DNA of 64,000 bases from Pedosphaera sp. (GTDB lineage Bacteria > Verrucomicrobiota > Verrucomicrobiia > Limisphaerales > AAA164-E04): the NCBI GenBank assembly GCA_002690655.1, contig NZFL01000017.1, positions 172,430 through 236,429 of the forward strand, given 5' to 3'. Positions within the stretch are counted from its first letter, which is position 1. Every line of letters begins with the position of its first letter. This document shows, piece after piece, positions 1 to 64,000 of the stretch. Under the pieces are notes generated by a model. It did not search any database. It was not told the DNA's origin and was given only the letters and a program-made list of their open reading frames with translations. Both the position numbers and the translations under genes were made by a program.

Positions 1-205
1 GTGATGGTTCAGGCAAGGCATCAAGACTTTGCAACCCATCCAATCCAAATACAGTGTAATAAAGATCCGGATCCCCCTTGCGATCAACAAACCCCCCATT
101 ATCGTGAAGCTGTTTGATCATGAAGGAACGCACTAACCCTGCGGCATCGCCTAACAGTTCAGGAGCAAGTCGTGCCACCTGGATCATCTCCAATCGGATA
201 CTCAT
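1..205 (-). CDS. Prenyltransferase/squalene-oxidase-repeat protein, N-terminal fragment cut by window edge
   Basis: An open frame reads from an ATG at 203-205 to the window edge without a stop, giving 68 N-terminal residues. The visible stretch GGFVDRKGDPDLYYTVFGLD resembles the alpha-alpha-barrel repeats of prenyltransferase beta subunits and squalene-hopene cyclase-like proteins, where a Gly-Gly-Phe turn is followed by Asp-Leu-Tyr-Tyr-Thr and a helix. In Verrucomicrobiota such proteins are often annotated only as terpene cyclase/prenyltransferase repeat proteins, and their substrate is unknown. The gene is truncated by the window, so catalytic residues cannot be judged. Confidence 0.6.
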   Translation of the reverse strand, partial: MSIRLEMIQVARLAPELLGDAAGLVRSFMIKQLHDNGGFVDRKGDPDLYYTVFGLDGLQSLDALPEPS

Positions 206-401
206 TTTTATATTTCCAGAGCACCTGGGCTCGCAATGGTCATTGAAAACGTGATCATGTGATCGCGACACATTTATAGGGCAATAAGATGCATAAATTC
301 AGTTGGAATTTGCCAATCTTTCTACTGCTAATTACCATTTAATGTCGGCTGAAATGTTGATTCCAGCGGATAAGGTCCACATCATCAACTAAAAAATCAG
401 C

Positions 402-590
402 ATGAACCAAAAAGTAAAAGCAGGTATCGATTTTGATGATCCATTGGCAAGCAGAAGCTGCCGGCTCAAGCCACCCAGGCATGCAGGTATTAAACTAGGA
501 CGCATCATTGCGGATAAACTCGAGGGATTTATTGCCAGTCGAAGATCTGTTGGAGATAACGCGATTTATGAGTCCCGCACTTTTTCGTAG
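402..590 (+). CDS. Small hypothetical ORF, possibly degraded
   Basis: A 62-codon frame starting with ATG has no recognisable family. It is rich in Arg and Lys and contains the helical stretch LGRIIADKLEGFIASRR. The stop is a TAG, and the same frame continues after it for another 18 charged codons (AQKTEKEWKDIRSELDEE) to a TGA at 645-647. That is the kind of reading expected if a gene of about 81 codons had acquired a nonsense mutation. There is no Shine-Dalgarno sequence. It could equally be a chance ORF. Confidence 0.25.
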   Translation: MNQKVKAGIDFDDPLASRSCRLKPPRHAGIKLGRIIADKLEGFIASRRSVGDNAIYESRTFS

Positions 591-660
591 GCTCAAAAAA
601 CAGAAAAGGAGTGGAAGGATATCCGCAGCGAGTTGGATGAAGAATGACTTTTAAAGGCCG

Positions 661-701
661 TTGCAAATACCCCGCTCCTCAAGGAAGCGGGGTGTTTGCA
701 A
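661..701. terminator. Strong intergenic hairpin, probable terminator
   Basis: Bases 661-676 pair with 686-701 in a 16-bp stem that contains a GC-rich core (ACCCCGCT/AGCGGGGT) and one G-T pair, with a nine-base loop. It lies just beyond the 3' end of the minus-strand sugar isomerase gene and also after the small plus-strand ORF. Neither side has a good U-tract (the plus strand is followed by A's), so termination is inferred from the stem and its position only. Confidence 0.5.
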
Positions 702-763
702 AAAAAGCCTGATATGTCGGAGACCGTTGATGTACTAAGAGATCTCCGCGGCGATCGTTTGAA

Positions 764-1627
764 CTACGATCTAGCCGCTCGCTGAGCAGCTTCGGCCGCG
801 ACATTCAGGCAAGTTCGAATGTCTTCCATGGGATCCTTTGGATTTTCTTCATACTCGAGCGAAAGAGCTCCATCGGCAGGGAAACCTATTTTTTTCAATG
901 CCTTGAACACACCTTCCACATCCAAGTGCCCCCGACCAATGATAACTCCCTCCGTTTTTTTCTTTTGCTCCGCAAAATCTTTAAGATGGACGCCATACAA
1001 CCGATCACCGAGCTGATATATCACTTCAACGGGATCAACTCCTGAGCGGATGTAATGCCCAAGATCAGCGCAAAACCCTATGCGCTTGTCAAAGCCTGCA
1101 ACAGCTTTCAAGGCATCCAATGGAGCATCGTAAAGTGCACCTGGCCCATGATTATGGATCGCTATACGAATATCATATTCGGCAACCAAACGATTGAGAC
1201 TTTCAAAGGAATCGTTTTCCGGATTCGCACTGATATTTCGGATGCCCGCTTTTTTGGCAAACTCAAAAAATGCTTTATTTTTTTGATGATCCTTGGTGAA
1301 TGACTGAACTCCATGAGCACTGATTGAAAGATCATGTTTTCCCAACTTGGCGTTCATTTCCGCTATTTTAAGAGGATCCGGAATGGGAGGGTAATGCATC
1401 CGGAATAACTCCACAAAGTGCAATTCCAGTTCTTCTATTTTCTCAAGTGCCCCGTCGATGCCAAAAGCTCGCAATGAGTAGCTCTGAATTCCCATGGGAA
1501 AACCTCCATATTTTTTAAGCGACTGCTCACGTGTATCCGCGATCACGGAAGGAGCATCAAACCAGGTTGCGCCAGCGCCTGCAGCAGCGATCAGGGTGCG
1601 ATTTAGGAAAGTTCTACGATGCATCAT
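764..1627 (-). CDS. Tat-exported sugar phosphate isomerase/epimerase-like TIM barrel protein
   Basis: The 287-residue product begins MMHRRTFLNRTLIAAAGAG, a twin-arginine-type leader ending near the DAPSVIADT region, so export is predicted. The rest resembles the xylose-isomerase-like TIM barrel (AP endonuclease 2 superfamily). Acidic and His residues typical of the barrel metal site are visible in HNHGPGA, FCADLGHYIRSG, GVHLKDF and the final LSLEYEEN. Secreted or periplasmic members are common in Planctomycetes and Verrucomicrobia, and their substrates are mostly unknown. The gene sits 27 bases after leuS on the same strand and may be co-transcribed, although the functions look unrelated. Two consecutive Met codons make the start uncertain by one residue. 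Confidence 0.8.
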   Translation of the reverse strand: MMHRRTFLNRTLIAAAGAGATWFDAPSVIADTREQSLKKYGGFPMGIQSYSLRAFGIDGALEKIEELELHFVELFRMHYPPIPDPLKIAEMNAKLGKHDLSISAHGVQSFTKDHQKNKAFFEFAKKAGIRNISANPENDSFESLNRLVAEYDIRIAIHNHGPGALYDAPLDALKAVAGFDKRIGFCADLGHYIRSGVDPVEVIYQLGDRLYGVHLKDFAEQKKKTEGVIIGRGHLDVEGVFKALKKIGFPADGALSLEYEENPKDPMEDIRTCLNVAAEAAQRAARS

Positions 1628-1654
1628 GGTTTTAATTTATATCTTTGTTCAGGT

Positions 1655-4336
1655 TTATTTGACTACGATATTAACCAATTTCCCAGGAACCACGATGAAT
1701 TTCTTGATTGATTTGCCTTCGATGTTGGCTTGGATTTTTTCGGAAGCTAATACCAGTTTTTCAATGGACTGCCGGTCTGCATTCCTTGAGACCTTGAGTC
1801 GATCTCGCAATTTCCCATTTACTTGCACGGGCAGCTCAACACTCTCTTCAATCAAAAGAGCGGGGTCGAATACAGGCCAGGGCTGATAGGCAATCACTCT
1901 GGCATTTTCTTCCTGCAACATTCCATAAAGTTCCTCGGCAAGGTGCGGTGCGAATGGCTGCAGCAGGGTCAGAAACGTGCGCATGCATTCGGCCGGCCGA
2001 ACTTTCCAATTAACAGCTTCGTTAACGAAAACCATCATTGCAGAAATCGCAGTGTTGAAACGCATCCCATCAAGATCCTCGGTGACCTTCTTTATGCAAG
2101 CATGCAGAGACTTCAGTTGATCCGGCGTTGGTTCAATATCAAATTTTATCGCGGAGTTTAAGGTCAGTTTGCTCAGGTTGGCTTCGTCTTTCTGCGCATC
2201 AACAGCCATTGCTTGCTCGAAGGCTACCTCACTCTGTTCATTAACGATCATGCGCCAGACGCGACCAAGAAAACGGTAAACACCCTCGACCCCCTTGGTG
2301 TTCCATGGCTTGGACATTTCTAATGGTCCCATGAACATTTCATATAAACGAAACGCATCCGCTCCATACGCACTGACAATTTCATCTGGATTGACCACAT
2401 TCCCCCGCGATTTGGACATTTTCTGCCCGTCTTCTCCAAGAATGATCCCCTGATTGACCAGTTTAAAGAAAGGTTCCGTTGTAGAAACTAATTCGAGGTC
2501 ATATAAAACTTTGTGCCAGAAGCGCGCGTAGAGCAGGTGCAATACTGCATGCTCCGTTCCACCAACGTAAAGGTCAACGCCAGGGTTGGCTGTTTCATCC
2601 GCAGATCCCATCCAGTAAGCCTCAGCCTCCTTACCACAAAACATACCCTTGTTTGAAGCATCCAAGTAGCGAAGATAATACCAGCAACTACCGGCCCATT
2701 GCGGCATGGTGTTGGTTTCACGAATGGAACCGTCCTTCAGATTCGCCCACTCAGCTGCACGCGCCAGTGGAGGTTCACCGTCGGACGTTGGCTTGAAATC
2801 TTTCAAATCAGGCGGCATGACGGGCAGCTCATGAGCACCAACGGCTCGATGTTGTCCGTCTTTCCATAGAATGGGAAACGGTTCGCCCCAGAATCTTTGG
2901 CGACTGAACAACCAGTCCCTAAGCTTAAAATTAGTACGAAGAGATCCGGCTTTCTTTTCGGAAAGCCAGTCAATCATCTTTTGTTTGGCCTCGCAGGTTG
3001 GGAGGTCATTGAGGAAATCAGAATTGACACTGACTCCTTCACCGACAAAGCCGATGGAGTCCTGTCCTTCCGGCGCTTTAACTACCTTTAATACCGGGAG
3101 GTTGAATTTCTCAGCAAATTCCAAATCCCTTGAGTCGTGAGCAGGTACAGCCATGATGGCACCGGTACCATAAGTTGAAAGAACATAGTCGGCAATCCAG
3201 ATGGGGATGCGCTCTTTGTTGACCGGGTTGATGGCATAGGCCCCGATGAAGATACCCGTTTTTTCCTTTGCCAATTCAGTGCGTTCAAGATCACTTTTCC
3301 GGGATGAAAAGGTTCTGTATTCCTCAACCGCATCCTTCTGTTCTTCAGTGACCAGTTTATCAACCAAAGCATGCTCGGGTGCAAGCACCATGTAAGTTGC
3401 CCCAAAGAGGGTATCAGGGCGAGTGGTGAACACAGTAATGACCTCTTCGTGATCAGCCACCTGGAAATGAACTTCAGCTCCCTCGGATTTTCCGATCCAG
3501 TTACGCTGCATTTCTTTCAAGGAATCGCTCCACTCGATCTCATCGAGCCCATCCAATAATTTCCCTGCAAAAGCGGTAATACGAAGCATCCATTGGCGCA
3601 TGGGCTTTCTGACGACCGGAAAGCCACCGACTTCACTTTTGCCATCAACAACCTCTTCATTGGCGAGAACCGTTCCAAGTTCCGGGCACCAGTTGACGGG
3701 TGCTTCTGCTACAAAGGCAAGTCGTCGTTCATCTTTGTATGAGGCCCGCGCTTCCTCTGTTTCGAGCTTGGAGGGTATCGTCAGAGTTTCGATGGATTCA
3801 GCTTTATTTGTCTCTTGGTTAAACCACGAGTGGTAAAGCTTGAGAAATATCCATTGGGTCCAGCAAAAATAATCCGAATCGGTTGTATCCACTTCTCGCG
3901 ACCAATCATAACTGAAGCCGAGTGACTTGATCTGCCTTTTGAAATTACTGATGTTGGCTTCAGTGGTGACACGCGGATGCTGCCCAGTCTTGATCGCGTA
4001 TTGTTCCGCAGGAAGGCCAAAAGCATCCCATCCCATTGGATGCAGCACATTGAACCCTCTAGACCGTTTGTACCTGGCAAGAATGTCTGTTGCGGTATAC
4101 CCCTCAGGGTGCCCAACATGCAACCCGGAGCCAGACGGATATGGAAACATGTCGAGGATGTAGTATTTGGGAGGTAGTTGAGAGGCAGGCACTTCCCCTG
4201 CTAATCCATGACGTTCAGCGAATGGATGGTGTTTGGGGATGATTTCGCCTGGATTCCAGGCCTTGAAAGCTGCTGTCTCATCCCAGATTCGCTGGCGCTT
4301 TGGTTCTATGATATCAAATGGATACTGCTTTCGCAT
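1655..4336 (-). CDS. leuS: Leucyl-tRNA synthetase
   Basis: This 893-residue class I aminoacyl-tRNA synthetase charges tRNA-Leu in the cytoplasm. The HIGH signature appears as HVGH at residues 73-76, after YPSGSGL, and KMSKS at residues 639-643. The CP1 editing domain is present, with the T-rich TTRPDT element and [15 protein letters not shown], whose Asp is used for post-transfer editing. The anticodon-binding domain and the small C-terminal domain (NGKLRDRL, then [11 protein letters not shown]) complete the protein. Its length is at the upper end of normal bacterial LeuRS. The start [15 protein letters not shown] matches the usual N-terminus. No Shine-Dalgarno sequence precedes the ATG (upstream bases agtaattgcacc). 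Confidence 0.97.
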
Positions 4337-4483
4337 GGTGCAATTACTTGGTGTCTTGAGTTCTCATCAGAGGGACAATGAAAATTGACCCCATAGGCAA
4401 GAATTATGTGTGAGTGAATGAAGCTACGGAGCCACAGTTATCAATTACCGCAGATGTTCTGCCCAATCCTATGAACTGTGGAG

Positions 4484-4792
4484 CTAACGTTTGTTGAGAA
4501 TGATACCCAGCACCATGCCTCCAAGAGCCGCCACGCCAAGGGACTGGTAGGGATATCGACGAATAATCTGATCGACAACCTCTACACCTGCATATGTCTG
4601 TTGATCTATGCGCAAACTTGATTTTTTCAAACGTTCGAGACGTTCCAGAAGTTCTTTTTTCGAATTCTCAGGAAGATCCTCGGCTGTATTTTTAATCAAA
4701 CCCTCAGCTTCCTCGATCAAGTTCTTGATGTCCTGAAGCAACTGTTTATGCCCCCCCTCATCGGTCGTGAGATTGTTGAAATATGTTTCCAT
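4484..4792 (-). CDS. DUF883 (ElaB/YqjD-like) membrane-anchored protein
   Basis: The 102-residue protein has a long amphipathic helical N-terminal part rich in Glu, Lys and Leu (roughly residues 15-65). It ends with one hydrophobic segment, SLGVAALGGMVLGIILNKR, typical of the DUF883 family (YqjD, ElaB, YgaM). In enterobacteria YqjD and ElaB are inner-membrane proteins that bind ribosomes in stationary phase; that role is not shown here. The gene stands alone between leuS and recQ on the minus strand. Confidence 0.75.
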   Translation of the reverse strand: METYFNNLTTDEGGHKQLLQDIKNLIEEAEGLIKNTAEDLPENSKKELLERLERLKKSSLRIDQQTYAGVEVVDQIIRRYPYQSLGVAALGGMVLGIILNKR

Positions 4793-5212
4793 TGTTATAT
4801 CTGCTCATGTTCTTGGAAATGGAGCACCTCTGACATGCAACACTCAAGATTCATCTTTATGCTAGGAAAGCCAACATTCTTCAAGGTTTTGCTGGAACAA
4901 ATAATTGCCGCAAAAAACCGGACTTTGCTTGCTTGATAGGATAAAAAATTTTAGTCCAACAAAAAATGTCACTCTTCAATCAAAGGATTAGAAGATTGGA
5001 TAGGATACCCCCACACAAAAGAAGTGCTCATGCTGCTAAGATTCCATACCCGGTCAGGCAGGACATGTCCGGGAGAGCTGAAAGACAACCTTTCAGATAT
5101 CTTAAAGTGGGAAACCCCTGACTGGCAGAGGGATCCCATGGGAAGATGTCGAATTCTAGTTTATCGAACAAGGGGATGTCACAAAAGCTAATTTGAATAA
5201 CCCAAGCCGCGG
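4793..5212. other. Non-coding stretch upstream of the DUF883 gene and downstream of recQ
   Basis: About 420 bases without a convincing gene on either strand. The sequence TATAAC lies one base before the DUF883 start codon but has no clear -35 partner. The motif GATAGGAT occurs twice (near 4935 and 5000). I found no tRNA fold and no strong terminator. Confidence 0.4.
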
Positions 5213-7399
5213 TTATTTTGAAGTTTTCCTTCGCATGGCCCGGTAAATTTGAAGTTGCAGATAAGTCACCGATTCATTCAGGGATTCTCTTATGGGAGCC
5301 AGTCGATCATCACCAAGTTCAGTGAAGGCTTTTTCCATGGTATCAGCTTCCTCCTGTGTGAACCAAGCGTGATCCCGTAATTCGAGATCTGCGATCACCG
5401 CCTTTGCTAGGTGCTGTTCCACCGTTTGCATACCGATCTCTCTGGTTTGAGCAATCGAATGAAGGTCCAGCCCATCGTTGAACATCCTGACTGTTTTGAA
5501 GACGGTTTCACCAGGTCTGGAAGCATCGCGCTCACGAACAGGCTTGGAGTCCGTTTGCGGGTGGTTGTAATTCTGTCGAGGGTTGACATCTAGGAATGTC
5601 TTAATCGTTTCAACAAAGGAGGGGCCGTAGGAGTCGAGTTTCACTCTACCAACACCTGAAATCTTGCTGAATGATTGAAGGTCAACGGGATAGTACGCAG
5701 CCATCTGGCGCAAGGCAACATCAGAGAATATAGTGTAGGCGGGTACTCCTTGCTCATCGGCCAACTGCTTCCTCAGTCCACGAATGGTTTCGAACAGCGC
5801 ATGATCATACTCATCACCTGCTGCAAGGGTCCTCGCAATGGCCGCACCTGATTTAACCGGCGGCTCCGTCAGGGCAATGGTCTCTTTCTCTTTAAGGAAC
5901 TGATTTCCCCTCTCGGTCATTTGAATGGTATTGTATTGATCAGCATCTTGACTCAAGAGGCCTTTGCGCATGAGTTCTCGACCAAAATCCATCCATGCAT
6001 CCCTTGAATATTCCTTGCCTATTCCGTAAGTGCTTAAGGCCTGATGCCCCCATTGCCGTATTTTTTCCGTATTGGCTCCGGTCAAGACCTCAATCAAATG
6101 CCTCAATCCTACTGAAAAACCACTATGCTCCCTGACACGGAATACGCAGGACATCAGTTTCTGCGCAATGACTGTGCCGTCCATTTTTGCACGTGGACTG
6201 AGACAATTGTCGCATCCGCCGCAAGGAATTTCATCGAAATGTTCATCAAAATAGTTGAGTAAACCAGCACGTCGACAATCCGTACTTTCAGCGAAATGAC
6301 TCATGGCAAGTAATTGGTCAATGGCTACTTTGCGCTCTTGCTCACTTGCCTTATCCTTCCAAAGACGCCGGTACTTAATTTCATCGCTCGCGCTGAAGAG
6401 CAAAACACATTCGCTGGGAAGTCCATCGCGCCCTGCCCTGCCTGTCTCCTGATAATAACCTTCTATGTTTCTGGGAAGGTGATAATGCATGACAAATCTC
6501 ACATTGGGTTTATCGATCCCCATTCCGAATGCAACCGTGGCACAGATCACATCGACATTGTCTTTAATGAAATCATCTTGTGTCTGGCGACGCTCCTCAT
6601 CAGAGAGTCCCGCATGATACGGTTTAGAGCTGACCCCATTGTCTTTGAGGAAACGTGCGAGATTCTCAGTGGCTGCTCTACTGAAGCAGTAGACAATACC
6701 ACTCTCCCCCCTATGTCTGCGAGTCAAAGCGAGAGCCAGGCCATCTCCATCTTGTCTTGGCCTCACACTGTAGGACAGGTTTGGGCGATTGAAACTGCCG
6801 ACAAACGTTTGTGGCTCACTGAAGTGCAAGCCCTTGATGATATCATCTCTGACACGCGACGTGGCTGTAGCTGTTAGTGCGAGGAATTGAGCTTTGGGAA
6901 ATCGCTCTCTCAATGCTCCCAATTTTCGGTACTCCGGACGGAAATCATGTCCCCACTCGCTGATACAATGAGCCTCATCAACGGCAAACCGGTTCACATT
7001 CCATTGATCCAGATTACTCAGAAAATCAGGCATCATCAGGCGTTCTGGTGCTACATAAAGGAGTTTATAGGCCCCTCCCCACAAGCCTCGCATGCGCTCG
7101 GCAGCTTCGGGACGAGAAAGAGATGAATTAAGAAAAGTAGCGGGAATCCCAGCCGCGTTCAGACCATCAACCTGATCTTTCATCAATGCGATGAGGGGAG
7201 AAATAACAAGAGTCAATCCCTCGTCGGTTAATGCAGGCAATTGATAGCAAAGTGACTTTCCACCCCCTGTCGGAAGAAGGGCAAATGTTTCCTTTCCTTC
7301 AAGAACGGACCGAATAATTTCTTTTTGTAAGGGGCGGAATTGTTCAAACCCAAAATGCTCTTTAAGCAGCGCAGCCAGAGACGAATCGTTGTGAGTCAT
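5213..7399 (-). CDS. recQ: ATP-dependent DNA helicase RecQ
   Basis: This 728-residue superfamily 2 helicase unwinds DNA 3' to 5' in recombination repair. Walker A is PTGGGKS at residues 43-49 and the DEAH box is at 141-144, followed by the RecQ-specific loop CISEWGHDFRPEYR. The helicase C domain carries QETGRAGRDG. The zinc-binding part shows CRRAGLLNYF and CGGCDNC. An RQC winged helix and an HRDC domain (around DVALRQMAAYYP and ISGVGRVKLDSYG) follow, then a C-terminal helix-turn-helix extension (HTH_40-like, TVRMFNDGLDLHSIAQTREI) seen in many long RecQ proteins. The domain set is complete and nothing looks broken. Confidence 0.95.
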   Translation of the reverse strand: MTHNDSSLAALLKEHFGFEQFRPLQKEIIRSVLEGKETFALLPTGGGKSLCYQLPALTDEGLTLVISPLIALMKDQVDGLNAAGIPATFLNSSLSRPEAAERMRGLWGGAYKLLYVAPERLMMPDFLSNLDQWNVNRFAVDEAHCISEWGHDFRPEYRKLGALRERFPKAQFLALTATATSRVRDDIIKGLHFSEPQTFVGSFNRPNLSYSVRPRQDGDGLALALTRRHRGESGIVYCFSRAATENLARFLKDNGVSSKPYHAGLSDEERRQTQDDFIKDNVDVICATVAFGMGIDKPNVRFVMHYHLPRNIEGYYQETGRAGRDGLPSECVLLFSASDEIKYRRLWKDKASEQERKVAIDQLLAMSHFAESTDCRRAGLLNYFDEHFDEIPCGGCDNCLSPRAKMDGTVIAQKLMSCVFRVREHSGFSVGLRHLIEVLTGANTEKIRQWGHQALSTYGIGKEYSRDAWMDFGRELMRKGLLSQDADQYNTIQMTERGNQFLKEKETIALTEPPVKSGAAIARTLAAGDEYDHALFETIRGLRKQLADEQGVPAYTIFSDVALRQMAAYYPVDLQSFSKISGVGRVKLDSYGPSFVETIKTFLDVNPRQNYNHPQTDSKPVRERDASRPGETVFKTVRMFNDGLDLHSIAQTREIGMQTVEQHLAKAVIADLELRDHAWFTQEEADTMEKAFTELGDDRLAPIRESLNESVTYLQLQIYRAMRRKTSK

Positions 7400-7935
7400 G
7401 TATACAGTTCTTCGATTAAATCAAATGTCAGGTGCACGTAGGGTCAATCTAATATGATAAAAGCGGATGATCAAGAAAATGGCAGTCTCAGTTTGAAGGA
7501 CGGGGTCAATGATCAGAAAAACGCCCGATCGATGTAGAAACTTCAAAATTTTGATAGCGTCCAGCACCACATGTAGGACGCCATCGCTGAAGAGTAAATG
7601 AACCATCTCAATAATAGGAAGGTATAATACGGACAAACATTGAAGGAATAGTCCTGTTGGTGAGCTTCTTCTATCCCTGCACCCCCTTGCGTCAAAATCA
7701 AAGAAGGATTCATTTTTAAAATGAGCGCATTTACTCCATTCAAAACGGATTTACATCTCAATCTAAAGAACGGCCTTATTCAACACGAAGGCCGTTCTAT
7801 GAATATGCAAGGATGAAAACATCCAGGGGACATTTACCGGCAGTGTTTGTTATCAATGAAACAGTAAAGGCTTGCTCAACATTGACAGCCTCAGATTCTT
7901 GATAAATCGCCACCGAAACGAGAAGAGAAAAAGGG
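7400..7935. other. Intergenic region with a hairpin and no convincing gene
   Basis: About 535 bases between recQ and the PH-like gene. Two overlapping minus-strand ORFs of about 71 codons (7421-7636 and 7543-7761) are hydrophobic, match no family I know and share bases in different frames, so I treat them as chance or decayed sequence. The only clear structural element is the hairpin at 7767-7798. Confidence 0.4.
7767..7798 (-). terminator. Probable terminator of the argJBDF-LysM-PH run
   Basis: Bases 7767-7777 (AGAACGGCCTT) pair perfectly with 7788-7798 (AAGGCCGTTCT) around a ten-base loop. Read on the minus strand, the stem is followed by TTAGATT, a weak U-rich tail. It lies about 140 bases after the stop of the last gene in the minus-strand run that starts at argJ. 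Confidence 0.55.
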
Positions 7936-8307
7936 TCAGTTATCTTTATTTCCAACAATCAAGGACTGTGATCTCACCCCTTCAACAGCTTCCTCCAGTT
8001 GTTTGCGAAAGGCATATCGGTAACGCGGAGTGATGATCAATTCCCTGAACAATCCACGCTCGCGCCTGATCACCAATTTGCGATGTTTTAAGGCCAGGGT
8101 ATTTACCCAGAACTCAGCTCGAAACCTGCGGCGCTTCGAGATGGAGATCATATCCTTGAGTGCAAATTGCCTCACAGGAATACCGAGGCAATAAATGACA
8201 AGATGGCTCGATTTCAGCCTGTAATTGACCGTTGCACAAAGTGTGATCCCAACGACTCCGAAACAGATGATAGCGCCGACCGAGTAGAGTAAATAAATCA
8301 TGATCAA
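7936..8307 (-). CDS. Small membrane protein with PH-like (bPH/DUF304-type) domain
   Basis: The 123-residue protein starts with a single transmembrane segment (about residues 3-25, IYLLYSVGAIICFGVVGITL). A short beta-rich domain follows, with the pattern YRLKSSHLVIYCLGIPVRQF then KDMISISKRR and LVIRRERGLFRELIITPR. This spacing, in which a hydrophobic strand after the membrane is followed by a basic turn and a final TPR/F-helix, is typical of bacterial PH domains. The function is unknown. It is the last gene of the minus-strand run containing the arg genes and lies 51 bases after the LysM gene. Confidence 0.6.
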   Translation of the reverse strand: MIMIYLLYSVGAIICFGVVGITLCATVNYRLKSSHLVIYCLGIPVRQFALKDMISISKRRRFRAEFWVNTLALKHRKLVIRRERGLFRELIITPRYRYAFRKQLEEAVEGVRSQSLIVGNKDN

Positions 8308-8358
8308 ATCCCCAACTCGCTCAGTGCCAAAGCTGCATCAAAGCACAAAAACTGTGAT

Positions 8359-8979
8359 TCACCACTCGATAGGGATGATAATCACGTCCCCCACTTTGAT
8401 TTTTCTGGGATCAGTGATTTGTGGGTTTGCTTCCAAAATCTCACCAATGCTAACATTGACACCCTCCAGTCGGTAAGCCTCCGCAATGGCCGATATCGTG
8501 TAATTGGGCTCGATGGTGACTTCCGCTATCTTTTTGGGGACCCGCCGCGGCTTGGCTGGCTTTAAAGGTGTTGCAACTGTTTTGATGTTCAGTTTATTCA
8601 CCGCCGTGACAAGATCCTTGATCTGATTCACCAAAGCCTTGTTATCACCGGCTCGCTTTTTGTCTACTGTCTTGATGCGATCTATGAGTGCTTCCGAAAG
8701 TTTCGCTAAATCCGATTCGGAAACAGGAGATTTCGGAATCTTTGCGACTTCACGTCTCAAAGAACGGTTTTCCTTCTCAAGCGCCTGCATCCTCTGCATG
8801 AGGGATAGATTAGCTGTCTGAGCATCATCGATTTCAGCCCGCAATTTGCGATAGCGTTCTTCAGTTTCCTGTTGAAGCAGAAAGATGGTGTTTTTGAGAT
8901 TTGAATCCTGAGCTTGCAAGCCTGTCGCCACCGAAACAGTGCAAAAGTAAATCGCAAAAATGAAGATCTTACAGTCCAT
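8359..8979 (-). CDS. Secreted coiled-coil protein with C-terminal LysM domain
   Basis: The 206-residue protein has an N-terminal signal peptide (FIFAIYFCTVSVATGLQAQ). A coiled coil spans about residues 30-75 (TEERYRKLRAEIDDAQ, MQRMQALEKENRSLRREV). After a basic linker (KPAKPRRVPKK), a LysM fold covers the last 50 residues: YTISAIAEAYRLEGVNVSIG, then ILEANPQITDPRKIKVGDVI and the end IIPIEW. LysM binds N-acetylglucosamine-containing glycans such as peptidoglycan. No catalytic domain is present, so a structural or adaptor role in the envelope is inferred. The gene follows argF by 70 bases on the same strand. Confidence 0.8.
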   Translation of the reverse strand: MDCKIFIFAIYFCTVSVATGLQAQDSNLKNTIFLLQQETEERYRKLRAEIDDAQTANLSLMQRMQALEKENRSLRREVAKIPKSPVSESDLAKLSEALIDRIKTVDKKRAGDNKALVNQIKDLVTAVNKLNIKTVATPLKPAKPRRVPKKIAEVTIEPNYTISAIAEAYRLEGVNVSIGEILEANPQITDPRKIKVGDVIIIPIEW

Positions 8980-9049
8980 GAATAATATTTTGCGTTAAAT
9001 ACCGCCTATCTTCAAGGGCTTTTAACTCCTGAGTTTTTTTAGATATAGC

Positions 9050-9946
9050 CTATTCAACAAGCCACGACATAATGGCTTTCTGCGCATGCAATCGGTTCTC
9101 GGCTTGATCAAAAATAGTCGCAGCATGCTCTTCTAGAGCTTCCTCACTCACTTCCTTACCGCGATATGCTGGCAGACAATGCATTAACAAAGCATCCGGA
9201 TTCGCTTTCGCCATCAGTGGAGTATTTATCTGGTAGCCTTTAAACATTTCAAGTCGGCTTTTCGATTCTTCTTCCTTCCCCATGGAGACCCATACGTCGG
9301 TGTACAAAACATCACTACCTTCCACAGCAGCTTCAAGGTCTTGGGTAACGGTCACGTTGGAACCAGTCTTCTCAATGAGACCTTTTGCCGGAAAAAAAGC
9401 TTTTGGCGAAGCAATGCGTAGCTCAAAACCTAGCTTGATTGAGGCAAACACCCAGGAGGTTGCAACATTGCAGGCACCGTCGCCAACAAATGTCACTACC
9501 TTTCCTTTGATGCAACCCAGCTTTTCTCGGATAGTCATCAGGTCGGCAACTATTTGACATGGATGCGCGTAGTCAGTCAGCGCATTGACGGTTGGGATCA
9601 TGCTGTATGCGGCAAAATCAAGGACATCCTGATGAGCATAGGTTCGGATGATTGCACCATGCACCATGCGGCCCAGCACACGAGCAGTGTCCTTGATGGG
9701 CTCTCCCCTCCCCAACTGCATGTCATTAGCAGTAAGGAAAATAACCTGACCACCTAATTCTCTCACCCCGACTTCGAAAGAAACTCGTGTTCGCGTCGAT
9801 GATTTAGAGAAAATCATGGCCCACGTTTGATTTGCCAATGGGCGGAATGTCGTATTGGTTCGTTCCGCTTTCAGTTTATCTGCTAAATCAAGGATTGCTT
9901 CGAAATCCTCGATCCTTTGTTCTTCAAGACTCAGGAAATGTTTCAT
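9050..9946 (-). CDS. argF: Ornithine carbamoyltransferase
   Basis: This 298-residue enzyme converts ornithine and carbamoyl phosphate to citrulline, the sixth step of arginine synthesis. The carbamoyl-phosphate loop STRTR is at residues 50-54 (SKSSTRTRVSFEVG), and HPCQ at 128-131 lies in the usual position. The ornithine-side signature MHCLPAYRGKEV, with the reactive Cys, lies near residue 255. The ATG overlaps the argD stop as ATGA, which suggests translational coupling. Length and motifs are normal. Aspartate carbamoyltransferase is excluded by the HCLPA motif. Confidence 0.96.
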   Translation of the reverse strand: MKHFLSLEEQRIEDFEAILDLADKLKAERTNTTFRPLANQTWAMIFSKSSTRTRVSFEVGVRELGGQVIFLTANDMQLGRGEPIKDTARVLGRMVHGAIIRTYAHQDVLDFAAYSMIPTVNALTDYAHPCQIVADLMTIREKLGCIKGKVVTFVGDGACNVATSWVFASIKLGFELRIASPKAFFPAKGLIEKTGSNVTVTQDLEAAVEGSDVLYTDVWVSMGKEEESKSRLEMFKGYQINTPLMAKANPDALLMHCLPAYRGKEVSEEALEEHAATIFDQAENRLHAQKAIMSWLVE

Positions 9947-11226
9947 GATTCAATTGATTCTAAAGTGTCGTTTAAAATGGATAATGCCTCCTTTACTTCA
10001 GATGAAGTGATGTTGAGTGCGGGCAAAAACCGCACGACCTGAATTCCCGAAGGAATGGTGAGCATTCCGTGGGCGTGAAGCCTTTCCACCATCTGTAGAG
10101 AAACAGGACGCGGGTCATCCGCCAAGGCCGATATCTCCGGATTAAAAACAATACCAATCATCAACCCCATCCCTCGAATACCCTGAATCAAACCAGGGTA
10201 TCTTTCTGCCAAAGCTTTTAATTTGTTCGCGAGCAAACATCCCATTTCAACTACATTTTGCTCCAGCTGATCTCTTTCAATGACTTCCAGAATTTTCAAT
10301 GCAACTGAACAACCCAGTGGGTTTCCCCCAAATGTGGTCCCGTGGGTCCCTGGCCCCAAAATATCTTGATATGGTTCTCTTACCCAGAAAGCGCCAAAAG
10401 GAAATCCTCCTCCTATAGACTTCGCCATGGAGATCGCATCTGGTAAAAATGAGGATCCATTTTTTTCATCGCCTAGGATTGATGAATAACTTTGGAAAGC
10501 CCCTGTGCGATAATGACCGCATTGAACTCCGTCCCAGAGTAACAATAAACGGTGCTTATCACACAAAGACCGCAGCCCTCTCAAATAGGAAGAATCGGCA
10601 GAACAGATACCTCCCTCACCCTGAATGCCCTCGATCATGATGGCCACGGTGGAAGGACTGATTGCCTTTTCCATGGCTTCGAGGTTATTGAAGGGCACAT
10701 GACGAAACCCAGGCATCATCGGGGAAAATCCCTGTTTTACTTTTTCCTGCCCAGTCGCAGCAATACACGCCATGGTTCGCCCATGAAAAGATTGCATGCA
10801 AGTCAGGATCTCGTACCTGCCTTCCTCATGGCCGTACTTTCTTGCAAGCTTGAACATACCTTCATTGGCTTCAGCACCACTGTTCGCAAAAAAGCATTTC
10901 CCTGGCCCTATTCTATCCACCAGAGCACGCGCCAATTGACCTTGCAAAGGCTGATAGTACAAATTGCAGCAGTGGGTCAGAGTAGCAGCCTGATTTGAGA
11001 TCGTCTCCACCAATTCAGGATGTGAATGCCCAAGAGCATTGACGGCTATGCCTCCCCCCATATCGAGGTAACGACGTCCATCTACATCCCATACCTGACT
11101 TCCTTCACCCCGTTCAATAGTCAAAGGAAATCGACCGTAAGTGGGCACAACGTAATCGTTAAACAAAGATTGTACCGCATGATTTGTTTCACTGATCGAT
11201 GCTGATGTTGTTTTGTTATGACTCAT
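9943..11226 (-). CDS. argD: Acetylornithine aminotransferase
   Basis: This 427-residue class III PLP aminotransferase makes N-acetylornithine in the fourth step of arginine synthesis. Visible landmarks are GGGIAVNALGHSHP, NSGAEANEGMFKLAR, SFHGRT, and the PLP lysine at residue 269 in SMAKSIGGGFPFGA. Placement between argB and argF supports argD over other class III transaminases. One thing is odd: the usual DEVQ-G-RTG element reads WDGVQCGHYRTG, so the Asp that contacts PLP is kept (D232) but the following Glu is Gly. About eight extra residues follow before PDAISMAK. The enzyme is probably active, but its substrate preference could differ. Confidence 0.93.
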   Translation of the reverse strand: MSHNKTTSASISETNHAVQSLFNDYVVPTYGRFPLTIERGEGSQVWDVDGRRYLDMGGGIAVNALGHSHPELVETISNQAATLTHCCNLYYQPLQGQLARALVDRIGPGKCFFANSGAEANEGMFKLARKYGHEEGRYEILTCMQSFHGRTMACIAATGQEKVKQGFSPMMPGFRHVPFNNLEAMEKAISPSTVAIMIEGIQGEGGICSADSSYLRGLRSLCDKHRLLLLWDGVQCGHYRTGAFQSYSSILGDEKNGSSFLPDAISMAKSIGGGFPFGAFWVREPYQDILGPGTHGTTFGGNPLGCSVALKILEVIERDQLEQNVVEMGCLLANKLKALAERYPGLIQGIRGMGLMIGIVFNPEISALADDPRPVSLQMVERLHAHGMLTIPSGIQVVRFLPALNITSSEVKEALSILNDTLESIES

Positions 11227-11265
11227 TTTGTTTTCTTTTTTGGAAAACCTCGTTATTCCGTTAAA

Positions 11266-12144
11266 TTAACACAACACTATTTCAGTCCCAACTCCTTGAT
11301 CAGTAAATATTTCAAGCAAAACCGAATGATTCACTCTGCCATCCACGAAGGATACTTTATCCACACCAGCTTCAATGGCCTTGGTCGCGCTATCGACTTT
11401 GGGAATCATTCCGGCCCCAATGATGCCTTTTTGTTTTAAGACGGCAACATCTTGAACTCTCAAATGCGAGATCAGTGAGTCTGGGTTTTCTGGGTCCTGC
11501 AAAAGACCAGGAACATCGCTCATGAATACCAAGCGCTTTGCCTTCAATGAGGTGGCCGTTACTGCCGCCGCAATATCGGCATTGCAATTGTGAATATGCC
11601 CATCCTCTCCAATAGCTGTGGGACTGATGACTGGTGTCACTCCATTGGCAATACATTCCAGGAGCGGTTTGGTATTCACTTCTACAACCTCTCCGACGTA
11701 GCCGATGTCGATTTGATCCCCATGCGGCCCATCCACCAATTTTCTGTGACACTTGAAAATTTCAGTACCAGAGAAACCCCGAGCGACTCCACCAAGCGCA
11801 TTGATAGTTTTGACTATTTCAGGGTTGATTTGATGCGATAAAACTTCGTGGACGAGTTGAACTGCTTTCTCATCGGTCACTCGATGGCCCTGCTCGAACC
11901 TGGGCAAGAGCCCCTCTGCCTTCATGGCTCTCGAAATCGCCTTGCCTCCTCCATGAACGACAACTGGGTTGATTTCGACGGCTTCTAGAAATACGACGTC
12001 ACGAGCCACACCTTGGCGAACCGATTCGTCAGGCGAATCCATGAAACTCCCTCCATACTTGACGACAAAAGTAGCCCCATTGAATTTTTGAATATAAGGA
12101 AGCGCTTCTAAGAGCACGGCTGCCTTGTTAATTAGATGTTCCAT
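11266..12144 (-). CDS. argB: Acetylglutamate kinase
   Basis: This 292-residue amino acid kinase phosphorylates N-acetylglutamate, the second step of arginine synthesis. The nucleotide loop is VVKYGGS (K29) and the substrate loop is VVVHGGGKAIS (residues 61-71). The later GHIHNCNADIAAA and GAGMIPKVDSA motifs match the family. A long N-terminal helix (EHLINKAAVLLEALPYIQK) is the feature associated with hexameric, arginine-inhibited enzymes, so feedback control by arginine is a reasonable inference. It lies 10 bases after argJ and 39 before argD on the same strand. Confidence 0.96.
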   Translation of the reverse strand: MEHLINKAAVLLEALPYIQKFNGATFVVKYGGSFMDSPDESVRQGVARDVVFLEAVEINPVVVHGGGKAISRAMKAEGLLPRFEQGHRVTDEKAVQLVHEVLSHQINPEIVKTINALGGVARGFSGTEIFKCHRKLVDGPHGDQIDIGYVGEVVEVNTKPLLECIANGVTPVISPTAIGEDGHIHNCNADIAAAVTATSLKAKRLVFMSDVPGLLQDPENPDSLISHLRVQDVAVLKQKGIIGAGMIPKVDSATKAIEAGVDKVSFVDGRVNHSVLLEIFTDQGVGTEIVLC

Positions 12145-12154
12145 GACAATCGTT

Positions 12155-13492
12155 TTATCCCCCCAATGAAGCAGGGTCAGTCACATCCCCTTTATTGAAC
12201 TCAACATATTCCTCAGTTAAATCACTCGCATACATGACGGCTTTGCCTTTCCCTAGGTTCAAATTGACATGCAAATCAAATTCAGGGTCAGCCACGGCTC
12301 TACAAAGTCGCTCAAAGGTAATGCGCGTGGGTTTGCCTGCCTTCAGTGAATATAGGATCTTACTTGAACCTGCTGCGCTGTAGCCGATGTCCACTTTGTT
12401 TTCTTCCACGGTGGCATCCGAATAACCAAGCGCATCGATAATCCTTCCCCAATTGGGATCTCCACCCAGCCAGCTAGTTTTTACCAGCGAGCTATTGGCC
12501 ACAGAACGAACGGCTGCATCTGCTTGCTGATTAGTTTTGGCACCTGCTACACGTACAGTGACGAAACGAGATACACCCTCGCCGTCCTTAACCAGCATTT
12601 TAGCAAGCGCAAAACAAACCAGATTCAGAGCTTGTTGAAACAAGGCTAATGAGGCTTTTGAGATAGCATCCTTTGCAGTATGCCTGATTGTCTGATTTCC
12701 GGCCAATCCGTTCGCTAAAATCAGTACCGTATCGTTGGTGCTCATGTCACCATCCACTGTAATTCGGTTAAAAGTCGAAGCAACTGCCTCCGTGAGGCAT
12801 CGCTGCAAGGTTGGTTTGCTGATAGCAGCGTCCGTGGTGATGAACGAAAGCATGGTGGCATGCAGGGGCATACTGTAAGGTCTATTACCAGTTGGGCTCA
12901 TCCCCGGTTGAATCATCCCTGCACCTTTGGCGACACCACCGATCGTGACTTTTTTGCCACCCAAGTTAAACTCTAGCGCGTATTGTTTTGGATGTGTATC
13001 GCTGGTCATGATAGCCTCTGCCAATTGATCCCCACCCAAAGATTCAGTCGTCAATTGACCGCATGCAGCCTCAACACCCTGTCGAACATTTGGCATCGGA
13101 AGCGGTAGACCAATCCGCCCAGTGGAAGCCACAAAGACTTCGGACGTTTTAATGCCTAGGCACTTGGCCGTTTGACGACACATGGATTCCGCATCTTCTC
13201 GCCCTTTTGATCCTGTACACGCATTGGCATTACCTGAATTCACAACCAAAGCACGAGCTTTGCCGATCTTTAGATGATCAACACAGACTTTAACTGGAGC
13301 AGCACAAATTTGATTGGTGGTAAACATGCCGGCAGCTGCACAGGGAGCCTTTGAGTATATGACACCCAAATCCAATTTGCGCCCCTTGTTGGAACCCTTG
13401 CCAGTACCCATTCGTTTTACATCACAAAAAACTCCTGCCCCCAGGAAGCCCTTGGGAGAAGTTACGGAACCGGAAATAATGGAAATACTCAT
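12155..13492 (-). CDS. argJ: Glutamate N-acetyltransferase / amino-acid acetyltransferase
   Basis: ArgJ transfers acetyl from N-acetylornithine to glutamate and so recycles the acetyl group; some members also use acetyl-CoA. I chose the ATG at 13490-13492 (MSISIISGSVTSPKGF) over an upstream TTG, because family members begin at about this point. The Ntn-type self-cleavage motif is present as ATML (Ala212-Thr213 in this numbering), preceded by KGAGMIQPGM, but 13 extra residues (199-211, ending PYSMPLH) separate the two. GDMSTNDT and DPNWGRI are intact. It is the first gene of argJ-argB-argD-argF. No argA is visible, so a bifunctional enzyme is possible. Confidence 0.94.
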   Translation of the reverse strand: MSISIISGSVTSPKGFLGAGVFCDVKRMGTGKGSNKGRKLDLGVIYSKAPCAAAGMFTTNQICAAPVKVCVDHLKIGKARALVVNSGNANACTGSKGREDAESMCRQTAKCLGIKTSEVFVASTGRIGLPLPMPNVRQGVEAACGQLTTESLGGDQLAEAIMTSDTHPKQYALEFNLGGKKVTIGGVAKGAGMIQPGMSPTGNRPYSMPLHATMLSFITTDAAISKPTLQRCLTEAVASTFNRITVDGDMSTNDTVLILANGLAGNQTIRHTAKDAISKASLALFQQALNLVCFALAKMLVKDGEGVSRFVTVRVAGAKTNQQADAAVRSVANSSLVKTSWLGGDPNWGRIIDALGYSDATVEENKVDIGYSAAGSSKILYSLKAGKPTRITFERLCRAVADPEFDLHVNLNLGKGKAVMYASDLTEEYVEFNKGDVTDPASLGG

Positions 13493-13543
13493 CGCTTTGA
13501 AATACAAAGGTTGAAGCAAACGGGAGAAATGAAAAAGACGTAA

Positions 13544-13632
13544 AGAGAGAGAATACCTCCCGGAGCTTCTAGTGAAGACGCCTGGAGCGAGAATGCCGAT
13601 AATGTCTCTCTCTGGATTTGATGATCATTCAA
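13544..13632 (-). promoter_or_regulatory. argJ upstream region with inverted repeat and possible ARG-box-like palindrome
   Basis: AGAGAGAGA at 13544-13552 can pair with TCTCTCTCT at 13605-13613 across 52 bases, and a small CTTC-TAGT-GAAG hairpin lies between them. Further upstream, TTGATGATCATTCAA (13618-13632) is an imperfect palindrome whose right half, ATTCA, matches the ArgR operator half-site while the left half is poor. A regulatory role in arginine control is speculative. Confidence 0.2.
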
Positions 13633-13749
13633 GGAAGATGAAGTAGGAAAGCTCCTTGGATGTCAATCCGAAAATCCCCAATGATAGGTTCGCCCTGTCA
13701 ATGAAGCTTAGTCTGCCAAGTGGAGTCACTATGGTCCAGGAAATGGCAG

Positions 13750-13788
13750 GGATTTCTTCTTTTGGATGAAATCCCAAAGAAGAAATCC
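13750..13788 (-). terminator. Hairpin after the DUF1501 gene, probable terminator
   Basis: GGATTTCTTCTTT (13750-13762) is the perfect 13-bp complement of 13776-13788. The 13-base loop itself contains GGAT-GAA-ATCC, which could form a nested small stem. The element begins four bases beyond the stop codon of the minus-strand DUF1501 gene. It has no separate U-tract. Confidence 0.5.
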
Positions 13789-13792
13789 ACAT

Positions 13793-15157
13793 TCAGGCTT
13801 TGAGAAAGTTAAGGGATTTGAAATCATTGGGGTTGTCCAGTTGGGCGATGGAGTAACCTGGCATTATCTGATCCATCATGGCTGGATCATCTCCAAAGTG
13901 CCGCTGAAAGATCTCTCCGAAAGCAGCTCTGAAGTCAGTGCGTCGTCCCAAGTAGCGGCTGCGGGCACTGAACATTGCGTTCTCTTCCCATGTTGTCTCA
14001 TCGCAGTTATAAACTCCCCCCTCGACTCCTCCTCCCGCTACAAACATGACACTGGATTCAGCATGATCAGTACCGTTACTTCCGTTCTCTTTGGACGTAC
14101 GTCCAAATTCCGTCATGGTAACTACCAGCAAATCTTCCCATTGAGATTGTAGATCACGATGCAACGCCTGCATCCCCTGCGCTAATTCTCCAAGTAAGTT
14201 AGCATGACTCCCGTTGATTTGTCCTTGACGCTGATGAGTATCAAAACCGCCTCGCCGTAAGCCAATGATTTTCGCTGGAGTGCGTTTTAACAACATCGCA
14301 GCTTCGGAAAGTTTGCGCCCCATGGAAGTATCTGGATATACAGCTTCGTTTTCAGGTGTATAGTCTCCTTTGGCGACCGCATCCTGCACCACGGTCATCG
14401 TTCTTCCCAAGGTTTGCCCAGCACCATGTACCAATCCTCCATAAGGCTTGAATGGTTTATCGGGTGACAATCCATATAGCCCCATCAACCCTTTGCCGTC
14501 TTTTGAGCCGGGTGAAGATGGAGGCGTGCCGAGAAACTTGTTTCCTGCAGGAAAAGTAAAGTCACGTGTCCTGCTGAAATTCGGAATCATGTTCTGGCCC
14601 TTGAGAGCAACCAATTGATTTGAACTCAATCCTGCTGCCACAAATGAGTTATCCGGATGATTCAAATCAAAATTGGCGTCGATATGCCGGTATATAAATC
14701 CTTCTTCAGTGTCCGCATCCCCAGGGATTCCGTTTTGCCAATAATGCTGACTGTCAAAGTGAGAGCGCGATTGACCATCGTAGCCGACCCTGTGCAAAAC
14801 GGCCATGTTCCCAGCCCCTTCCTGACCATTGAGTTTGGTATTATTGTATATTTCCATCATGGGTTCCAATGCCGGATGGAACTGCGCAAAACCATTTCCT
14901 GAATCAATAGCACGGTCTTCCGGAATATATAAGCTCGGACGGTTAACGGTATTGTAATCAGCATCGCCTCGGGGAATAACAGTGTTGAGGCCATCATTAC
15001 CCCCCTGCAAAAAGATAAAAATCATCTTGCGGTCCTTTGGCAGCGCCGCAGCTTGTAGTCGGCGCTGAAAGAGTGAAGGAGTCACCATGTTGAGCCCTAT
15101 CGAGGAAAAGGCAAGGGCACTGGTTTGTAAAAAATTTCGTCGGTTGAAAACTTGCAT
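13793..15157 (-). CDS. DUF1501 protein, Tat-exported
   Basis: The 454-residue protein starts with a twin-arginine leader (FNRRNFLQTSALAFSSIG), so folded export is predicted. The body has the DUF1501 signature: FLQGGNDGLNTVIPRGD near residue 50, then GLRRGGFDTHQRQGQINGSH, and VVTMTEFGRTSKENGSNGTDHAESSV with its conserved Asp-His pair. This is the alkaline-phosphatase/sulfatase-like fold of unknown substrate. It is the usual partner of DUF1800 proteins, and a DUF1800 gene lies 56 bases upstream on the same strand, so the two very likely act together at the cell surface. Confidence 0.88.
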   Translation of the reverse strand: MQVFNRRNFLQTSALAFSSIGLNMVTPSLFQRRLQAAALPKDRKMIFIFLQGGNDGLNTVIPRGDADYNTVNRPSLYIPEDRAIDSGNGFAQFHPALEPMMEIYNNTKLNGQEGAGNMAVLHRVGYDGQSRSHFDSQHYWQNGIPGDADTEEGFIYRHIDANFDLNHPDNSFVAAGLSSNQLVALKGQNMIPNFSRTRDFTFPAGNKFLGTPPSSPGSKDGKGLMGLYGLSPDKPFKPYGGLVHGAGQTLGRTMTVVQDAVAKGDYTPENEAVYPDTSMGRKLSEAAMLLKRTPAKIIGLRRGGFDTHQRQGQINGSHANLLGELAQGMQALHRDLQSQWEDLLVVTMTEFGRTSKENGSNGTDHAESSVMFVAGGGVEGGVYNCDETTWEENAMFSARSRYLGRRTDFRAAFGEIFQRHFGDDPAMMDQIMPGYSIAQLDNPNDFKSLNFLKA

Positions 15158-15213
15158 TTTAAAAATGTATTTAAAGGTTATCTCTAAGTTAAGGGATTGA
15201 TAGGCTATATGGC

Positions 15214-18200
15214 TTACTGATAGTGCATTTCCGGTATGGCAAGAATAAGACCGATCAGCTCCCCTACCCTGGACAAGTAATCATCTCTTTCCGGACTAAG
15301 TACGATTCGTCTGCCGTTCTCTGCAGTTCGAGCGAAATTAAGGATCAAATCTCGTGTGTCCTTTGATAGGGAGCCGTTGAATAGTAATTGATCAAAATGA
15401 TCTATTATTTCTTCCGCGGTCTCTATGTCATGCAATCTTAAATACCGCCGAATCGACCAGCTTCGCAGATATTTGTTGTTGTTGTGTCGTGTTAATCGAG
15501 TGGCAAAGTTCAATCGCTCCAAAATCGCTCCCGTGTTTACCCAATCAAATCCATACTCGGACCATCCGTCAGGATCGTCGCGCGTAAAAAAATGCATCCC
15601 CATGTCCTCACTGATTTCAGGTAAATCATCCAGCATGACTCCCCACTCCATTGCCCTCCCCAGACTATTGATGTATTCAACAGGAGTCTTGACCTTTGCC
15701 TGGTAAACGGACTGCGTCCAAAATGGGTTGGAAACGTCTGACCGATCAAATATGGCAGCTAATACGGTTCCAATATGCCCGATTGGTTCTGCCTGCTGCC
15801 ATGCATCGATGGCACGATCGACAACGTCTGATAAGTGCGCGGGAGCAGAACCATCCTTGTATGTACGGAGGGTGATTTTATCGGCCACAAATTTATTCAC
15901 CAATTTGACACAGATAAACTCACGGGTGGAAGGATGATTCGCCATCATTTTGATGACATCAAGAGCATCATTCAGACCCTCGATACCTTGCCGATCATCT
16001 GGTATGCGCATCTCCCACTCGGTGCCCTCAAAAATTATCTTGGCAGTATAATCATGATCAGCTGGATTGAAGCGAAAAGCCCATTGTCCATTGGGATCTC
16101 CCGGTTCGATGCTTTCCTGAGTAACACTCCTGCTCACCAAGCGCGGCAGGACAGAAAAATCAGAGCTGGTAAAGTTTACATTATGCCCTTGTATGGAAAG
16201 CACATTGGGCTCTGGAAAAGGGTTAAAAAATCTCTCGTAGCGAGCAAGGCTTATATCGTCAGGTTCACCACCCGCTTCATGATTTTGAGAAGCCGTTTCA
16301 TTAAATCGTGGAGGTGTTCCAGCATCGGACATGCTGGAACTTCTTCCTACCTCTTTTCCATTGATGTAAGCAACAAAACCATCATCATAGTCGATGGACA
16401 ACACCAAATTACTGATCTCTGTGCCCGCGGGCAGAGTAAAGTGACGCCTCAGAAAAACGCTGGAATACCCTTTTTGTTCATTCCTTCTGCGCATGTCTTC
16501 AAGAACGGTATTGTCGTCTTCGTCGCCATAGCCAATACCGGTTGCCCCTTTGAGCCAATTTGTGTCGTCAAAGCCAACCCGAGTCCATTCAGGTGCCAAA
16601 CCTTCTCGATAACGAACAGGCTCCCGCATTCCCTTGAAGTAGCGCCAACCTGAACCGATGTCGACAATTGGAAGATCAAAGAAACCCGTACTTGGCTGTG
16701 TAGGGGGATTCAGGGCAGATTCTGGAAATCCCTGAGTCTTATCAGCCCTTACTTTTCGAATCTGCCAACCAGTAAAACACCGAGATAACTCCTCGATGTC
16801 TGTTTGGGTGTAACGGTTATCAACACCAAACGCGAAAAGCTCTAATATTTCACGTGCATAGTTTTCATTGGCTTCACCGACTTCATTAATAACATTGTCC
16901 AAGTATATCAACATGGAAGGACTGGTAGCACTGTAAAGTAATAAGTCCCCGAAAGCATCAAAAGCGTGATCGCGGAAAAACTCATATTCTTTAAATTCAA
17001 CATGTGCTGCTTCTTGCTCGGCTTGCTGCTCGAACATGGCATTCTCACCGAGCGAGTCCTCCAGGTCATCCAGATACTCAGCTGTCTTGTCATAATCGGT
17101 CGTAAAATGATTTTCCCAGAATTCCCCCATTACCGCTTGAAGCTGCTTCTTGCTGAACATGCCTTGGGCATGGATTAACTTCTGAAGAGAATCTATATCA
17201 TTGATTCGATCATACTCCCTGCCGGGGTAAAAATCACGGTGAATAAGCTCTGGAACCAGGATGGCATCAGAGCTTGTGATACTGGTATTATGAAGTTGAA
17301 TCGCCAGAACATTGATGCCAGGTACGAGTAGATCTTTGGATTTAGTGATTTCGAAAAGCCCAAAATCCGGATCACCATCTGCAGACCTTGCTGACTTTGA
17401 ACGATAATTGGGCCGAATCAAATCTCCCATATTGGCGCGCGCCACTTCCTCTCCATTTAAGTATGCCACGAATCCATCATCATAAATCATATTGAGAAAT
17501 AAACCTCCCACTTCAGATGGATCTGAAACATCAAATTCACGACGCACAAAAAAACTTAAATAGCCTGGCTGAGCATCCTCCCCTTCCTCAATACGTCTCA
17601 TGTCGGACAGTTCGAAGCGGAAATAATCTCTCTCATTACCACTGTTGGAGTAACCAAAACCAGAACGAACTAAACTCCAGCCCGTGTCGTCCGTAATCTT
17701 GTGGTCCAATTGATTCCAATCCGCCGGTGGAGCGATATTTCCTTTTCGTAAATACCATAGGTCCCCATCACTTATCATTTTTGTATCAAGGCCTGGCCGG
17801 TACTCGTGAAATAGCAATCGATTTGAACCATTCAGATTTGCATTTCGCTCATCACTGATCGTTTCCGGGTGTAATTGGGCATCAATAAAAGCATCCAATC
17901 CAGCCTCATCAATCCATGCAGCGTCAGAAGGGGTTGGTCCATAGGCAAGTCGGTTCAGGGCGTGATTGGCTGCTTGTGATTGACTCAGTGGCCCTCCTCC
18001 GGGCATATCCGCTTCAAAATGAAAGTAGTTTCCGCCTGTGTAGGCAGCCAAGGGAGGTTTTGTTTCAATGCCTGCTTGAATTTTAAGAAACGTTGTGTGC
18101 CCTGGCTCTGGAATGGATATTGTAGCTGTTCCAGCATAACCAAAAATCTCGCCAGAGACCAAAGGATGCAGCAATTCATCTCGCAGATCGCTTCCGGATT

Positions 18201-18369
18201 CAACAAGGACATGCCCGTAACCGTCAGGCACATCTACCTGTATCGTTAGTTGTCCGTTTTCTAAGTGAAGACCCTCTATGACCGGTCGTTCAGCAGCTGA
18301 AAGACCCTGACTCAAGAATACAACCAATGCCAGCAAGCCTAGGCCGCTCCGTTCTCTTCTGTATCTCAT
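15214..18369 (-). CDS. Large secreted DUF1800 protein with two inserted beta-sandwich domains
   Basis: The 1051-residue protein has a signal peptide (LGLLALVVFLSQGLSAAE). DUF1800 sequence is seen as NHALNRLAYGPTPSDAAWI (near 135-153), FWENHFTTDY, YAREILELFAFGVD, YTQTDIEELSRCFTGWQI and a C-terminal part ending LILAIPEMHYQ. Two similar insertions interrupt it. One lies at about residues 205-372 (IYDDGFVAYLNGEEVAR, NVLAIQLHNTS) and the other at about 570-755 (IDYDDGFVAYINGKEVGR, NVLSIQGHNVN). Each looks like a galactose-binding-type jelly roll, so glycan binding is inferred. A weak AGGA precedes the ATG. It pairs with the downstream DUF1501 gene. Confidence 0.85.
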   Translation of the reverse strand: MRYRRERSGLGLLALVVFLSQGLSAAERPVIEGLHLENGQLTIQVDVPDGYGHVLVESGSDLRDELLHPLVSGEIFGYAGTATISIPEPGHTTFLKIQAGIETKPPLAAYTGGNYFHFEADMPGGGPLSQSQAANHALNRLAYGPTPSDAAWIDEAGLDAFIDAQLHPETISDERNANLNGSNRLLFHEYRPGLDTKMISDGDLWYLRKGNIAPPADWNQLDHKITDDTGWSLVRSGFGYSNSGNERDYFRFELSDMRRIEEGEDAQPGYLSFFVRREFDVSDPSEVGGLFLNMIYDDGFVAYLNGEEVARANMGDLIRPNYRSKSARSADGDPDFGLFEITKSKDLLVPGINVLAIQLHNTSITSSDAILVPELIHRDFYPGREYDRINDIDSLQKLIHAQGMFSKKQLQAVMGEFWENHFTTDYDKTAEYLDDLEDSLGENAMFEQQAEQEAAHVEFKEYEFFRDHAFDAFGDLLLYSATSPSMLIYLDNVINEVGEANENYAREILELFAFGVDNRYTQTDIEELSRCFTGWQIRKVRADKTQGFPESALNPPTQPSTGFFDLPIVDIGSGWRYFKGMREPVRYREGLAPEWTRVGFDDTNWLKGATGIGYGDEDDNTVLEDMRRRNEQKGYSSVFLRRHFTLPAGTEISNLVLSIDYDDGFVAYINGKEVGRSSSMSDAGTPPRFNETASQNHEAGGEPDDISLARYERFFNPFPEPNVLSIQGHNVNFTSSDFSVLPRLVSRSVTQESIEPGDPNGQWAFRFNPADHDYTAKIIFEGTEWEMRIPDDRQGIEGLNDALDVIKMMANHPSTREFICVKLVNKFVADKITLRTYKDGSAPAHLSDVVDRAIDAWQQAEPIGHIGTVLAAIFDRSDVSNPFWTQSVYQAKVKTPVEYINSLGRAMEWGVMLDDLPEISEDMGMHFFTRDDPDGWSEYGFDWVNTGAILERLNFATRLTRHNNNKYLRSWSIRRYLRLHDIETAEEIIDHFDQLLFNGSLSKDTRDLILNFARTAENGRRIVLSPERDDYLSRVGELIGLILAIPEMHYQ

Positions 18370-18541
18370 ATGCGGTTCCTATTGATCAACCCTCTGCTCC
18401 CAACCATTGAAAGCAAAATTATCACAACTGATATTGTAGGATTTACAGCTTAATTCATGCCGGTTTGGATTTTTTTACCATTTCTCGACATATTTATAAT
18501 TATATCCCACAGTCACCATGCGACACACGCCCCTCAACTAA

Positions 18542-19565
18542 ACGGAAGTTACCAGTTTGGGCGGTGCCTTGCTCGCGGTAGATGGCGGTATCACGATCTG
18601 CCTATATCGCATGCAGAAGATTCTGGAAGTAGATCAAGAAAATGGGAGAGCACGGGTCGAGGCAGAATACGTCAATGCATGGATCAGTCGATAAGTTGAG
18701 TCACTAGAACTATTCTACGCCCCAGACCCATCCAGTCCATTTGCATGCACAACAGGCGGAAACGTCGCCACCAACTCCGGAGGACCTCACACATTGAAAT
18801 ACGGTATTACCACAAATCACGTGCTCGGTTTCGAGATGATTCTGAGCGATGGCGAAAAATATGGCCGGGAACGCCTCTGGATGGGGGCGAGGATGACGAA
18901 GGTCTTGAACTGCGCGGCGTTGCCATTGGCTGCGAAGGAATGTTTGGTCTAGTCAACGAGGTCCTGGTCAAACTGACACCAAAGCCTTGAATGCTTAGAA
19001 ACATTTCTCGGTATTTTTGAAACAGTCGAATCAGCGAGCCGAACGGTGAGTGAGATTATCAAGGCAGGTATTGTCCCCGGCGCTTTGGAAATGATGGATC
19101 AGTTGATCACGAAGGCTATTGAAGAAACGTATCATTTTGGGTTTCCCTTGGATGCAGACAAAACCCCGCACACGAAATCAGACGGGCCCAATCTGAGGAA
19201 GAAAGCGCTCAACTGTGGAAATGTCGCAAAAGAGCCTTTGGAGCAATCGGAAGGATCAGTCCCAACTACCTGACTCAGGACGGCGTGCTACCAAGATCCA
19301 AACTTCCCGAAATCATGAATTTCATACAAGCATGCTCCAAGCGGGTAAATCTAAGGACCTCCAATGTATTTCATGCAGGTGATGGGAATATGCACCCCTT
19401 GATTCTATTTGATGAGAGAGAACACGGCATTGGAGTTGAAAAGTCGGTTTCATGGTCAAGCAGTTCACTCCATCAGACCTGAAAGCCATGATCGATGTAC
19501 GAGCGGTCTTTGCCCCGAAGCAACGATGCATAGACTTCAATGTTCGTAAAGAGGCACCTGCCTAG
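18542..19565 (+). pseudogene. Decayed glycolate oxidase FAD-linked subunit (glcD-like)
   Basis: Pieces of a GlcD-type FAD-linked oxidase are spread over all three frames in the correct order. They are SLGGALLAVDGGI, then LEVDQENGRARVEAEYVNAW; then [40 protein letters not shown] and [14 protein letters not shown]; then [20 protein letters not shown] and VLVKLTPKP; then FETVESASRTVSEIIKAG and GALEMMDQL; then LWKCRKRAFGAIGRISPNYL, NVFHAGDGNMHPLILFDERE and a tail ending at 19565. At least four frameshifts or stops separate them. The 5' FAD-domain start and a central stretch are missing. Active proteins of this family need FAD and oxidise 2-hydroxy acids such as glycolate; this copy cannot be translated whole. 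Confidence 0.88.
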
Positions 19566-19628
19566 ATTAGTCTTCCACAAATCTCAAACTGAAGTATGGT
19601 GCAGTTTTCAAGCACCATATTTGAGACC

Positions 19629-20480
19629 ATGAAATACATTCACAATACAAGCCACCGTGCCGCATTGTTTAGCCGTGAGGCAGGATTTACATTGATCGAA
19701 TTATTGGTAGTCATTGCCATTATTGCAATCTTGGCTGGAATGCTTTTACCTGCATTATCCAAAGCAAAAGCGGCAGCACACGGAGCCGGCTGCCTCAACA
19801 ATTTACGCCAGTTTTCAATCGCGAACATGGTTTACGCAACAGACCATGATGATCAGGCGGTCCCCTTGATCGCAGCCAATCGCAACGGAAACACTCAGAT
19901 CTGGATGGCTAACCAAAGTTTCCGCGATATTATAGGTTACTCAAAAGATGCAAACTCCGTTGTTCAAACACCGATTGATTATCGTTGCCCTGCCGACAAG
20001 CAGATTCGAAACCCAGCTAAATTTGCTTTTTCAAACAACCCAAATCAATCCAATGAAGAAAACCGAGGCACACTCGCCAGCTACAGTTACAACTTCGAAG
20101 ACTGGTTTCCATCCGATGGTCGAGGCTGGGCATTAGCAAGCAAAAATCATGCTGGACACAAACTCACCAGTATCAGCAGCCCATCAGAGAAACTTATTTT
20201 CCACGATGGTCAGGATTGGTGGTCACGCTGGAAAGGTGCAGACTACAATTTGGGTTGGGATGCGCTTGGCCAGCAAGGCAGTGTCCAGAAATACAAGGAT
20301 GCAGGCACCGGAGGTCCAACTATGTACCGACATAATGAAGGTGCAAACATAGCTTTTTATGACGGACATGCAGAGCGTATCAGGAAAGAGAGGGTATGGA
20401 TCCAGGAGAATTGGAACAGCAATCCGAAAATGCCCGGAATGTGGGTCGCTGTCCCCGAAGTTTGGAATAAATATCGCTAG
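19629..20480 (+). CDS. Pseudopilin-like protein with N-terminal methylation motif and H-X9-DG tail
   Basis: The type IV pilin/type II secretion class-III signal is clear: [20 protein letters not shown] with Glu at +5, followed by [14 protein letters not shown], the very common PVC version. The C-terminal region has [16 protein letters not shown], the H-X9-DG motif of DUF1559-type proteins. The ATG at 19629 (MKYIHNTSH) is preferred over an upstream ATG at 19596. Such proteins are present in many copies in Verrucomicrobia and Planctomycetes, and their function is unknown. Export or surface assembly is inferred. No other pilus genes are nearby. It converges with the FecR-like gene. Confidence 0.85.
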
Positions 20481-20510
20481 CCGATTTCAAACAGATAACG
20501 GCGTTACTTC

Positions 20511-21875
20511 TCAGTCTAGATTCGAACTACTGTTATTCGGCGGAATAATTTCAATGCGATGCACCTTGAGCCCGGCATCACGCTTGATGGTCAATGCGTA
20601 GATATCACTCACCTCAAGTCCCTCCGGTCCTGGTGAAAGTTGAGGACTCAATGGCCAGAATGCGTCCAAGTCCAATTCTATTTCTAGAATATCACCTGCG
20701 GGACCAAGCTGCGATGGCTCGACATCTGTTTCAAACTTGCCCGCATAAACACCCCCTATGCGCTGGGTGCTGAAGCCAAATCTAACACGGTCCGGTTCAT
20801 CATAACTCAAATAATACCGCAGAGTAGAACCAGACTGCAGTAAGACAGGTTGATCACTGCTTCTGGAGACGGAAAGGGCGACCGCGTATAGCATGATGTG
20901 CTTGTCATGACGTATCTTCCAGGGCAGAGGCTCTGCCTTGATGTTAGCGAAATCGTTTTCAAAAGAGGGGAGCACTGTGCCCAGCGAAATGTCAGGACCT
21001 TTGAGGAGCTGACACTGCCAATGGTCAACGGGAAGAGGCTGTTCATTCGATTCAAAGACGGCAGCGTCATCGATATTGCATTCAATTTGCTCACCCGAAC
21101 GCACTTCGCTGCGGGATTGATCCAACAGTCTCGTCACCACGGCGGTTCCATCGTTGACGCGCAGACGAGTAAAAAAACGTTCAGTGTGCAGATCAAACTG
21201 AGCGTTTTTTAATTCGATTGAGCACGTAGGGGTTTGAATGGTAAAAGACTGCATTCCCTTTTCTGGAGAAAAATCAGCCCACAAACTGCCGGTCAAAAAT
21301 CGTAATTGAACAGAATTTTCCTCTTTCTCCAGGTTTTGCAGATAACTGTGACCTGCGAGGGTAATGTGGGATTTATCCCCAAGCTGCAAAACAAGCCATG
21401 AGTCGCAGGATCTGGATTCAACCGTATCCCCTTCCCTGACAGGCATATTGACCTCCAACTGATCCTCAATCTTACCCAGGGCCGTATGGAGATGAGAGGC
21501 ACTACTTACTTTTGAAATCTTCAGAAACGTGGCAGGTTCTTTTGAAATAATCTCTTGGAGAACCACTGTTGTCAAAGTGACCAAGGCTGCGAGTGGAAGA
21601 ACAAATTTAAAACTCACTCGCAGAAACCCTCGCATGAAGGCGTGCTCATCGACATTGGGCTCGCGCTGAGGTTGCCGAGCAGTTTCAGCCCTCACTGCAA
21701 CGCTGGTCCGTTCGAGATCCGCGACAGCGATAACCTGCTCTGACATTTCTCGCAGTGACTCCCTTGCCGAGGAATCTTGCTCGAGTAACTGCATGAGTTC
21801 GGCTTCCTCAGATGGAGACAATGAACCATCCAAAAACCTGACAAGCAATTCTTCCTGCGATATTCCGTCTTTCAT
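20511..21875 (-). CDS. FecR-like anti-sigma/sigma-regulator membrane protein
   Basis: The 454-residue protein has a cytoplasmic N-terminus (ELLVRFLDGSLSPSEEAELM, a zinc-less anti-sigma-like helix bundle found in PVC FecR proteins). One membrane segment follows at about residues 90-110 (FKFVLPLAALVTLTTVVLQE). A periplasmic FecR domain then runs over PVREGDTVESRSCDSWLVLQ, AGHSYLQNL and RLRVNDGTAVVTR. The last 150 residues (YYLSYDEPDRVRFGFSTQRI, then LEIELDLDAFWPL) are a beta-rich part that may bind a ligand. The ECF sigma gene lies 14 bases upstream, so this protein probably controls that sigma factor. Confidence 0.8.
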   Translation of the reverse strand: MKDGISQEELLVRFLDGSLSPSEEAELMQLLEQDSSARESLREMSEQVIAVADLERTSVAVRAETARQPQREPNVDEHAFMRGFLRVSFKFVLPLAALVTLTTVVLQEIISKEPATFLKISKVSSASHLHTALGKIEDQLEVNMPVREGDTVESRSCDSWLVLQLGDKSHITLAGHSYLQNLEKEENSVQLRFLTGSLWADFSPEKGMQSFTIQTPTCSIELKNAQFDLHTERFFTRLRVNDGTAVVTRLLDQSRSEVRSGEQIECNIDDAAVFESNEQPLPVDHWQCQLLKGPDISLGTVLPSFENDFANIKAEPLPWKIRHDKHIMLYAVALSVSRSSDQPVLLQSGSTLRYYLSYDEPDRVRFGFSTQRIGGVYAGKFETDVEPSQLGPAGDILEIELDLDAFWPLSPQLSPGPEGLEVSDIYALTIKRDAGLKVHRIEIIPPNNSSSNLD

Positions 21876-21889
21876 TAATTTCCAATATA

Positions 21890-22420
21890 TCAGAGATGGC
21901 CTGAGTCCGTTCGGGTTTTCTGCTCAATGCAGACTCGTAATCCCTGATGCAAGCGCGATAACCGTTTATAGACGGTATTCAATTCGATGCCTATCTTTTC
22001 AGCAATTTCAATGCAATTATATCCGTCAAAGTACCTTAGCTTCAGTAGGCTTCTTGATTTGTCAGGTATTCTATCAAGGCAGCTGGATAGCGCCTCCACA
22101 CGCGCACCAGAAGATGTCTTATCGAAATGAGCAACCCATTCCATTTCCAGAACTTTCATTAGGTCCTCGCTCAAACCCGTGGAGACCCTTTGCTGACGCC
22201 TGATCCAGTCAATTCCCTCTCTTCTTGCAGTAATGAATGCCCAAGAGACCAAAGCAGCCTCAGCTTTGAATTCAACATTCCGGGTGATGGCTTTGATGGC
22301 TACGTTTTGAAAGATGTCCTCTACCGCATGAGCATCCTTCACAACCAACCATGTCGCAGCGGAAATGCGATTCCGCCACTCCATTAACACCTTCAGGATT
22401 TGCGATTCATCTAGCTTCAT
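21890..22420 (-). CDS. ECF-type RNA polymerase sigma factor
   Basis: I take the ATG at 22418-22420 (MKLDESQILKVLMEWRNRIS), which gives 176 residues. The longer frame begins with TTG and non-coding-looking sequence. Region 2 is seen in ATWLVVKDAHAVEDIFQNVA and region 4 in LDRIPDKSRSLLKLRYFDGY followed by NCIEIAEKIGIELNTVYKRL, a clear helix-turn-helix. This is the group of small PVC sigma factors related to the Rhodopirellula/Verrucomicrobium type. It is followed by a FecR-like protein, suggesting a surface-signal pathway. The target genes are not known. Confidence 0.85.
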   Translation of the reverse strand: MKLDESQILKVLMEWRNRISAATWLVVKDAHAVEDIFQNVAIKAITRNVEFKAEAALVSWAFITARREGIDWIRRQQRVSTGLSEDLMKVLEMEWVAHFDKTSSGARVEALSSCLDRIPDKSRSLLKLRYFDGYNCIEIAEKIGIELNTVYKRLSRLHQGLRVCIEQKTRTDSGHL

Positions 22421-22692
22421 TAATGAACAAGGGCATGGGAGTGATTTTGCCCATTTCCTCGAGTGAACTGGGATCGATAAAAAATGTTCAGAACAAAAGA
22501 AAAGGGACCGGGTTGATTCTTGTTTGTGATTTCTGCCACTAAGTATAGACGCGTTCAAGGGGGAAATCCTGACCTGACAAGCGAAATATCTAAATTTTAT
22601 ACGGTTATTGAGTCCATAACTCAAGGATTACCGGAGCGATGCGTTCACTTTCAACTTGCCCTGCGTAAGGTAATACAGGAAAACATCAAACC

Positions 22693-23934
22693 ATGAACCG
22701 CGCTCTATATTTATTGTTGATCACTCTCCTTATCCCGACACTGCTGAGTGCCCGCGAGGCCAAGGAGTATGACCAGGATGTCAATTATGAGGAAAACAGA
22801 CTTCCGGAATACGACCTCCCCCCCCTGCTTGTTTCCTCAGGAGGCAAGCCGATCAAAACGCCCGAGGAGTGGTTTTCCATTCGCAGACCCGAGATCCTTT
22901 CGCTTTACAGCAACCTGATTTACGGACGCATTCCAAAACCGGCTCAACCTGTCGATGTGCGATTTGAAGTGGTCAAGGAAGACCCCGATTTCATGGACGG
23001 AAAAGCCACCCGAAAAGATGTCAAAATCATATTGGAAAACGAAAAGGGCCGGGTTTCGATGCATTTTCTCGTTTTTGTTCCCAACAATGCCGGCAAGCCT
23101 GTTCCCGCATTTTTAAAACACAGCTTCAATAATACCCAATCAAATGACTTTGACGCGTCAGAAACGCGCCCAGGATTCTTGAAGAACGGTTGGCCACTTG
23201 GAGCATTCTTCGACAGAGGGTATGGGTTCTGTGCGGTTTATCAGCAGGATCTCCTGAGGCACAATGAGGTTGAATTCCTCAAGGGCATCCACAAACTTTT
23301 TTATCCCGAGGGGCAAAGTTTCCCAAAGGCTCACGAGTGGGGAGTATTGTCAGCATGCGCTTATGGAGCCAGTCGGGGTATGGACTATCTGGAGTCAGAT
23401 ACCGATATTGATCATACACGCATTGCTATCATGGGACATTCAAAAATGGGAAAGGCAACTCTTTGGACCGCGGCACAGGATGATCGATTCGCTCTGGCCA
23501 TTTCAGCTCAATCAGGTTGCGCTGGCGCCGCCCTCTGGAGACGGAAATCCGGTGAAACATTGAAGAAAATGGTGACGCGATTTCCATACTGGCTGTGCCG
23601 CAATGCCTGGAAGTTTGTAGAGCAGGAGGATGATCTCCCCATTGATCAACACATGCTCCTTGCATGCATCGCTCCAAGACCGGTGTATGTCCACAGCTCA
23701 ACCGATGACACATGGGCCGATCCTCGGGGGGAATATTTATCCGCTTACCATGCAAGTGAGGTTTATGAATTTCTCGGCAAAAAAGGCCTGACATCACCCG
23801 ATCTACCTGAAATCAGAAAGCCGATTCTGACTTCCGAGGTCGGTTTTCATATTAGAGAAGGCGGACACTCCATTGATCCTTATGATTGGGAACAATTTAT
23901 GAAATTTGCAGATCATCATTTCAAAGGAAAATAA
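22693..23934 (+). CDS. CE15-like glucuronoyl esterase / acetylxylan-esterase-like hydrolase
   Basis: The 413-residue alpha/beta hydrolase has a signal peptide (LYLLLITLLIPTLLSAREA). The nucleophile elbow is IMGHSKMGKATLW (Ser250), followed by ISAQSGCAGAALWRR, the bacterial CE15 pattern. The catalytic His is probably H392 in REGGHSIDPYDW. CE15 enzymes cut ester bonds between 4-O-methyl-glucuronate in xylan and lignin alcohols, and some bacterial members act on other uronate esters. The fungal motif is GCSRxGK, so the His before Ser is the bacterial variant. A C8 run at 22818-22825 lies in frame. The closest alternative is a generic acetylxylan esterase label. Confidence 0.8.
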   Translation: MNRALYLLLITLLIPTLLSAREAKEYDQDVNYEENRLPEYDLPPLLVSSGGKPIKTPEEWFSIRRPEILSLYSNLIYGRIPKPAQPVDVRFEVVKEDPDFMDGKATRKDVKIILENEKGRVSMHFLVFVPNNAGKPVPAFLKHSFNNTQSNDFDASETRPGFLKNGWPLGAFFDRGYGFCAVYQQDLLRHNEVEFLKGIHKLFYPEGQSFPKAHEWGVLSACAYGASRGMDYLESDTDIDHTRIAIMGHSKMGKATLWTAAQDDRFALAISAQSGCAGAALWRRKSGETLKKMVTRFPYWLCRNAWKFVEQEDDLPIDQHMLLACIAPRPVYVHSSTDDTWADPRGEYLSAYHASEVYEFLGKKGLTSPDLPEIRKPILTSEVGFHIREGGHSIDPYDWEQFMKFADHHFKGK

Positions 23935-24171
23935 GCATAAGGCATCGTTATTTCAAGTGTCATGGAGCAAGTCCCGCAGGAAAGGCTGCTTGCTTGAGAG
24001 CAATGATCAGACCTTTGGCTTTGCCGTGAAACGAGGTTGACTCGCTTCCAACATGAGTCATGTTTGAATTTGATAATCTGGATTGATCAAAATTTGTCAG
24101 GTTCGTTGCACTTTTTGCGCTGTTGAAAAACGCGGAAAACTAGTTACTTGTATCTACGCAAAGCCAAATAT

Positions 24172-25119
24172 ATGAAAAACTACAAGAACCAATGGATTTC
24201 TTTGACGTTGCTAGTCATCGGCTGTGCTCTCCAATGTGCATCCATCGAAAAAACACATGCAAGAAGTTTTAGGGTAGGAATGCTACCCAACGGTAACGCT
24301 CTGGGTTGCGCAAGTTGCCACATCAGAAACTCTGGAGGTGGTCCGAGGACTCCGTTTGGGGATGAGGTGCGGTCCATTGTGGGCGGGAGTAGAGCACCTT
24401 TCTGGAGTGAAGTGCTTGCTTCCATGGATTCGGACGGAGATGGTTTCTCAAATGGTCTTGAATTGGGGGACCCTGACGGCGACGGCATTGCAGAAGCTGG
24501 CGCTCAAGTGACCAACCCGGGGAATGCCGATAGTTTCCCTGAGATATCCATACCGGAGCCTGTTTCCACGACCTTATTCATTCAGGCAAATGGCAACGAT
24601 CTAACACTTACGTGGGAGGAAGGCGGCACTCTGGAATCATCCAGAAGTCCTCTGGGCCCATATTTTACGGTGGAGAATGCTACCAGCCCCTATCAAACAA
24701 GTGCGGACGGTCCGACGATGTTTTATCGCGTAGGTGACGGCTCAGGGGGACAGACTTTCACGGTATTCTTAAGGGGGGGGCAGGAGGTTCCAGCCGTGAC
24801 AACCGAAGCACATGGATCGGGTTCCGTTTCGCTTGATGGAAATTTCCTGACGGTCAATGTGATCTATGAAGGTTTGCAATCGGACTTCACTGCGGCTCAC
24901 ATCCATGGACCCGCAGCCAAAGGCACTAACTCCGGCGTGCTGATTGCTCTGAGCGGAACAGACCTGCACCAGTCGGAAACTTCCCGTTCCGGCACCTTCA
25001 TGGGGGGGATGGAGGTGACGGATGCAGCAGCTCAAGCCATCATTTCGGGAGAGGCATACATTAACATCCATACCACTGGCAATGGAGGGGGAGAAATCAG
25101 AGGACAAATCACACCATGA
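24172..25119 (+). CDS. Secreted CXXCH and CHRD-domain protein
   Basis: I prefer the ATG at 24172 (MKNYKNQWISLTLLVIGCAL) over a TTG at 24148. A signal peptide is followed by one heme-like site CASCH and a calcium-type stretch, DSDGDGFSNGLELGDPDGDG. A short fibronectin-like linker (TLTWEEGGTLESSRSPLGPY) comes next. A CHRD domain occupies the last 120 residues (FLRGGQEVPAVTTEAHGSGS, AAHIHGPA, YINIHTTGNGGGEIRGQI). CHRD domains occur in secreted proteins of unknown activity. An in-frame G8 run at 24773-24780 codes for the Gly-Gly of the CHRD start. The whole may be an extracellular electron-transfer or adhesion protein; this is a guess. Confidence 0.7.
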   Translation: MKNYKNQWISLTLLVIGCALQCASIEKTHARSFRVGMLPNGNALGCASCHIRNSGGGPRTPFGDEVRSIVGGSRAPFWSEVLASMDSDGDGFSNGLELGDPDGDGIAEAGAQVTNPGNADSFPEISIPEPVSTTLFIQANGNDLTLTWEEGGTLESSRSPLGPYFTVENATSPYQTSADGPTMFYRVGDGSGGQTFTVFLRGGQEVPAVTTEAHGSGSVSLDGNFLTVNVIYEGLQSDFTAAHIHGPAAKGTNSGVLIALSGTDLHQSETSRSGTFMGGMEVTDAAAQAIISGEAYINIHTTGNGGGEIRGQITP

Positions 25120-25245
25120 TCATGCCTGAGCTGAAGCGAAATGACCTTGGCTAGTGATTTTCACTTTTTAGATAGAAAAGGTGATATGCGGTTTCCGCTT
25201 GCGTTTATCTCGATTAGCTGACAGAAAATCGTCTTCACTTACAGC

Positions 25246-26052
25246 ATGAAACTTATGAAGCATTCTATTCTCAATGTGATGATCGCGGTGGCAGGTTTGT
25301 CCGTTGCACAAGCAGCAGACTCCCCGGTCGGTTATACGGATACACCTGAAATTCCCGGGCAGAAATGGCGCGTGCATGACGCCAACCGTCCTGCTCCTAA
25401 AGTCGTCACTCCAGGAACCACGTTCAGCCACTCGGCTCCAGCCCCATCCGATGCCGTCATACTTTTCGACGGACACGATCTTTCCAAATGGAAAACAGGC
25501 AACAAGCCAGCCGGTTGGAAAGTCGAGAATGGTTACATGGAAGTAGCTCCTGAATCAGGATCGATCCAGACCAAGGATCACTTTGGAGATTTCCAGTTGC
25601 ACGTTGAATTCGCCACCCCCCATGTAGTTGAAGGCAACAGTCAGGGCCGGGGCAACAGTGGTGTTATTATTTACGGCATGTACGAAGTGCAAGTCCTGGA
25701 TTCATTCAACAACCCGACCTACGCGGACGGACAGGCAGGTGCGATGTATGGTCAGCTACCCCCATTGGTAAATGCCAGCAAGGTTCCTGGAGCCTGGCAG
25801 AGCTATGACATTATTTTTGAAACCGCACGATGGGAAGATGGAAAACTGGTCAAGAAAGCAAATGTCACCGTCATACACAATGGCGTTCTCTTGCACCACA
25901 AAAAGGAATACTCAGGCCCCAGCCTCCATCGTCAAGTTGGAACCTACAATAAACAACACCCACCTCATGGCGCCATTCACTTGCAGGACCATGGCAACCC
26001 CATGCGATTCAGAAACATCTGGATTCGTAGCCTTGGGAAATATGATGAATAA
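25246..26052 (+). CDS. DUF1080 (3-keto-disaccharide hydrolase family) secreted protein
   Basis: The 268-residue protein has a signal peptide (HSILNVMIAVAGLSVAQAAD) and a concanavalin-like beta sandwich typical of DUF1080. Landmarks are ILFDGHDLSKWKTGNKPAGW then KVENGYMEV, FGDFQLHVEFATPHV, GRGNSGVIIYGMYEVQVLDS, the NNPTYADGQAGAMYGQLPP loop, and the ending IHLQDHGNPMRFRNIWIRSL. Some family members cleave 3-keto-glycosides, and many act on unknown sugars. The gene is followed by a good rho-independent terminator, so it is likely the end of its transcript. Confidence 0.9.
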   Translation: MKLMKHSILNVMIAVAGLSVAQAADSPVGYTDTPEIPGQKWRVHDANRPAPKVVTPGTTFSHSAPAPSDAVILFDGHDLSKWKTGNKPAGWKVENGYMEVAPESGSIQTKDHFGDFQLHVEFATPHVVEGNSQGRGNSGVIIYGMYEVQVLDSFNNPTYADGQAGAMYGQLPPLVNASKVPGAWQSYDIIFETARWEDGKLVKKANVTVIHNGVLLHHKKEYSGPSLHRQVGTYNKQHPPHGAIHLQDHGNPMRFRNIWIRSLGKYDE

Positions 26053-26096
26053 GTCTCTGGGGAGATAATTTCCCCTCTCAAGCCATTTATTTTGTG

Positions 26097-26127
26097 AAGG
26101 AACCTGATTCGTCAGGTTCCTTTTTTT
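26097..26127 (+). terminator. Rho-independent terminator after the DUF1080 gene
   Basis: AAGGAACCTGA (26097-26107) pairs with TCAGGTTCCTT (ending 26122) around a TTCG tetraloop, and the second arm runs straight into a T7 tract (26121-26127). This is the clearest intrinsic terminator in the window. Confidence 0.92.
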
Positions 26128-26318
26128 ATTGCCACTCGCCTTTTTATAGCAATTTGTTGATTTCCAGAAAGGAAGAATTTACTACGAAATCTCAAGGCTA
26201 GCTTGTATAGAACTCAAGTTTTGAAAATGGATTTCAATATGATTTGGAAGTCGGCCATTATAATCTGAAACAATTCATAACATCTCGGTGTAGTTCAAGG
26301 TATAAGTAACAACTCGTT

Positions 26319-29300
26319 ATGCTATTCAATAATTCCTTGCAACACTTCGTCAATATCCGTTGGGTGAGTCTAAATTGTTTGGTCCTTTTGTCCTGCACAG
26401 GCGCATGGTCACAGGAGCATCAGCATGTTAAATCGCCGAAACCGGAAGATGCGCTGCCAAGCAATGCCATCGTGCATGCAAAGATCAAGAATCCGCTCGA
26501 TCTGTTGTTTCAAGCCGAGACATTTACCAAGGACACTCTTCCAGATGCATTTATCCCAGCACCTTTTAGGGTATTAGTGAAACAAGAACACCCTTTGCTG
26601 AGTGTCCTTGGAATGTTCAATAACGGAAAAGCATTGGATCCCGAAGAGCTGGAAAAACAGACAGGTCTGGATTTGAGAGGAGACATCACCCTTTCCGTCT
26701 ATCCAGGAGATCCTTCCAGATTTTTCATCCTCAGTCTCGGCCTATCCGATGCGGGAACTTTCATGTCACTTGCAAGTCATGTTGAAGGTCCTCTTCAAGC
26801 AGAAACAGTATCCATTGGCGGTTGTGACATGCTCAAAACAGAGGTAGAAATAGGTCCTCTGAAAAATTGCTTCGGCTTGACGAGCAACGGACGCCTTTAC
26901 ATTTCAGGCGAACCTTCCTTGTTATTGCTTCTGAGAGACAAAGAGGGTTATTCAAGGTTATCCGAAGATCCACACATGTCAGATGTCATTCAGAAGGCAA
27001 AAGATCTGGATATTTTTATTTCTGTACATCCTGGCCTGGCAAAGCCTTTGCTTGGTCAAATTGGCTTGTTCAAATATCTTCCTATCTCTCTTTTAAGTCA
27101 GCAAAAAGAGGCCCTGCTCAAGCAAATATCGGCGAATGAACGTGAGGCCATCGACGCCCAGATCCAAATGCAGTTGCCTGTCAGTGGCATGGAGGAATTA
27201 CTGAATTATGCCGAGTGCGTGGTCACTGCAGCGTATCAAACTACCTTTGAAAGTATTGCTTCAGCTACTGAATCCTTTGAAGGTTTTACTTTGGGTATTC
27301 GAGGCAACTCACTAACACCCGGACTGACATTCATGTTACATGCAGGCCCACATGACCCGCATAAAATGACGCGTCCAATCCCTCTCAAGGAACTTGAATC
27401 AGCACTCGAAAGGTTCCCTACCCAAGCAAACCAGTGGTCCGCGGAAGGGCAAACTCCCAAGAAGATTCCATTCGTTTGGATCACGCAGACATTGAAAAAG
27501 TTGCGACGCCTATTGGAATCCAGGAATTTGAGAACAACATGGCTGAACCAATTACAGAAGGCACATACCGATCAGGTCATTTTACAACCCATGGAGTCGC
27601 AATCTGATTGGACTCTGAAGGTGGTAGCAAAAGTAAAAGACATGCCTCACCCCAGAAACTATGATTCGTTGAAGTCATTTTTTACCGATTGGAAAAAGGA
27701 ACAATATCAACCCGCCTATCGAAAAGTGTTCATCGCACCTGATAGTGGACCTGATCTACTTGCTCAACACTTGACTCAACAGAAATTTATTCTTGAAAAT
27801 AGCCGCAAGCAAGCCTTTGAAATGCTGGAACCTTATCAACGGGATGGATGGATCGATCAAATTTACCGAGTGAATACTCAGAAAAAAGAGGGCGATGTAA
27901 GTGAATTAACCTGGGAAAATGCATGGCTTACCAAGAGCGGTTTATTTGGATTCAATCAACACGAGCTCATTCATCGAAAAGTCTATCTTGCGCGCAAAAT
28001 TGACAATCATCTCGTTTACCATCAGGACAGTGGCAGTCAGGAATGGCTGGAAAATTTTGAGTGGCAATCTGGCTCCAGAATGCCGGGAAGTGCGAGGGCT
28101 TTGTTGAACATTGTACCTGAGGGATCCCACTCCATCTCGTTCATCAAACTGAGCGAAACCTTGCCTACCGCCATTCATGGATTGTCCAGTATGGAGGCAT
28201 TAGCACATCGGGATATGCACGCTTATTTGAAAAAAGCCCAGTCGGCGGTTAAAAACATCGACCAGACTGATGAGGCAGCCATCAGAAACGCCCTTGCATC
28301 GATTCCCTTTTCACCTCTACTGGCAGCGGTGAATCAGGATCCAGCAAGCGGGAAAGTCTATGGCCTCCTACCCGGGAACATAGCATTTCCTCGCCCAAGA
28401 GTGGTCCCCCTTTTGGAAGACATCATTGAGGATTACGAGGCCATTGCAACGGATGTTGGTGGCATCATGACTTATGCCAAACAACACGATAACACGTCAG
28501 AGTTCGGCATCCTGCATCATACAGGTGGCTTCTCTTCATTGATAAAAATAATCGGGAATTCGCTGGCTGAAAATTACCTCAGAAATCCTGAGGGAATCCA
28601 GACACTCATGTCCAGAGCCATGACTCCTCTGGACATGAAGCCTGACAAAAGAAAACAAACCCTGCTCAAGAACCCTCAATGGTTATTCATGGAAAACATT
28701 AAGGAAGGCAGGAACGAAGCCCCTGGACACAGCAGCCCTAAAAAGCCAGCAGGACCAAGGAAACCTATCCCTACCAGGGCCGATCACACTCCAGATCAAT
28801 GCATTCCTCTGGATGCATACTACAACGCAGCCCTGGATGACAACTTCCACTTCGAAGTTCAGGAAGGCAACGACCTGGCATCCTTTCCAAAAGGGACAGT
28901 CGATTTGGCCGGAGTCACTTTTGATGCGCGTGGTTTGATCCATTTAAACGGGCAGCAGATCCAGACTATTTCCTCGATTGATTATCCACAGAAAGTCACC
29001 AATATCATTATCGGCAGGAAAGCTGAACGTTTGCACTTCCTGCATGGTGCGGGATGGCCTTCCGATGAAGGGCAAACCATTGCCAAATGGACCATTTACT
29101 ATAGCGACGGAACGGAAAATGTGATTCGAGTGCATTACGGTAAAGATGTCGCTGATTGGTGGACCGCTCCTGATGCTCCCTCACTCAGCGGATCACAGGC
29201 CGCCTGGGAAGGTGAAAATGCAGCAAGCAAGGAGTCCTCCATGCAGCTGCGATTATTCAAGAAAACCTGGAACAACCCGCATCCGGAAAAAGTCATCAAA

Positions 29301-29366
29301 GCTATTGATTACGCATCCAGCATGAAAGACAGTTCCCCTTTCATGCTGGCCATCACTGCTGATTAA
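26319..29366 (+). CDS. Large secreted protein of unknown function with C-terminal beta-sandwich
   Basis: The 1015-residue protein begins with a hydrophobic signal segment (SLNCLVLLSCTGAWSQEHQH). The N-terminal half has the look of DUF3352-like proteins: NAIVHAKIKNPLDLLF, then a long helical and beta part with no enzyme motif I recognise. A Pro/Lys-rich linker (SSPKKPAGPRKPIPTRADH) near residue 805 leads to a terminal domain (about 825-1015). That domain has the pattern FLHGAGWPSDEGQTIAKWTI then YYSDGTENVIRVHYGKDVAD, a beta-sandwich frequent in secreted PVC hydrolases and likely to bind carbohydrate. The PSCyt/DUF1553 gene starts 184 bases downstream on the same strand. I do not assign a function. 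Confidence 0.7.
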   Translation: MLFNNSLQHFVNIRWVSLNCLVLLSCTGAWSQEHQHVKSPKPEDALPSNAIVHAKIKNPLDLLFQAETFTKDTLPDAFIPAPFRVLVKQEHPLLSVLGMFNNGKALDPEELEKQTGLDLRGDITLSVYPGDPSRFFILSLGLSDAGTFMSLASHVEGPLQAETVSIGGCDMLKTEVEIGPLKNCFGLTSNGRLYISGEPSLLLLLRDKEGYSRLSEDPHMSDVIQKAKDLDIFISVHPGLAKPLLGQIGLFKYLPISLLSQQKEALLKQISANEREAIDAQIQMQLPVSGMEELLNYAECVVTAAYQTTFESIASATESFEGFTLGIRGNSLTPGLTFMLHAGPHDPHKMTRPIPLKELESALERFPTQANQWSAEGQTPKKIPFVWITQTLKKLRRLLESRNLRTTWLNQLQKAHTDQVILQPMESQSDWTLKVVAKVKDMPHPRNYDSLKSFFTDWKKEQYQPAYRKVFIAPDSGPDLLAQHLTQQKFILENSRKQAFEMLEPYQRDGWIDQIYRVNTQKKEGDVSELTWENAWLTKSGLFGFNQHELIHRKVYLARKIDNHLVYHQDSGSQEWLENFEWQSGSRMPGSARALLNIVPEGSHSISFIKLSETLPTAIHGLSSMEALAHRDMHAYLKKAQSAVKNIDQTDEAAIRNALASIPFSPLLAAVNQDPASGKVYGLLPGNIAFPRPRVVPLLEDIIEDYEAIATDVGGIMTYAKQHDNTSEFGILHHTGGFSSLIKIIGNSLAENYLRNPEGIQTLMSRAMTPLDMKPDKRKQTLLKNPQWLFMENIKEGRNEAPGHSSPKKPAGPRKPIPTRADHTPDQCIPLDAYYNAALDDNFHFEVQEGNDLASFPKGTVDLAGVTFDARGLIHLNGQQIQTISSIDYPQKVTNIIIGRKAERLHFLHGAGWPSDEGQTIAKWTIYYSDGTENVIRVHYGKDVADWWTAPDAPSLSGSQAAWEGENAASKESSMQLRLFKKTWNNPHPEKVIKAIDYASSMKDSSPFMLAITAD

Positions 29367-29550
29367 GTATTTTTCGCGTGGTTCCTAGCTGCCACCAAAC
29401 ACAGAAGTCTCTCCTGCTCAGTTTTTTTTTATTTCGCCCCGGAAAACTATGAGTCATGGGATGAAAGAATCGCCACTTGCAGCAAAATCGCATATTCCTT
29501 AGTATGGATTTATTACTCCGACGATTCATCAAAATTTTCAATTGAATGAC

Positions 29551-32115
29551 ATGAAGTCCATTCTCTGCCGATTCAAAGCGGCCCATTGGGATCTGTCTTT
29601 GAAAACTCATATTCTTTGCCTGCTACTTTTCATTTCAGGATCACTGATTCAGGCAAATGAAAACCAAACCATTGATTTTTCCCGAGAAATCCTGCCGTTG
29701 TTATCGGATGCATGCTTTCAATGTCATGGCCCCGATCCAAAGGCTCGCAAGGGAAATTTAAGACTAGATATTGAGGAAAGTGCCAAAAAGCATGCGGAAA
29801 ACGAAATGGCTGTAATCAGTCCAGGTGATCCATTGAACAGTGAATTAATCCGCAGGCTTACGACAGAGGATGAAGATGACCTGATGCCTCCACACAAACT
29901 GGGACGCCCCTTGAAGAAGGCTCAGATCAAACTGCTGGAACAATGGGTTACCGAAGGAGCGAAGTGGGGTAAGCATTGGTCTCTAAACCCCATTGAAAGG
30001 CCATCACCTCCGAAGCCTGGAAAGCAATCCATTGATGCGTTTGTTGAAAACGCTCTTGAGAAAGCAGGTTTAATCGCCCAGCCAAAAGCAGACCGGAGAA
30101 CATTAATCCGACGGCTGGCCCTTGATTTGACCGGCCTTCCCCCTACTCTGGAGGAATTGAACGAAATCCTCAGTGACACCACGCACACCTGGTTCGAAAA
30201 GGCCATCGACAGGTATCTTGCATCCCCTGCTTACGGCGAGCGCATGGCGTGGAATTGGCTCGACGCAGCAAGGTATGCTGACTCCAATGGTTATCAAGGA
30301 GATCGGGAAAGAACCATGTGGCCATGGCGTGACTGGGTCGTAGAATCTTTTAACAATAATCTACCCTGGGACACCTTTACCACCTGGCAGCTGGCAGGTG
30401 ACCTTCTGCCAGACGCAACTCATGAGCAAAAACTGGCAACCGGTTTTTGTCGCAATCACATGATCAATGGTGAAGGAGGACGTATCCCCGAGGAAAACCG
30501 TGTGGACTATGTCATGGACATGACTGAGACCATGGGCACTGTTTGGCTGGGAGCAACGCTCACTTGTGCCCGCTGCCACGATCACAAGTATGACCCCTAT
30601 ACTCGAAAAGAATATTATCAGTTGTTTGATTTTTTCAATCAAACCCCAGTCACAGGCGGAGGTGGCGATCCTCAGACACCCCCAATACTTTCAACACCTT
30701 CACTGGATCAATCCAGAGCCATTGATCACGCAGAGGTGATAATTCAAAGAACTCAATCTGAATTCTATCAGTTTAAGGATAAGCACATTCAGGAAATGGA
30801 AGCATGGGAGCCCATCCAACTTAGCCAAATCAATGCGCTAATCAAGACCGGGAAAGAGGCTGAAAAAGAATCATTGAAGGCACTTCAACTGGCACTCAAA
30901 ACCCCAGATCAAAAACGAACAGATAAGCAGAAAAAAACCGTGATGGATGCCTTCGTTACTTCTGTTCCTGAGCTTGCCAAGGCCCGCGACCAATGGATCA
31001 AGGCAAAAGATCGACTAAACAAGATCAAACGCTCTATTCCAAAAGTAATGGTCATGGAGGAAATCAGTAAACGCCGCCAAACTCCCATGCTCGAGCGCGG
31101 TCTTTACAATCAGAAAAGAGACACTGTTCTTGCCGCCGTTCCCGCTTCATTACCTCCTCTGGAAAACTTTCAAAATCCTCCAAACAGGTTGAATCTTGCA
31201 GAGTGGCTGATGCGAAGAGACCACCCTTTGACTGCGCGCGTGACCGTAAACCGATTCTGGCAGCAGTTCTTTGGCATGGGACTGGTCAAGACTCCGGAGG
31301 ATTTTGGAGTCCAGGGTGAGTTCCCCAAACATCTGGAATTGCTGGATTGGCTATCCGCCGAATTCATGGATTCAGGTTGGGATGTGAAAAAACTCATCAA
31401 GATCATCTTATCAAGCCAGACCTACCAACGCAGTTCAGTTGCAACTCCCAAGCTGATTGAAGCAGATCCAGAAAACCGTTTATATGCACGCGCTCCAAGA
31501 TTCCGACTTCCATCATGGATGATTCGAGACCAAGCCCTGGCAGCAGCAGGCCTGCTAGATCCATCGCTGGGGGGGGCCCCAGTGAATGGTTACCAACCCG
31601 ACGGAGTCTGGGAGGACGCAACTTTTGGAAACAAGAAATACACTCAGGATCATGGAAAAAAGCTGTTTCGCCGCAGTTTATACACTTTCTGGAGACGCAT
31701 CATTGCACCAACCCTTTTATTTGATACCGCCTCGCGGCAAACCTGCAATGTGGACGCCAAACGCACCAACAGCCCCCTCCATGCCCTTGCCACACTCAAT
31801 GACACGACGTTTGTTGAAGCTGCTCGTGGACTTTCAATTCAAGCAATGTCTGATGAGCTGCAAGACCATGAAATCCTAGAAAGGATCTATCTACTCACTC
31901 TGGCACGCCCCCCCTCTGATCAGGAAAGATCAATCTGGATACAAAGCGCAGACCGGGCGCGCTCTTATTTTTCAAGTGATAGAGAGGCTATCGATGCCTG
32001 GCTGAGCCACGGAGAATCCGACATACCTGCGGGTTTGAATCGCATGCAATTAGCCACCTGGGCCACGGTCAGCCTGGGTATTTTGAACATGGATGAAACT
32101 TTGACCCGAGAGTAA
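29551..32115 (+). CDS. PSCyt1-DUF1549-DUF1553 (PSD1) secreted cytochrome-like protein
   Basis: I choose the ATG at 29551 over a TTG at 29542. After a signal peptide ([20 protein letters not shown]) comes a PSCyt1 domain with the heme c site CFQCH ([20 protein letters not shown]). DUF1549 follows ([40 protein letters not shown]) and carries a second CARCH. Then come a coiled insertion and DUF1553 ([40 protein letters not shown], then [20 protein letters not shown]). This architecture is characteristic of Planctomycetes and Verrucomicrobia. It nearly always pairs with a DUF1501 gene, which is next here after nine bases. A role in surface polysaccharide breakdown is widely suggested but not proven. 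Confidence 0.92.
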
Positions 32116-32124
32116 AACCAACGC

Positions 32125-33618
32125 ATGAAACCCAATCCTGACTTTCACCCAATCCTGGATCCCAGATTACGGCTCAATCGCCGACATTTCTTTGGACGCA
32201 ACGCCACAGGTATCGGAACAGCTGCTCTTGCTTCTCTGTTAAATCGTGAGGGGCTTCTGGGCTCCTCTCTCAAGACAAACTCCACGGTGGGTATGCCCGG
32301 TTTGCCTGAACTTCCACACTATGCCTCCAAGGCAAAAAGGATCATATACCTCTTTCAGAATGGTGCTCCTACGCATGTTGACTTGTTTGATCATAAACCG
32401 GGCATCAAACCCATGCATGGAAAGCCGGTTCCAGAATCTTATTTCAAAGGAAAACGATTCAGCACCATGACGGGAGATCCCAGCGGAAAGCTGATGCTTT
32501 CTCCGGTGGAACCCTTTCAACAGCGAGGACAAAGCGGTGCTTGGGTCAGTGATCTTCTGCCGCACATTGCAAAAATGGCAGATGACTTGTGCTTTGTAAA
32601 AAGCATGCACACAGACGCTGTCAATCACGCACCAGCCATTTCCTTTTTTCTGAGCGGAGCAGAAATCCCCGGCCGCCCTACCTTGGGGGCCTGGATGACT
32701 TACGGCTTGGGAGTGGAGAGCGATAACTTACCTGGGTTTGTGGTCATGACCTCTGTCAGCAAAGGAACCACTTGTGGTCAGATTTTCTATGATTTTTACT
32801 GGGGATCAGGATTCCTGCCATCGCGTTATCAGGGGGTAAAGTTTCGCGGTGGCGGCAGCCCCGTTCTCTATGTGGAAAATCCCGAGGGGATGAATGCCAT
32901 GTTGAAGCGAGGTTTACTTGATGATATTGGAAAAGTGAACCGCCTCAAGCATGAACAAGTCCACGATCCTGAAATTGAGACTCGGATTGCTCAATATGAA
33001 ATGGCCTACAGAATGCAAACAGGCGTACCTGATCTCACTGACCTGAGTAAAGAACCGGACCATGTTCTGGATCTCTATGGACCTCAAGTCAAAGAGCAAG
33101 GAACCTTTGCCTACAACTGCCTGATGGCCCGTCGGCTGATTGAGAGGGGCACTCGATATGTCCAGGTCATGCACGCAGGCTGGGATCAGCATAACAGTAT
33201 CACAACTGAACTTTACACTCAGTGCAAAGATACCGATCAGCCCAGCGCAGGTTTGATCATGGACCTCAAACAACGAGGATTATTGGATGACACGCTTGTG
33301 GTATGGGGTGGAGAATTTGGCAGAACCCCTTTCATTCAAGGGGATATCAATAACCGCCCAAGATGGGGGCGAGATCATCATCCATATGCATTTACGGTTT
33401 GGATGGCTGGTGGAGGCATCAAACCCGGTATTTCTTATGGGGCATCCGATGAGTTGGCCATGAATGCAGTCGAAAAACCGGTTCATGTCCATGATTTGCA
33501 AGCCACTCTCTTGCATCAATTGGGCATCGATCACGAGCGATTGACTTACAGGTTTCAAGGCAGGTATTATCGCCTGACTGATGTTCATGGAAACATCGTT
33601 CATGATATTTTGGCATGA
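32125..33618 (+). CDS. DUF1501 protein paired with the PSCyt/DUF1553 gene
   Basis: The 497-residue protein has a late twin-arginine-like leader (LNRRHFFGRNATGIGTAALA). The DUF1501 body shows IIYLFQNGAPTHVDLFDHKP, FKGKRFSTMTGDPSGKL, HTDAVNHAPAISFFLSGAE, MHAGWDQHNSITTELYTQCK and VVWGGEFGRTPFIQGDINNR followed by PRWGRDHHPYAF. These are the sulfatase-fold positions. It starts nine bases after the DUF1553 gene and is surely in its operon. It belongs to a longer DUF1501 subgroup than the one at 13.8-15.2 kb, so the window holds two distinct systems of this type. Confidence 0.92.
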   Translation: MKPNPDFHPILDPRLRLNRRHFFGRNATGIGTAALASLLNREGLLGSSLKTNSTVGMPGLPELPHYASKAKRIIYLFQNGAPTHVDLFDHKPGIKPMHGKPVPESYFKGKRFSTMTGDPSGKLMLSPVEPFQQRGQSGAWVSDLLPHIAKMADDLCFVKSMHTDAVNHAPAISFFLSGAEIPGRPTLGAWMTYGLGVESDNLPGFVVMTSVSKGTTCGQIFYDFYWGSGFLPSRYQGVKFRGGGSPVLYVENPEGMNAMLKRGLLDDIGKVNRLKHEQVHDPEIETRIAQYEMAYRMQTGVPDLTDLSKEPDHVLDLYGPQVKEQGTFAYNCLMARRLIERGTRYVQVMHAGWDQHNSITTELYTQCKDTDQPSAGLIMDLKQRGLLDDTLVVWGGEFGRTPFIQGDINNRPRWGRDHHPYAFTVWMAGGGIKPGISYGASDELAMNAVEKPVHVHDLQATLLHQLGIDHERLTYRFQGRYYRLTDVHGNIVHDILA

Positions 33619-33754
33619 TTCAACAACGCTAGCCAACAACCCCTATGACATGAGCAATAGCAGGTCGGGCTTGGATGGAACCATGGAGAACCCGTGCAGC
33701 ACGATTCAAATTACCTGCGGAAAAACTGCTTTCCTCTCTATTCAGCTGTCCAAT

Positions 33755-35833
33755 TCAAGTGCTATTGCGCTTGGTAGATCTCTTCAGCTGCACTGTTCGC
33801 CGTGATTTCTTTTTCTTCGTACGATAACTGACTTTGGTGGGAGTCGTTGAACTGGTCGCAGGAACTTCTATCCCCACACTTCGCTTCAATTCTCTCACTT
33901 GATCCCGCAATAGAGCCGCTTTTTCAAACTCAAGATTGACGGAGGCTTCTTGCATTTCAACCTCCAGTTCATTGATAGTTTCGGTCACATCTAGATTCTC
34001 GGCCGTTTCGTTAAGAATTTGATTAGCCTGTTTCTTTCCTTGCATGCGGTATACCAAGCCGTCTTCCACTGCACGGCTGACACTGCGCGGAGTGATACCA
34101 TGTTTCTTATTGTGTTCACATTGCTTCTCGCGGCGATATTGCGAAATGGCAAGGAATGCCTTGATACTGCGAGTCATGACATCGGCATAAAGATACACTT
34201 TACCATTGAGATGCCGAGCAGCTCGACCAGCCGTCTGCACAAGACTAGTGGTTGAGCGCAAGTAGCCTTCTTTATCCGCATCAAGAATAGCGACCATGGA
34301 AACCTCGGGTAAATCGAGCCCTTCCCTCAATAAATTAATCCCAACCAATACATCAAATTCTCCCTGTCGCAATCCCCTCAAGATCTCTACTCGCTCAATC
34401 GCATCTATCTCACTGTGAAGATAACGCACCTCAATACCAATTTCACTGAGGTAATCCGTCAATTCCTCAGCAGTTCTTTTGGTAAGTGTGGTTACCAGAA
34501 CACGTTCTTTAAGTTCAACTCGCTTGCGTGCTTCTTCAATCAAATCGTCGATTTGCCCCTTGAGCGGACGCACGATGATTTCTGGATCGATAAGGCCTGT
34601 TGGCCGAACAATCTGCTCAACCACTTGATTCTTTGCCCATTCCAGTTCGCGATGAGCTGGCGTAGCGCTTACATAGATGGTCTGCGCTTGATGTGACTGA
34701 AACTCCTCGAATCCAAGTGGCCTGTTATCCAAAGCACTTGGCAATCTGAAACCATGCTCCACGAGCACTGTTTTTCTTGAACGATCGCCAGCATACATCC
34801 CTCCCACCTGCGGAACAGTAGCGTGGGATTCATCGATGACCAAAAGGTAATCATCTGGAAAAAAGTCCAACAGTGTATAAGGTTTTGACCCAGGAGGTCT
34901 GCCTGAAATATGGCGAGAATAATTTTCAATTCCTGAGCAGAACCCCATCTCTTCCATCATCTCCAAATCATATTCCGTTCGCATTTTGATGCGTTGAGCT
35001 TCCAGGAGCTTACCTTCCTTTTCAAATTCAGCAATTCGATCGGATAACTCTTCCCGAATTGAAAGGATGGCTTTTTTCATTTTCGCTCGAGGAGTCACAA
35101 ATTGTTTGCTTGGATAAAAAGTCACGTATTCCAGAGATTCAATGCGATTGCCCGTCAAAGGGTCAAATCTGCTAATCTGATCTACCTCATCTCCGAAAAA
35201 TTCCAGTCTAATTCCTTCTTCGATATAAGCAGGTGTGATTTCAACCGTGTCACCCCTTACTCTGAATTTACCAGGAATAAGTGCGACATCATTACGTTCA
35301 TATTGAAGATCAACCAGACGATGGAGGAACTGATCCCTCGAGATCGATTCACCAACCTTTAAAGGAATCATCATCGCTTCGTAGTCTTCCTTGCTGCCCA
35401 ATCCGTAAATACAAGAAACACTTGCTACCACAATGACATCACGCCTTGATACCAAGGAACTGGTGGTTGATAGTCTGAGCCGTTCAATTTCGTCGTTGAT
35501 ACTTGAATCCTTCTCAATGAACGTATCGGTTTGAGGTAAATAGGCTTCCGGTTGGTAGTAATCAAAGTAACTTACGAAATACTCAACTGCATTCTTGGGA
35601 AAGAATGTCTTGAATTCAGCATAAAGCTGAGCTGCTAATGTTTTATTGTGAGAGATAATCAGAGTCGGTCGCTGAATCTCATCAATGACGTTGGCGATAG
35701 TGAATGTTTTCCCTGAACCAGTCACACCCAAAAGAACCTGATGCGCTTTAGAATCCTGAACTCCAAGAGTCAGTTGGCGTATCGCTTCGGGTTGATCTCC
35801 AGCAGGAGGAAAAGGTGCTTCCAGATGAAACAT
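33755..35833 (-). CDS. uvrB: Excinuclease ABC subunit B
   Basis: This 692-residue helicase-like protein loads onto damaged DNA in nucleotide excision repair with UvrA and UvrC. Walker A GVTGSGKT is at residues 36-43. The beta-hairpin that locks damage (YFDYYQPEAYLPQTDTFIEK) lies at about 89-108. Motif VI (LVQTAGRAARHLNGKVYLYA) is present, and the C-terminal UVR motif (LEVEMQEASVNLEFEKAALL, RDQVRELKR) is the UvrC contact. A basic tail (TKKKKSRRTVQLKRSTKRN) follows it. The gene is convergent with the DUF1501 gene, with 136 bases between them. Confidence 0.98.
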   Translation of the reverse strand: MFHLEAPFPPAGDQPEAIRQLTLGVQDSKAHQVLLGVTGSGKTFTIANVIDEIQRPTLIISHNKTLAAQLYAEFKTFFPKNAVEYFVSYFDYYQPEAYLPQTDTFIEKDSSINDEIERLRLSTTSSLVSRRDVIVVASVSCIYGLGSKEDYEAMMIPLKVGESISRDQFLHRLVDLQYERNDVALIPGKFRVRGDTVEITPAYIEEGIRLEFFGDEVDQISRFDPLTGNRIESLEYVTFYPSKQFVTPRAKMKKAILSIREELSDRIAEFEKEGKLLEAQRIKMRTEYDLEMMEEMGFCSGIENYSRHISGRPPGSKPYTLLDFFPDDYLLVIDESHATVPQVGGMYAGDRSRKTVLVEHGFRLPSALDNRPLGFEEFQSHQAQTIYVSATPAHRELEWAKNQVVEQIVRPTGLIDPEIIVRPLKGQIDDLIEEARKRVELKERVLVTTLTKRTAEELTDYLSEIGIEVRYLHSEIDAIERVEILRGLRQGEFDVLVGINLLREGLDLPEVSMVAILDADKEGYLRSTTSLVQTAGRAARHLNGKVYLYADVMTRSIKAFLAISQYRREKQCEHNKKHGITPRSVSRAVEDGLVYRMQGKKQANQILNETAENLDVTETINELEVEMQEASVNLEFEKAALLRDQVRELKRSVGIEVPATSSTTPTKVSYRTKKKKSRRTVQLKRSTKRNST

Positions 35834-35839
35834 GATGCC

Positions 35840-35868
35840 AAGCTAGGTCACCAACCTTGGATCGTCAA
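35840..35868 (-). promoter_or_regulatory. Candidate sigma-70-type promoter of uvrB
   Basis: On the minus strand TTGACG (35863-35868) is separated by 17 bases from TAGCTT (35840-35845), which stands six bases before the uvrB ATG. If real, the transcript would be leaderless or nearly so. The -10 match is only partial. Confidence 0.35.
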
Positions 35869-36124
35869 CAAGAGCCCACTCGGTAAAAAAGAATCATGAC
35901 ATGTATTGTATTCAAAGACGGGAAAATGATCCTTGCAGTTTGTTCTGTCCAGCATTTCAGTACGATGATGGCAACCGACACCATTAGGCAGCACTTACAT
36001 CGTGGAATGCCTCTGATCGCGAACAATTACTCGTGAAAAAAAACATGAAATCCCCATGCATTGCCCCCTGATTTTCTGGTCTGTGATTCGAAGGATTTGG
36101 TTGTTATGATTTGCGGAGAGTCAG

Positions 36125-37276
36125 ATGAACAGCCCAACACCAGAAACAATCGATGAAAGACATGTTGCCATTGAAGGCAAGAAGCTGCTGTATTTTGGTG
36201 GGTGCGATTATTTGAGGCTTAGTCATAAAGCTGAAATTCGATTATCAGCAGTTGAATCATTGAGGAATGAACCCAGTTTATCATCCAGTGCGTCCAGAAC
36301 CACAACCGGTGACCGCTCCATTTACCTGCAACTTGAAAAGCAGTTGACTGCACTCAACGGAACGGAGGACAGCCTACTTACAGGGGCAGGTTATTTAGCA
36401 AATCTTTCGCTGAGTTCTTATCTGAGTGAGGCCGCTGATGGACTATTGATCGATGAAAAGTGCCATCCGAGTCTGAGAGATGCAGCAAAATTATCTGGGC
36501 TACCTGTTCGGAATTACCGACATTGCGATGTAAACTCAGCCGCAGAGATTTCATCTGGATTACCTGATAATCAACATTGGTTCCTTCTCAGTGAAAGCAT
36601 GTTTGGTCTGGATGGAAGCATCATGCCCTTGAATGCATTCCGGAGAATGTTGCCAGTTGCAGTTTCCTTTATCATCGACGACGCACATGGTTTCGGTGTG
36701 CTTGGATATAATTTCTGGAACGAGGGAGATACATCATCCGGAGATGCGAGAACCGTCATTAAAACGCTTTCTTTGGCCAAAACAGTTGGATGCCACGGAG
36801 GAGCCATTGCGGGACCCCTGAAAGTTACAAATAGCATTCGTAATCAAGGAGCAACCTGGGCTGGTCATACACCATTCCCCATGCACTTGGCGCATGCAGC
36901 CATCAAAAGCATCGAATGGTTGTCTACAAAGCCAGAGCTAAGTTCGCAACTGAGTCATCGTATCGATTTGATGTCAGACATACTTTCAAGTTTAGGGCTC
37001 CTGAAAAAGACAGGTTTAATGTCACCTGTTTTCAGCTTCAGACTTGGGGAAACTCTGACTGAGGAATCAATCCAGGCATTAAAGGATTTGGTCGTGGAAT
37101 CAGGGATCTACCCCTCATTCATTCGATACCCAGGAGGTCTGAACAACTTAATTTTCCGGGTTGCAATCAGTTCTAGCCATCAAAAGAGTGACCTTCAAAA
37201 ACTTGGGAAAACACTGATGCAATTGAACCAGTTTTTTGGATGTGAACAATTTTTACTCAGTGATCAGATGAGCTGA
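36125..37276 (+). CDS. Alpha-oxoamine synthase, BioF/KBL-like PLP enzyme
   Basis: The 383-residue protein belongs to the fold-type I PLP enzymes that join an amino acid and an acyl-CoA with loss of CO2. Visible landmarks are LLYFGGCDYLRLSHK (the entry motif YLGL is YLRL here), DEKCHPSLRDAAKLSG, the PLP Asp in IIDDAHGFGVLGY, and the PLP lysine in SLAKTVGCHGGAIAGP. The family-typical GSGGSRLISG region reads SLSSSASRTTTGD and is altered. No other biotin gene is close, so calling it bioF would be unsafe; a sphingolipid- or fatty-acid-related acceptor is also possible. It is one of the few genes here with a GGAG Shine-Dalgarno sequence (about 10 bases before ATG). Confidence 0.7.
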   Translation: MNSPTPETIDERHVAIEGKKLLYFGGCDYLRLSHKAEIRLSAVESLRNEPSLSSSASRTTTGDRSIYLQLEKQLTALNGTEDSLLTGAGYLANLSLSSYLSEAADGLLIDEKCHPSLRDAAKLSGLPVRNYRHCDVNSAAEISSGLPDNQHWFLLSESMFGLDGSIMPLNAFRRMLPVAVSFIIDDAHGFGVLGYNFWNEGDTSSGDARTVIKTLSLAKTVGCHGGAIAGPLKVTNSIRNQGATWAGHTPFPMHLAHAAIKSIEWLSTKPELSSQLSHRIDLMSDILSSLGLLKKTGLMSPVFSFRLGETLTEESIQALKDLVVESGIYPSFIRYPGGLNNLIFRVAISSSHQKSDLQKLGKTLMQLNQFFGCEQFLLSDQMS

Positions 37277-38114
37277 ATGGATTTCGTGCTTTGCGTTCCT
37301 TGGAAGTTGGCTTTGTTATGTCAAAAGGGTTGGGGCCAACCTGTTTAGATTTTGCAAGGTCTTGAGTAGAGAGTGAGGAGATTTCTAGATGGCGCGCAGA
37401 CAAAACAACAATCACCCAACCCATTGGAAAATGAATAGCATTCGCAACCAGAAATTCCTGAAGATTGAGCTGCTCCAGACCATGAAGAATGACGGCAACT
37501 ATCATGAAAAGCGCCGGAGGCATCAGGGATAACAGATTTAACCGAAAAACAATCCCGAAAGTAGGTCGTCTTCCAGAAAGGTAAGTAAGAATGAAAACAG
37601 GCGTTGTATAGATGAGAGCCAATACCCTCCATGCGAGAGAGAATCCAATCCAAAAGAAAGTAAAGGCGCCTAAATACAAAAAGAAACTCCGTGAAAGCCA
37701 CCATGGATGCACTTGCTCAGAGTCTAATTCGATGATGTATCCAGCTGGATAGGGCAGTCGAAGATAACCAAAAAGAGATCCAATACGAAGACCCGAAGTA
37801 TCCAGAATGACGCGTAAATCAGAGGTAGAGGAGATTTCTTTCTGAGTATCGGTCCTTATCGAAATCGAAAGAAAGTGATTACTCGCCAGATTTTCGCTGA
37901 CTGGAGCATTCGTCGAAAGAACCTGTTTTTCGATGATAGATCCTTCCGGGAACTGCATGATAGCAGTTTCCCAAACAGGCAACCAATTGACCCAAACGAA
38001 CCATCCAACCACACCTGCAGCGACAAAGCCTGTCAACAGGGTATTGATGAACACGCCTGTTTTCAGACGAACAGCCCAATCAGCAATTCCCCGAAATGTA
38101 AAAGGAAAACTCAT
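37257..38114 (-). CDS. Hypothetical multi-pass membrane protein
   Basis: The 285-residue protein has one N-terminal membrane segment (FINTLLTGFVAAGVVGWFVW), an extracytoplasmic beta-rich domain, and about three more segments: SFFLYLGAFTFFWIGFSLAW, LLSLMPPALFMIVAVIL and FPMGWVIVVLSA. Its cytoplasmic tail is basic and Ser/Lys-rich. I know no family for it. Its 3' end overlaps the 3' end of the BioF-like gene by 20 bases on the opposite strand. The spacing to the DUF6941-like gene at 38156 (41 bases, same strand) suggests co-transcription. Confidence 0.6.
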   Translation of the reverse strand: MSFPFTFRGIADWAVRLKTGVFINTLLTGFVAAGVVGWFVWVNWLPVWETAIMQFPEGSIIEKQVLSTNAPVSENLASNHFLSISIRTDTQKEISSTSDLRVILDTSGLRIGSLFGYLRLPYPAGYIIELDSEQVHPWWLSRSFFLYLGAFTFFWIGFSLAWRVLALIYTTPVFILTYLSGRRPTFGIVFRLNLLSLMPPALFMIVAVILHGLEQLNLQEFLVANAIHFPMGWVIVVLSARHLEISSLSTQDLAKSKQVGPNPFDITKPTSKERKARNPFSSSDH

Positions 38115-38155
38115 GCAGACAGGGTATCAGAGCCACATTCGTGACCTGACAATAT

Positions 38156-38614
38156 TCAGGCTTGCGGTGGCTGATTCTGTGCAGGAGGTTGTTGTTCGCC
38201 TCCTCCGGGTTGTTTCTGCTGAGGAGCGAGAACCACGTTAAGGGGATAACGAAGTTTCATTACTTCATCCACCAGAACTTCGATGAAGTGAATACCAGCC
38301 TCTTTGAATTCAACCTGCCCGAACAAGGAAACGTTCGTCGCATGAGTATTCACGTCTTTCAGCGCAAACTTGACAGCACTCTTGCGAACGAGAGTGGTCT
38401 GGTCGGGGGAGAGAAGCCGCACCTCTTCGTTAAATTGCCCAAAACCCGCCGTCCAGCGATTAAAAACGCACAATTTAAGGGCTGTTACAGGCAGGCGAGG
38501 AACTCGCACCAGCCCAATGACACCGATGAGTATAAAGTTTCCGTTGGATTCCTGTTTAACGTCTTCACAAAGAAGTGAAGTCTGGAGATCCGGTAATATT
38601 CTTGATGGTTCCAT
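38156..38614 (-). CDS. DUF6941-like conserved hypothetical protein
   Basis: The 152-residue protein starts LQTSLLCEDVKQESNGNFIL IGVIG, a beta-sandwich entry that matches the DUF6941 family. The conserved core reads NRWTAGFGQFNEEVRLLSPD, then FGQVEFKEAGIHFIEVLVDE, and a Pro/Gln-rich tail (QQKQPGGGEQQPPAQNQP) ends the protein. No catalytic motif is visible and the role is unknown. It is soluble, with no signal peptide. Confidence 0.6.
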   Translation of the reverse strand: MEPSRILPDLQTSLLCEDVKQESNGNFILIGVIGLVRVPRLPVTALKLCVFNRWTAGFGQFNEEVRLLSPDQTTLVRKSAVKFALKDVNTHATNVSLFGQVEFKEAGIHFIEVLVDEVMKLRYPLNVVLAPQQKQPGGGEQQPPAQNQPPQA

Positions 38615-38724
38615 AGTATAAAAATTTCTGAATCAGTCTGAGTGCTTATCAGTCAGAACAAGTTGATAATTCTGAAGGATTCAACAGGTAATAAGAAGCA
38701 ATTCCTTGCACAAAATTCAATTGG

Positions 38725-39612
38725 TTACCCATTCATGACGGGTTGTTCAGCTGCTTGAACCGTGTTCTTCAGCAACATAGCGATCGTCATTGGACCGACC
38801 CCACCTGGATTGGGGGTGATCGCTTTGGCCATGGGCTGTATAGCGTCGAAATCGACATCTCCTACCAAGCGTGTTCCGGACTTACTGGTCGAGTCAGGTA
38901 TGCGATTGACTCCAACATCCATGATCACAACACCTTTTTTGACCATGTCAGCCTTTAGGAATTGAGGCATCCCTATTGCTGCCACAATAATGTCGGCACG
39001 TCGACAGTGCTCTGCGATGTTTCGAGTTCTGGAATGGCAAACAGTTACAGTGGCATTGGCAGTTTTGGCTTTTTGGATGAGGATGGCTGCCATGGGTTTC
39101 CCCACGATATTGCCACGTCCAAGCACGACAACTTCTGCACCTTCCATCGAAATGTCGGAACGAATCAAAAGTTCGTGAACACCAGCAGGCGTGCAGGGCA
39201 TGAACCCACCGGACTGGTTGAGCATGAGCTTCCCTACATTCACCGGATGAAATCCATCTACGTCTTTGGACGGGGAAACTGCAGAGTAGATAATCGTTTC
39301 ATCGATATGCCGGGGCAATGGAGCTTGAACCAAAATACCGTGAACGGATGGATCTGCGTTGTGCTGGGAAATAATTTCGAGCAGTTGATCCTGTGTGGTT
39401 TGCTCACCAAGCACCAGTGTCTGAGAGTCGATCCCAAGCTCCTGGCTCTTTTTTTCTTTCATGCCCACGTAGACGCGCGAGGCAGGGTCTTCTCCAATAC
39501 GTATAAAAATCAACCTGGGGATTACTCCCCTTTTTTTGAGCAAGCTGACTCGAGCAGATGTTTCATCATGTATGGTCGCTGCTATTCGACGACCGTTGAT
39601 TAAATTGTCCAT
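38725..39612 (-). CDS. folD: Methylenetetrahydrofolate dehydrogenase/cyclohydrolase
   Basis: This 295-residue bifunctional enzyme interconverts 5,10-methylene- and 10-formyl-tetrahydrofolate with NADP. The catalytic YxxxK is Y48-K52 in SRVYVGMKEKKSQELGI. The signatures VQAPLPRHIDE, DGFHPVNVGKL, and the Rossmann GRGNIVGKPMA are intact, as is the closing TPNPGGVGPMTIAMLLKNT. It begins nine bases after the SH3-domain gene on the same strand. Confidence 0.97.
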   Translation of the reverse strand: MDNLINGRRIAATIHDETSARVSLLKKRGVIPRLIFIRIGEDPASRVYVGMKEKKSQELGIDSQTLVLGEQTTQDQLLEIISQHNADPSVHGILVQAPLPRHIDETIIYSAVSPSKDVDGFHPVNVGKLMLNQSGGFMPCTPAGVHELLIRSDISMEGAEVVVLGRGNIVGKPMAAILIQKAKTANATVTVCHSRTRNIAEHCRRADIIVAAIGMPQFLKADMVKKGVVIMDVGVNRIPDSTSKSGTRLVGDVDFDAIQPMAKAITPNPGGVGPMTIAMLLKNTVQAAEQPVMNG

Positions 39613-39621
39613 TGCCGTCAG

Positions 39622-40845
39622 TTAATCTGCGATTTTGAGCTCTTCAATCTCAATCACAGGGATCTTGGGCCAACGAAGGTCAACAGACTCCTGCCCAGTC
39701 ACTCGAATACGATAGCCTTCATAGGGTTTGAGATCGGTTCGGTTCGGAGCGGTGTTTAGGTGCAATCTGCCAGTATAAAGGTAATTCATGGTCTTGTGTG
39801 TCAATGGATCCTCCAATCGGTGATAAGTGGGTGATTGGATGCTCCTGCTGCGGCGCACAATTCCCTCTCTTGTGACAATTCTTCTCAATGCATCCAGTGC
39901 ATCTGATGGGTTTTCGGAAACAATTATTTCAGATGGCAAGCGCACTTGGTCATCAGATCCGCTGGACGGTTCAATCGATTCAAGGGGCTTCAACCCAGAG
40001 TCTTCAAGAACTGCCTGTTCATTGGTATTTTCAAGATTATCGGACAAGGAAGGATTATCATCAGGATGGTCGATTGGTTGACTGATGATGACTTCTGGCT
40101 GGATCTTCTCGACAGGATTCACCTCTGGAGGAATTTCCGTTTGAATGGGAGTTGGGGGCGTGTTTTGTTCTACGGGCTGAACGACAGGTAATTCGTCGCT
40201 GTCAGGTCGGTTTCCTTCAATAGTGCTTCTCAACACCCTGTTTTCACCAGAGTTGGGATTATCTATGATGAGTAGAGGAGTTTCTTCATTGATTCCCTCA
40301 CTGACTGTTTCCACTTCAACAGGTGTTGTCAGTTCCGGTTCAAGGACCGGCAGCTGTTCTGTCTCTGAAATCAGATCAATGAAACTGGTAGCCACATAAG
40401 CAAAAGAGGTTGCCGGAGGCTTGATGGAAATCCAGCCTCCAGATTCTTTGATGCGTTCAACCTTATCACCACGATTCAGCCTGGCCACAACCGTGTAAGA
40501 CTCACTCGGACCAGCCCGGACATTCAATCGACTCGCAGTAACTGTCTGACCAGTGGGGTCAACATAATCGCCAGCCACCCATAGCACCGCAGCTTCGGGT
40601 ATACCAATCCGATACCACTCCCGTGGATTACCGGGGATAGGCTTGTCATGAATAATGGTTTCGAGCACTTGAACATTGTCACCTGTATTTACCTGAGAGA
40701 CGACCTCACTGAGGATGTTGGGTTGCGTGCGCACATTAACGCGCTCGGCCTTCACTAGACCCGATTGAACTGCCCCGTTGGCAGTGGACAAGGCTATGGC
40801 AAAAACCGAAAAAACGGTAAGGATACATGCAAACTGTTTCATCAT
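39622..40845 (-). CDS. Secreted protein with two SH3b domains
   Basis: I choose the ATG at 40843-40845 (MMKQFACILTVFSVFAIALS), which starts directly at a signal peptide; the longer frame adds an unlikely prefix. Two bacterial SH3 domains follow. The first is near residues 30-90 (KAERVNVRTQPNILSEVVSQ, VLWVAGDYVDPTG) and the second near 95-150 (ASRLNVRAGPSESYTVVARL, then RGDKVERIKE). A long acidic, Pro- and Glu-rich low-complexity middle comes next. A conserved end (NYLYTGRLHLNTAPNRTDLK, YRIRVTGQESVDLRWPKIPV) closes the protein. SH3b domains bind peptidoglycan or proteins in the envelope. It precedes folD by nine bases, probably by chance of operon layout. Confidence 0.8.
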   Translation of the reverse strand: MMKQFACILTVFSVFAIALSTANGAVQSGLVKAERVNVRTQPNILSEVVSQVNTGDNVQVLETIIHDKPIPGNPREWYRIGIPEAAVLWVAGDYVDPTGQTVTASRLNVRAGPSESYTVVARLNRGDKVERIKESGGWISIKPPATSFAYVATSFIDLISETEQLPVLEPELTTPVEVETVSEGINEETPLLIIDNPNSGENRVLRSTIEGNRPDSDELPVVQPVEQNTPPTPIQTEIPPEVNPVEKIQPEVIISQPIDHPDDNPSLSDNLENTNEQAVLEDSGLKPLESIEPSSGSDDQVRLPSEIIVSENPSDALDALRRIVTREGIVRRSRSIQSPTYHRLEDPLTHKTMNYLYTGRLHLNTAPNRTDLKPYEGYRIRVTGQESVDLRWPKIPVIEIEELKIAD

Positions 40846-41532
40846 TTCAACTAATAAAAAAGCATCGACCAACAATGTCAATCTCTGACAAGTCAAGAAT
40901 GGTGTAGAAACCTAAAAAGACCTTAGAAATATAACTTTTTTTCATCTTTGAGAGAAAAAGTTGAAAGGGAGGGGGCAATTTCCTGTCCACCCTGAAGTAA
41001 ACGAATCCAGATCACTCATGAGATTCCCCCTGAAAACAACTGCTGCACCATCTGATCAGCAGGTTCAATACCTCTAGGGATCGAGCGTAGAATGCTCAAA
41101 TTCATAAGCGTGTGAAAAGCTTAAAGAGTTTTGACGCTTCTAAGTCACACCTAAGCAGGAACTAAAACAGTTTGGATTTTTGATGAAATCCCGCCTTATT
41201 GTTGATGAATGAGTTTTATTACATTGAAACGCGATATGTGCCGTGTCAGTGGAGGAGCTCTTCAACTGGATAGACCGAGGTCGTACCTTGGTTGTGATCA
41301 CAATAGGATTTATCGCCGGTCTTGTGTATTGGCTCCTTAAATGCAGGATTAAGATGATGTATCAAAAGTCCTGCCCGCTCCTGAAGAAACTGATGGATGC
41401 CTCCATCCAATTCCCCGCACTTGGCTTCGTATTGAAGTTCGCGCCTGAAAAATCTAATTTCATCAGTGAACAAAGAATTGTCTCCTATCTTCGTAATCAT
41501 CTCCAAATAAGCAAAACTTAAAATCGAAACCT
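40846..41532. other. Degraded or non-coding stretch upstream of the SH3 gene
   Basis: About 690 bases without a safe gene. AACTTTTT (40933-40940) pairs with AAAAAGTT (40955-40962), a weak hairpin just upstream of the SH3 gene. A GTG-started plus-strand ORF of 92 codons (41243-41521) has one hydrophobic segment (LVVITIGFIAGLVYWLL), but the opposite strand also has an 86-codon ORF over the same bases, and neither resembles a known family. I read the stretch as decayed DNA that belongs with the glcF remnant next to it. Confidence 0.4.
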
Positions 41533-41860
41533 TCAGCCTTTCAATGCTTCAGCCATCGCAGTATCCAGGTAATCAGAGATGTGCATGACCTTCACGGGAT
41601 CACAGCCAGCTTTCTTGAGTCCTGCTTGTGTCTGAAGAATGCGTCCAGGATTAGTTGTAACCACAATTGCAGCATGACTACGCTCAGTGTGATTTATTTT
41701 ACGCTTCTGTAGTCTAGCTGCCATTTCCGGTTCAGTGATACGATGTCCTGAATAATATGCCCCAATCGTACCACAAAAGGCGTTCCGGAGGGTAATCGCT
41801 CAATGAGCGCTAGCAACTGACTCCGCCAAACCGACTCAATGGTTCCTTCACGCCATGAAC
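41533..41860 (-). pseudogene. C-terminal remnant of glycolate oxidase iron-sulfur subunit (glcF-like)
   Basis: An ORF of 63 codons (41533-41724) reads MAARLQKRKINHTERSHAAI then VVTTNPGRILQTQAGLKKAG and VKVMHISDYLDTAMAEA, the C-terminus of GlcF-type Fe-S oxidoreductases. The conserved Cys of NPGC is replaced by Arg. In the same frame upstream, FCGTIGAYYSGHRITEPEMA corresponds to the CCGSAGIYN region, again with one Cys lost. A third piece, SQLLALIERLP, lies in another frame, which indicates a frameshift. GlcF normally works with GlcD, whose remnant lies at 18.5-19.6 kb. Confidence 0.75.
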
Positions 41861-42017
41861 GATCCCATGCAGCGGTAATTTAGATTCATACAAAACAAGA
41901 TGAATATTCAAGTTCAAGACAGTGACGCCCTTGCCAGGGCCATGGCTCAGGCTAATGCAAATCCAAGGCTGGCCTTCCTGAATTGGATTATAATCGACAA
42001 TTCTGGGCGGATCGGGC

Positions 42018-42653
42018 CTATTTCAAGTATTTCAAAAGTGCAAAACCTCCAATAAGAAGGATCATGAAGCCCCAGGCACACCAATTAAAATACTTTTCGA
42101 TGAAACTCTTGATCCGCGGGCCAAAGGCATACATCAATGCAGCTACCGCAAAAAACCTGAGTGACCTGCCTATGCAGGAAGCCAGCATGAATTCGGCAAA
42201 AGAAAACTTGAAGACACCTGACGAAATAGTGAAAACCTTGTAGGGAATAGGCGTCACTGCGGCTAACAAATTCCCCCAGAAACCATAGGTATCATACCAA
42301 AGCTTGATTTTATCCATCACGGCTTCGCCATGGTACGCCTTCACAATAGGCTCGCCTATGGTCTCAAAACCAAAAGCACCAATACCATAACCCAAGGCGC
42401 CTCCCAGCAATGAACCCACGGTGCATATAGCCGCAAAACGGAAGGATCTGGTCACCGCACCTACACAAAGGGCAATGAGCAATACATCAGGTGGAATGGG
42501 GAAAAACGAGGACTCGGCGAAGGCGATTAAAAACAAGGCCCAGGTTCCCTGTGGTTTTTCAGCCCAGGAAATTGTCCAATCATACAATTGACGTAACCAT
42601 CGGGTCGGAGCAAATCCCGATGGATCCTTTTTTGTGTTGTGTTCTTTATCCAT
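42018..42653 (-). CDS. YqaA/DedA-like SNARE-associated (VTT) membrane protein
   Basis: The ATG at 42651-42653 (MDKEHNTKKDPSGFAP) gives 211 residues; the longer frame runs back into the isomerase gene. The core is the VTT domain: AFAESSFFPIPPDVLLIALC, GALGYGIGAFGF, then WGNLLAAVTPIPYKVFTISS and FAEFMLASCIGRSLRFFAVA. The reentrant Phe-x-Pro-x-Pro-x-Glu type motif and the later Arg are kept. DedA-family proteins are implicated in lipid translocation and membrane homeostasis; the substrate here is unknown. About five membrane segments are visible, ending in a single C-terminal one. Confidence 0.85.
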   Translation of the reverse strand: MDKEHNTKKDPSGFAPTRWLRQLYDWTISWAEKPQGTWALFLIAFAESSFFPIPPDVLLIALCVGAVTRSFRFAAICTVGSLLGGALGYGIGAFGFETIGEPIVKAYHGEAVMDKIKLWYDTYGFWGNLLAAVTPIPYKVFTISSGVFKFSFAEFMLASCIGRSLRFFAVAALMYAFGPRIKSFIEKYFNWCAWGFMILLIGGFALLKYLK

Positions 42654-42712
42654 AGTAAGAGCGAGGAGTCGACGCAAATCTGAGGTTTCCGTCAAGCATA
42701 CCAAACGGTAAA

Positions 42713-44347
42713 TCAACCAAGATCGACCTCCCCGCACAAGTGAGTTTCAATTCCAAGCGCCTGCACTGCAGCTGCTTTAATCCTGCATCCTCGATGGGCT
42801 TGTTTTCGACTGGGAGCATAGACCACCTGAATGTGATTTGACTGATGACGCGCCATCATTTGATCTCGAGAGATTCCTTTAAGCACTGCATGCATGATTG
42901 GCCATTGAGGTGTTGTTTCCTGCCAGCGTCTTTCTGTTTCGGCTTGCGGCAATTTAACGATTTCCGCAACGCCCATGTCACATTGAAGTTTACCATCCAT
43001 GACAAAAACGCGACTCCATACAATCCATCCGGGTTTAGAAATTCCCTTGACCGTTCCCCCCCCCAACTTGAAGTACATGGCGGGTTGACGCTCACTGGTG
43101 GTTCCTTTGTATCCACCAATGAAATGAGCTGGAGGAGCTGCGCCACTGATCAAAAAGACCCAGACATAATCATTGATCCCCTTCCCTTTATACTGTGCAC
43201 CCCAGCGCAGATCGTGAAGTGTGGTTTCGGGGGACCAACCTAAGTGGGACCAGAGCCGGTGCGTCACAAGCGCATCCAGACCGGCACATTCATCCACCTC
43301 ATTGAAATGTGGGAGTGCGGTGTTTGGATACAATTCACAGCCTGTTTTCGGATCTATCACTGGAGGCCGGTCCGAGTTATTGAGGAGACCTTCCACCAGA
43401 TCACTAGCAGGCAGGAGGTCTTTCAATCCTTGCTGATACTGAATACCAATCGTGTCACATCCGAAGTCATGGGCAATACCAAGTGCAGCAACATACATCT
43501 TGCATTGAAGCAGAACTTGAGATTCGGTGAGGTCGGTTTTCTCATTCGTTCCCAGTTGAAATTTCATCCCCTTTTTCTTGAGCCATGCGTAGACCAACTG
43601 CGCTGTTTCATCTGACACTTCCATCGTTGCAGCATAGAGGGCAGATTGACTCAAGCGCTCCTTGAACACACCAAGAGGGTTCAATAATTCATCAGGGATG
43701 ATGGCATTATGCATACCCATGCAACCTTCATCGAACACCCCCATGATCGCCTTACGGGCTTTCAGAGTCAGCGCGACCTCTCGACCCATACTAACATCCT
43801 CGGCAGGCAATTTCAGCAGATTCAGCGGACGGACATGGCTTTGATCATGATCAATTGTGCCCTCATTCAGCCATTGACGCAGCCCGCCCAGGAAAAATGA
43901 ATCGGTGAAGGCTTCGCTCCATAAAGTGCTGAAGTTGACTCCCATTTTCGTCAAAGAACCATTCAAGTTGAGCATTCCAACCAGACCTGGCCATGTCCCG
44001 CTCCAGTTGGCAACGGTAAGGATCGGCCCTTGGTGGGTGTAAAGCCCGGGCAGGATATGCTGGCTGTATTGCCAAACTGATTCTGCCACAATCAATGGCA
44101 CCTTGGGGTCCATCTGACGAAACACCTCCATACCCATTTTTTGAGAGTCGATAAATCCGTGTTTCTTGATCGGATCGTAAAAGTGCCCACGCTGTACGTC
44201 CCACCCTTCACGACGCAGAGCACGTATCAGGGTTTTTTCCATTTGCTTTTGAGCCTTCCAACATTTCTGGTTGGCAGACAATCTCAGATCGCCATTGGCA
44301 ATGAGGTAAACGGAGCGTGATTGAGATGTTGCTTTTGTCATGATCAT
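42713..44347 (-). CDS. L-fucose/L-arabinose isomerase-like protein
   Basis: The 544-residue protein resembles the FucI/AraA-fold proteins common in Planctomycetes and Verrucomicrobia. N-terminal landmarks are VYLIANGDLRLSANQKCWKA and LTVANWSGTWPGLVGMLNLN. The probable metal-site residues are the Glu of GVFDEGCMGMHNAIIP and the Asp/Glu of HFNEVDECAGLDALVTHRLW. A C-terminal His lies in MMARHQSNHIQVVYAP. Sugar isomerisation (aldose to ketose, fucose- or arabinose-like) is inferred from family only. An in-frame C9 run at 43056-43064 encodes the Gly-Gly-Gly of FKLGGGTVKG. The ORF has two Met starts six bases apart. Confidence 0.8.
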   Translation of the reverse strand: MIMTKATSQSRSVYLIANGDLRLSANQKCWKAQKQMEKTLIRALRREGWDVQRGHFYDPIKKHGFIDSQKMGMEVFRQMDPKVPLIVAESVWQYSQHILPGLYTHQGPILTVANWSGTWPGLVGMLNLNGSLTKMGVNFSTLWSEAFTDSFFLGGLRQWLNEGTIDHDQSHVRPLNLLKLPAEDVSMGREVALTLKARKAIMGVFDEGCMGMHNAIIPDELLNPLGVFKERLSQSALYAATMEVSDETAQLVYAWLKKKGMKFQLGTNEKTDLTESQVLLQCKMYVAALGIAHDFGCDTIGIQYQQGLKDLLPASDLVEGLLNNSDRPPVIDPKTGCELYPNTALPHFNEVDECAGLDALVTHRLWSHLGWSPETTLHDLRWGAQYKGKGINDYVWVFLISGAAPPAHFIGGYKGTTSERQPAMYFKLGGGTVKGISKPGWIVWSRVFVMDGKLQCDMGVAEIVKLPQAETERRWQETTPQWPIMHAVLKGISRDQMMARHQSNHIQVVYAPSRKQAHRGCRIKAAAVQALGIETHLCGEVDLG

Positions 44348-44409
44348 GGATGAACTTTCATGAGTTTAGTCCCATCAACGAGAGAGACACAAGCCCGCTT
44401 TGAGGCCTG

Positions 44410-45108
44410 CTAAAAGCTGAATAAATCTTGTTGACGAGGTGGAGGCGCAATGGGCTGAATGCAAGCAGGATCATCGTTTAATGCGCTATTGACTCGGTCG
44501 GAGACTGGATGAACTTTCATTGCCTCCGCAGGATAAGGCGCAAGAAAGGGCTGAACGGAAGCAGGCATTTGAACTTTTTGATCAAGCCAGGTTTCCCAGG
44601 CTTCAGGGGGGCATATGACTGGCATGCGATCGTGAATGTCACCTACAAGTGAATTTGCAAGCGTGGTAAGAATCGTAAACGTTTCAAGCACTGCTCCGTC
44701 AGGCCGATTCCAATGATCCCATAATCCGGCCACGGCAAAAGTGGATTCATCCTTCATTAAAAACCGCCAGGGTTGCTTTTTACGTCCGGATTTCTCCCAT
44801 TCAAAAAAACTATTCATTAAAACCAGACAACGTCTGTATCTCAAAGGAGCCCGAAAACTGGCCGTACTTTCTGCTTTTTCAGATCGAGCATTGATCGTTT
44901 TGAAACCCATGGAAGGATCCTTGGCCCAAAACGGAATCAATCCCCACTGAAGCTTGTCCAATGCCGGCCGTTCTCCTTCCAAGGCGCGGATGATCACCGC
45001 TTGTTGCCCTGGAGCCATGTTGTAACGAGGTTTGGATGGAATGGATTCAATACCCAGCCGAGTCGTCACATGGTTGGGATTGCCTGTATAGCTGTAGCGT
45101 CCACACAT
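44410..45108 (-). CDS. SOS response-associated peptidase-fold protein (SRAP, YedK/HMCES type)
   Basis: The 232-residue protein makes covalent crosslinks to abasic sites in single-stranded DNA and shields them. The essential catalytic Cys2 follows the cleaved Met (MCGRYSYTGN). Asn73 and Glu77 lie in TINARSEKAE, Glu103 in NSFFEWEKSGRKKQPWRF, and His159 in VGDIHDRMPVI. All of these are the expected SRAP residues and the length is normal. The protein stands alone and is transcribed away from the 45266 gene. The upstream region holds a bulged hairpin (45172-45200) that could mark a divergent promoter area. Confidence 0.94.
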   Translation of the reverse strand: MCGRYSYTGNPNHVTTRLGIESIPSKPRYNMAPGQQAVIIRALEGERPALDKLQWGLIPFWAKDPSMGFKTINARSEKAESTASFRAPLRYRRCLVLMNSFFEWEKSGRKKQPWRFLMKDESTFAVAGLWDHWNRPDGAVLETFTILTTLANSLVGDIHDRMPVICPPEAWETWLDQKVQMPASVQPFLAPYPAEAMKVHPVSDRVNSALNDDPACIQPIAPPPRQQDLFSF

Positions 45109-45265
45109 AGGTAAATGATGCTCAGAGAAAGCTTAATCTTTTTCAGTCAATTGAAAAGTCACTTTTCTGAATCCTCGGGAAGAAACACGTTCCCTGAGGA
45201 AGGTCGAAGTTAAAAGAGAAATTCAAGGTTGCCATGAAGCCATGCAACAATGATACCTTGGTCTC

Positions 45266-45526
45266 ATGACAAAGATTGAATCAGACATTTTGCAAAACCT
45301 CACTGGTCTGGAGGAGGCAGTGAATCAGCTGGCTACAAAGCAGGAGAAGCCAGATCTGGCTTCCATCTTTGAGAAGATTGATCAGTTAACGGCCAGTTTA
45401 CCCAGGGATACCGATCCTTCATTGCTTCACTATCTACACAAAAAAAGCTACCAGAAGGCTCGCTTGTTCCTGTTGGGCCGTGAATCGGAAAATGCAAAGG
45501 GCAATTGTCACGGCCACCGGAATTGA
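45266..45526 (+). CDS. Small conserved hypothetical protein upstream of mnmE
   Basis: The 86-residue protein has a helical N-terminal half (SDILQNLTGLEEAVNQLATK) and the pattern LLHYLHKKSYQKARLFLLGR then NAKGNCHGH at the end. The last part, with Cys and two His residues, could bind a metal. Short proteins of this pattern (a helix ending in Arg, then Gly-Asn-Cys-x-His) occur in related genomes to my memory, but I cannot confirm this. It lies 24 bases before mnmE and is probably in its operon. No function is assigned. Confidence 0.6.
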   Translation: MTKIESDILQNLTGLEEAVNQLATKQEKPDLASIFEKIDQLTASLPRDTDPSLLHYLHKKSYQKARLFLLGRESENAKGNCHGHRN

Positions 45527-45550
45527 CCAAAAGATCGCTCATACTTCGAA

Positions 45551-46939
45551 ATGGACAGAAAACTGCAGTCACTGGAAGACACCATTGCCGCCATCGCAAC
45601 CCCAGCAGGTGAAGCCGGCCTGGCGGTACTACGTATTTCAGGTCAAAAAGCCTTTAAGACTGTAGACAAGTGTTTTAACCCCATTGGCAAATCATCATGC
45701 AAACCAAGTAATGCGGCTTCCCACACGATCCAATATGGCCATGTCGTCCAAGGCGACCGAGTGATAGATGAGGTGATGGTGAGCGTGTTTCGGGCCCCGC
45801 GAACCTTCACTCGAGAAGACGTGGTCGAAATCTCTACTCATGGTGGAACATTGCCAGCCAAACTCGTCCTCGACGCATTGCTTCACCAGGGAGCTCGCCT
45901 TGCCGAACCTGGTGAATTCACGATGCGGGCTTTTCTGAATGGCCGCATTGACCTGACTCAAGCCGAGGCGGTGGCAGATGTGATTCATTCCCGCACGGAA
46001 CTAGCGCTTAATGCAGCAAATGAACAACTGGCGGGAAAGTTAAGCTCCAGGATAAGAGAACTCCGCACTCAGTTGATGTCAATTTTGGCACATCTGGAAG
46101 CTCACATTGATTTCCCCGACGAAGATATCTCACCCGATACAACAGATCGGATGATTCAACGGATCCAGGAAACGCACCAATTCATGGATACCCTACTCTC
46201 AACAGCAGACGAGGGCCGGATACTGCGACGAGGCATCAGAGCTGCCATCGTGGGCCGACCCAATGCAGGAAAATCAAGCCTGTTGAATCATCTACTTGGC
46301 CAGGATAGAGCCATCGTATCCCATCTGGAAGGCACGACAAGGGACACGATTGAGGAAAGTGCCAACATTCGCGGAGTGCCCATTATATTTGTCGATACCG
46401 CGGGGTTGCGTGTTGCGGACGACCTTGTGGAACAGGAAGGAATTCGGCGCAGTCGCAAGAGCATTGCGCAAGCTGAACTCGTCCTACACGTCGTCGATGG
46501 AACCACCCCACTCCACCCTGAAGATCTGGCTTTCCTGAATAATGGATCATCCAAAGCATGTCTGCATATTTTAAACAAATCCGACCTGCAAGCTCACGAA
46601 TCCTACCATTCGGAAAAAAAGCATCCATGGATTCCGGTTTCCTGCGCCAACGCAGACGGTGTCGCGTCACTCAAGGATGCCATCATCAAAGAGGTATGGT
46701 CAGGGAAGATCAAAGCCGAGATGCTGGAAGTCATGATCAACAGTCGTCATCAAGGAGCTCTTCTACGATCCAAATCATCATTACAGACGGTCATTGAGGG
46801 GCTCCAGAGTCGTCTGGAACTGGAGCTGGTCGCAATGGATCTCCGCATTGCAGTCAGTGCTGTGGGCGAAATCGTCGGGGAAACCGCGACGGAAGACCTT
46901 CTCGATTCAATTTTCAGTCAATTCTGTCTCGGCAAGTAG
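45551..46939 (+). CDS. mnmE: tRNA modification GTPase MnmE
   Basis: This 462-residue protein works with MnmG to place carboxymethylaminomethyl groups on wobble uridine of certain tRNAs. The folate-binding N-terminal domain starts DTIAAIATPAGEAGLAVLRI and carries HGGTLPAKLVLDALLHQGAR. The inserted G domain has G1 GRPNAGKSS (235-243), G2 TTRDTIEE, G3 DTAGLR and G4 NKSD. The C-terminal domain ends FCLGK with the conserved Cys. Length and order are normal. The start MDRKLQSLEDTIAAIAT is reasonable; no Shine-Dalgarno sequence is seen. Confidence 0.97.
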   Translation: MDRKLQSLEDTIAAIATPAGEAGLAVLRISGQKAFKTVDKCFNPIGKSSCKPSNAASHTIQYGHVVQGDRVIDEVMVSVFRAPRTFTREDVVEISTHGGTLPAKLVLDALLHQGARLAEPGEFTMRAFLNGRIDLTQAEAVADVIHSRTELALNAANEQLAGKLSSRIRELRTQLMSILAHLEAHIDFPDEDISPDTTDRMIQRIQETHQFMDTLLSTADEGRILRRGIRAAIVGRPNAGKSSLLNHLLGQDRAIVSHLEGTTRDTIEESANIRGVPIIFVDTAGLRVADDLVEQEGIRRSRKSIAQAELVLHVVDGTTPLHPEDLAFLNNGSSKACLHILNKSDLQAHESYHSEKKHPWIPVSCANADGVASLKDAIIKEVWSGKIKAEMLEVMINSRHQGALLRSKSSLQTVIEGLQSRLELELVAMDLRIAVSAVGEIVGETATEDLLDSIFSQFCLGK

Positions 46940-47258
46940 CCTCAAGGGCCACACCCACACACCCTGCAGCATTCCAGTTATTGCCGGATATCGGGTTCAA
47001 ATTCAATGTGTATTACCCCGATGCCCTTGCCCAACACGCCGCTTACATCCGAGACGATCCGATCGATACCCAACCATGAGCAGGCATGCCAACTTGTTTT
47101 TGACATGTAAGTTTCTTGCGGTTTATTAGAACAGCGAAACTCTTGTCATCAGGGTTGAGAACTTATGGGGGGGGATTCGGCAGTGATGGCTCTCCCTGGC
47201 CGTCTGATTCAACTTGATCATAGACGCAACCCCATCCAAGATTCGTTACGAAAATCAC
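46940..47258. other. Intergenic stretch after mnmE
   Basis: About 320 bases. One frame reads AFQLLPDIGFKFNVYYPDAL then AQHAAYIRDDPIDTQP before a stop, which looks faintly protein-like but matches no family I know. A G8 run lies at 47167-47174. No terminator or tRNA fold is evident. Confidence 0.35.
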
Positions 47259-48329
47259 ATGAAAAAAGAAGCTTTAAAATTCCTGGAAACACTCGTCAAC
47301 ACACCCAGCCCTTTTGGACATGAAGTGCGTGGCCAACGTGTTTGGCTTGATTATGTCACCCCTTTTGCAGACGAAACCTGGAATGATGCTTACGGCAATA
47401 CGGTTGCGGTCATTAACAAGGGAGGTGGGCCTCGTGTCATGCTGGCAGCCCACGCAGATGAGATTGCGTTATCAGTCAACTACATAGACGACAATGGTTT
47501 TATCTACGTACGTCGATTGGGGGGAGTAGACGCAACCGTATCCAAAGCTCAAAGAGTGGTGATTCACTCTGCCAATGGTCCAGTGACCGGTGTGATCGGC
47601 AATGTCGCACCGCATTTGTCTAAAATGGATCAATCGGACAAAAAACCCCAGATTCACGATCTCTTTGTGGACATCGGAGTTTCATCCAAAGCAGAGGCGA
47701 TGAAGTTGGTAAAGATCGGAAACCCGATCACGGTCAAAAACAACTTTGAACTTCTGAGAAACGATCTAGCCGTCGCACGCGCATTCGACAACCGGGTGGG
47801 GACTTTTGCCGTCGCGGAAGCCCTGAAACTGATTCACAAGGATCGTAAAAAGCTGAAGGCTGAGATTTGTGTGGTGTCTAATGTCATGGAGGAAGGAGGG
47901 TGTCTTGGGGCCCGACAAATCGCATATTCACTTAAACCCGATGTCGCAATTGTCACGGATGTAACCCATGCTACAGACTATCCTACTGTCAACAAAGCCA
48001 TGCATGGCGACGTCCAAATGGGCAATGGACCAAGCCTGACTCACGGAGGACCAAACCACCCTGTCGTCGTGGAACGATTGGAGCAGGTTGCCAAAAAACT
48101 GAAAATCAATGTTCAACATGAAGCCGTTTCCAGTACCAGTGGCACAGACACTGACGTGATTTTCTGGACACGAGGAGGGATCCCCAGCGCCCTCATCAGT
48201 CTCCCCAACCGCTACATGCATTCTCCTGTTGAGATGGTGAATTTAAAAGATCTCGAAAAAATTCCAGCGATCATGGCTGGATTCGCTTTATCGGTTAAAA
48301 AAGGAGAATCCTTTGCTGTCCATATCTGA
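47259..48329 (+). CDS. M42 family metallo-aminopeptidase
   Basis: I choose the ATG at 47259 (MKKEALKFLETLVNTPSPFG) over a TTG 45 bases earlier. The metal and catalytic residues of M42/PepA-like aminopeptidases are visible: LAAHADEIALSV, the bridging Asp in VARAFDNRVGTF, the base pair in NVMEEGGCLGARQI, Asp in IVTDVTH, and the last His in PNRYMHSPVEMV. These enzymes form tetrahedral dodecamers with two metal ions and trim N-terminal residues; family members can be endoglucanase-annotated by error. The protein is cytoplasmic. Confidence 0.92.
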   Translation: MKKEALKFLETLVNTPSPFGHEVRGQRVWLDYVTPFADETWNDAYGNTVAVINKGGGPRVMLAAHADEIALSVNYIDDNGFIYVRRLGGVDATVSKAQRVVIHSANGPVTGVIGNVAPHLSKMDQSDKKPQIHDLFVDIGVSSKAEAMKLVKIGNPITVKNNFELLRNDLAVARAFDNRVGTFAVAEALKLIHKDRKKLKAEICVVSNVMEEGGCLGARQIAYSLKPDVAIVTDVTHATDYPTVNKAMHGDVQMGNGPSLTHGGPNHPVVVERLEQVAKKLKINVQHEAVSSTSGTDTDVIFWTRGGIPSALISLPNRYMHSPVEMVNLKDLEKIPAIMAGFALSVKKGESFAVHI

Positions 48330-48473
48330 ATGGGCCAGGGCGTAGCGAAAAATACCTGTTGCTTCAACTCAATGGGATCTTCGTTGTTGATGAAGTTCTT
48401 TGAAGCATGTGCGGCAAAGGTGATTCGCCACACTTCAAACAATGATTCCAACGAAACCAAACCTGATTGAACG

Positions 48474-50588
48474 ATGTCTATTTCGGATCCCAAAAGATGG
48501 CCCATCGAAGAGTCGCAGGCGATTCCAGTAATATGGACATGGCTGGCCTTTTGTCTTAGCACGATGGTGACACCGTACACGCTCGGTGAAGATTCAATTG
48601 AGCAAACCCTTCGAGAGGCTCGAACACGCATCCGTGCCATCTATGAGGGAGGAGACTTCAGGGCCAAGCGATTTCAAGCGGATTGGCTCCCTGACGGTTC
48701 AGATTATGTGGTGGATGAATCATTATCGGGAACCAATGAGAGGGTCCGAGTCAGTTATCATGCAGAAACAGGCAGGCGCACGGTTATCGAATCAGGGCAA
48801 GGGAGATCTGGTAAAAATAAAGCCAATCTTTCCCCTGATGGTAAAATGCGGTTGATTTCGGTGCGGGATAACTTGAGGGTTCGACATTTGGAAAAGGGGC
48901 TCGAGTATACACTCACTGAAAAGTATCCAGACAGAGACGTTTTTATCAGGAATCCAGTCTGGAGTCCGAATGGAAAAAAAATCGCTTACATACAAGTCGA
49001 CCATTCAGAAGTAAGAAGAAGAACAATGCTCATTCCCGATGACCCATCTTACCCGACAGTTCGAGAGGTACGTTTTGCCCGGGTAGGCGAAGTGATTCCA
49101 ACTTTGAGAGTGGGGGTGGTCAGTGTGCTGGAAAACGGCAGCGAAGAAACACAATGGCTTGCAGTTCCAACCCCGGAGGAGGGAATTTATCTTGGTCAAG
49201 TAAGTTGGGCGGGAAATTCAAATGAGTTGTTGATCGAGAAATTCAGCCGTTTTCGTAATGAGAGAGAATACCTGCTGTATGATGTGCGTACTGAAAAATT
49301 CGAACGGATATTCCACGAAACTGAACCTGCCTGGGTGATTGCAAGCATCGCCAAAAATACAGGATTGGAATGGATCGAAGATGGTCGCGCCTTCATTGTC
49401 TTGAGTGAACGAGATGGTTGGCGACATGCCTATCTGTGTTCAAGGGACGGACAAAAGCAGAGGCTTTTGACACCAGGCAAATTCGACATTATCGAAAAAG
49501 TGAAAACCGACGAGGTCCGAGGTTGGTTTTACTTCAATGCATCTCCCGACAACGGTACTCAGAAATACCTTTACAGGGTGGCATTGAACGGCAAAACGGC
49601 TCCCGAAAGAGTCACCCCTGCCGGACAACCGGGAACACATGAATACAAATTCTCACCGGATGCAAGATGGGCCTTCCACACTTACTCCAGATTTGACGTT
49701 CCACCCATGACTGAACTGGTAGAATTCCCCCAGCATCGGACGGTTCGTGTTGTGGAGGACAATCCATTATTGAAAAATAAAATGGAATACTTGCTGAGCA
49801 GCCCGACGGAATTTCTCCAGTTGGATATAGGAGACGATGTCGTCATGGATGCCTGGATGATCAAGCCTCCGAATTTCGATCCTTCAAAAAAATACCCGAT
49901 CCTTGTGTATGTCTATGGCGAACCCCATGCGCAGACCGTTCTGGATGCTTGGGGAAAAGTGCAAGCGGATTATCATCGGGCAGTTGCAGAACTTGGTTAT
50001 TTGGTGGTATCGATTGACAACCGTGGCACCCCTGCACCTAAAGGTGCTGCATGGCGACGCGCGGTGTTCAGGAGCCTTGGCCCCCTCTCTACAGAAGAAC
50101 AGGCTGAGGGATTGGTCGAACTGGCTCGCACCCGGCCTTTTGTCGATTTAACCCGCGTGGGTATCTGGGGGTGGAGCGGTGGTGGCTCCAATACTTTGAA
50201 TGCCATGTTTCGTCGGCCGGACGTTTACCATGTCGGCATTGCTGTTGCGCCCAAGCCCCAACCTCATCTTTACAATGCCTGGTTTCAGGAGATTTACATG
50301 GAAACCCGAGAAACGAATCCCGAGGGTTACCGGAAGGCCGCTGCTATTAATTATGCGGAGGGGCTTGAGGGAGATCTTCTGATTGTCCATGGCACGGGAG
50401 AAACCAACACACATCTGGAAATCGTCGAAGGTCTGATCGATCGTTTGGTGGAACTTGGCAAACCATTCGATTACATGACCTATCCAAACCGCGACCATGG
50501 TATTCGAAAAGGGAAAGGCACCACGGTTCATATGCGAATGCACATGATCCGTTATCTTCTGAACCACTTGAAGCCAGGGCCTCGATGA
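48474..50588 (+). CDS. S9B prolyl oligopeptidase-family serine peptidase (DPP IV-like)
   Basis: The 704-residue protein has an N-terminal signal or anchor segment (IPVIWTWLAFCLSTMVTPYT), a DPP IV beta-propeller, and an alpha/beta-hydrolase peptidase domain. The nucleophile is Ser568 in GIWGWSGGGSNTL and the His is H675 in NRDHGIRKG. The third member of the triad, expected as the first Asp of GxDDNVH, is Glu643 in HGTGETNTHLE. The propeller carries the usual SPNGKKIAYI and SPDARWAFH blades. Peptides with proline at position two are the usual substrate. The gene is likely monocistronic. Confidence 0.88.
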   Translation: MSISDPKRWPIEESQAIPVIWTWLAFCLSTMVTPYTLGEDSIEQTLREARTRIRAIYEGGDFRAKRFQADWLPDGSDYVVDESLSGTNERVRVSYHAETGRRTVIESGQGRSGKNKANLSPDGKMRLISVRDNLRVRHLEKGLEYTLTEKYPDRDVFIRNPVWSPNGKKIAYIQVDHSEVRRRTMLIPDDPSYPTVREVRFARVGEVIPTLRVGVVSVLENGSEETQWLAVPTPEEGIYLGQVSWAGNSNELLIEKFSRFRNEREYLLYDVRTEKFERIFHETEPAWVIASIAKNTGLEWIEDGRAFIVLSERDGWRHAYLCSRDGQKQRLLTPGKFDIIEKVKTDEVRGWFYFNASPDNGTQKYLYRVALNGKTAPERVTPAGQPGTHEYKFSPDARWAFHTYSRFDVPPMTELVEFPQHRTVRVVEDNPLLKNKMEYLLSSPTEFLQLDIGDDVVMDAWMIKPPNFDPSKKYPILVYVYGEPHAQTVLDAWGKVQADYHRAVAELGYLVVSIDNRGTPAPKGAAWRRAVFRSLGPLSTEEQAEGLVELARTRPFVDLTRVGIWGWSGGGSNTLNAMFRRPDVYHVGIAVAPKPQPHLYNAWFQEIYMETRETNPEGYRKAAAINYAEGLEGDLLIVHGTGETNTHLEIVEGLIDRLVELGKPFDYMTYPNRDHGIRKGKGTTVHMRMHMIRYLLNHLKPGPR

Positions 50589-51082
50589 TCGGCTGACTTG
50601 CTCCTGATTATCATCTTATTTCAAGGCAAGACCTCCCTGTTTGAAACCTGCACAACTGAGAGTTCATCAAACATTGTGTAGCCTGAAACACCTACCTGCC
50701 GGCGGGTTCAAGAGGGGCCCTTCGAGATTGCTCCATGTTCATCATGAAATATCTCATTAAGATGATTTAAAAAGCAATGAACATTCAACTTGCCTGCATC
50801 CTTGAGTTCGCGCCCCTTAAGCACCTGAGGACACCCCATGTTCCACGACAATTCCTTGATTTTCACAAGAGGAACAAGCCATATCCTCTTGATGGAGGTT
50901 CTCTAGTGTGACTACATGTTGAGGGGCATCATCATATTCATGGATGAGTAAGTATCCCGTCGTTGCTCGGGACACCTCATCGATTTTTACTATCCATCCA
51001 AACCCATAAACGTCTTTGTAATTAAAGCCGAAAACCGGGCCGCACCTGCATGTATCAGCGCTGAAGATTGTCTGAAAATGTA
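50589..51082. other. Intergenic region after the S9 peptidase
   Basis: About 490 bases. It contains a short near-palindrome CCTGCCGGCGGG near 50695 and, on the minus strand, a Cys-bearing open frame described separately (50817-51066). No start codon, terminator or RNA gene is convincing elsewhere. Confidence 0.4.
50817..51066 (-). pseudogene. Possible decayed or non-ATG small Cys-containing protein
   Basis: One frame stays open for about 80 codons and reads like protein: RCGPVFGFNYKDVYGFGWIV, then KIDEVSRATTGYLLIHEYDD, then HQEDMACSSCENQGIVVEHG to a TAA at 50817-50819. It has the pair CxC near its start and CSSC near its end, which could hold a metal or form disulfides. There is no ATG/GTG/TTG at its 5' end, so it is either a degraded gene or part of a product I cannot frame. 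It lies directly downstream of the lipoprotein gene on the same strand. Confidence 0.3.
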
Positions 51083-51475
51083 TTATTGCTTCGCCTGAAT
51101 GGATACTTTTCCTGTTTGAGGGTCGTATTGGACTTCCATACCATAAGGGGCTTTGGGCTCCTGGGCCAGGAATCCGGATTCGACAAGCTCTGCGAGATCC
51201 TTAGGGTTGCGTCCTTCGGTTATTACAAATTCCTGCATGGCTTTGTTAACCTGAGCGAGTTCGATGGATTTATTGGAAAACTTATTGGCCTTATTTACTG
51301 CGCCCAAATAGTCTACCGGTGCGGTCAATGGATTCCCTTCCTCAGCGACCTGCACTTTTGCTTCCTTTGGCTCAGCTGAATCCCCACCACATCCGGCAAG
51401 AAAACCAATAACCAGAATAGAGTAGAGGTAATTCATCATATCCGTCTGCTTTAATTGAAAGTTGTGCCTTGTCAT
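51083..51475 (-). CDS. Small lipoprotein of unknown function
   Basis: The ATG overlaps the stop of the upstream AsmA-like gene (ATGA at 51472-51475). The product begins with MTRHNFQLKQTD, then MMNYLYSILVIGFLAGCGG, a lipoprotein signal with lipobox LAGC. A second start at 51439 would place the signal directly at the N-terminus. The mature part is acidic at first (AEPKEAKVQVAEEGN). It then has VNKAMQEFVITEGRNPKDLA, ELVESGFLAQEPKAPYG and EVQYDPQTGKVSI, a pattern resembling the tail of pseudopilin and 'helix plus lid' proteins. The function is unknown. The overlap suggests tight coupling with the AsmA-like protein. Confidence 0.7.
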   Translation of the reverse strand: MTRHNFQLKQTDMMNYLYSILVIGFLAGCGGDSAEPKEAKVQVAEEGNPLTAPVDYLGAVNKANKFSNKSIELAQVNKAMQEFVITEGRNPKDLAELVESGFLAQEPKAPYGMEVQYDPQTGKVSIQAKQ

Positions 51476-54400
51476 TGATCGCCTCCGCGATTGCGGAAGT
51501 TGTCCAATAGCTTCAATGGATTGACTTGCTCAAGAATCCCTGATTTTTCTTCTTTTTTATCCTCTCCCTCGTTGCCTTCTTCAGATGTTTTGGAGTCTCC
51601 AGTTAGAAAGCCACCCACATCCTTGAGAACCTTCACTGCTCCCTCCCCTACATTGAGAGGCAAAACTGCGGCTGATTTAACGAGACCGGCGCCTGATTTA
51701 ACAAGCAATCCAGATAAGACAAGTTTATCAGTTTTGGTTTTCGGTGCGCCAATCGTACCTTCCAATTTCACAAAATCAGGTAATTTAACATGGGGGGTGT
51801 CTTTGGGCGCACTGGAAGGCATCAGATTTGATTTTCTGGCAATGGACCGCTCCAGATAAAACTCTACGGGCAGATTGAGCACACTGTTGGTAAGCACATT
51901 GTCCAGAGGGATCTCACCTGATGCATGCACCTGAAAAGCATCGGATTGCAATTTGAACGCATCCAGACCCAGAATTTGATTTTCAATCTTCAAGTTTGTT
52001 TCGAAGCCATTGATGGGAGCTTTCAAAAGCTCAGGCAAGCGAAGCACTGCGGTAATGGGGGTCATCAATAGACGCATTTCAGGGCTGACAAAATTTATGT
52101 CGGCATCGGTATATTTGAGTGACATAGCCCCATTCAGGTTACGCTGCCAACCCGACTCAGTGAGGCCAGCCCCTTTCCATTCGGCTTTACCGGAAATCAT
52201 GCCTGAAACTTGGCCTTTTTCACTCGGGTTCAAGGTATCCATAAATGCCTCAATCGGAATCTGGTCGACTTCTAGTGTCATGTCATAGCCCCAATCGGGT
52301 TTGGCAAAATCCATTGCCATTTCTGCCTTGATAAGCCCCTCGTTGAGGGTCATGCCGAGCGGTCGAATGGTCAGGGTATTCGTTTGCCATAGGGCATGTG
52401 CCTGAAAAGCTTTTATGGATACGTTTCGAACGATCAGTTTTGCGATATCGAGTTTCACGTCAAACTCACCCATCGGAACATCCAGAGCACCTGATTGAGG
52501 TGCTGGCGGAACATCAGGGGTGCTTGTGGACTGCACTTGAGCTTGAGCCTCTTCCGGTTTTGCTATCAAGTCAAAATAAGAAGTCAAGTCCATGGAAGGC
52601 GAATTCACTCTCAAATTTCCTTTGGATGCCATGAATGGAAGCAAAGGAATTTGCCCACTTACTTTAATCACGTTGTCCGCTAGGCTTGTTGGCGTCAGTT
52701 TAAAGAAACTGGGACGAATTTCCAGGTGTTGCGTATTCCAAGCAAGGTCCAGATCCAATTCGGATTGCAATTCCTTGATCCGTTCGCTCTCAGGATCTTT
52801 GACCTTCAAATTAGAAAGGCTTGTATTCCCTTTGAGTGTGCTTTCACCGTTTAGATCGAGTTGCAGTTCTGCCTCAAGATTAAGAGTAACTTCGGTAAAA
52901 TCTTCCGCATTGGAAAATGGGTTCAAAAACGGACTGAGCGCAAACCGATTGATTCCGACCGAGTTGATCATGAATGCCCCGGTCTCACGCTCCAGGTCCA
53001 TCTCGCCCTTTATACCAATGGTTCCTCCATCATTAAAATCCTCATGGAAATCTATCTGAGTCGTTCCAAGCTTGAGCAGCTCATCTCTTATCGAGAATTC
53101 GGAGTTCAAACCAACGGTGTATGATTCATAGGACATACCGGAAAAGCTGCCTGTGTAATCGCGTAGCGCCATCTGTAAAACTCCAGACAAATCATCATCG
53201 TTATCACGCAGCCTGAACGATAGCTCACCCAAACCTTGCTCAATACTCAAACCATCCATATTTACAAATGACTTCATTAATGCCAGATCAGCTTTGGCTT
53301 CGGTATGGAGATTATATCCTTTACTCCCGAGCACATGCGATCCAGAGGCGGAAAAACTGACCAGAGAATTCCCAGAAGTGTTTGACCACTCCATTGCCAA
53401 TCGCTTGAGTGTAACGCGGGTGTAGTCTTCAAAAACCATTTCCAGATTCAAAGATCCAGAAGTTCCACTTTCAGTGTGCCCATCGAATGCCATATCTGCA
53501 TCTTTGAAGCCCCCAGTAAAATCAGCCTGCATGCGTGTACCTGATTGCTCCACTTTCAAGGAAAAATCACCAAACAGTTCACCCTGATTCAGTGTATCGA
53601 AAGTGAAATCTCGCCAGTCGCCGAGATTGAAATTGGTAATGTTGAAATTAAATTCAGGCTCTTGAAAACTCTCAGGCTGTCCGTTCCATGCAAAAGTGAC
53701 CGGTTTCAACAGAGCTCCGGTGATCGCAGGTGTCGCGCCGTCCGCAACGGTCAAACCAAATTGTTGAACGGTCAATTTCTCTCCATCGGCATCATAGTTG
53801 AGTGTCGTATCTAATTCCACATTCAGCGGAGGCGTCACTCCCTCCCCTGTCCCAATGGAAACATTGGAACAGGTGGTCGTGACGGCAAGGGCCAACAAGT
53901 TTCCACCATTGGTCAAGGTCATTGTCAAGGAGCCGTCCATCACGGTCTCTTTGAAATCTATACCTGCGACAGCGCCTGCCAGGTTAAGAAATTGCCTGTT
54001 CAAATTGTCAAATGCCGCAACGATTCGACCTTCTGATGTTGCAAAATCAAATGGCCCCATCACTCGAATATTTCCTGCAGCTTGACCATTGCGCATCATG
54101 CTCAGTGAAACGTCGTCAATGCTACCGGGTTCCAGAGCGAGTATCAGGTCCCCGTTGACGCCAACCATATCGGCGTAGGCACCGGTAGCTGACTCGACTT
54201 TAAGCTGACCGTTGAGTGTCGATTTTTCAGGGAATAATTCGGCGTTCAAACCAAGGTCACCTTCCAGTTTCATTGATAAAGCTAATTGAGTTTCTTCTCC
54301 TGCGTCTGTGATTTTTGTCGTTTTCAAGCCAATATCCAACTTCAAGGGACCTTCCAGATCCTGACCAAGCTTCTCAATGCTGACCTTGTTCAGGAGTAGT

Positions 54401-54954
54401 TCCGTTACATTTTGCCCGCCACCACTTGTTTTCTGACGAAGGATCACCTTACCGTTTTCGACTGAAAGAAGGTTCAAGTCCATGACAGGAAGCGGTGCAT
54501 TCGGGCTTGGAGGAAGGCTTTCAAGCCAGGAGGAGAGATTGCTTTTACCATCCTCTGCCTCAATGATGATGACTTCCGGGTTCATTAGCTGCAACTGGTC
54601 CAGTTTGATGGTGCCCCCCAGTATGGTGAGAAGGCTGTACCTGACAAGTGCACCTTTGGCCGAAACGAGGGTTTCACCGTTGTAGGGAGTAATGATCAAG
54701 TCCTTGAGTTCAATCTGGGAAAAGGGACTGAGTGAAATATCCTCGACCTGGATTGTTGCCATCATGGATTTTTCAATTGATGGCAACACAACAGAGCGGA
54801 GAAAAAAGGAGCTACCGATGAAAAAATATGCCACAACAAGCAGCAGAATAAGCCCCGTAATCATGAGCTTGAGGCGTTTGGGCCATGGCCTTGGTTCCCG
54901 TGTTCCCAATTGTTCTTGGTCCAAATTTGGCTTGCCGATGGATGGATCAGTCAT
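51472..54954 (-). CDS. AsmA-like large membrane-anchored protein
   Basis: The 1160-residue protein has one N-terminal membrane segment (LKLMITGLILLLVVAYFFIG). A repeated beta-rich AsmA/DUF748-type periplasmic part follows, for example IQVEDISLSPFSQIELKDLI, QLQLMNPEVIIIEAEDGKSN and TVQQFGLTVADGATP. The C-terminal AsmA core (NGAMSLKYTDADINFVSPEM, LKIENQILGLDAFKLQSDAF) ends the domain, and an acidic Glu/Lys tail follows. AsmA-like proteins of this size are thought to form grooves that carry phospholipids between membranes of Gram-negative cells. It is co-transcribed with the downstream lipoprotein gene (overlap of four bases). Confidence 0.85.
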   Translation of the reverse strand: MTDPSIGKPNLDQEQLGTREPRPWPKRLKLMITGLILLLVVAYFFIGSSFFLRSVVLPSIEKSMMATIQVEDISLSPFSQIELKDLIITPYNGETLVSAKGALVRYSLLTILGGTIKLDQLQLMNPEVIIIEAEDGKSNLSSWLESLPPSPNAPLPVMDLNLLSVENGKVILRQKTSGGGQNVTELLLNKVSIEKLGQDLEGPLKLDIGLKTTKITDAGEETQLALSMKLEGDLGLNAELFPEKSTLNGQLKVESATGAYADMVGVNGDLILALEPGSIDDVSLSMMRNGQAAGNIRVMGPFDFATSEGRIVAAFDNLNRQFLNLAGAVAGIDFKETVMDGSLTMTLTNGGNLLALAVTTTCSNVSIGTGEGVTPPLNVELDTTLNYDADGEKLTVQQFGLTVADGATPAITGALLKPVTFAWNGQPESFQEPEFNFNITNFNLGDWRDFTFDTLNQGELFGDFSLKVEQSGTRMQADFTGGFKDADMAFDGHTESGTSGSLNLEMVFEDYTRVTLKRLAMEWSNTSGNSLVSFSASGSHVLGSKGYNLHTEAKADLALMKSFVNMDGLSIEQGLGELSFRLRDNDDDLSGVLQMALRDYTGSFSGMSYESYTVGLNSEFSIRDELLKLGTTQIDFHEDFNDGGTIGIKGEMDLERETGAFMINSVGINRFALSPFLNPFSNAEDFTEVTLNLEAELQLDLNGESTLKGNTSLSNLKVKDPESERIKELQSELDLDLAWNTQHLEIRPSFFKLTPTSLADNVIKVSGQIPLLPFMASKGNLRVNSPSMDLTSYFDLIAKPEEAQAQVQSTSTPDVPPAPQSGALDVPMGEFDVKLDIAKLIVRNVSIKAFQAHALWQTNTLTIRPLGMTLNEGLIKAEMAMDFAKPDWGYDMTLEVDQIPIEAFMDTLNPSEKGQVSGMISGKAEWKGAGLTESGWQRNLNGAMSLKYTDADINFVSPEMRLLMTPITAVLRLPELLKAPINGFETNLKIENQILGLDAFKLQSDAFQVHASGEIPLDNVLTNSVLNLPVEFYLERSIARKSNLMPSSAPKDTPHVKLPDFVKLEGTIGAPKTKTDKLVLSGLLVKSGAGLVKSAAVLPLNVGEGAVKVLKDVGGFLTGDSKTSEEGNEGEDKKEEKSGILEQVNPLKLLDNFRNRGGDQ

Positions 54955-54984
54955 ATTTAGATACTGCTAATTTCATTGATTAAT

Positions 54985-55917
54985 TCAGGATTCACCACTC
55001 TTCAGCAACCATTTCACATAGTCATCAATCCCATGCTGCAGATCAAAACGTGGCTCATAACATAGCTTCTCGCGCGATTTTGAAATATCCGCTTGAGTGA
55101 CATTTTGATAAAAAGAATATGGATTCTCAAAATATTCGGGATCAAGAGCTAACCCAAGGGCTTTATTGAGCCTTGAAATAACATCATTGAAAGATGATGA
55201 CGAGCCCGATCCTACGTTGTAAACCCCAGGGACAGATGCTACCGAAGCCGCCAATGTCGCCTCTACAACGTCCTTAACATAGACGAAATCACGCTTTTGT
55301 TCGCCATCTTTGAAAATGCGAGGTTTTTTACCAGCCTTCATCTGGAGATATAACTGGTAAACCATGCTTGCCATATGCCGCTTGTGAGCCTCTTTTGGTC
55401 CATAAACATTGAAGTAGCGCAAACCAACAAGGTTCCATGCAGGATACTGCTTTCGATAATATCCTGAAAGGTGATCTAACTGTATCTTACTGAATGCATA
55501 AGCGTTTTGAGGCGAAGGTGTGCATCTCTCACCCATGACAGTCTCAGTTTTGCCGTAGACTGCTGCTGATGAGGCGTAGACCAATGGCGTTTGATCACTC
55601 TTCGCCCATTGCAGCAATTTACGAAAGCCCTCTACGTTGTCGTGGACCTGTCTGTATTGATCCTGTTCTGTCGTGTCTGTGATCGAAGCGAGGTGAAAGA
55701 TGGCATCAAAAGCACCTTCTTGAAATCGTTTATCGATATCAACTTCAGCGATATTTCCAGCAATAAAATCCCCCCTGAAACCCTCAAGATTCCTGAAATC
55801 ACCTGATCGAAAGTCATCCATGACAACGATCCACGCCTCGGGATGCCTCCTTTGCAACTCAAGCGTTAAATTGGAACCAATGAACCCGGCTCCACCAGTG
55901 ACCAACACACTTTGCAT
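54985..55917 (-). CDS. hldD: ADP-L-glycero-D-manno-heptose-6-epimerase-type NAD-dependent epimerase
   Basis: I choose the ATG at 55915-55917 (MQSVLVTGGAGFIGSNLTLE), giving 310 residues that begin with the Rossmann GGAGFIGS. The active-site Tyr-x3-Lys is YAFSK, and the Ser before it is in LVYASSAAVYGKTETVMGER. The block RYFNVYGPKEAHKRHMASMV with KDGEQKRDFVYVKDVV is typical of HldD, which makes the heptose used in lipopolysaccharide inner core. The family is broad, so a related UDP-sugar epimerase cannot be ruled out. No other heptose gene is in the window. It is divergent from phnA, with 92 bases between them. Confidence 0.8.
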   Translation of the reverse strand: MQSVLVTGGAGFIGSNLTLELQRRHPEAWIVVMDDFRSGDFRNLEGFRGDFIAGNIAEVDIDKRFQEGAFDAIFHLASITDTTEQDQYRQVHDNVEGFRKLLQWAKSDQTPLVYASSAAVYGKTETVMGERCTPSPQNAYAFSKIQLDHLSGYYRKQYPAWNLVGLRYFNVYGPKEAHKRHMASMVYQLYLQMKAGKKPRIFKDGEQKRDFVYVKDVVEATLAASVASVPGVYNVGSGSSSSFNDVISRLNKALGLALDPEYFENPYSFYQNVTQADISKSREKLCYEPRFDLQHGIDDYVKWLLKSGES

Positions 55918-55971
55918 GTCATCAAAAATGGACTTAGCCACAACAAAGTGCAAGCCAAGGATTAAATCGCA

Positions 55972-56001
55972 TTGCCATAGCCATCACTCAAGCCATATTG
56001 T
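55972..56001 (+). promoter_or_regulatory. Candidate promoter of the phnA-phnY-kinase operon
   Basis: TTGCCA (55972-55977) and TATTGT (55996-56001) are 18 bases apart. The -10 box lies eight bases before the phnA ATG, so a transcript would be almost leaderless. This fits the lack of a Shine-Dalgarno sequence. The match to sigma-70 consensus is moderate. Confidence 0.3.
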
Positions 56002-56009
56002 AACAAAAC

Positions 56010-57260
56010 ATGACCGAAACGCAGATCAAAGCCACGACGATTGAAGTCAACGGAATCTCTTACGATCTCCCCCCAGCCCCTATTGCTGTCATTTGCCTTG
56101 ACGGCTCAGCGGACGCTTATTTAGATGCCGCGCTGGCGAGAGACGCCATGCCTAACCTGAAAAAAATCAGTATTACAGGATACCGAGGTCAGGCAAGAGG
56201 GGCTTTACCTTCATTTACAAATGTTAACAATGCATCAATCGTCACAGGATGCCCCCCTTCAACACATGGTATCTGCGGAAACTTTTTCCTGAATCCGGAT
56301 ACAGGAGAGGAAGTCATGATGAACTCAGCCTCCTTTCTTCGAAGCGCTACGATCATGTCGGCTGCTGCCAAGGCTGGACGAAAAGTCGGGGTTGTTACTG
56401 CCAAAGAAAAATTAAGAGATATCTTTGCACACGAGCTTGAAGGGATCGCTTTCTCAACCGAAAAAGCCAATCAGTCCACCATGGAAAAACATGGTATTGA
56501 TGACGTAGAGGCATTGGTTGGCAAGGAAACACCATACATCTACAGCGGAGAGGCAAGTGTGTATGTGCTGGAGGCAGGTGTTGCTCTGCTTGAATCCGGC
56601 AGGTCCGATTTCCTTTACCTCTCCACTACCGACTATATGCAGCACACCTACGAGCCTGATGCTCCTGAATCAATTGAATTCTATCATCAATTGGACAAAG
56701 CTATGGGTAGGCTGCTTGAACTCGGGGCCCGCATCGGTATCACGGCAGACCACGGAATGAATGCAAAACAAGGGCCTGACGGCTCCCCAAATGTGATCTA
56801 CCTGGAAACGGAGTTGAGCAAAAGATTTGGCGATGGCTTTTCCGTCATCCTCCCTATCACTGATCCTTACGTCGTGCACCACGGCGCGCTGGGTTCATTT
56901 GCAGTCATTCATTGCCCAGAGGCGGCCAACAAAAACCAGATAGCAGAGTGGTGTGCTTCACAGAAAGGTGTCACCGAGGTTTACCACAAGGCAGAGGCTG
57001 CCAGCAAACTACAGCTGCCGGAGGATCGCCTGGGTGATATTGTTGTCTTGAGTGGTCGAGACATCGTGCTGGGTCGCACCCCAGCACACCATGACCTGAC
57101 AGCACTGAAAGTTGGCCTGAGATCGCATGGTGGAAGGTATGAGGAAATGGTACCGTTTATTTTTTCTGCGCCTCTGAAGCCAGATTTCCACCAGAAGGGA
57201 CTTGGCGACCCAAGGAATTTTGAAGTTTTTAGTTATACCATCAACGGACTTCAGGATTAA
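56010..57260 (+). CDS. phnA: Phosphonoacetate hydrolase
   Basis: This 416-residue alkaline-phosphatase-superfamily enzyme splits phosphonoacetate into acetate and phosphate using two zinc ions. The nucleophile and metal residues fit: Asp31 (ICLDGS), Thr70 (PSFTNVNNASIVTG), Asp208 and His212 (STTDYMQHTYEPD), Asp247-His248 (ITADHGMN) and His373 (RSHGGRYEEM). Together with the adjacent phnY it makes a two-enzyme path from phosphonoacetaldehyde to acetate. It does not need phosphate starvation in the bacteria where it was studied. It is the first gene of the operon. Confidence 0.95.
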   Translation: MTETQIKATTIEVNGISYDLPPAPIAVICLDGSADAYLDAALARDAMPNLKKISITGYRGQARGALPSFTNVNNASIVTGCPPSTHGICGNFFLNPDTGEEVMMNSASFLRSATIMSAAAKAGRKVGVVTAKEKLRDIFAHELEGIAFSTEKANQSTMEKHGIDDVEALVGKETPYIYSGEASVYVLEAGVALLESGRSDFLYLSTTDYMQHTYEPDAPESIEFYHQLDKAMGRLLELGARIGITADHGMNAKQGPDGSPNVIYLETELSKRFGDGFSVILPITDPYVVHHGALGSFAVIHCPEAANKNQIAEWCASQKGVTEVYHKAEAASKLQLPEDRLGDIVVLSGRDIVLGRTPAHHDLTALKVGLRSHGGRYEEMVPFIFSAPLKPDFHQKGLGDPRNFEVFSYTINGLQD

Positions 57261-57280
57261 AAACTATCTTCTGAGAAATT

Positions 57281-58702
57281 ATGATACCTGATTACCACTG
57301 TTTGATAGCAGGCGAGCCAGTCAAATCTGATCGATTTGTCGAAGTAGAAAATCCATATAATAATGCAATCGTAGGGAGGGTCTCCGAATGTAATGCAGCG
57401 CATACCGAAAAAGCTATCCAATCCGCATTGAGCAGCAATTCTCGTCTGACTCGCTATGAACGTTTTGAGATACTCGACAAGACGCGTCGTGATTTGTTGT
57501 CCAAGAAAGAAGAGTTTGCCAAACTGATCACATCCGAGGCTGGACTTTGCATGCGGGAAACGCTGTATGAAGTAGGCAGAGCGTGTGATGTTTTGCAGTT
57601 TTCAGCTATGGAAGCGCTCAAAGATGATGGTCAAATATTCAGCTGTGACGTTTCTCCACAGGGAAAAGCACGCAAGATTTTTACAATCCGCGAGCCTCTG
57701 AACGCCGCGGTGGCAATCACCCCGTTCAATCACCCACTCAATCAGGTAGCCCATAAATTGGGACCGGCAATCGCAGCTGGCACTCCAATCATCTTAAAAC
57801 CTTCAGAAAAAACCCCTCTGACGGCTATCAGACTTGCAGAACTTCTCTACAAAAACGGACTCCCAGGCTGGATGTTGAGCGTCGTCCTCGGAGCCACTGC
57901 GGAAGTTGCCGAACCACTCGTGCTGGACGAACGCGTTGAATTGGTAAGTTTCACCGGCAGCGTTGCTGTTGGAAAGCACATTTCCAGGACTGCAGGTTAT
58001 AAGAAATTGGTCCTTGAACTGGGAGGGAATGATCCATTGATCATCCTTGAAGATGCCGACATGGACCTGGCATTGCACCTTGCCTGTGAAGGATCGTTTC
58101 GAAACTCAGGCCAAAGATGCACGGCAGTTAAACGTATATTGGTTCACAAATCTTTGGTGAAATCATTCACGGAAGCATTTGTCAAAAAAGCAGAGACATA
58201 TCGTTCGGGGGATCCTGCATCCATGGATACCAGAGTCGGGACTGTGATTGACGAGGCTTCTGCAAAACGACTGGAATCATCTGTCAGGGAAGCCGTAGAA
58301 CAAGGAGCAAAGGTTCTTTTGGGTGGTAATCGAAATGGTGCTCTTCTCGAACCAACGGTGATATCCAATGTTCGACGTGATGCAAAAATGATCACCAGCG
58401 AATCATTTGGTCCTCTCGCTCCCATACTTGCTGTTGACGATATCGAGGATGCCATAGGATTGGCAAACTCAACACCCTACGGTTTATCATCCGGCGTCGT
58501 AACAAACAACATGGAGCACGCATTAAAGGCCGTAAGGGAGTTAAGGTGCGGCACTGTCAATATCAACGAAGTTCCCGGATATCGAATTGAATGCTCCCCT
58601 TTTGGAGGCATTAAAAACTCGGGACTGGGCATCAAGGAAGGTGTCATCGAAGCCATCAAATGCATGACCACCGTCAAAACTTTCTCTATGCCCTGGGGAT
58701 AA
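57281..58702 (+). CDS. phnY: Phosphonoacetaldehyde dehydrogenase
   Basis: The 473-residue NAD-dependent aldehyde dehydrogenase has its catalytic Cys280 in NSGQRCTAVKRILVH and its general base Glu246 in LELGGNDP, with the usual spacing of 34 residues. The cofactor-binding motif SFTGSVAVGKHISR is intact. Adjacency to phnA, 20 bases downstream, identifies its product: it oxidises phosphonoacetaldehyde to phosphonoacetate. Such enzymes are named PhnY; a generic aldehyde dehydrogenase is the alternative on sequence alone. Its 3' end overlaps the start of the kinase gene. Confidence 0.9.
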   Translation: MIPDYHCLIAGEPVKSDRFVEVENPYNNAIVGRVSECNAAHTEKAIQSALSSNSRLTRYERFEILDKTRRDLLSKKEEFAKLITSEAGLCMRETLYEVGRACDVLQFSAMEALKDDGQIFSCDVSPQGKARKIFTIREPLNAAVAITPFNHPLNQVAHKLGPAIAAGTPIILKPSEKTPLTAIRLAELLYKNGLPGWMLSVVLGATAEVAEPLVLDERVELVSFTGSVAVGKHISRTAGYKKLVLELGGNDPLIILEDADMDLALHLACEGSFRNSGQRCTAVKRILVHKSLVKSFTEAFVKKAETYRSGDPASMDTRVGTVIDEASAKRLESSVREAVEQGAKVLLGGNRNGALLEPTVISNVRRDAKMITSESFGPLAPILAVDDIEDAIGLANSTPYGLSSGVVTNNMEHALKAVRELRCGTVNINEVPGYRIECSPFGGIKNSGLGIKEGVIEAIKCMTTVKTFSMPWG

Positions 58703-61700
58703 TCAGGTTCATCTGCCTGGACAAACTGCTTGCGCTGTGTCTGTTGATAACGGCTGAGTCTGCTGCTCGATCAGGCAGCGCAGCAGACTGGAAGCACTTT
58801 ACCATGTCGGACGGCCTGCCGAGCGCTGGGGTCGCAGGCGTCACGTTCAGTTCCAAAGAGAAGGTTTGGCTGAGATATCAGGATTCAAATACCATCAGCG
58901 AATTTGACGGCTATGACATCGCTAGTCTTCAGGTTCCAGACCTGACGGCTAGCAAAGTCTATGAAAGCCGCTCGGGACAGATTTGGGCCATCCATCCCAC
59001 GGGCCTGCATCTCTGGTCCAAAAGCGAATGGCAGTCATTCAGTGTGCCTGCAATCGCAGCTGCTTATCGGAAGGTGGTTCAGCGCTTGCGCAGTCCCGTT
59101 TCACTTATCCCTCTGCAAATCAATCAATGCCTGATTCTTGCAAATGATTCTTTGCATCTTTTCAATGCAAGTCCCTACTTCGTGAAGCAAGTCCATGATC
59201 TTAACTCAAGTGTGATGGCACCATTCTCTGAAGTCATGGAGTGTAAAAACGGAGATGTCCTTTTAGCTGGAACAGGCGGGATTATATGGTTTGCCGGCCC
59301 CGCAAAGGACATAGAACAAACAGCTCATCGCTCAGTGAACATGCCGGAGGAAATACAGGACTATCAACTAACTACCCCATTGGAAAATGCGAATGAGGTT
59401 TTTACCTTCATAGGCAAAAAAGAGGGCAAACCCAGAATTGCGGTTCGTTTAGAGGGAAATACGTGGTCATGGTCTCGAATCCCTCCAAAAATAAAACTGC
59501 AGACATATTGGCATGATGCAGGCGGCTTTGGATGGGGAACTTCTTTTAATGGTCTCTACAACATCGATATAGAAAACGATTCAGTCGAATTATCCAATGC
59601 CCTCGAGGCTGGTTTGATTTTTGATGTGATATCAGACGGGGCAGGTCATTTCTGGATTGCGACAAGCGAAGGTTTGTCTCGGCAATCACCCTCATACTGG
59701 CAACTTGCACATCCTGAGTTAGGTGAATCAACGGTTTTTGATATTGCCAGAGATCGTAAAAATCATTTGTGGATGGTCACGGAGGATGCACTGATGACTT
59801 TTGACGAAAAAGGCTCTCATACTATCAATTGGCCTGAATCTCTGGAACGCATATTCAAAGGAAACCAATGCCTGTTCACCTTGCCTAATGGCTGGATTGG
59901 TGTTAATTCAGGAAATGGTCCCATTCTATTTTCTCCAGAAGCCAACTCGTTCCGTCAGATAAAATCTCCGGTCAAGAATGAAGAAGTGATCAAAATCCTG
60001 GGCAACCAGATTAACGGCGATATTGTAGTGCAGGTTAGTTCTGCGCAAAGTGATTCACATGGAATTTTTTGGACTTTCAATGGTGAATCTTTCGATGCAC
60101 TAGAAATCGATTTTGCCCCTGATATCGATGCATCTGAATATTTCTGGACCACTGAACTACCACCTGAAATATGGTTCGGAGCAAAAGATGGCATTGCCTA
60201 TGCTAATGGCAAACAGTGGGTTCAATTTGAGGCAGAGGAAGGTCTAAGCACAGACGTCCCTCATTGCATGCTTGAATTGAAGGACGGTCGACTGTGGCTT
60301 GGGGCAGGTTCCTACATTTATGAACTTCAAAGCAATCGATGGGTGCAAATCTATTTCGCAAGGGAAAAGATCAATGATCTTCTTGAAGCAAGGGATGGGA
60401 CGATCTGGGTAGCGTCCAACAATGGAGTACATCGCTACTTTCAGAAAACATGGTTGACTCACAACACAATTGAAGGCCTTCCCAGCAACACGGTTTACAT
60501 GCTCTATGAAGATGTGACAGGCAGTGTCTTTGCCGCAACAACTCGCGGTGTCTCACGCTATGCCCCGCAATCAGATATGGAAGCTCCCATTACGAATATT
60601 GAAATCCCCAAAGAAAGCAGCCAAAAGGACATAAAGCGCGGAACAGTGGTGACATTCAACAGTATCGACAAATGGGAACATACACCGAACGAGAGGCTTC
60701 TGTATTCCTACCGTCAGGACAATGAAGTCTGGCATCCATTTTCATATACAAACAATATCATTCTCGGAGACTTGCCTGCAGGAATTCACAAAATTGAAGT
60801 GCAGGCGATGGATCGAAATGGCAATATTGAAGTTCAACCACCTATTTTCCGCTTCAATTTCACCATCCCGTGGAATGAGGACCCCCGGCTGATGACCATG
60901 ACATGGGCGGCAGCTATCATTACTTTGATACTCACAGGGTTCGCCATTAATCGACATCAACAATTGAAGCGAAGCTATGCGGAGGTCGAAAAAATTGTTG
61001 ATATCCGAACAAAGGAATTAGAACAGGCCAACAAAGAGCTCCTTCAGGATCAAAAGATGAAGGCGCTTGGTACATTGGCCTCTGGAATCGCCCATGATTT
61101 CAATAGTATTCTTTCCATCATCAAAGGCTCCATACAAATCATCGAAGAGAATCCTAGCGATACTGATAAATTGCGAAAACGTGTAGGTCGAATGCATTCA
61201 GTCGTGGATCAGGGAGCTGGTATTGTTCAATCCATGCTTGGATATGTAAGGCGAAAAAATGAACCCTCTCATTTATATGATTTGAATAACGTAGTTCTGG
61301 AGGCCATACGATTTTCGAAGGACCAACAATCAACACAATCCATTGAATACCACGCAAACCCCACGATAGGAGAACTGAAAATGGCTCCTGATCTTGTTAA
61401 GCAAATCCTGATCAATTTAATTAATAATGCGGCTGATTCCATGGATCATGATGGCGTTGTGGGCATTCATTTGAATTTATTCAAGTCGTTCGCAGGTCAC
61501 GTAGCCTTGAAGCCAAGCAAAGCAGATAACTATGCTGTGCTGAGAATAATGGACAGCGGAGTTGGGATATCAGAGGAAATTGTGAGTCGAATATTCGAAC
61601 CATTTTATACAACAAAGGCCTTTTCATCGAGACGCGGCACCGGTCTTGGACTGTCGATGGTCTACGAAATGGCCAAGGAAATGGGCGCTGGACTCAGTGT

Positions 61701-61767
61701 TGATTCCAAACCGGGGCAAGGAAGTCAGTTTTTTGTCTATTTCCCGATGGAGAAAAGTTATCATTAA
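58660..61767 (+). CDS. Beta-propeller membrane sensor histidine kinase linked to phnA-phnY
   Basis: The 1035-residue protein has a short signal (FICLDKLLALCLLITAES). Reg_prop-type propeller repeats follow, such as GHFWIATSEGLSRQSP, GRLWLGAGSYIYELQS and GTIWVASNNGVHRYFQ. A Y_Y_Y beta domain (LLYSYRQDNEVWHPFSYTNN, LPAGIHKIEVQAMDRNGNI) and one membrane segment near 744-763 come next. A dimerisation helix carries His812 (GIAHDFNSIL). The ATPase domain has the N box NLINNAADSM near 918, GVGISEEIVSRIFEPFYTTK, and GTGLGLSMVYEMA near 993. There is no receiver or DNA-binding domain, and no response regulator is seen in the window. The start overlaps phnY by 43 bases. Periplasmic ligand sensing is inferred, and phosphonates are only a guess. 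Confidence 0.88.
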   Translation: MHDHRQNFLYALGIIRFICLDKLLALCLLITAESAARSGSAADWKHFTMSDGLPSAGVAGVTFSSKEKVWLRYQDSNTISEFDGYDIASLQVPDLTASKVYESRSGQIWAIHPTGLHLWSKSEWQSFSVPAIAAAYRKVVQRLRSPVSLIPLQINQCLILANDSLHLFNASPYFVKQVHDLNSSVMAPFSEVMECKNGDVLLAGTGGIIWFAGPAKDIEQTAHRSVNMPEEIQDYQLTTPLENANEVFTFIGKKEGKPRIAVRLEGNTWSWSRIPPKIKLQTYWHDAGGFGWGTSFNGLYNIDIENDSVELSNALEAGLIFDVISDGAGHFWIATSEGLSRQSPSYWQLAHPELGESTVFDIARDRKNHLWMVTEDALMTFDEKGSHTINWPESLERIFKGNQCLFTLPNGWIGVNSGNGPILFSPEANSFRQIKSPVKNEEVIKILGNQINGDIVVQVSSAQSDSHGIFWTFNGESFDALEIDFAPDIDASEYFWTTELPPEIWFGAKDGIAYANGKQWVQFEAEEGLSTDVPHCMLELKDGRLWLGAGSYIYELQSNRWVQIYFAREKINDLLEARDGTIWVASNNGVHRYFQKTWLTHNTIEGLPSNTVYMLYEDVTGSVFAATTRGVSRYAPQSDMEAPITNIEIPKESSQKDIKRGTVVTFNSIDKWEHTPNERLLYSYRQDNEVWHPFSYTNNIILGDLPAGIHKIEVQAMDRNGNIEVQPPIFRFNFTIPWNEDPRLMTMTWAAAIITLILTGFAINRHQQLKRSYAEVEKIVDIRTKELEQANKELLQDQKMKALGTLASGIAHDFNSILSIIKGSIQIIEENPSDTDKLRKRVGRMHSVVDQGAGIVQSMLGYVRRKNEPSHLYDLNNVVLEAIRFSKDQQSTQSIEYHANPTIGELKMAPDLVKQILINLINNAADSMDHDGVVGIHLNLFKSFAGHVALKPSKADNYAVLRIMDSGVGISEEIVSRIFEPFYTTKAFSSRRGTGLGLSMVYEMAKEMGAGLSVDSKPGQGSQFFVYFPMEKSYH

Positions 61768-61796
61768 CCTGATACCATCCGAACAATCTCCTGAGT

Positions 61797-63179
61797 TCAC
61801 TTATCCGATGGAGCAGATTTACGGAAAAAGTAGATACAGCTGCTAATCAAACAAAAAGTCCCCAAAAAGGTCATGAACCAGGTAAAAGCCTTGAAAAAAC
61901 CAAGTCTGGACATATCTCCCTGGGCAAGATCTTTGTATAGTTGAATACCAACAGAGCCTGTGTAACCAATAGCATCAGCTACATAGATGGCAAACACGGC
62001 GGTTCCTAGAACTTTCGTGGAGGCCATCATTCGATCGAAAAGAAGTGAACCATAGGGCACATAGGCAAGGTATGATCCAAAGCCCGTTAAAGTCAGCCAC
62101 CAAAAACCGGATATAACTCCCCAATCGAACAGGAGGGTACTTCCGCCAAGAAGCAATACGCCTGCGGTCATGACGACGAAAGCGCCAACGAGACCAGCGC
62201 GGTTGTGCTTGATAGTGTTTAAGAGCGCCATGGTGACCATGACTCCAAAAGCAACGAGGGTTTCAGTGCGGCTGATGATTGTTTGATTATCATTATATGG
62301 ATAGCCAAGGCCATCGAGAATCTCAACCATGTAATTGTCTCGAAAATCCCTGTAGGCAGTCAGGAAGAAATAGGCAATCATCAACAAGGCCAGACCCGGT
62401 AGAAAATGTTTCACAAAAGAAATACGTTTCTTCCCGTCCATGGGTTGCCGCGCGGTTCTGGCAGTGGTGTCCTGCACGCTGGGCGGTGGCAGCTGGTTGA
62501 GCATCCATACAGATAAAAAGAAAAGAGGCAAGAAATGAGCCCCAACCACTGCCGGCATCCATGCCTCACTGACTTCTCCCAATCCCCGGGCGATCATGGG
62601 ACCAAGCAAGGGAAACCAGTTCCAGGCATCAGCAACTCCTCCACTCATCATGGCTCTTCCGAAATCCTTGACAATCCCACTTGATACAATGAAGGAACAA
62701 CTCAAACCTGCGAGAAGAATTTCAGATGTCCGCCTTCCCTCAAGATACCAGACTACCAGGCCCCAGACCATCCCGAGAGGAAGCCCATTGAGAAAAATAG
62801 CTGCAAACCGCCAATCATCTGGAGCCAAACCAAATAAAACTAATGAGAGTTGTGCACCCAGAATCAACCACAATAAAGCTTTGGCTCGCTGGGATGGCTG
62901 TATCTCTGAACAAACTTTGATTCCTACATATTTACTCAGGGCGTAGCCAAGTATTTGACTGATTACAAGAGCAGTTTTCAGTGTGACTTCAGTCTCAAAA
63001 AACATGAGCCCTTCAAATTTGGCCGCAGTGAACGGCTTTCGAAAGGCGTACATGCAAAAGTAGGTACTGAAGGCAGCCGTGACAGCAAACAGGATAAAAA
63101 TGAATTCTGGCGCCTTCGCCAGCCACTTCGAAAATCTGCTAATACGGATGGAATCAAGGGTGGGCGTGGGAGTTTCCAT
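61797..63179 (-). CDS. DUF5690-type MFS-like membrane transporter
   Basis: The 460-residue protein has about twelve hydrophobic segments, and its start resembles the phosphate-ester antiporter group: FAVTAAFSTYFCMYAFRKPF. Further landmarks are LVISQILGYALSKYVGIKVC, FLNGLPLGMVWGLVVWYLEG, FFLTAYRDFRDNYMVEILDG and GFGSYLAYVPYGSLLFDRMM. This places it near the DUF5690 family, which is MFS-like and uncharacterised. It converges on the kinase gene with 29 bases between them. Because the operon lacks an uptake system, I infer that it may import a phosphonate, by analogy with GlpT/UhpT. The neighbouring hldD makes a sugar phosphate substrate another option. Confidence 0.75.
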   Translation of the reverse strand: METPTPTLDSIRISRFSKWLAKAPEFIFILFAVTAAFSTYFCMYAFRKPFTAAKFEGLMFFETEVTLKTALVISQILGYALSKYVGIKVCSEIQPSQRAKALLWLILGAQLSLVLFGLAPDDWRFAAIFLNGLPLGMVWGLVVWYLEGRRTSEILLAGLSCSFIVSSGIVKDFGRAMMSGGVADAWNWFPLLGPMIARGLGEVSEAWMPAVVGAHFLPLFFLSVWMLNQLPPPSVQDTTARTARQPMDGKKRISFVKHFLPGLALLMIAYFFLTAYRDFRDNYMVEILDGLGYPYNDNQTIISRTETLVAFGVMVTMALLNTIKHNRAGLVGAFVVMTAGVLLLGGSTLLFDWGVISGFWWLTLTGFGSYLAYVPYGSLLFDRMMASTKVLGTAVFAIYVADAIGYTGSVGIQLYKDLAQGDMSRLGFFKAFTWFMTFLGTFCLISSCIYFFRKSAPSDK

Positions 63180-63683
63180 ATGGATTCAATTTGTATTAGG
63201 ACGAGCACATTAGTTCGCATCCCACGGAATATTGAGGAAATGCATCAAAGCGAACACAAGACTCCGGCGGATTTGCACGTGCCTAGTGCACGCCAAATTA
63301 AGCATCTTTGCAAGACCAATAAGGGCAAATTGGAGATATCTTTTTCCCTGAAAAATTGAATGATAAATTTTGTTCGATTGTCAAAAATGGACGAATCTAA
63401 TATTCATTGTGATTTAGTCGAAAGTGATTGAATCGCAATAAACCCCCTTCACTCAGGAAAATTAAACATTACCTGGAAGCTATGTAACTAATTTTAAGAG
63501 TCAATATTACAGAGCTATCAAAAGACCACCTGATTACAGAAAGGGCTCATAAGAAGGGCTGAATGATCTAGAATATTTCAAATAAGTTTTGTTACTTTTT
63601 AAAACTCAGAAGAAATCGCCTTCAGATTTTTTTTCAACATCAATCACTTTACTATTGCAAAGGTCTAATCAGGCTCTATTTAT
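63180..63683. other. AT-rich intergenic region between the transporter and rpoZ
   Basis: About 500 bases without a gene. It probably holds promoters for both flanking genes, which are divergent. A tentative match for rpoZ is TTGCAA followed by TATTTA 16 bases later, but the second box is too close to the ATG to be sure. An antisense frame that runs in from the transporter (62955-63359) is a shadow. Confidence 0.4.
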
Positions 63684-63941
63684 ATGGGCTGTTTTAACTA
63701 TAAAAAGAAGAGCAAATTGAATAGCGAACTAGTCACAGAAGCATTGGACAAGGTAACCAACCCAAACATCTTGGTAAACCTTGTATCACGTCGCGTCCGA
63801 CAATTGAGCATTGGAGGAGGAAACATGAGTCGCCCATTTATTGAGACGGAACAGCCACTTGGTGCCGCGGACACCGCTCTCGAAGAAATTGTTCAAGAGA
63901 AAATCCATTTTGAAAAAATAAAGGAAGAAGATTTAAGTTAG
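63684..63941 (+). CDS. rpoZ: DNA-directed RNA polymerase omega subunit
   Basis: The 85-residue protein has the omega pattern NSELVTEALDKVTNPNILVN then LVSRRVRQLSIGG, followed by RPFIETEQPLGAADTALEEI, the part where bacterial omega proteins carry helix two and a Leu-Gly-x-x-Asp turn. Omega helps fold and hold the beta-prime subunit. The length is normal for a PVC omega. The N-terminal MGCFNYKKKSK stretch is basic and unusual. No Shine-Dalgarno sequence precedes the ATG. Confidence 0.75.
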   Translation: MGCFNYKKKSKLNSELVTEALDKVTNPNILVNLVSRRVRQLSIGGGNMSRPFIETEQPLGAADTALEEIVQEKIHFEKIKEEDLS

Positions 63942-64000
63942 GACTTTTCCCTAACATTCCTCTGAACACTCAAGGGAAAATCCATTTGAACCATGCCGGA

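Follow-up and report, generated by a model that had tools for sequence, protein, structure and literature searches.

A propeller histidine kinase beside phnA-phnY in Pedosphaera sp. is probably the relocated sensor of a two-component system for pilin-like proteins

Introduction

Type IV pilin or secretion genes can be under two-component control, for which PilS/PilR is an example. Known phosphonate operons are controlled by the LysR regulators PhnR and AepR and by PhoBR, CbrAB and NtrBC; LysR regulators are a recurring feature of phnA/phnWAY operons in proteobacteria (PMC10574752). The original prediction for the locus described here held that a phnA-phnY operon is usually run by a LysR-type regulator. 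This applies to proteobacteria; in the present phylum, no LysR family recurred among the 99 phnA-flanking open reading frames of Verrucomicrobiota that were scanned (L061-L196). Four AraC/XylR-type regulators recurred in the same set.

The analysed stretch of 64,000 nucleotides from Pedosphaera sp. (contig NZFL01000017.1) is called the window in this report. It contains phnA and phnY, followed by the gene of a propeller histidine kinase that had been proposed to sense extracellular phosphonate.

Results

Genes of the phnA locus

The window contains the following features.

55970–56012, + strand: promoter-like block of phnA (CATTGCC ... TAGTCT/TATTGT ... ACATG), conserved in an alignment of six genomes of the genera g1 and g2
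56010–57260, + strand: phnA, phosphonoacetate hydrolase, 416 aa
57281–58702, + strand: phnY, phosphonoacetaldehyde dehydrogenase, 473 aa
58660–61767, + strand: propeller sensor histidine kinase, 1035 aa
61797–63179, − strand: DUF5690 protein, 460 aa, convergent with the kinase (PF18943, 431 bits)

PhnA and PhnY score above the equivalog cut-offs of their NCBIfam models (TIGR02335, 483.7 against 407.55 bits; TIGR03250, 642.7 against 635.65 bits), PhnY being near its cut-off. Orthologs of phnA are present in 68 of the 196 relatives (about 200) that form the comparison sample, and phnY adjoins phnA in most relatives. The genome of the window (G000) has phnW on another contig (G000:C4:77145-78209; TIGR02326, 457 against 400.8). 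Thus, the conversion of 2-aminoethylphosphonate via phosphonoacetaldehyde and phosphonoacetate to acetate and phosphate can be complete. In the near-identical genome G003, phnW is fragmented into two parts and contains an in-frame stop (G003:C4:83969-84768; L151, L153), owing to either decay or an assembly error.

A promoter-like match is located at 55972-55999 ahead of phnA; the region as a whole is not above chance, and promoter and terminator scans gave matches no more numerous than in shuffled sequences.

The DUF5690 gene co-occurs with phnA (25/31 versus 35/154, p = 1.6e-9, Fisher test; the Fisher values in this report ignore shared ancestry). It is found a few kb from phnA in several families and in another order, and recurs beside phnA/phnW/phnY in the window and at L064, L068, L165, L166 and L167. 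Its product is a candidate phosphonate or organophosphate permease. A literature search that reached few subscription journals retrieved no paper naming DUF5690. In some Verrucomicrobia, the neighbours of phnWAY or phnWX include the gene of AepP, a permease of the organophosphate-antiporter type (PMC8316502), and relatives of AepP-like transporters are also present at the phnA loci examined here.

Domain organization of the kinase

The kinase begins with a signal-like segment, followed by a Reg_prop propeller (residues ~45-640), a weak Y_Y_Y match (~641-740) and a transmembrane segment (~745-763). The cytoplasmic part comprises HisKA with His812 and HATPase_c (910-1031). The Reg_prop repeats (55.7 bits, cut-off 20.4) and HATPase_c (79.3 bits, cut-off 26.4) are clearly assigned. 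HisKA scores just below its cut-off (24.0 versus 26.9), and His812 and the N, G1, F and G2 motifs of the core are intact. Y_Y_Y is below cut-off both here (E = 0.066) and in one ortholog (E = 2.6e-5). Profile matches include PDB entries 4a2l and 3v9f for the propeller (4a2l, E = 3e-37) and 5idj, a CckA-type protein, for the kinase core. The chain ends after HATPase_c, and a domain scan of the whole protein found no receiver or output domain; the kinase accordingly lacks the fused receiver and AraC-type output of a hybrid two-component system (HTCS). A search of the genome with Reg_prop alone gave no match, probably because this model is only 24 residues long. AlphaFold models of the kinase and the DUF5690 protein, based on three-sequence alignments, were set aside (mean pLDDT 40.5 and 35.9).

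The identities originally given to phnA, phnY and the kinase are borne out by the TIGR02335, TIGR03250, Reg_prop and HATPase_c scores. The open reading frames also confirm the reported arrangement, with all three genes on the + strand and junctions of +20 (phnA/phnY) and -43 bases (phnY/kinase).

The phnY-kinase linkage is restricted to two genera

Same-strand linkage of phnY and the kinase is found in five genomes from two genera of one Verrucomicrobiota family, namely G000, G003 and G004 (g1) and G007 and G005 (g2). Among named records, an uncultured Verrucomicrobiae MAG (97%) and Pedosphaera sp. ARS72 (46%) come closest. The region is broken by contig ends in G001 and G002. Since the contig of G002 stops within DUF5690, with the regulator described below about 8 kb away, a true absence of phnA and the kinase was rejected for this genome; an assembly break is most likely.

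The overlap of 43 bases depends on the ATG at 58660 and is present only here and in one genome of 97% identity. In G004, G005 and G007, which are more distant, the longest open reading frame of the kinase begins 86, 94 and 115 bases past phnY, respectively. Thus, the co-translation that had been proposed from the overlap is not a conserved feature. The kinase is probably co-transcribed with phnAY.

In the sister genus g3, G009 and G010 have phnA-phnY without an adjoining kinase; in G006 and G008, the kinase is present and phnA was not detected. The original prediction had named absence of the kinase from the phnA loci of relatives as evidence against a phosphonate sensor, and this is the situation outside the two genera: no homolog was found at 65 phnA loci (54 from within the order and 11 from elsewhere in the class; some of these loci are on short contigs). 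One unrelated histidine kinase domain (24%) is encoded kilobases off. Furthermore, kinase orthologs and phnA do not co-occur in genomes outside the family (32/83 versus 28/102, Fisher p = 0.12). The placement of the kinase appears to be a local peculiarity of the two genera.

Within these genera, the order phnY-kinase-DUF5690 survives a kinase identity of only 44-56%. An unrelated AsmA gene is kept in the same local gene block in g1 and g2. As this gene has no known phosphonate tie, plain synteny suffices to explain the conserved order.

Kinase orthologs and the probable response-regulator partner

Orthologs of the kinase are present in about half of the order with full-length identities of 31-37% (higher within g1/g2, as given above). 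In a tree of the histidine kinase domains, the window kinase is placed within the ortholog clade (99/97), apart from paralogs. The phn-linked kinases form a nested clade (100/100) on a long stem, which is sister to g3.

In other families, the kinase gene is followed by that of a REC-HTH protein of ~215 aa. Outside the family of the window, this regulator is directly downstream of the kinase in 46/74 genomes, and orthologs of both co-occur in 78/83 genomes versus 3/102 (Fisher p = 7e-42). Neighbouring and co-inherited genes are what is expected of a two-component pair. Within the family, all 11 genomes carry a single strong homolog of the regulator. In G000, it is an orphan outside the window:

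G000:C8:243299-243922 (window-equivalent 70870-71493), − strand: REC-HTH regulator, 9.1 kb past the kinase

The original prediction, which saw no response regulator in the window and placed the partner elsewhere, was right in this respect. The DHp region is near-constant in the phn-linked kinases (9/272 conserved columns are altered over the whole protein), which fits an unchanged partner.

In four g1/g2 genomes, the orphan regulator adjoins amidohydrolase and polyphosphate kinase genes (L120:16385-19901, L168, L170, L171). Ahead of the regulator gene, G000 and G002 have a 20-bp palindrome; it was not used because its copy in G003 is broken and other genera lack it. A paralogous kinase group is often followed immediately by a matching regulator with 44-53% identity (L197-L212); the pair has thus been duplicated in several genomes.

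A predicted DNA site and the genes behind it

The upstream regions of 17 kinase-regulator operons have a common inverted repeat, TGTGC-N8-GCACA, with 5 exact copies (at most 1 in shuffled sequences). Its fuller form is AACTGTGCGTTTG-N3-GCACACC. The TGTGCGTTTGNNNGCACA form (TGTGCGTTTG-N3-GCACA) has 57 exact matches in 97 genomes of the order, compared with 0 for a reversed control, and no match in the genomes sampled elsewhere in the class. The kinase is present in 26/27 genomes with site matches (p = 2e-9). The remaining genome, G086, is 56% complete, and its congener G036 contains a kinase fragment. Site-bearing genomes show no relation to phnA (p = 0.63). In several families, sites are located ahead of the kinase-regulator operon itself. 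Among the 97 genomes, an exact site is found in only 26 of the 52 that bear the system. Genus g3 has no exact site, and none precedes the kinase or the regulator in the family of the window.

For 54 fetched sites, which include GTCTG variants, a prepilin N-terminus is encoded behind 23, compared with 25 of 3000 random positions (0.8%; p = 5e-30). An ABC-2 permease is encoded behind 8/54 sites and 0/3000 random positions. The sole exact site of G000 is located 101 bp before the gene of a 294-aa prepilin-type protein (G000:C7:117797-118681; L217:4298-5182). The single site of G007 precedes the gene of its 80% identical ortholog, and G001, G003 and G004 each have a single site, before a prepilin-type gene. 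In g3, the kinase comes after a secretin/T2SSE ATPase operon. The above literature search also retrieved no matching paper for Verrucomicrobiota combined with prepilin and response-regulator motifs.

Eight copies of the site precede one ABC-2-type permease family (MRQF-TIA-NAFMELVRQPV) at L222, L229, L243, L253, L259, L261, L265 and L269. At L222, the permease is followed by an HflK-like protein.

The promoter-like block of phnA contains no copy of the site and has a background weight-matrix score; a half-site likeness (GTGCAA) was dropped on account of this score. For this predicted site, the upstream regions of phnA and of the phnY-kinase pair in five g1/g2 genomes likewise score at background. 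Neither conservation at the phnA loci of relatives outside the two genera nor the system's predicted site upstream of phnA, both expected of a phosphonate-responsive regulator, is observed.

The link between regulator and site is derived from operon upstream regions and from the phylogenetic profile, both of which are inflated by shared ancestry. Another regulator that was inherited with the system could be the binder.

Discussion

The kinase is probably the sensor of a conserved two-component system for pilin-like proteins that was relocated beside phnAY, and not a dedicated phosphonate sensor. The old, order-wide system would consist of an inner-membrane kinase with its propeller outside and a single-copy REC-HTH regulator, encoded by genes that are adjacent in most relatives and separated in the family of the window. 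In the ancestor of the two genera, the kinase gene would have moved between phnA-phnY and the DUF5690 gene. The propeller most likely senses an extracellular or surface cue. Most likely, the kinase still phosphorylates the same regulator (G000:C8:243299-243922) and the latter binds TGTGCGTTTG-N3-GCACA. Prepilin-type proteins would be controlled in this way, in G000 the 294-aa one, and in other genomes also the ABC-2 permease and the system's own operon. Several points count against this explanation. Another regulator may bind the site, and exact sites are found in only 26 of 52 genomes with the system, in none of g3 and not before either gene of the system in this family. Furthermore, chance relocation does not account for a gene order that is kept across two genera, nor for a position between two phosphonate-linked genes.

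This position could instead reflect recruitment of the kinase into the phnA-phnY operon in two genera. Its propeller would then detect extracellular 2-aminoethylphosphonate or phosphonoacetate and act on phnAY, perhaps also on DUF5690, via the old or another regulator. The same-strand linkage in all five genomes, the enclosure of the kinase by phnY and the phn-associated DUF5690 gene and the single clade of phn-linked kinases on its long stem are compatible with such a sensor. However, kinase and phn genes are not associated elsewhere, the propeller has not diverged unusually relative to the kinase core, phnA has no predicted regulator site, and the AsmA gene kept in g1/g2 suggests that the linkage may be plain synteny. 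Recruitment as a phosphonate sensor is therefore unlikely. The initial proposal that the kinase senses extracellular phosphonate is unsupported, since the kinase does not correlate with phnA and the predicted site is found before prepilin genes and not before phnA.

Somewhat less likely still, the kinase is a neutral passenger downstream of phnAY, read from the phnAY promoter or its own, and TGTGC-N8-GCACA belongs to the regulon of a different regulator, leaving the system without assigned targets; the sequence-based nature of the site-regulator link and the lack of exact sites in half of the genomes that bear the system, as well as ahead of the kinase and regulator genes of this family, would agree with this, but 26/27 site-bearing genomes hold the system and several families have sites ahead of the operon itself. 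It is similarly improbable that two genera co-opted an order-wide propeller system controlling pilin-like surface proteins for their phosphonate operon, with a single kinase linking the use of phosphonates to the expression of pilins.

Reading the kinase as a relocated sensor of a pilin-related system prevents a plausible but unsupported annotation, in which a propeller kinase becomes a phosphonate sensor from the neighbourhood in one genome. In a phylum of which few regulons have been mapped, it also offers a testable system with a kinase, a likely regulator, prepilin-type targets and a specific predicted DNA site.

Comparison with known systems

PhnR/AepR, PhoBR, CbrAB and NtrBC control phosphonate genes, and none of them is a propeller kinase; the window kinase, on the other hand, has no tie to phosphonate genes outside two genera. 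The locus resembles the PhnWAY pathway of 2-aminoethylphosphonate breakdown (Sinorhizobium meliloti and others) in its adjacent phnA and phnY and in the presence of phnW in the genome. It differs in that phnW is on another contig and no LysR gene is found beside phnA within the window. With the propeller sensors of Bacteroides hybrid two-component systems (PDB entries 4a2l, 3v9f and 3ott), the kinase has in common the Reg_prop propeller, one transmembrane helix and a histidine kinase, with a weak Y_Y_Y-like match between propeller and helix. In contrast to these, it has no fused receiver or output domain, a separate REC-HTH regulator and no polysaccharide locus beside it. Two-component control of pilin or secretion genes, as by PilS/PilR, is similar in combining a kinase and a regulator with putative sites before prepilin-type genes. 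The system described here differs in its propeller sensor and in its regulator, which is REC-HTH_11-like and lacks a sigma-54 domain, and its predicted targets are prepilin-type proteins of ~300 aa that are partly DUF1559-like.
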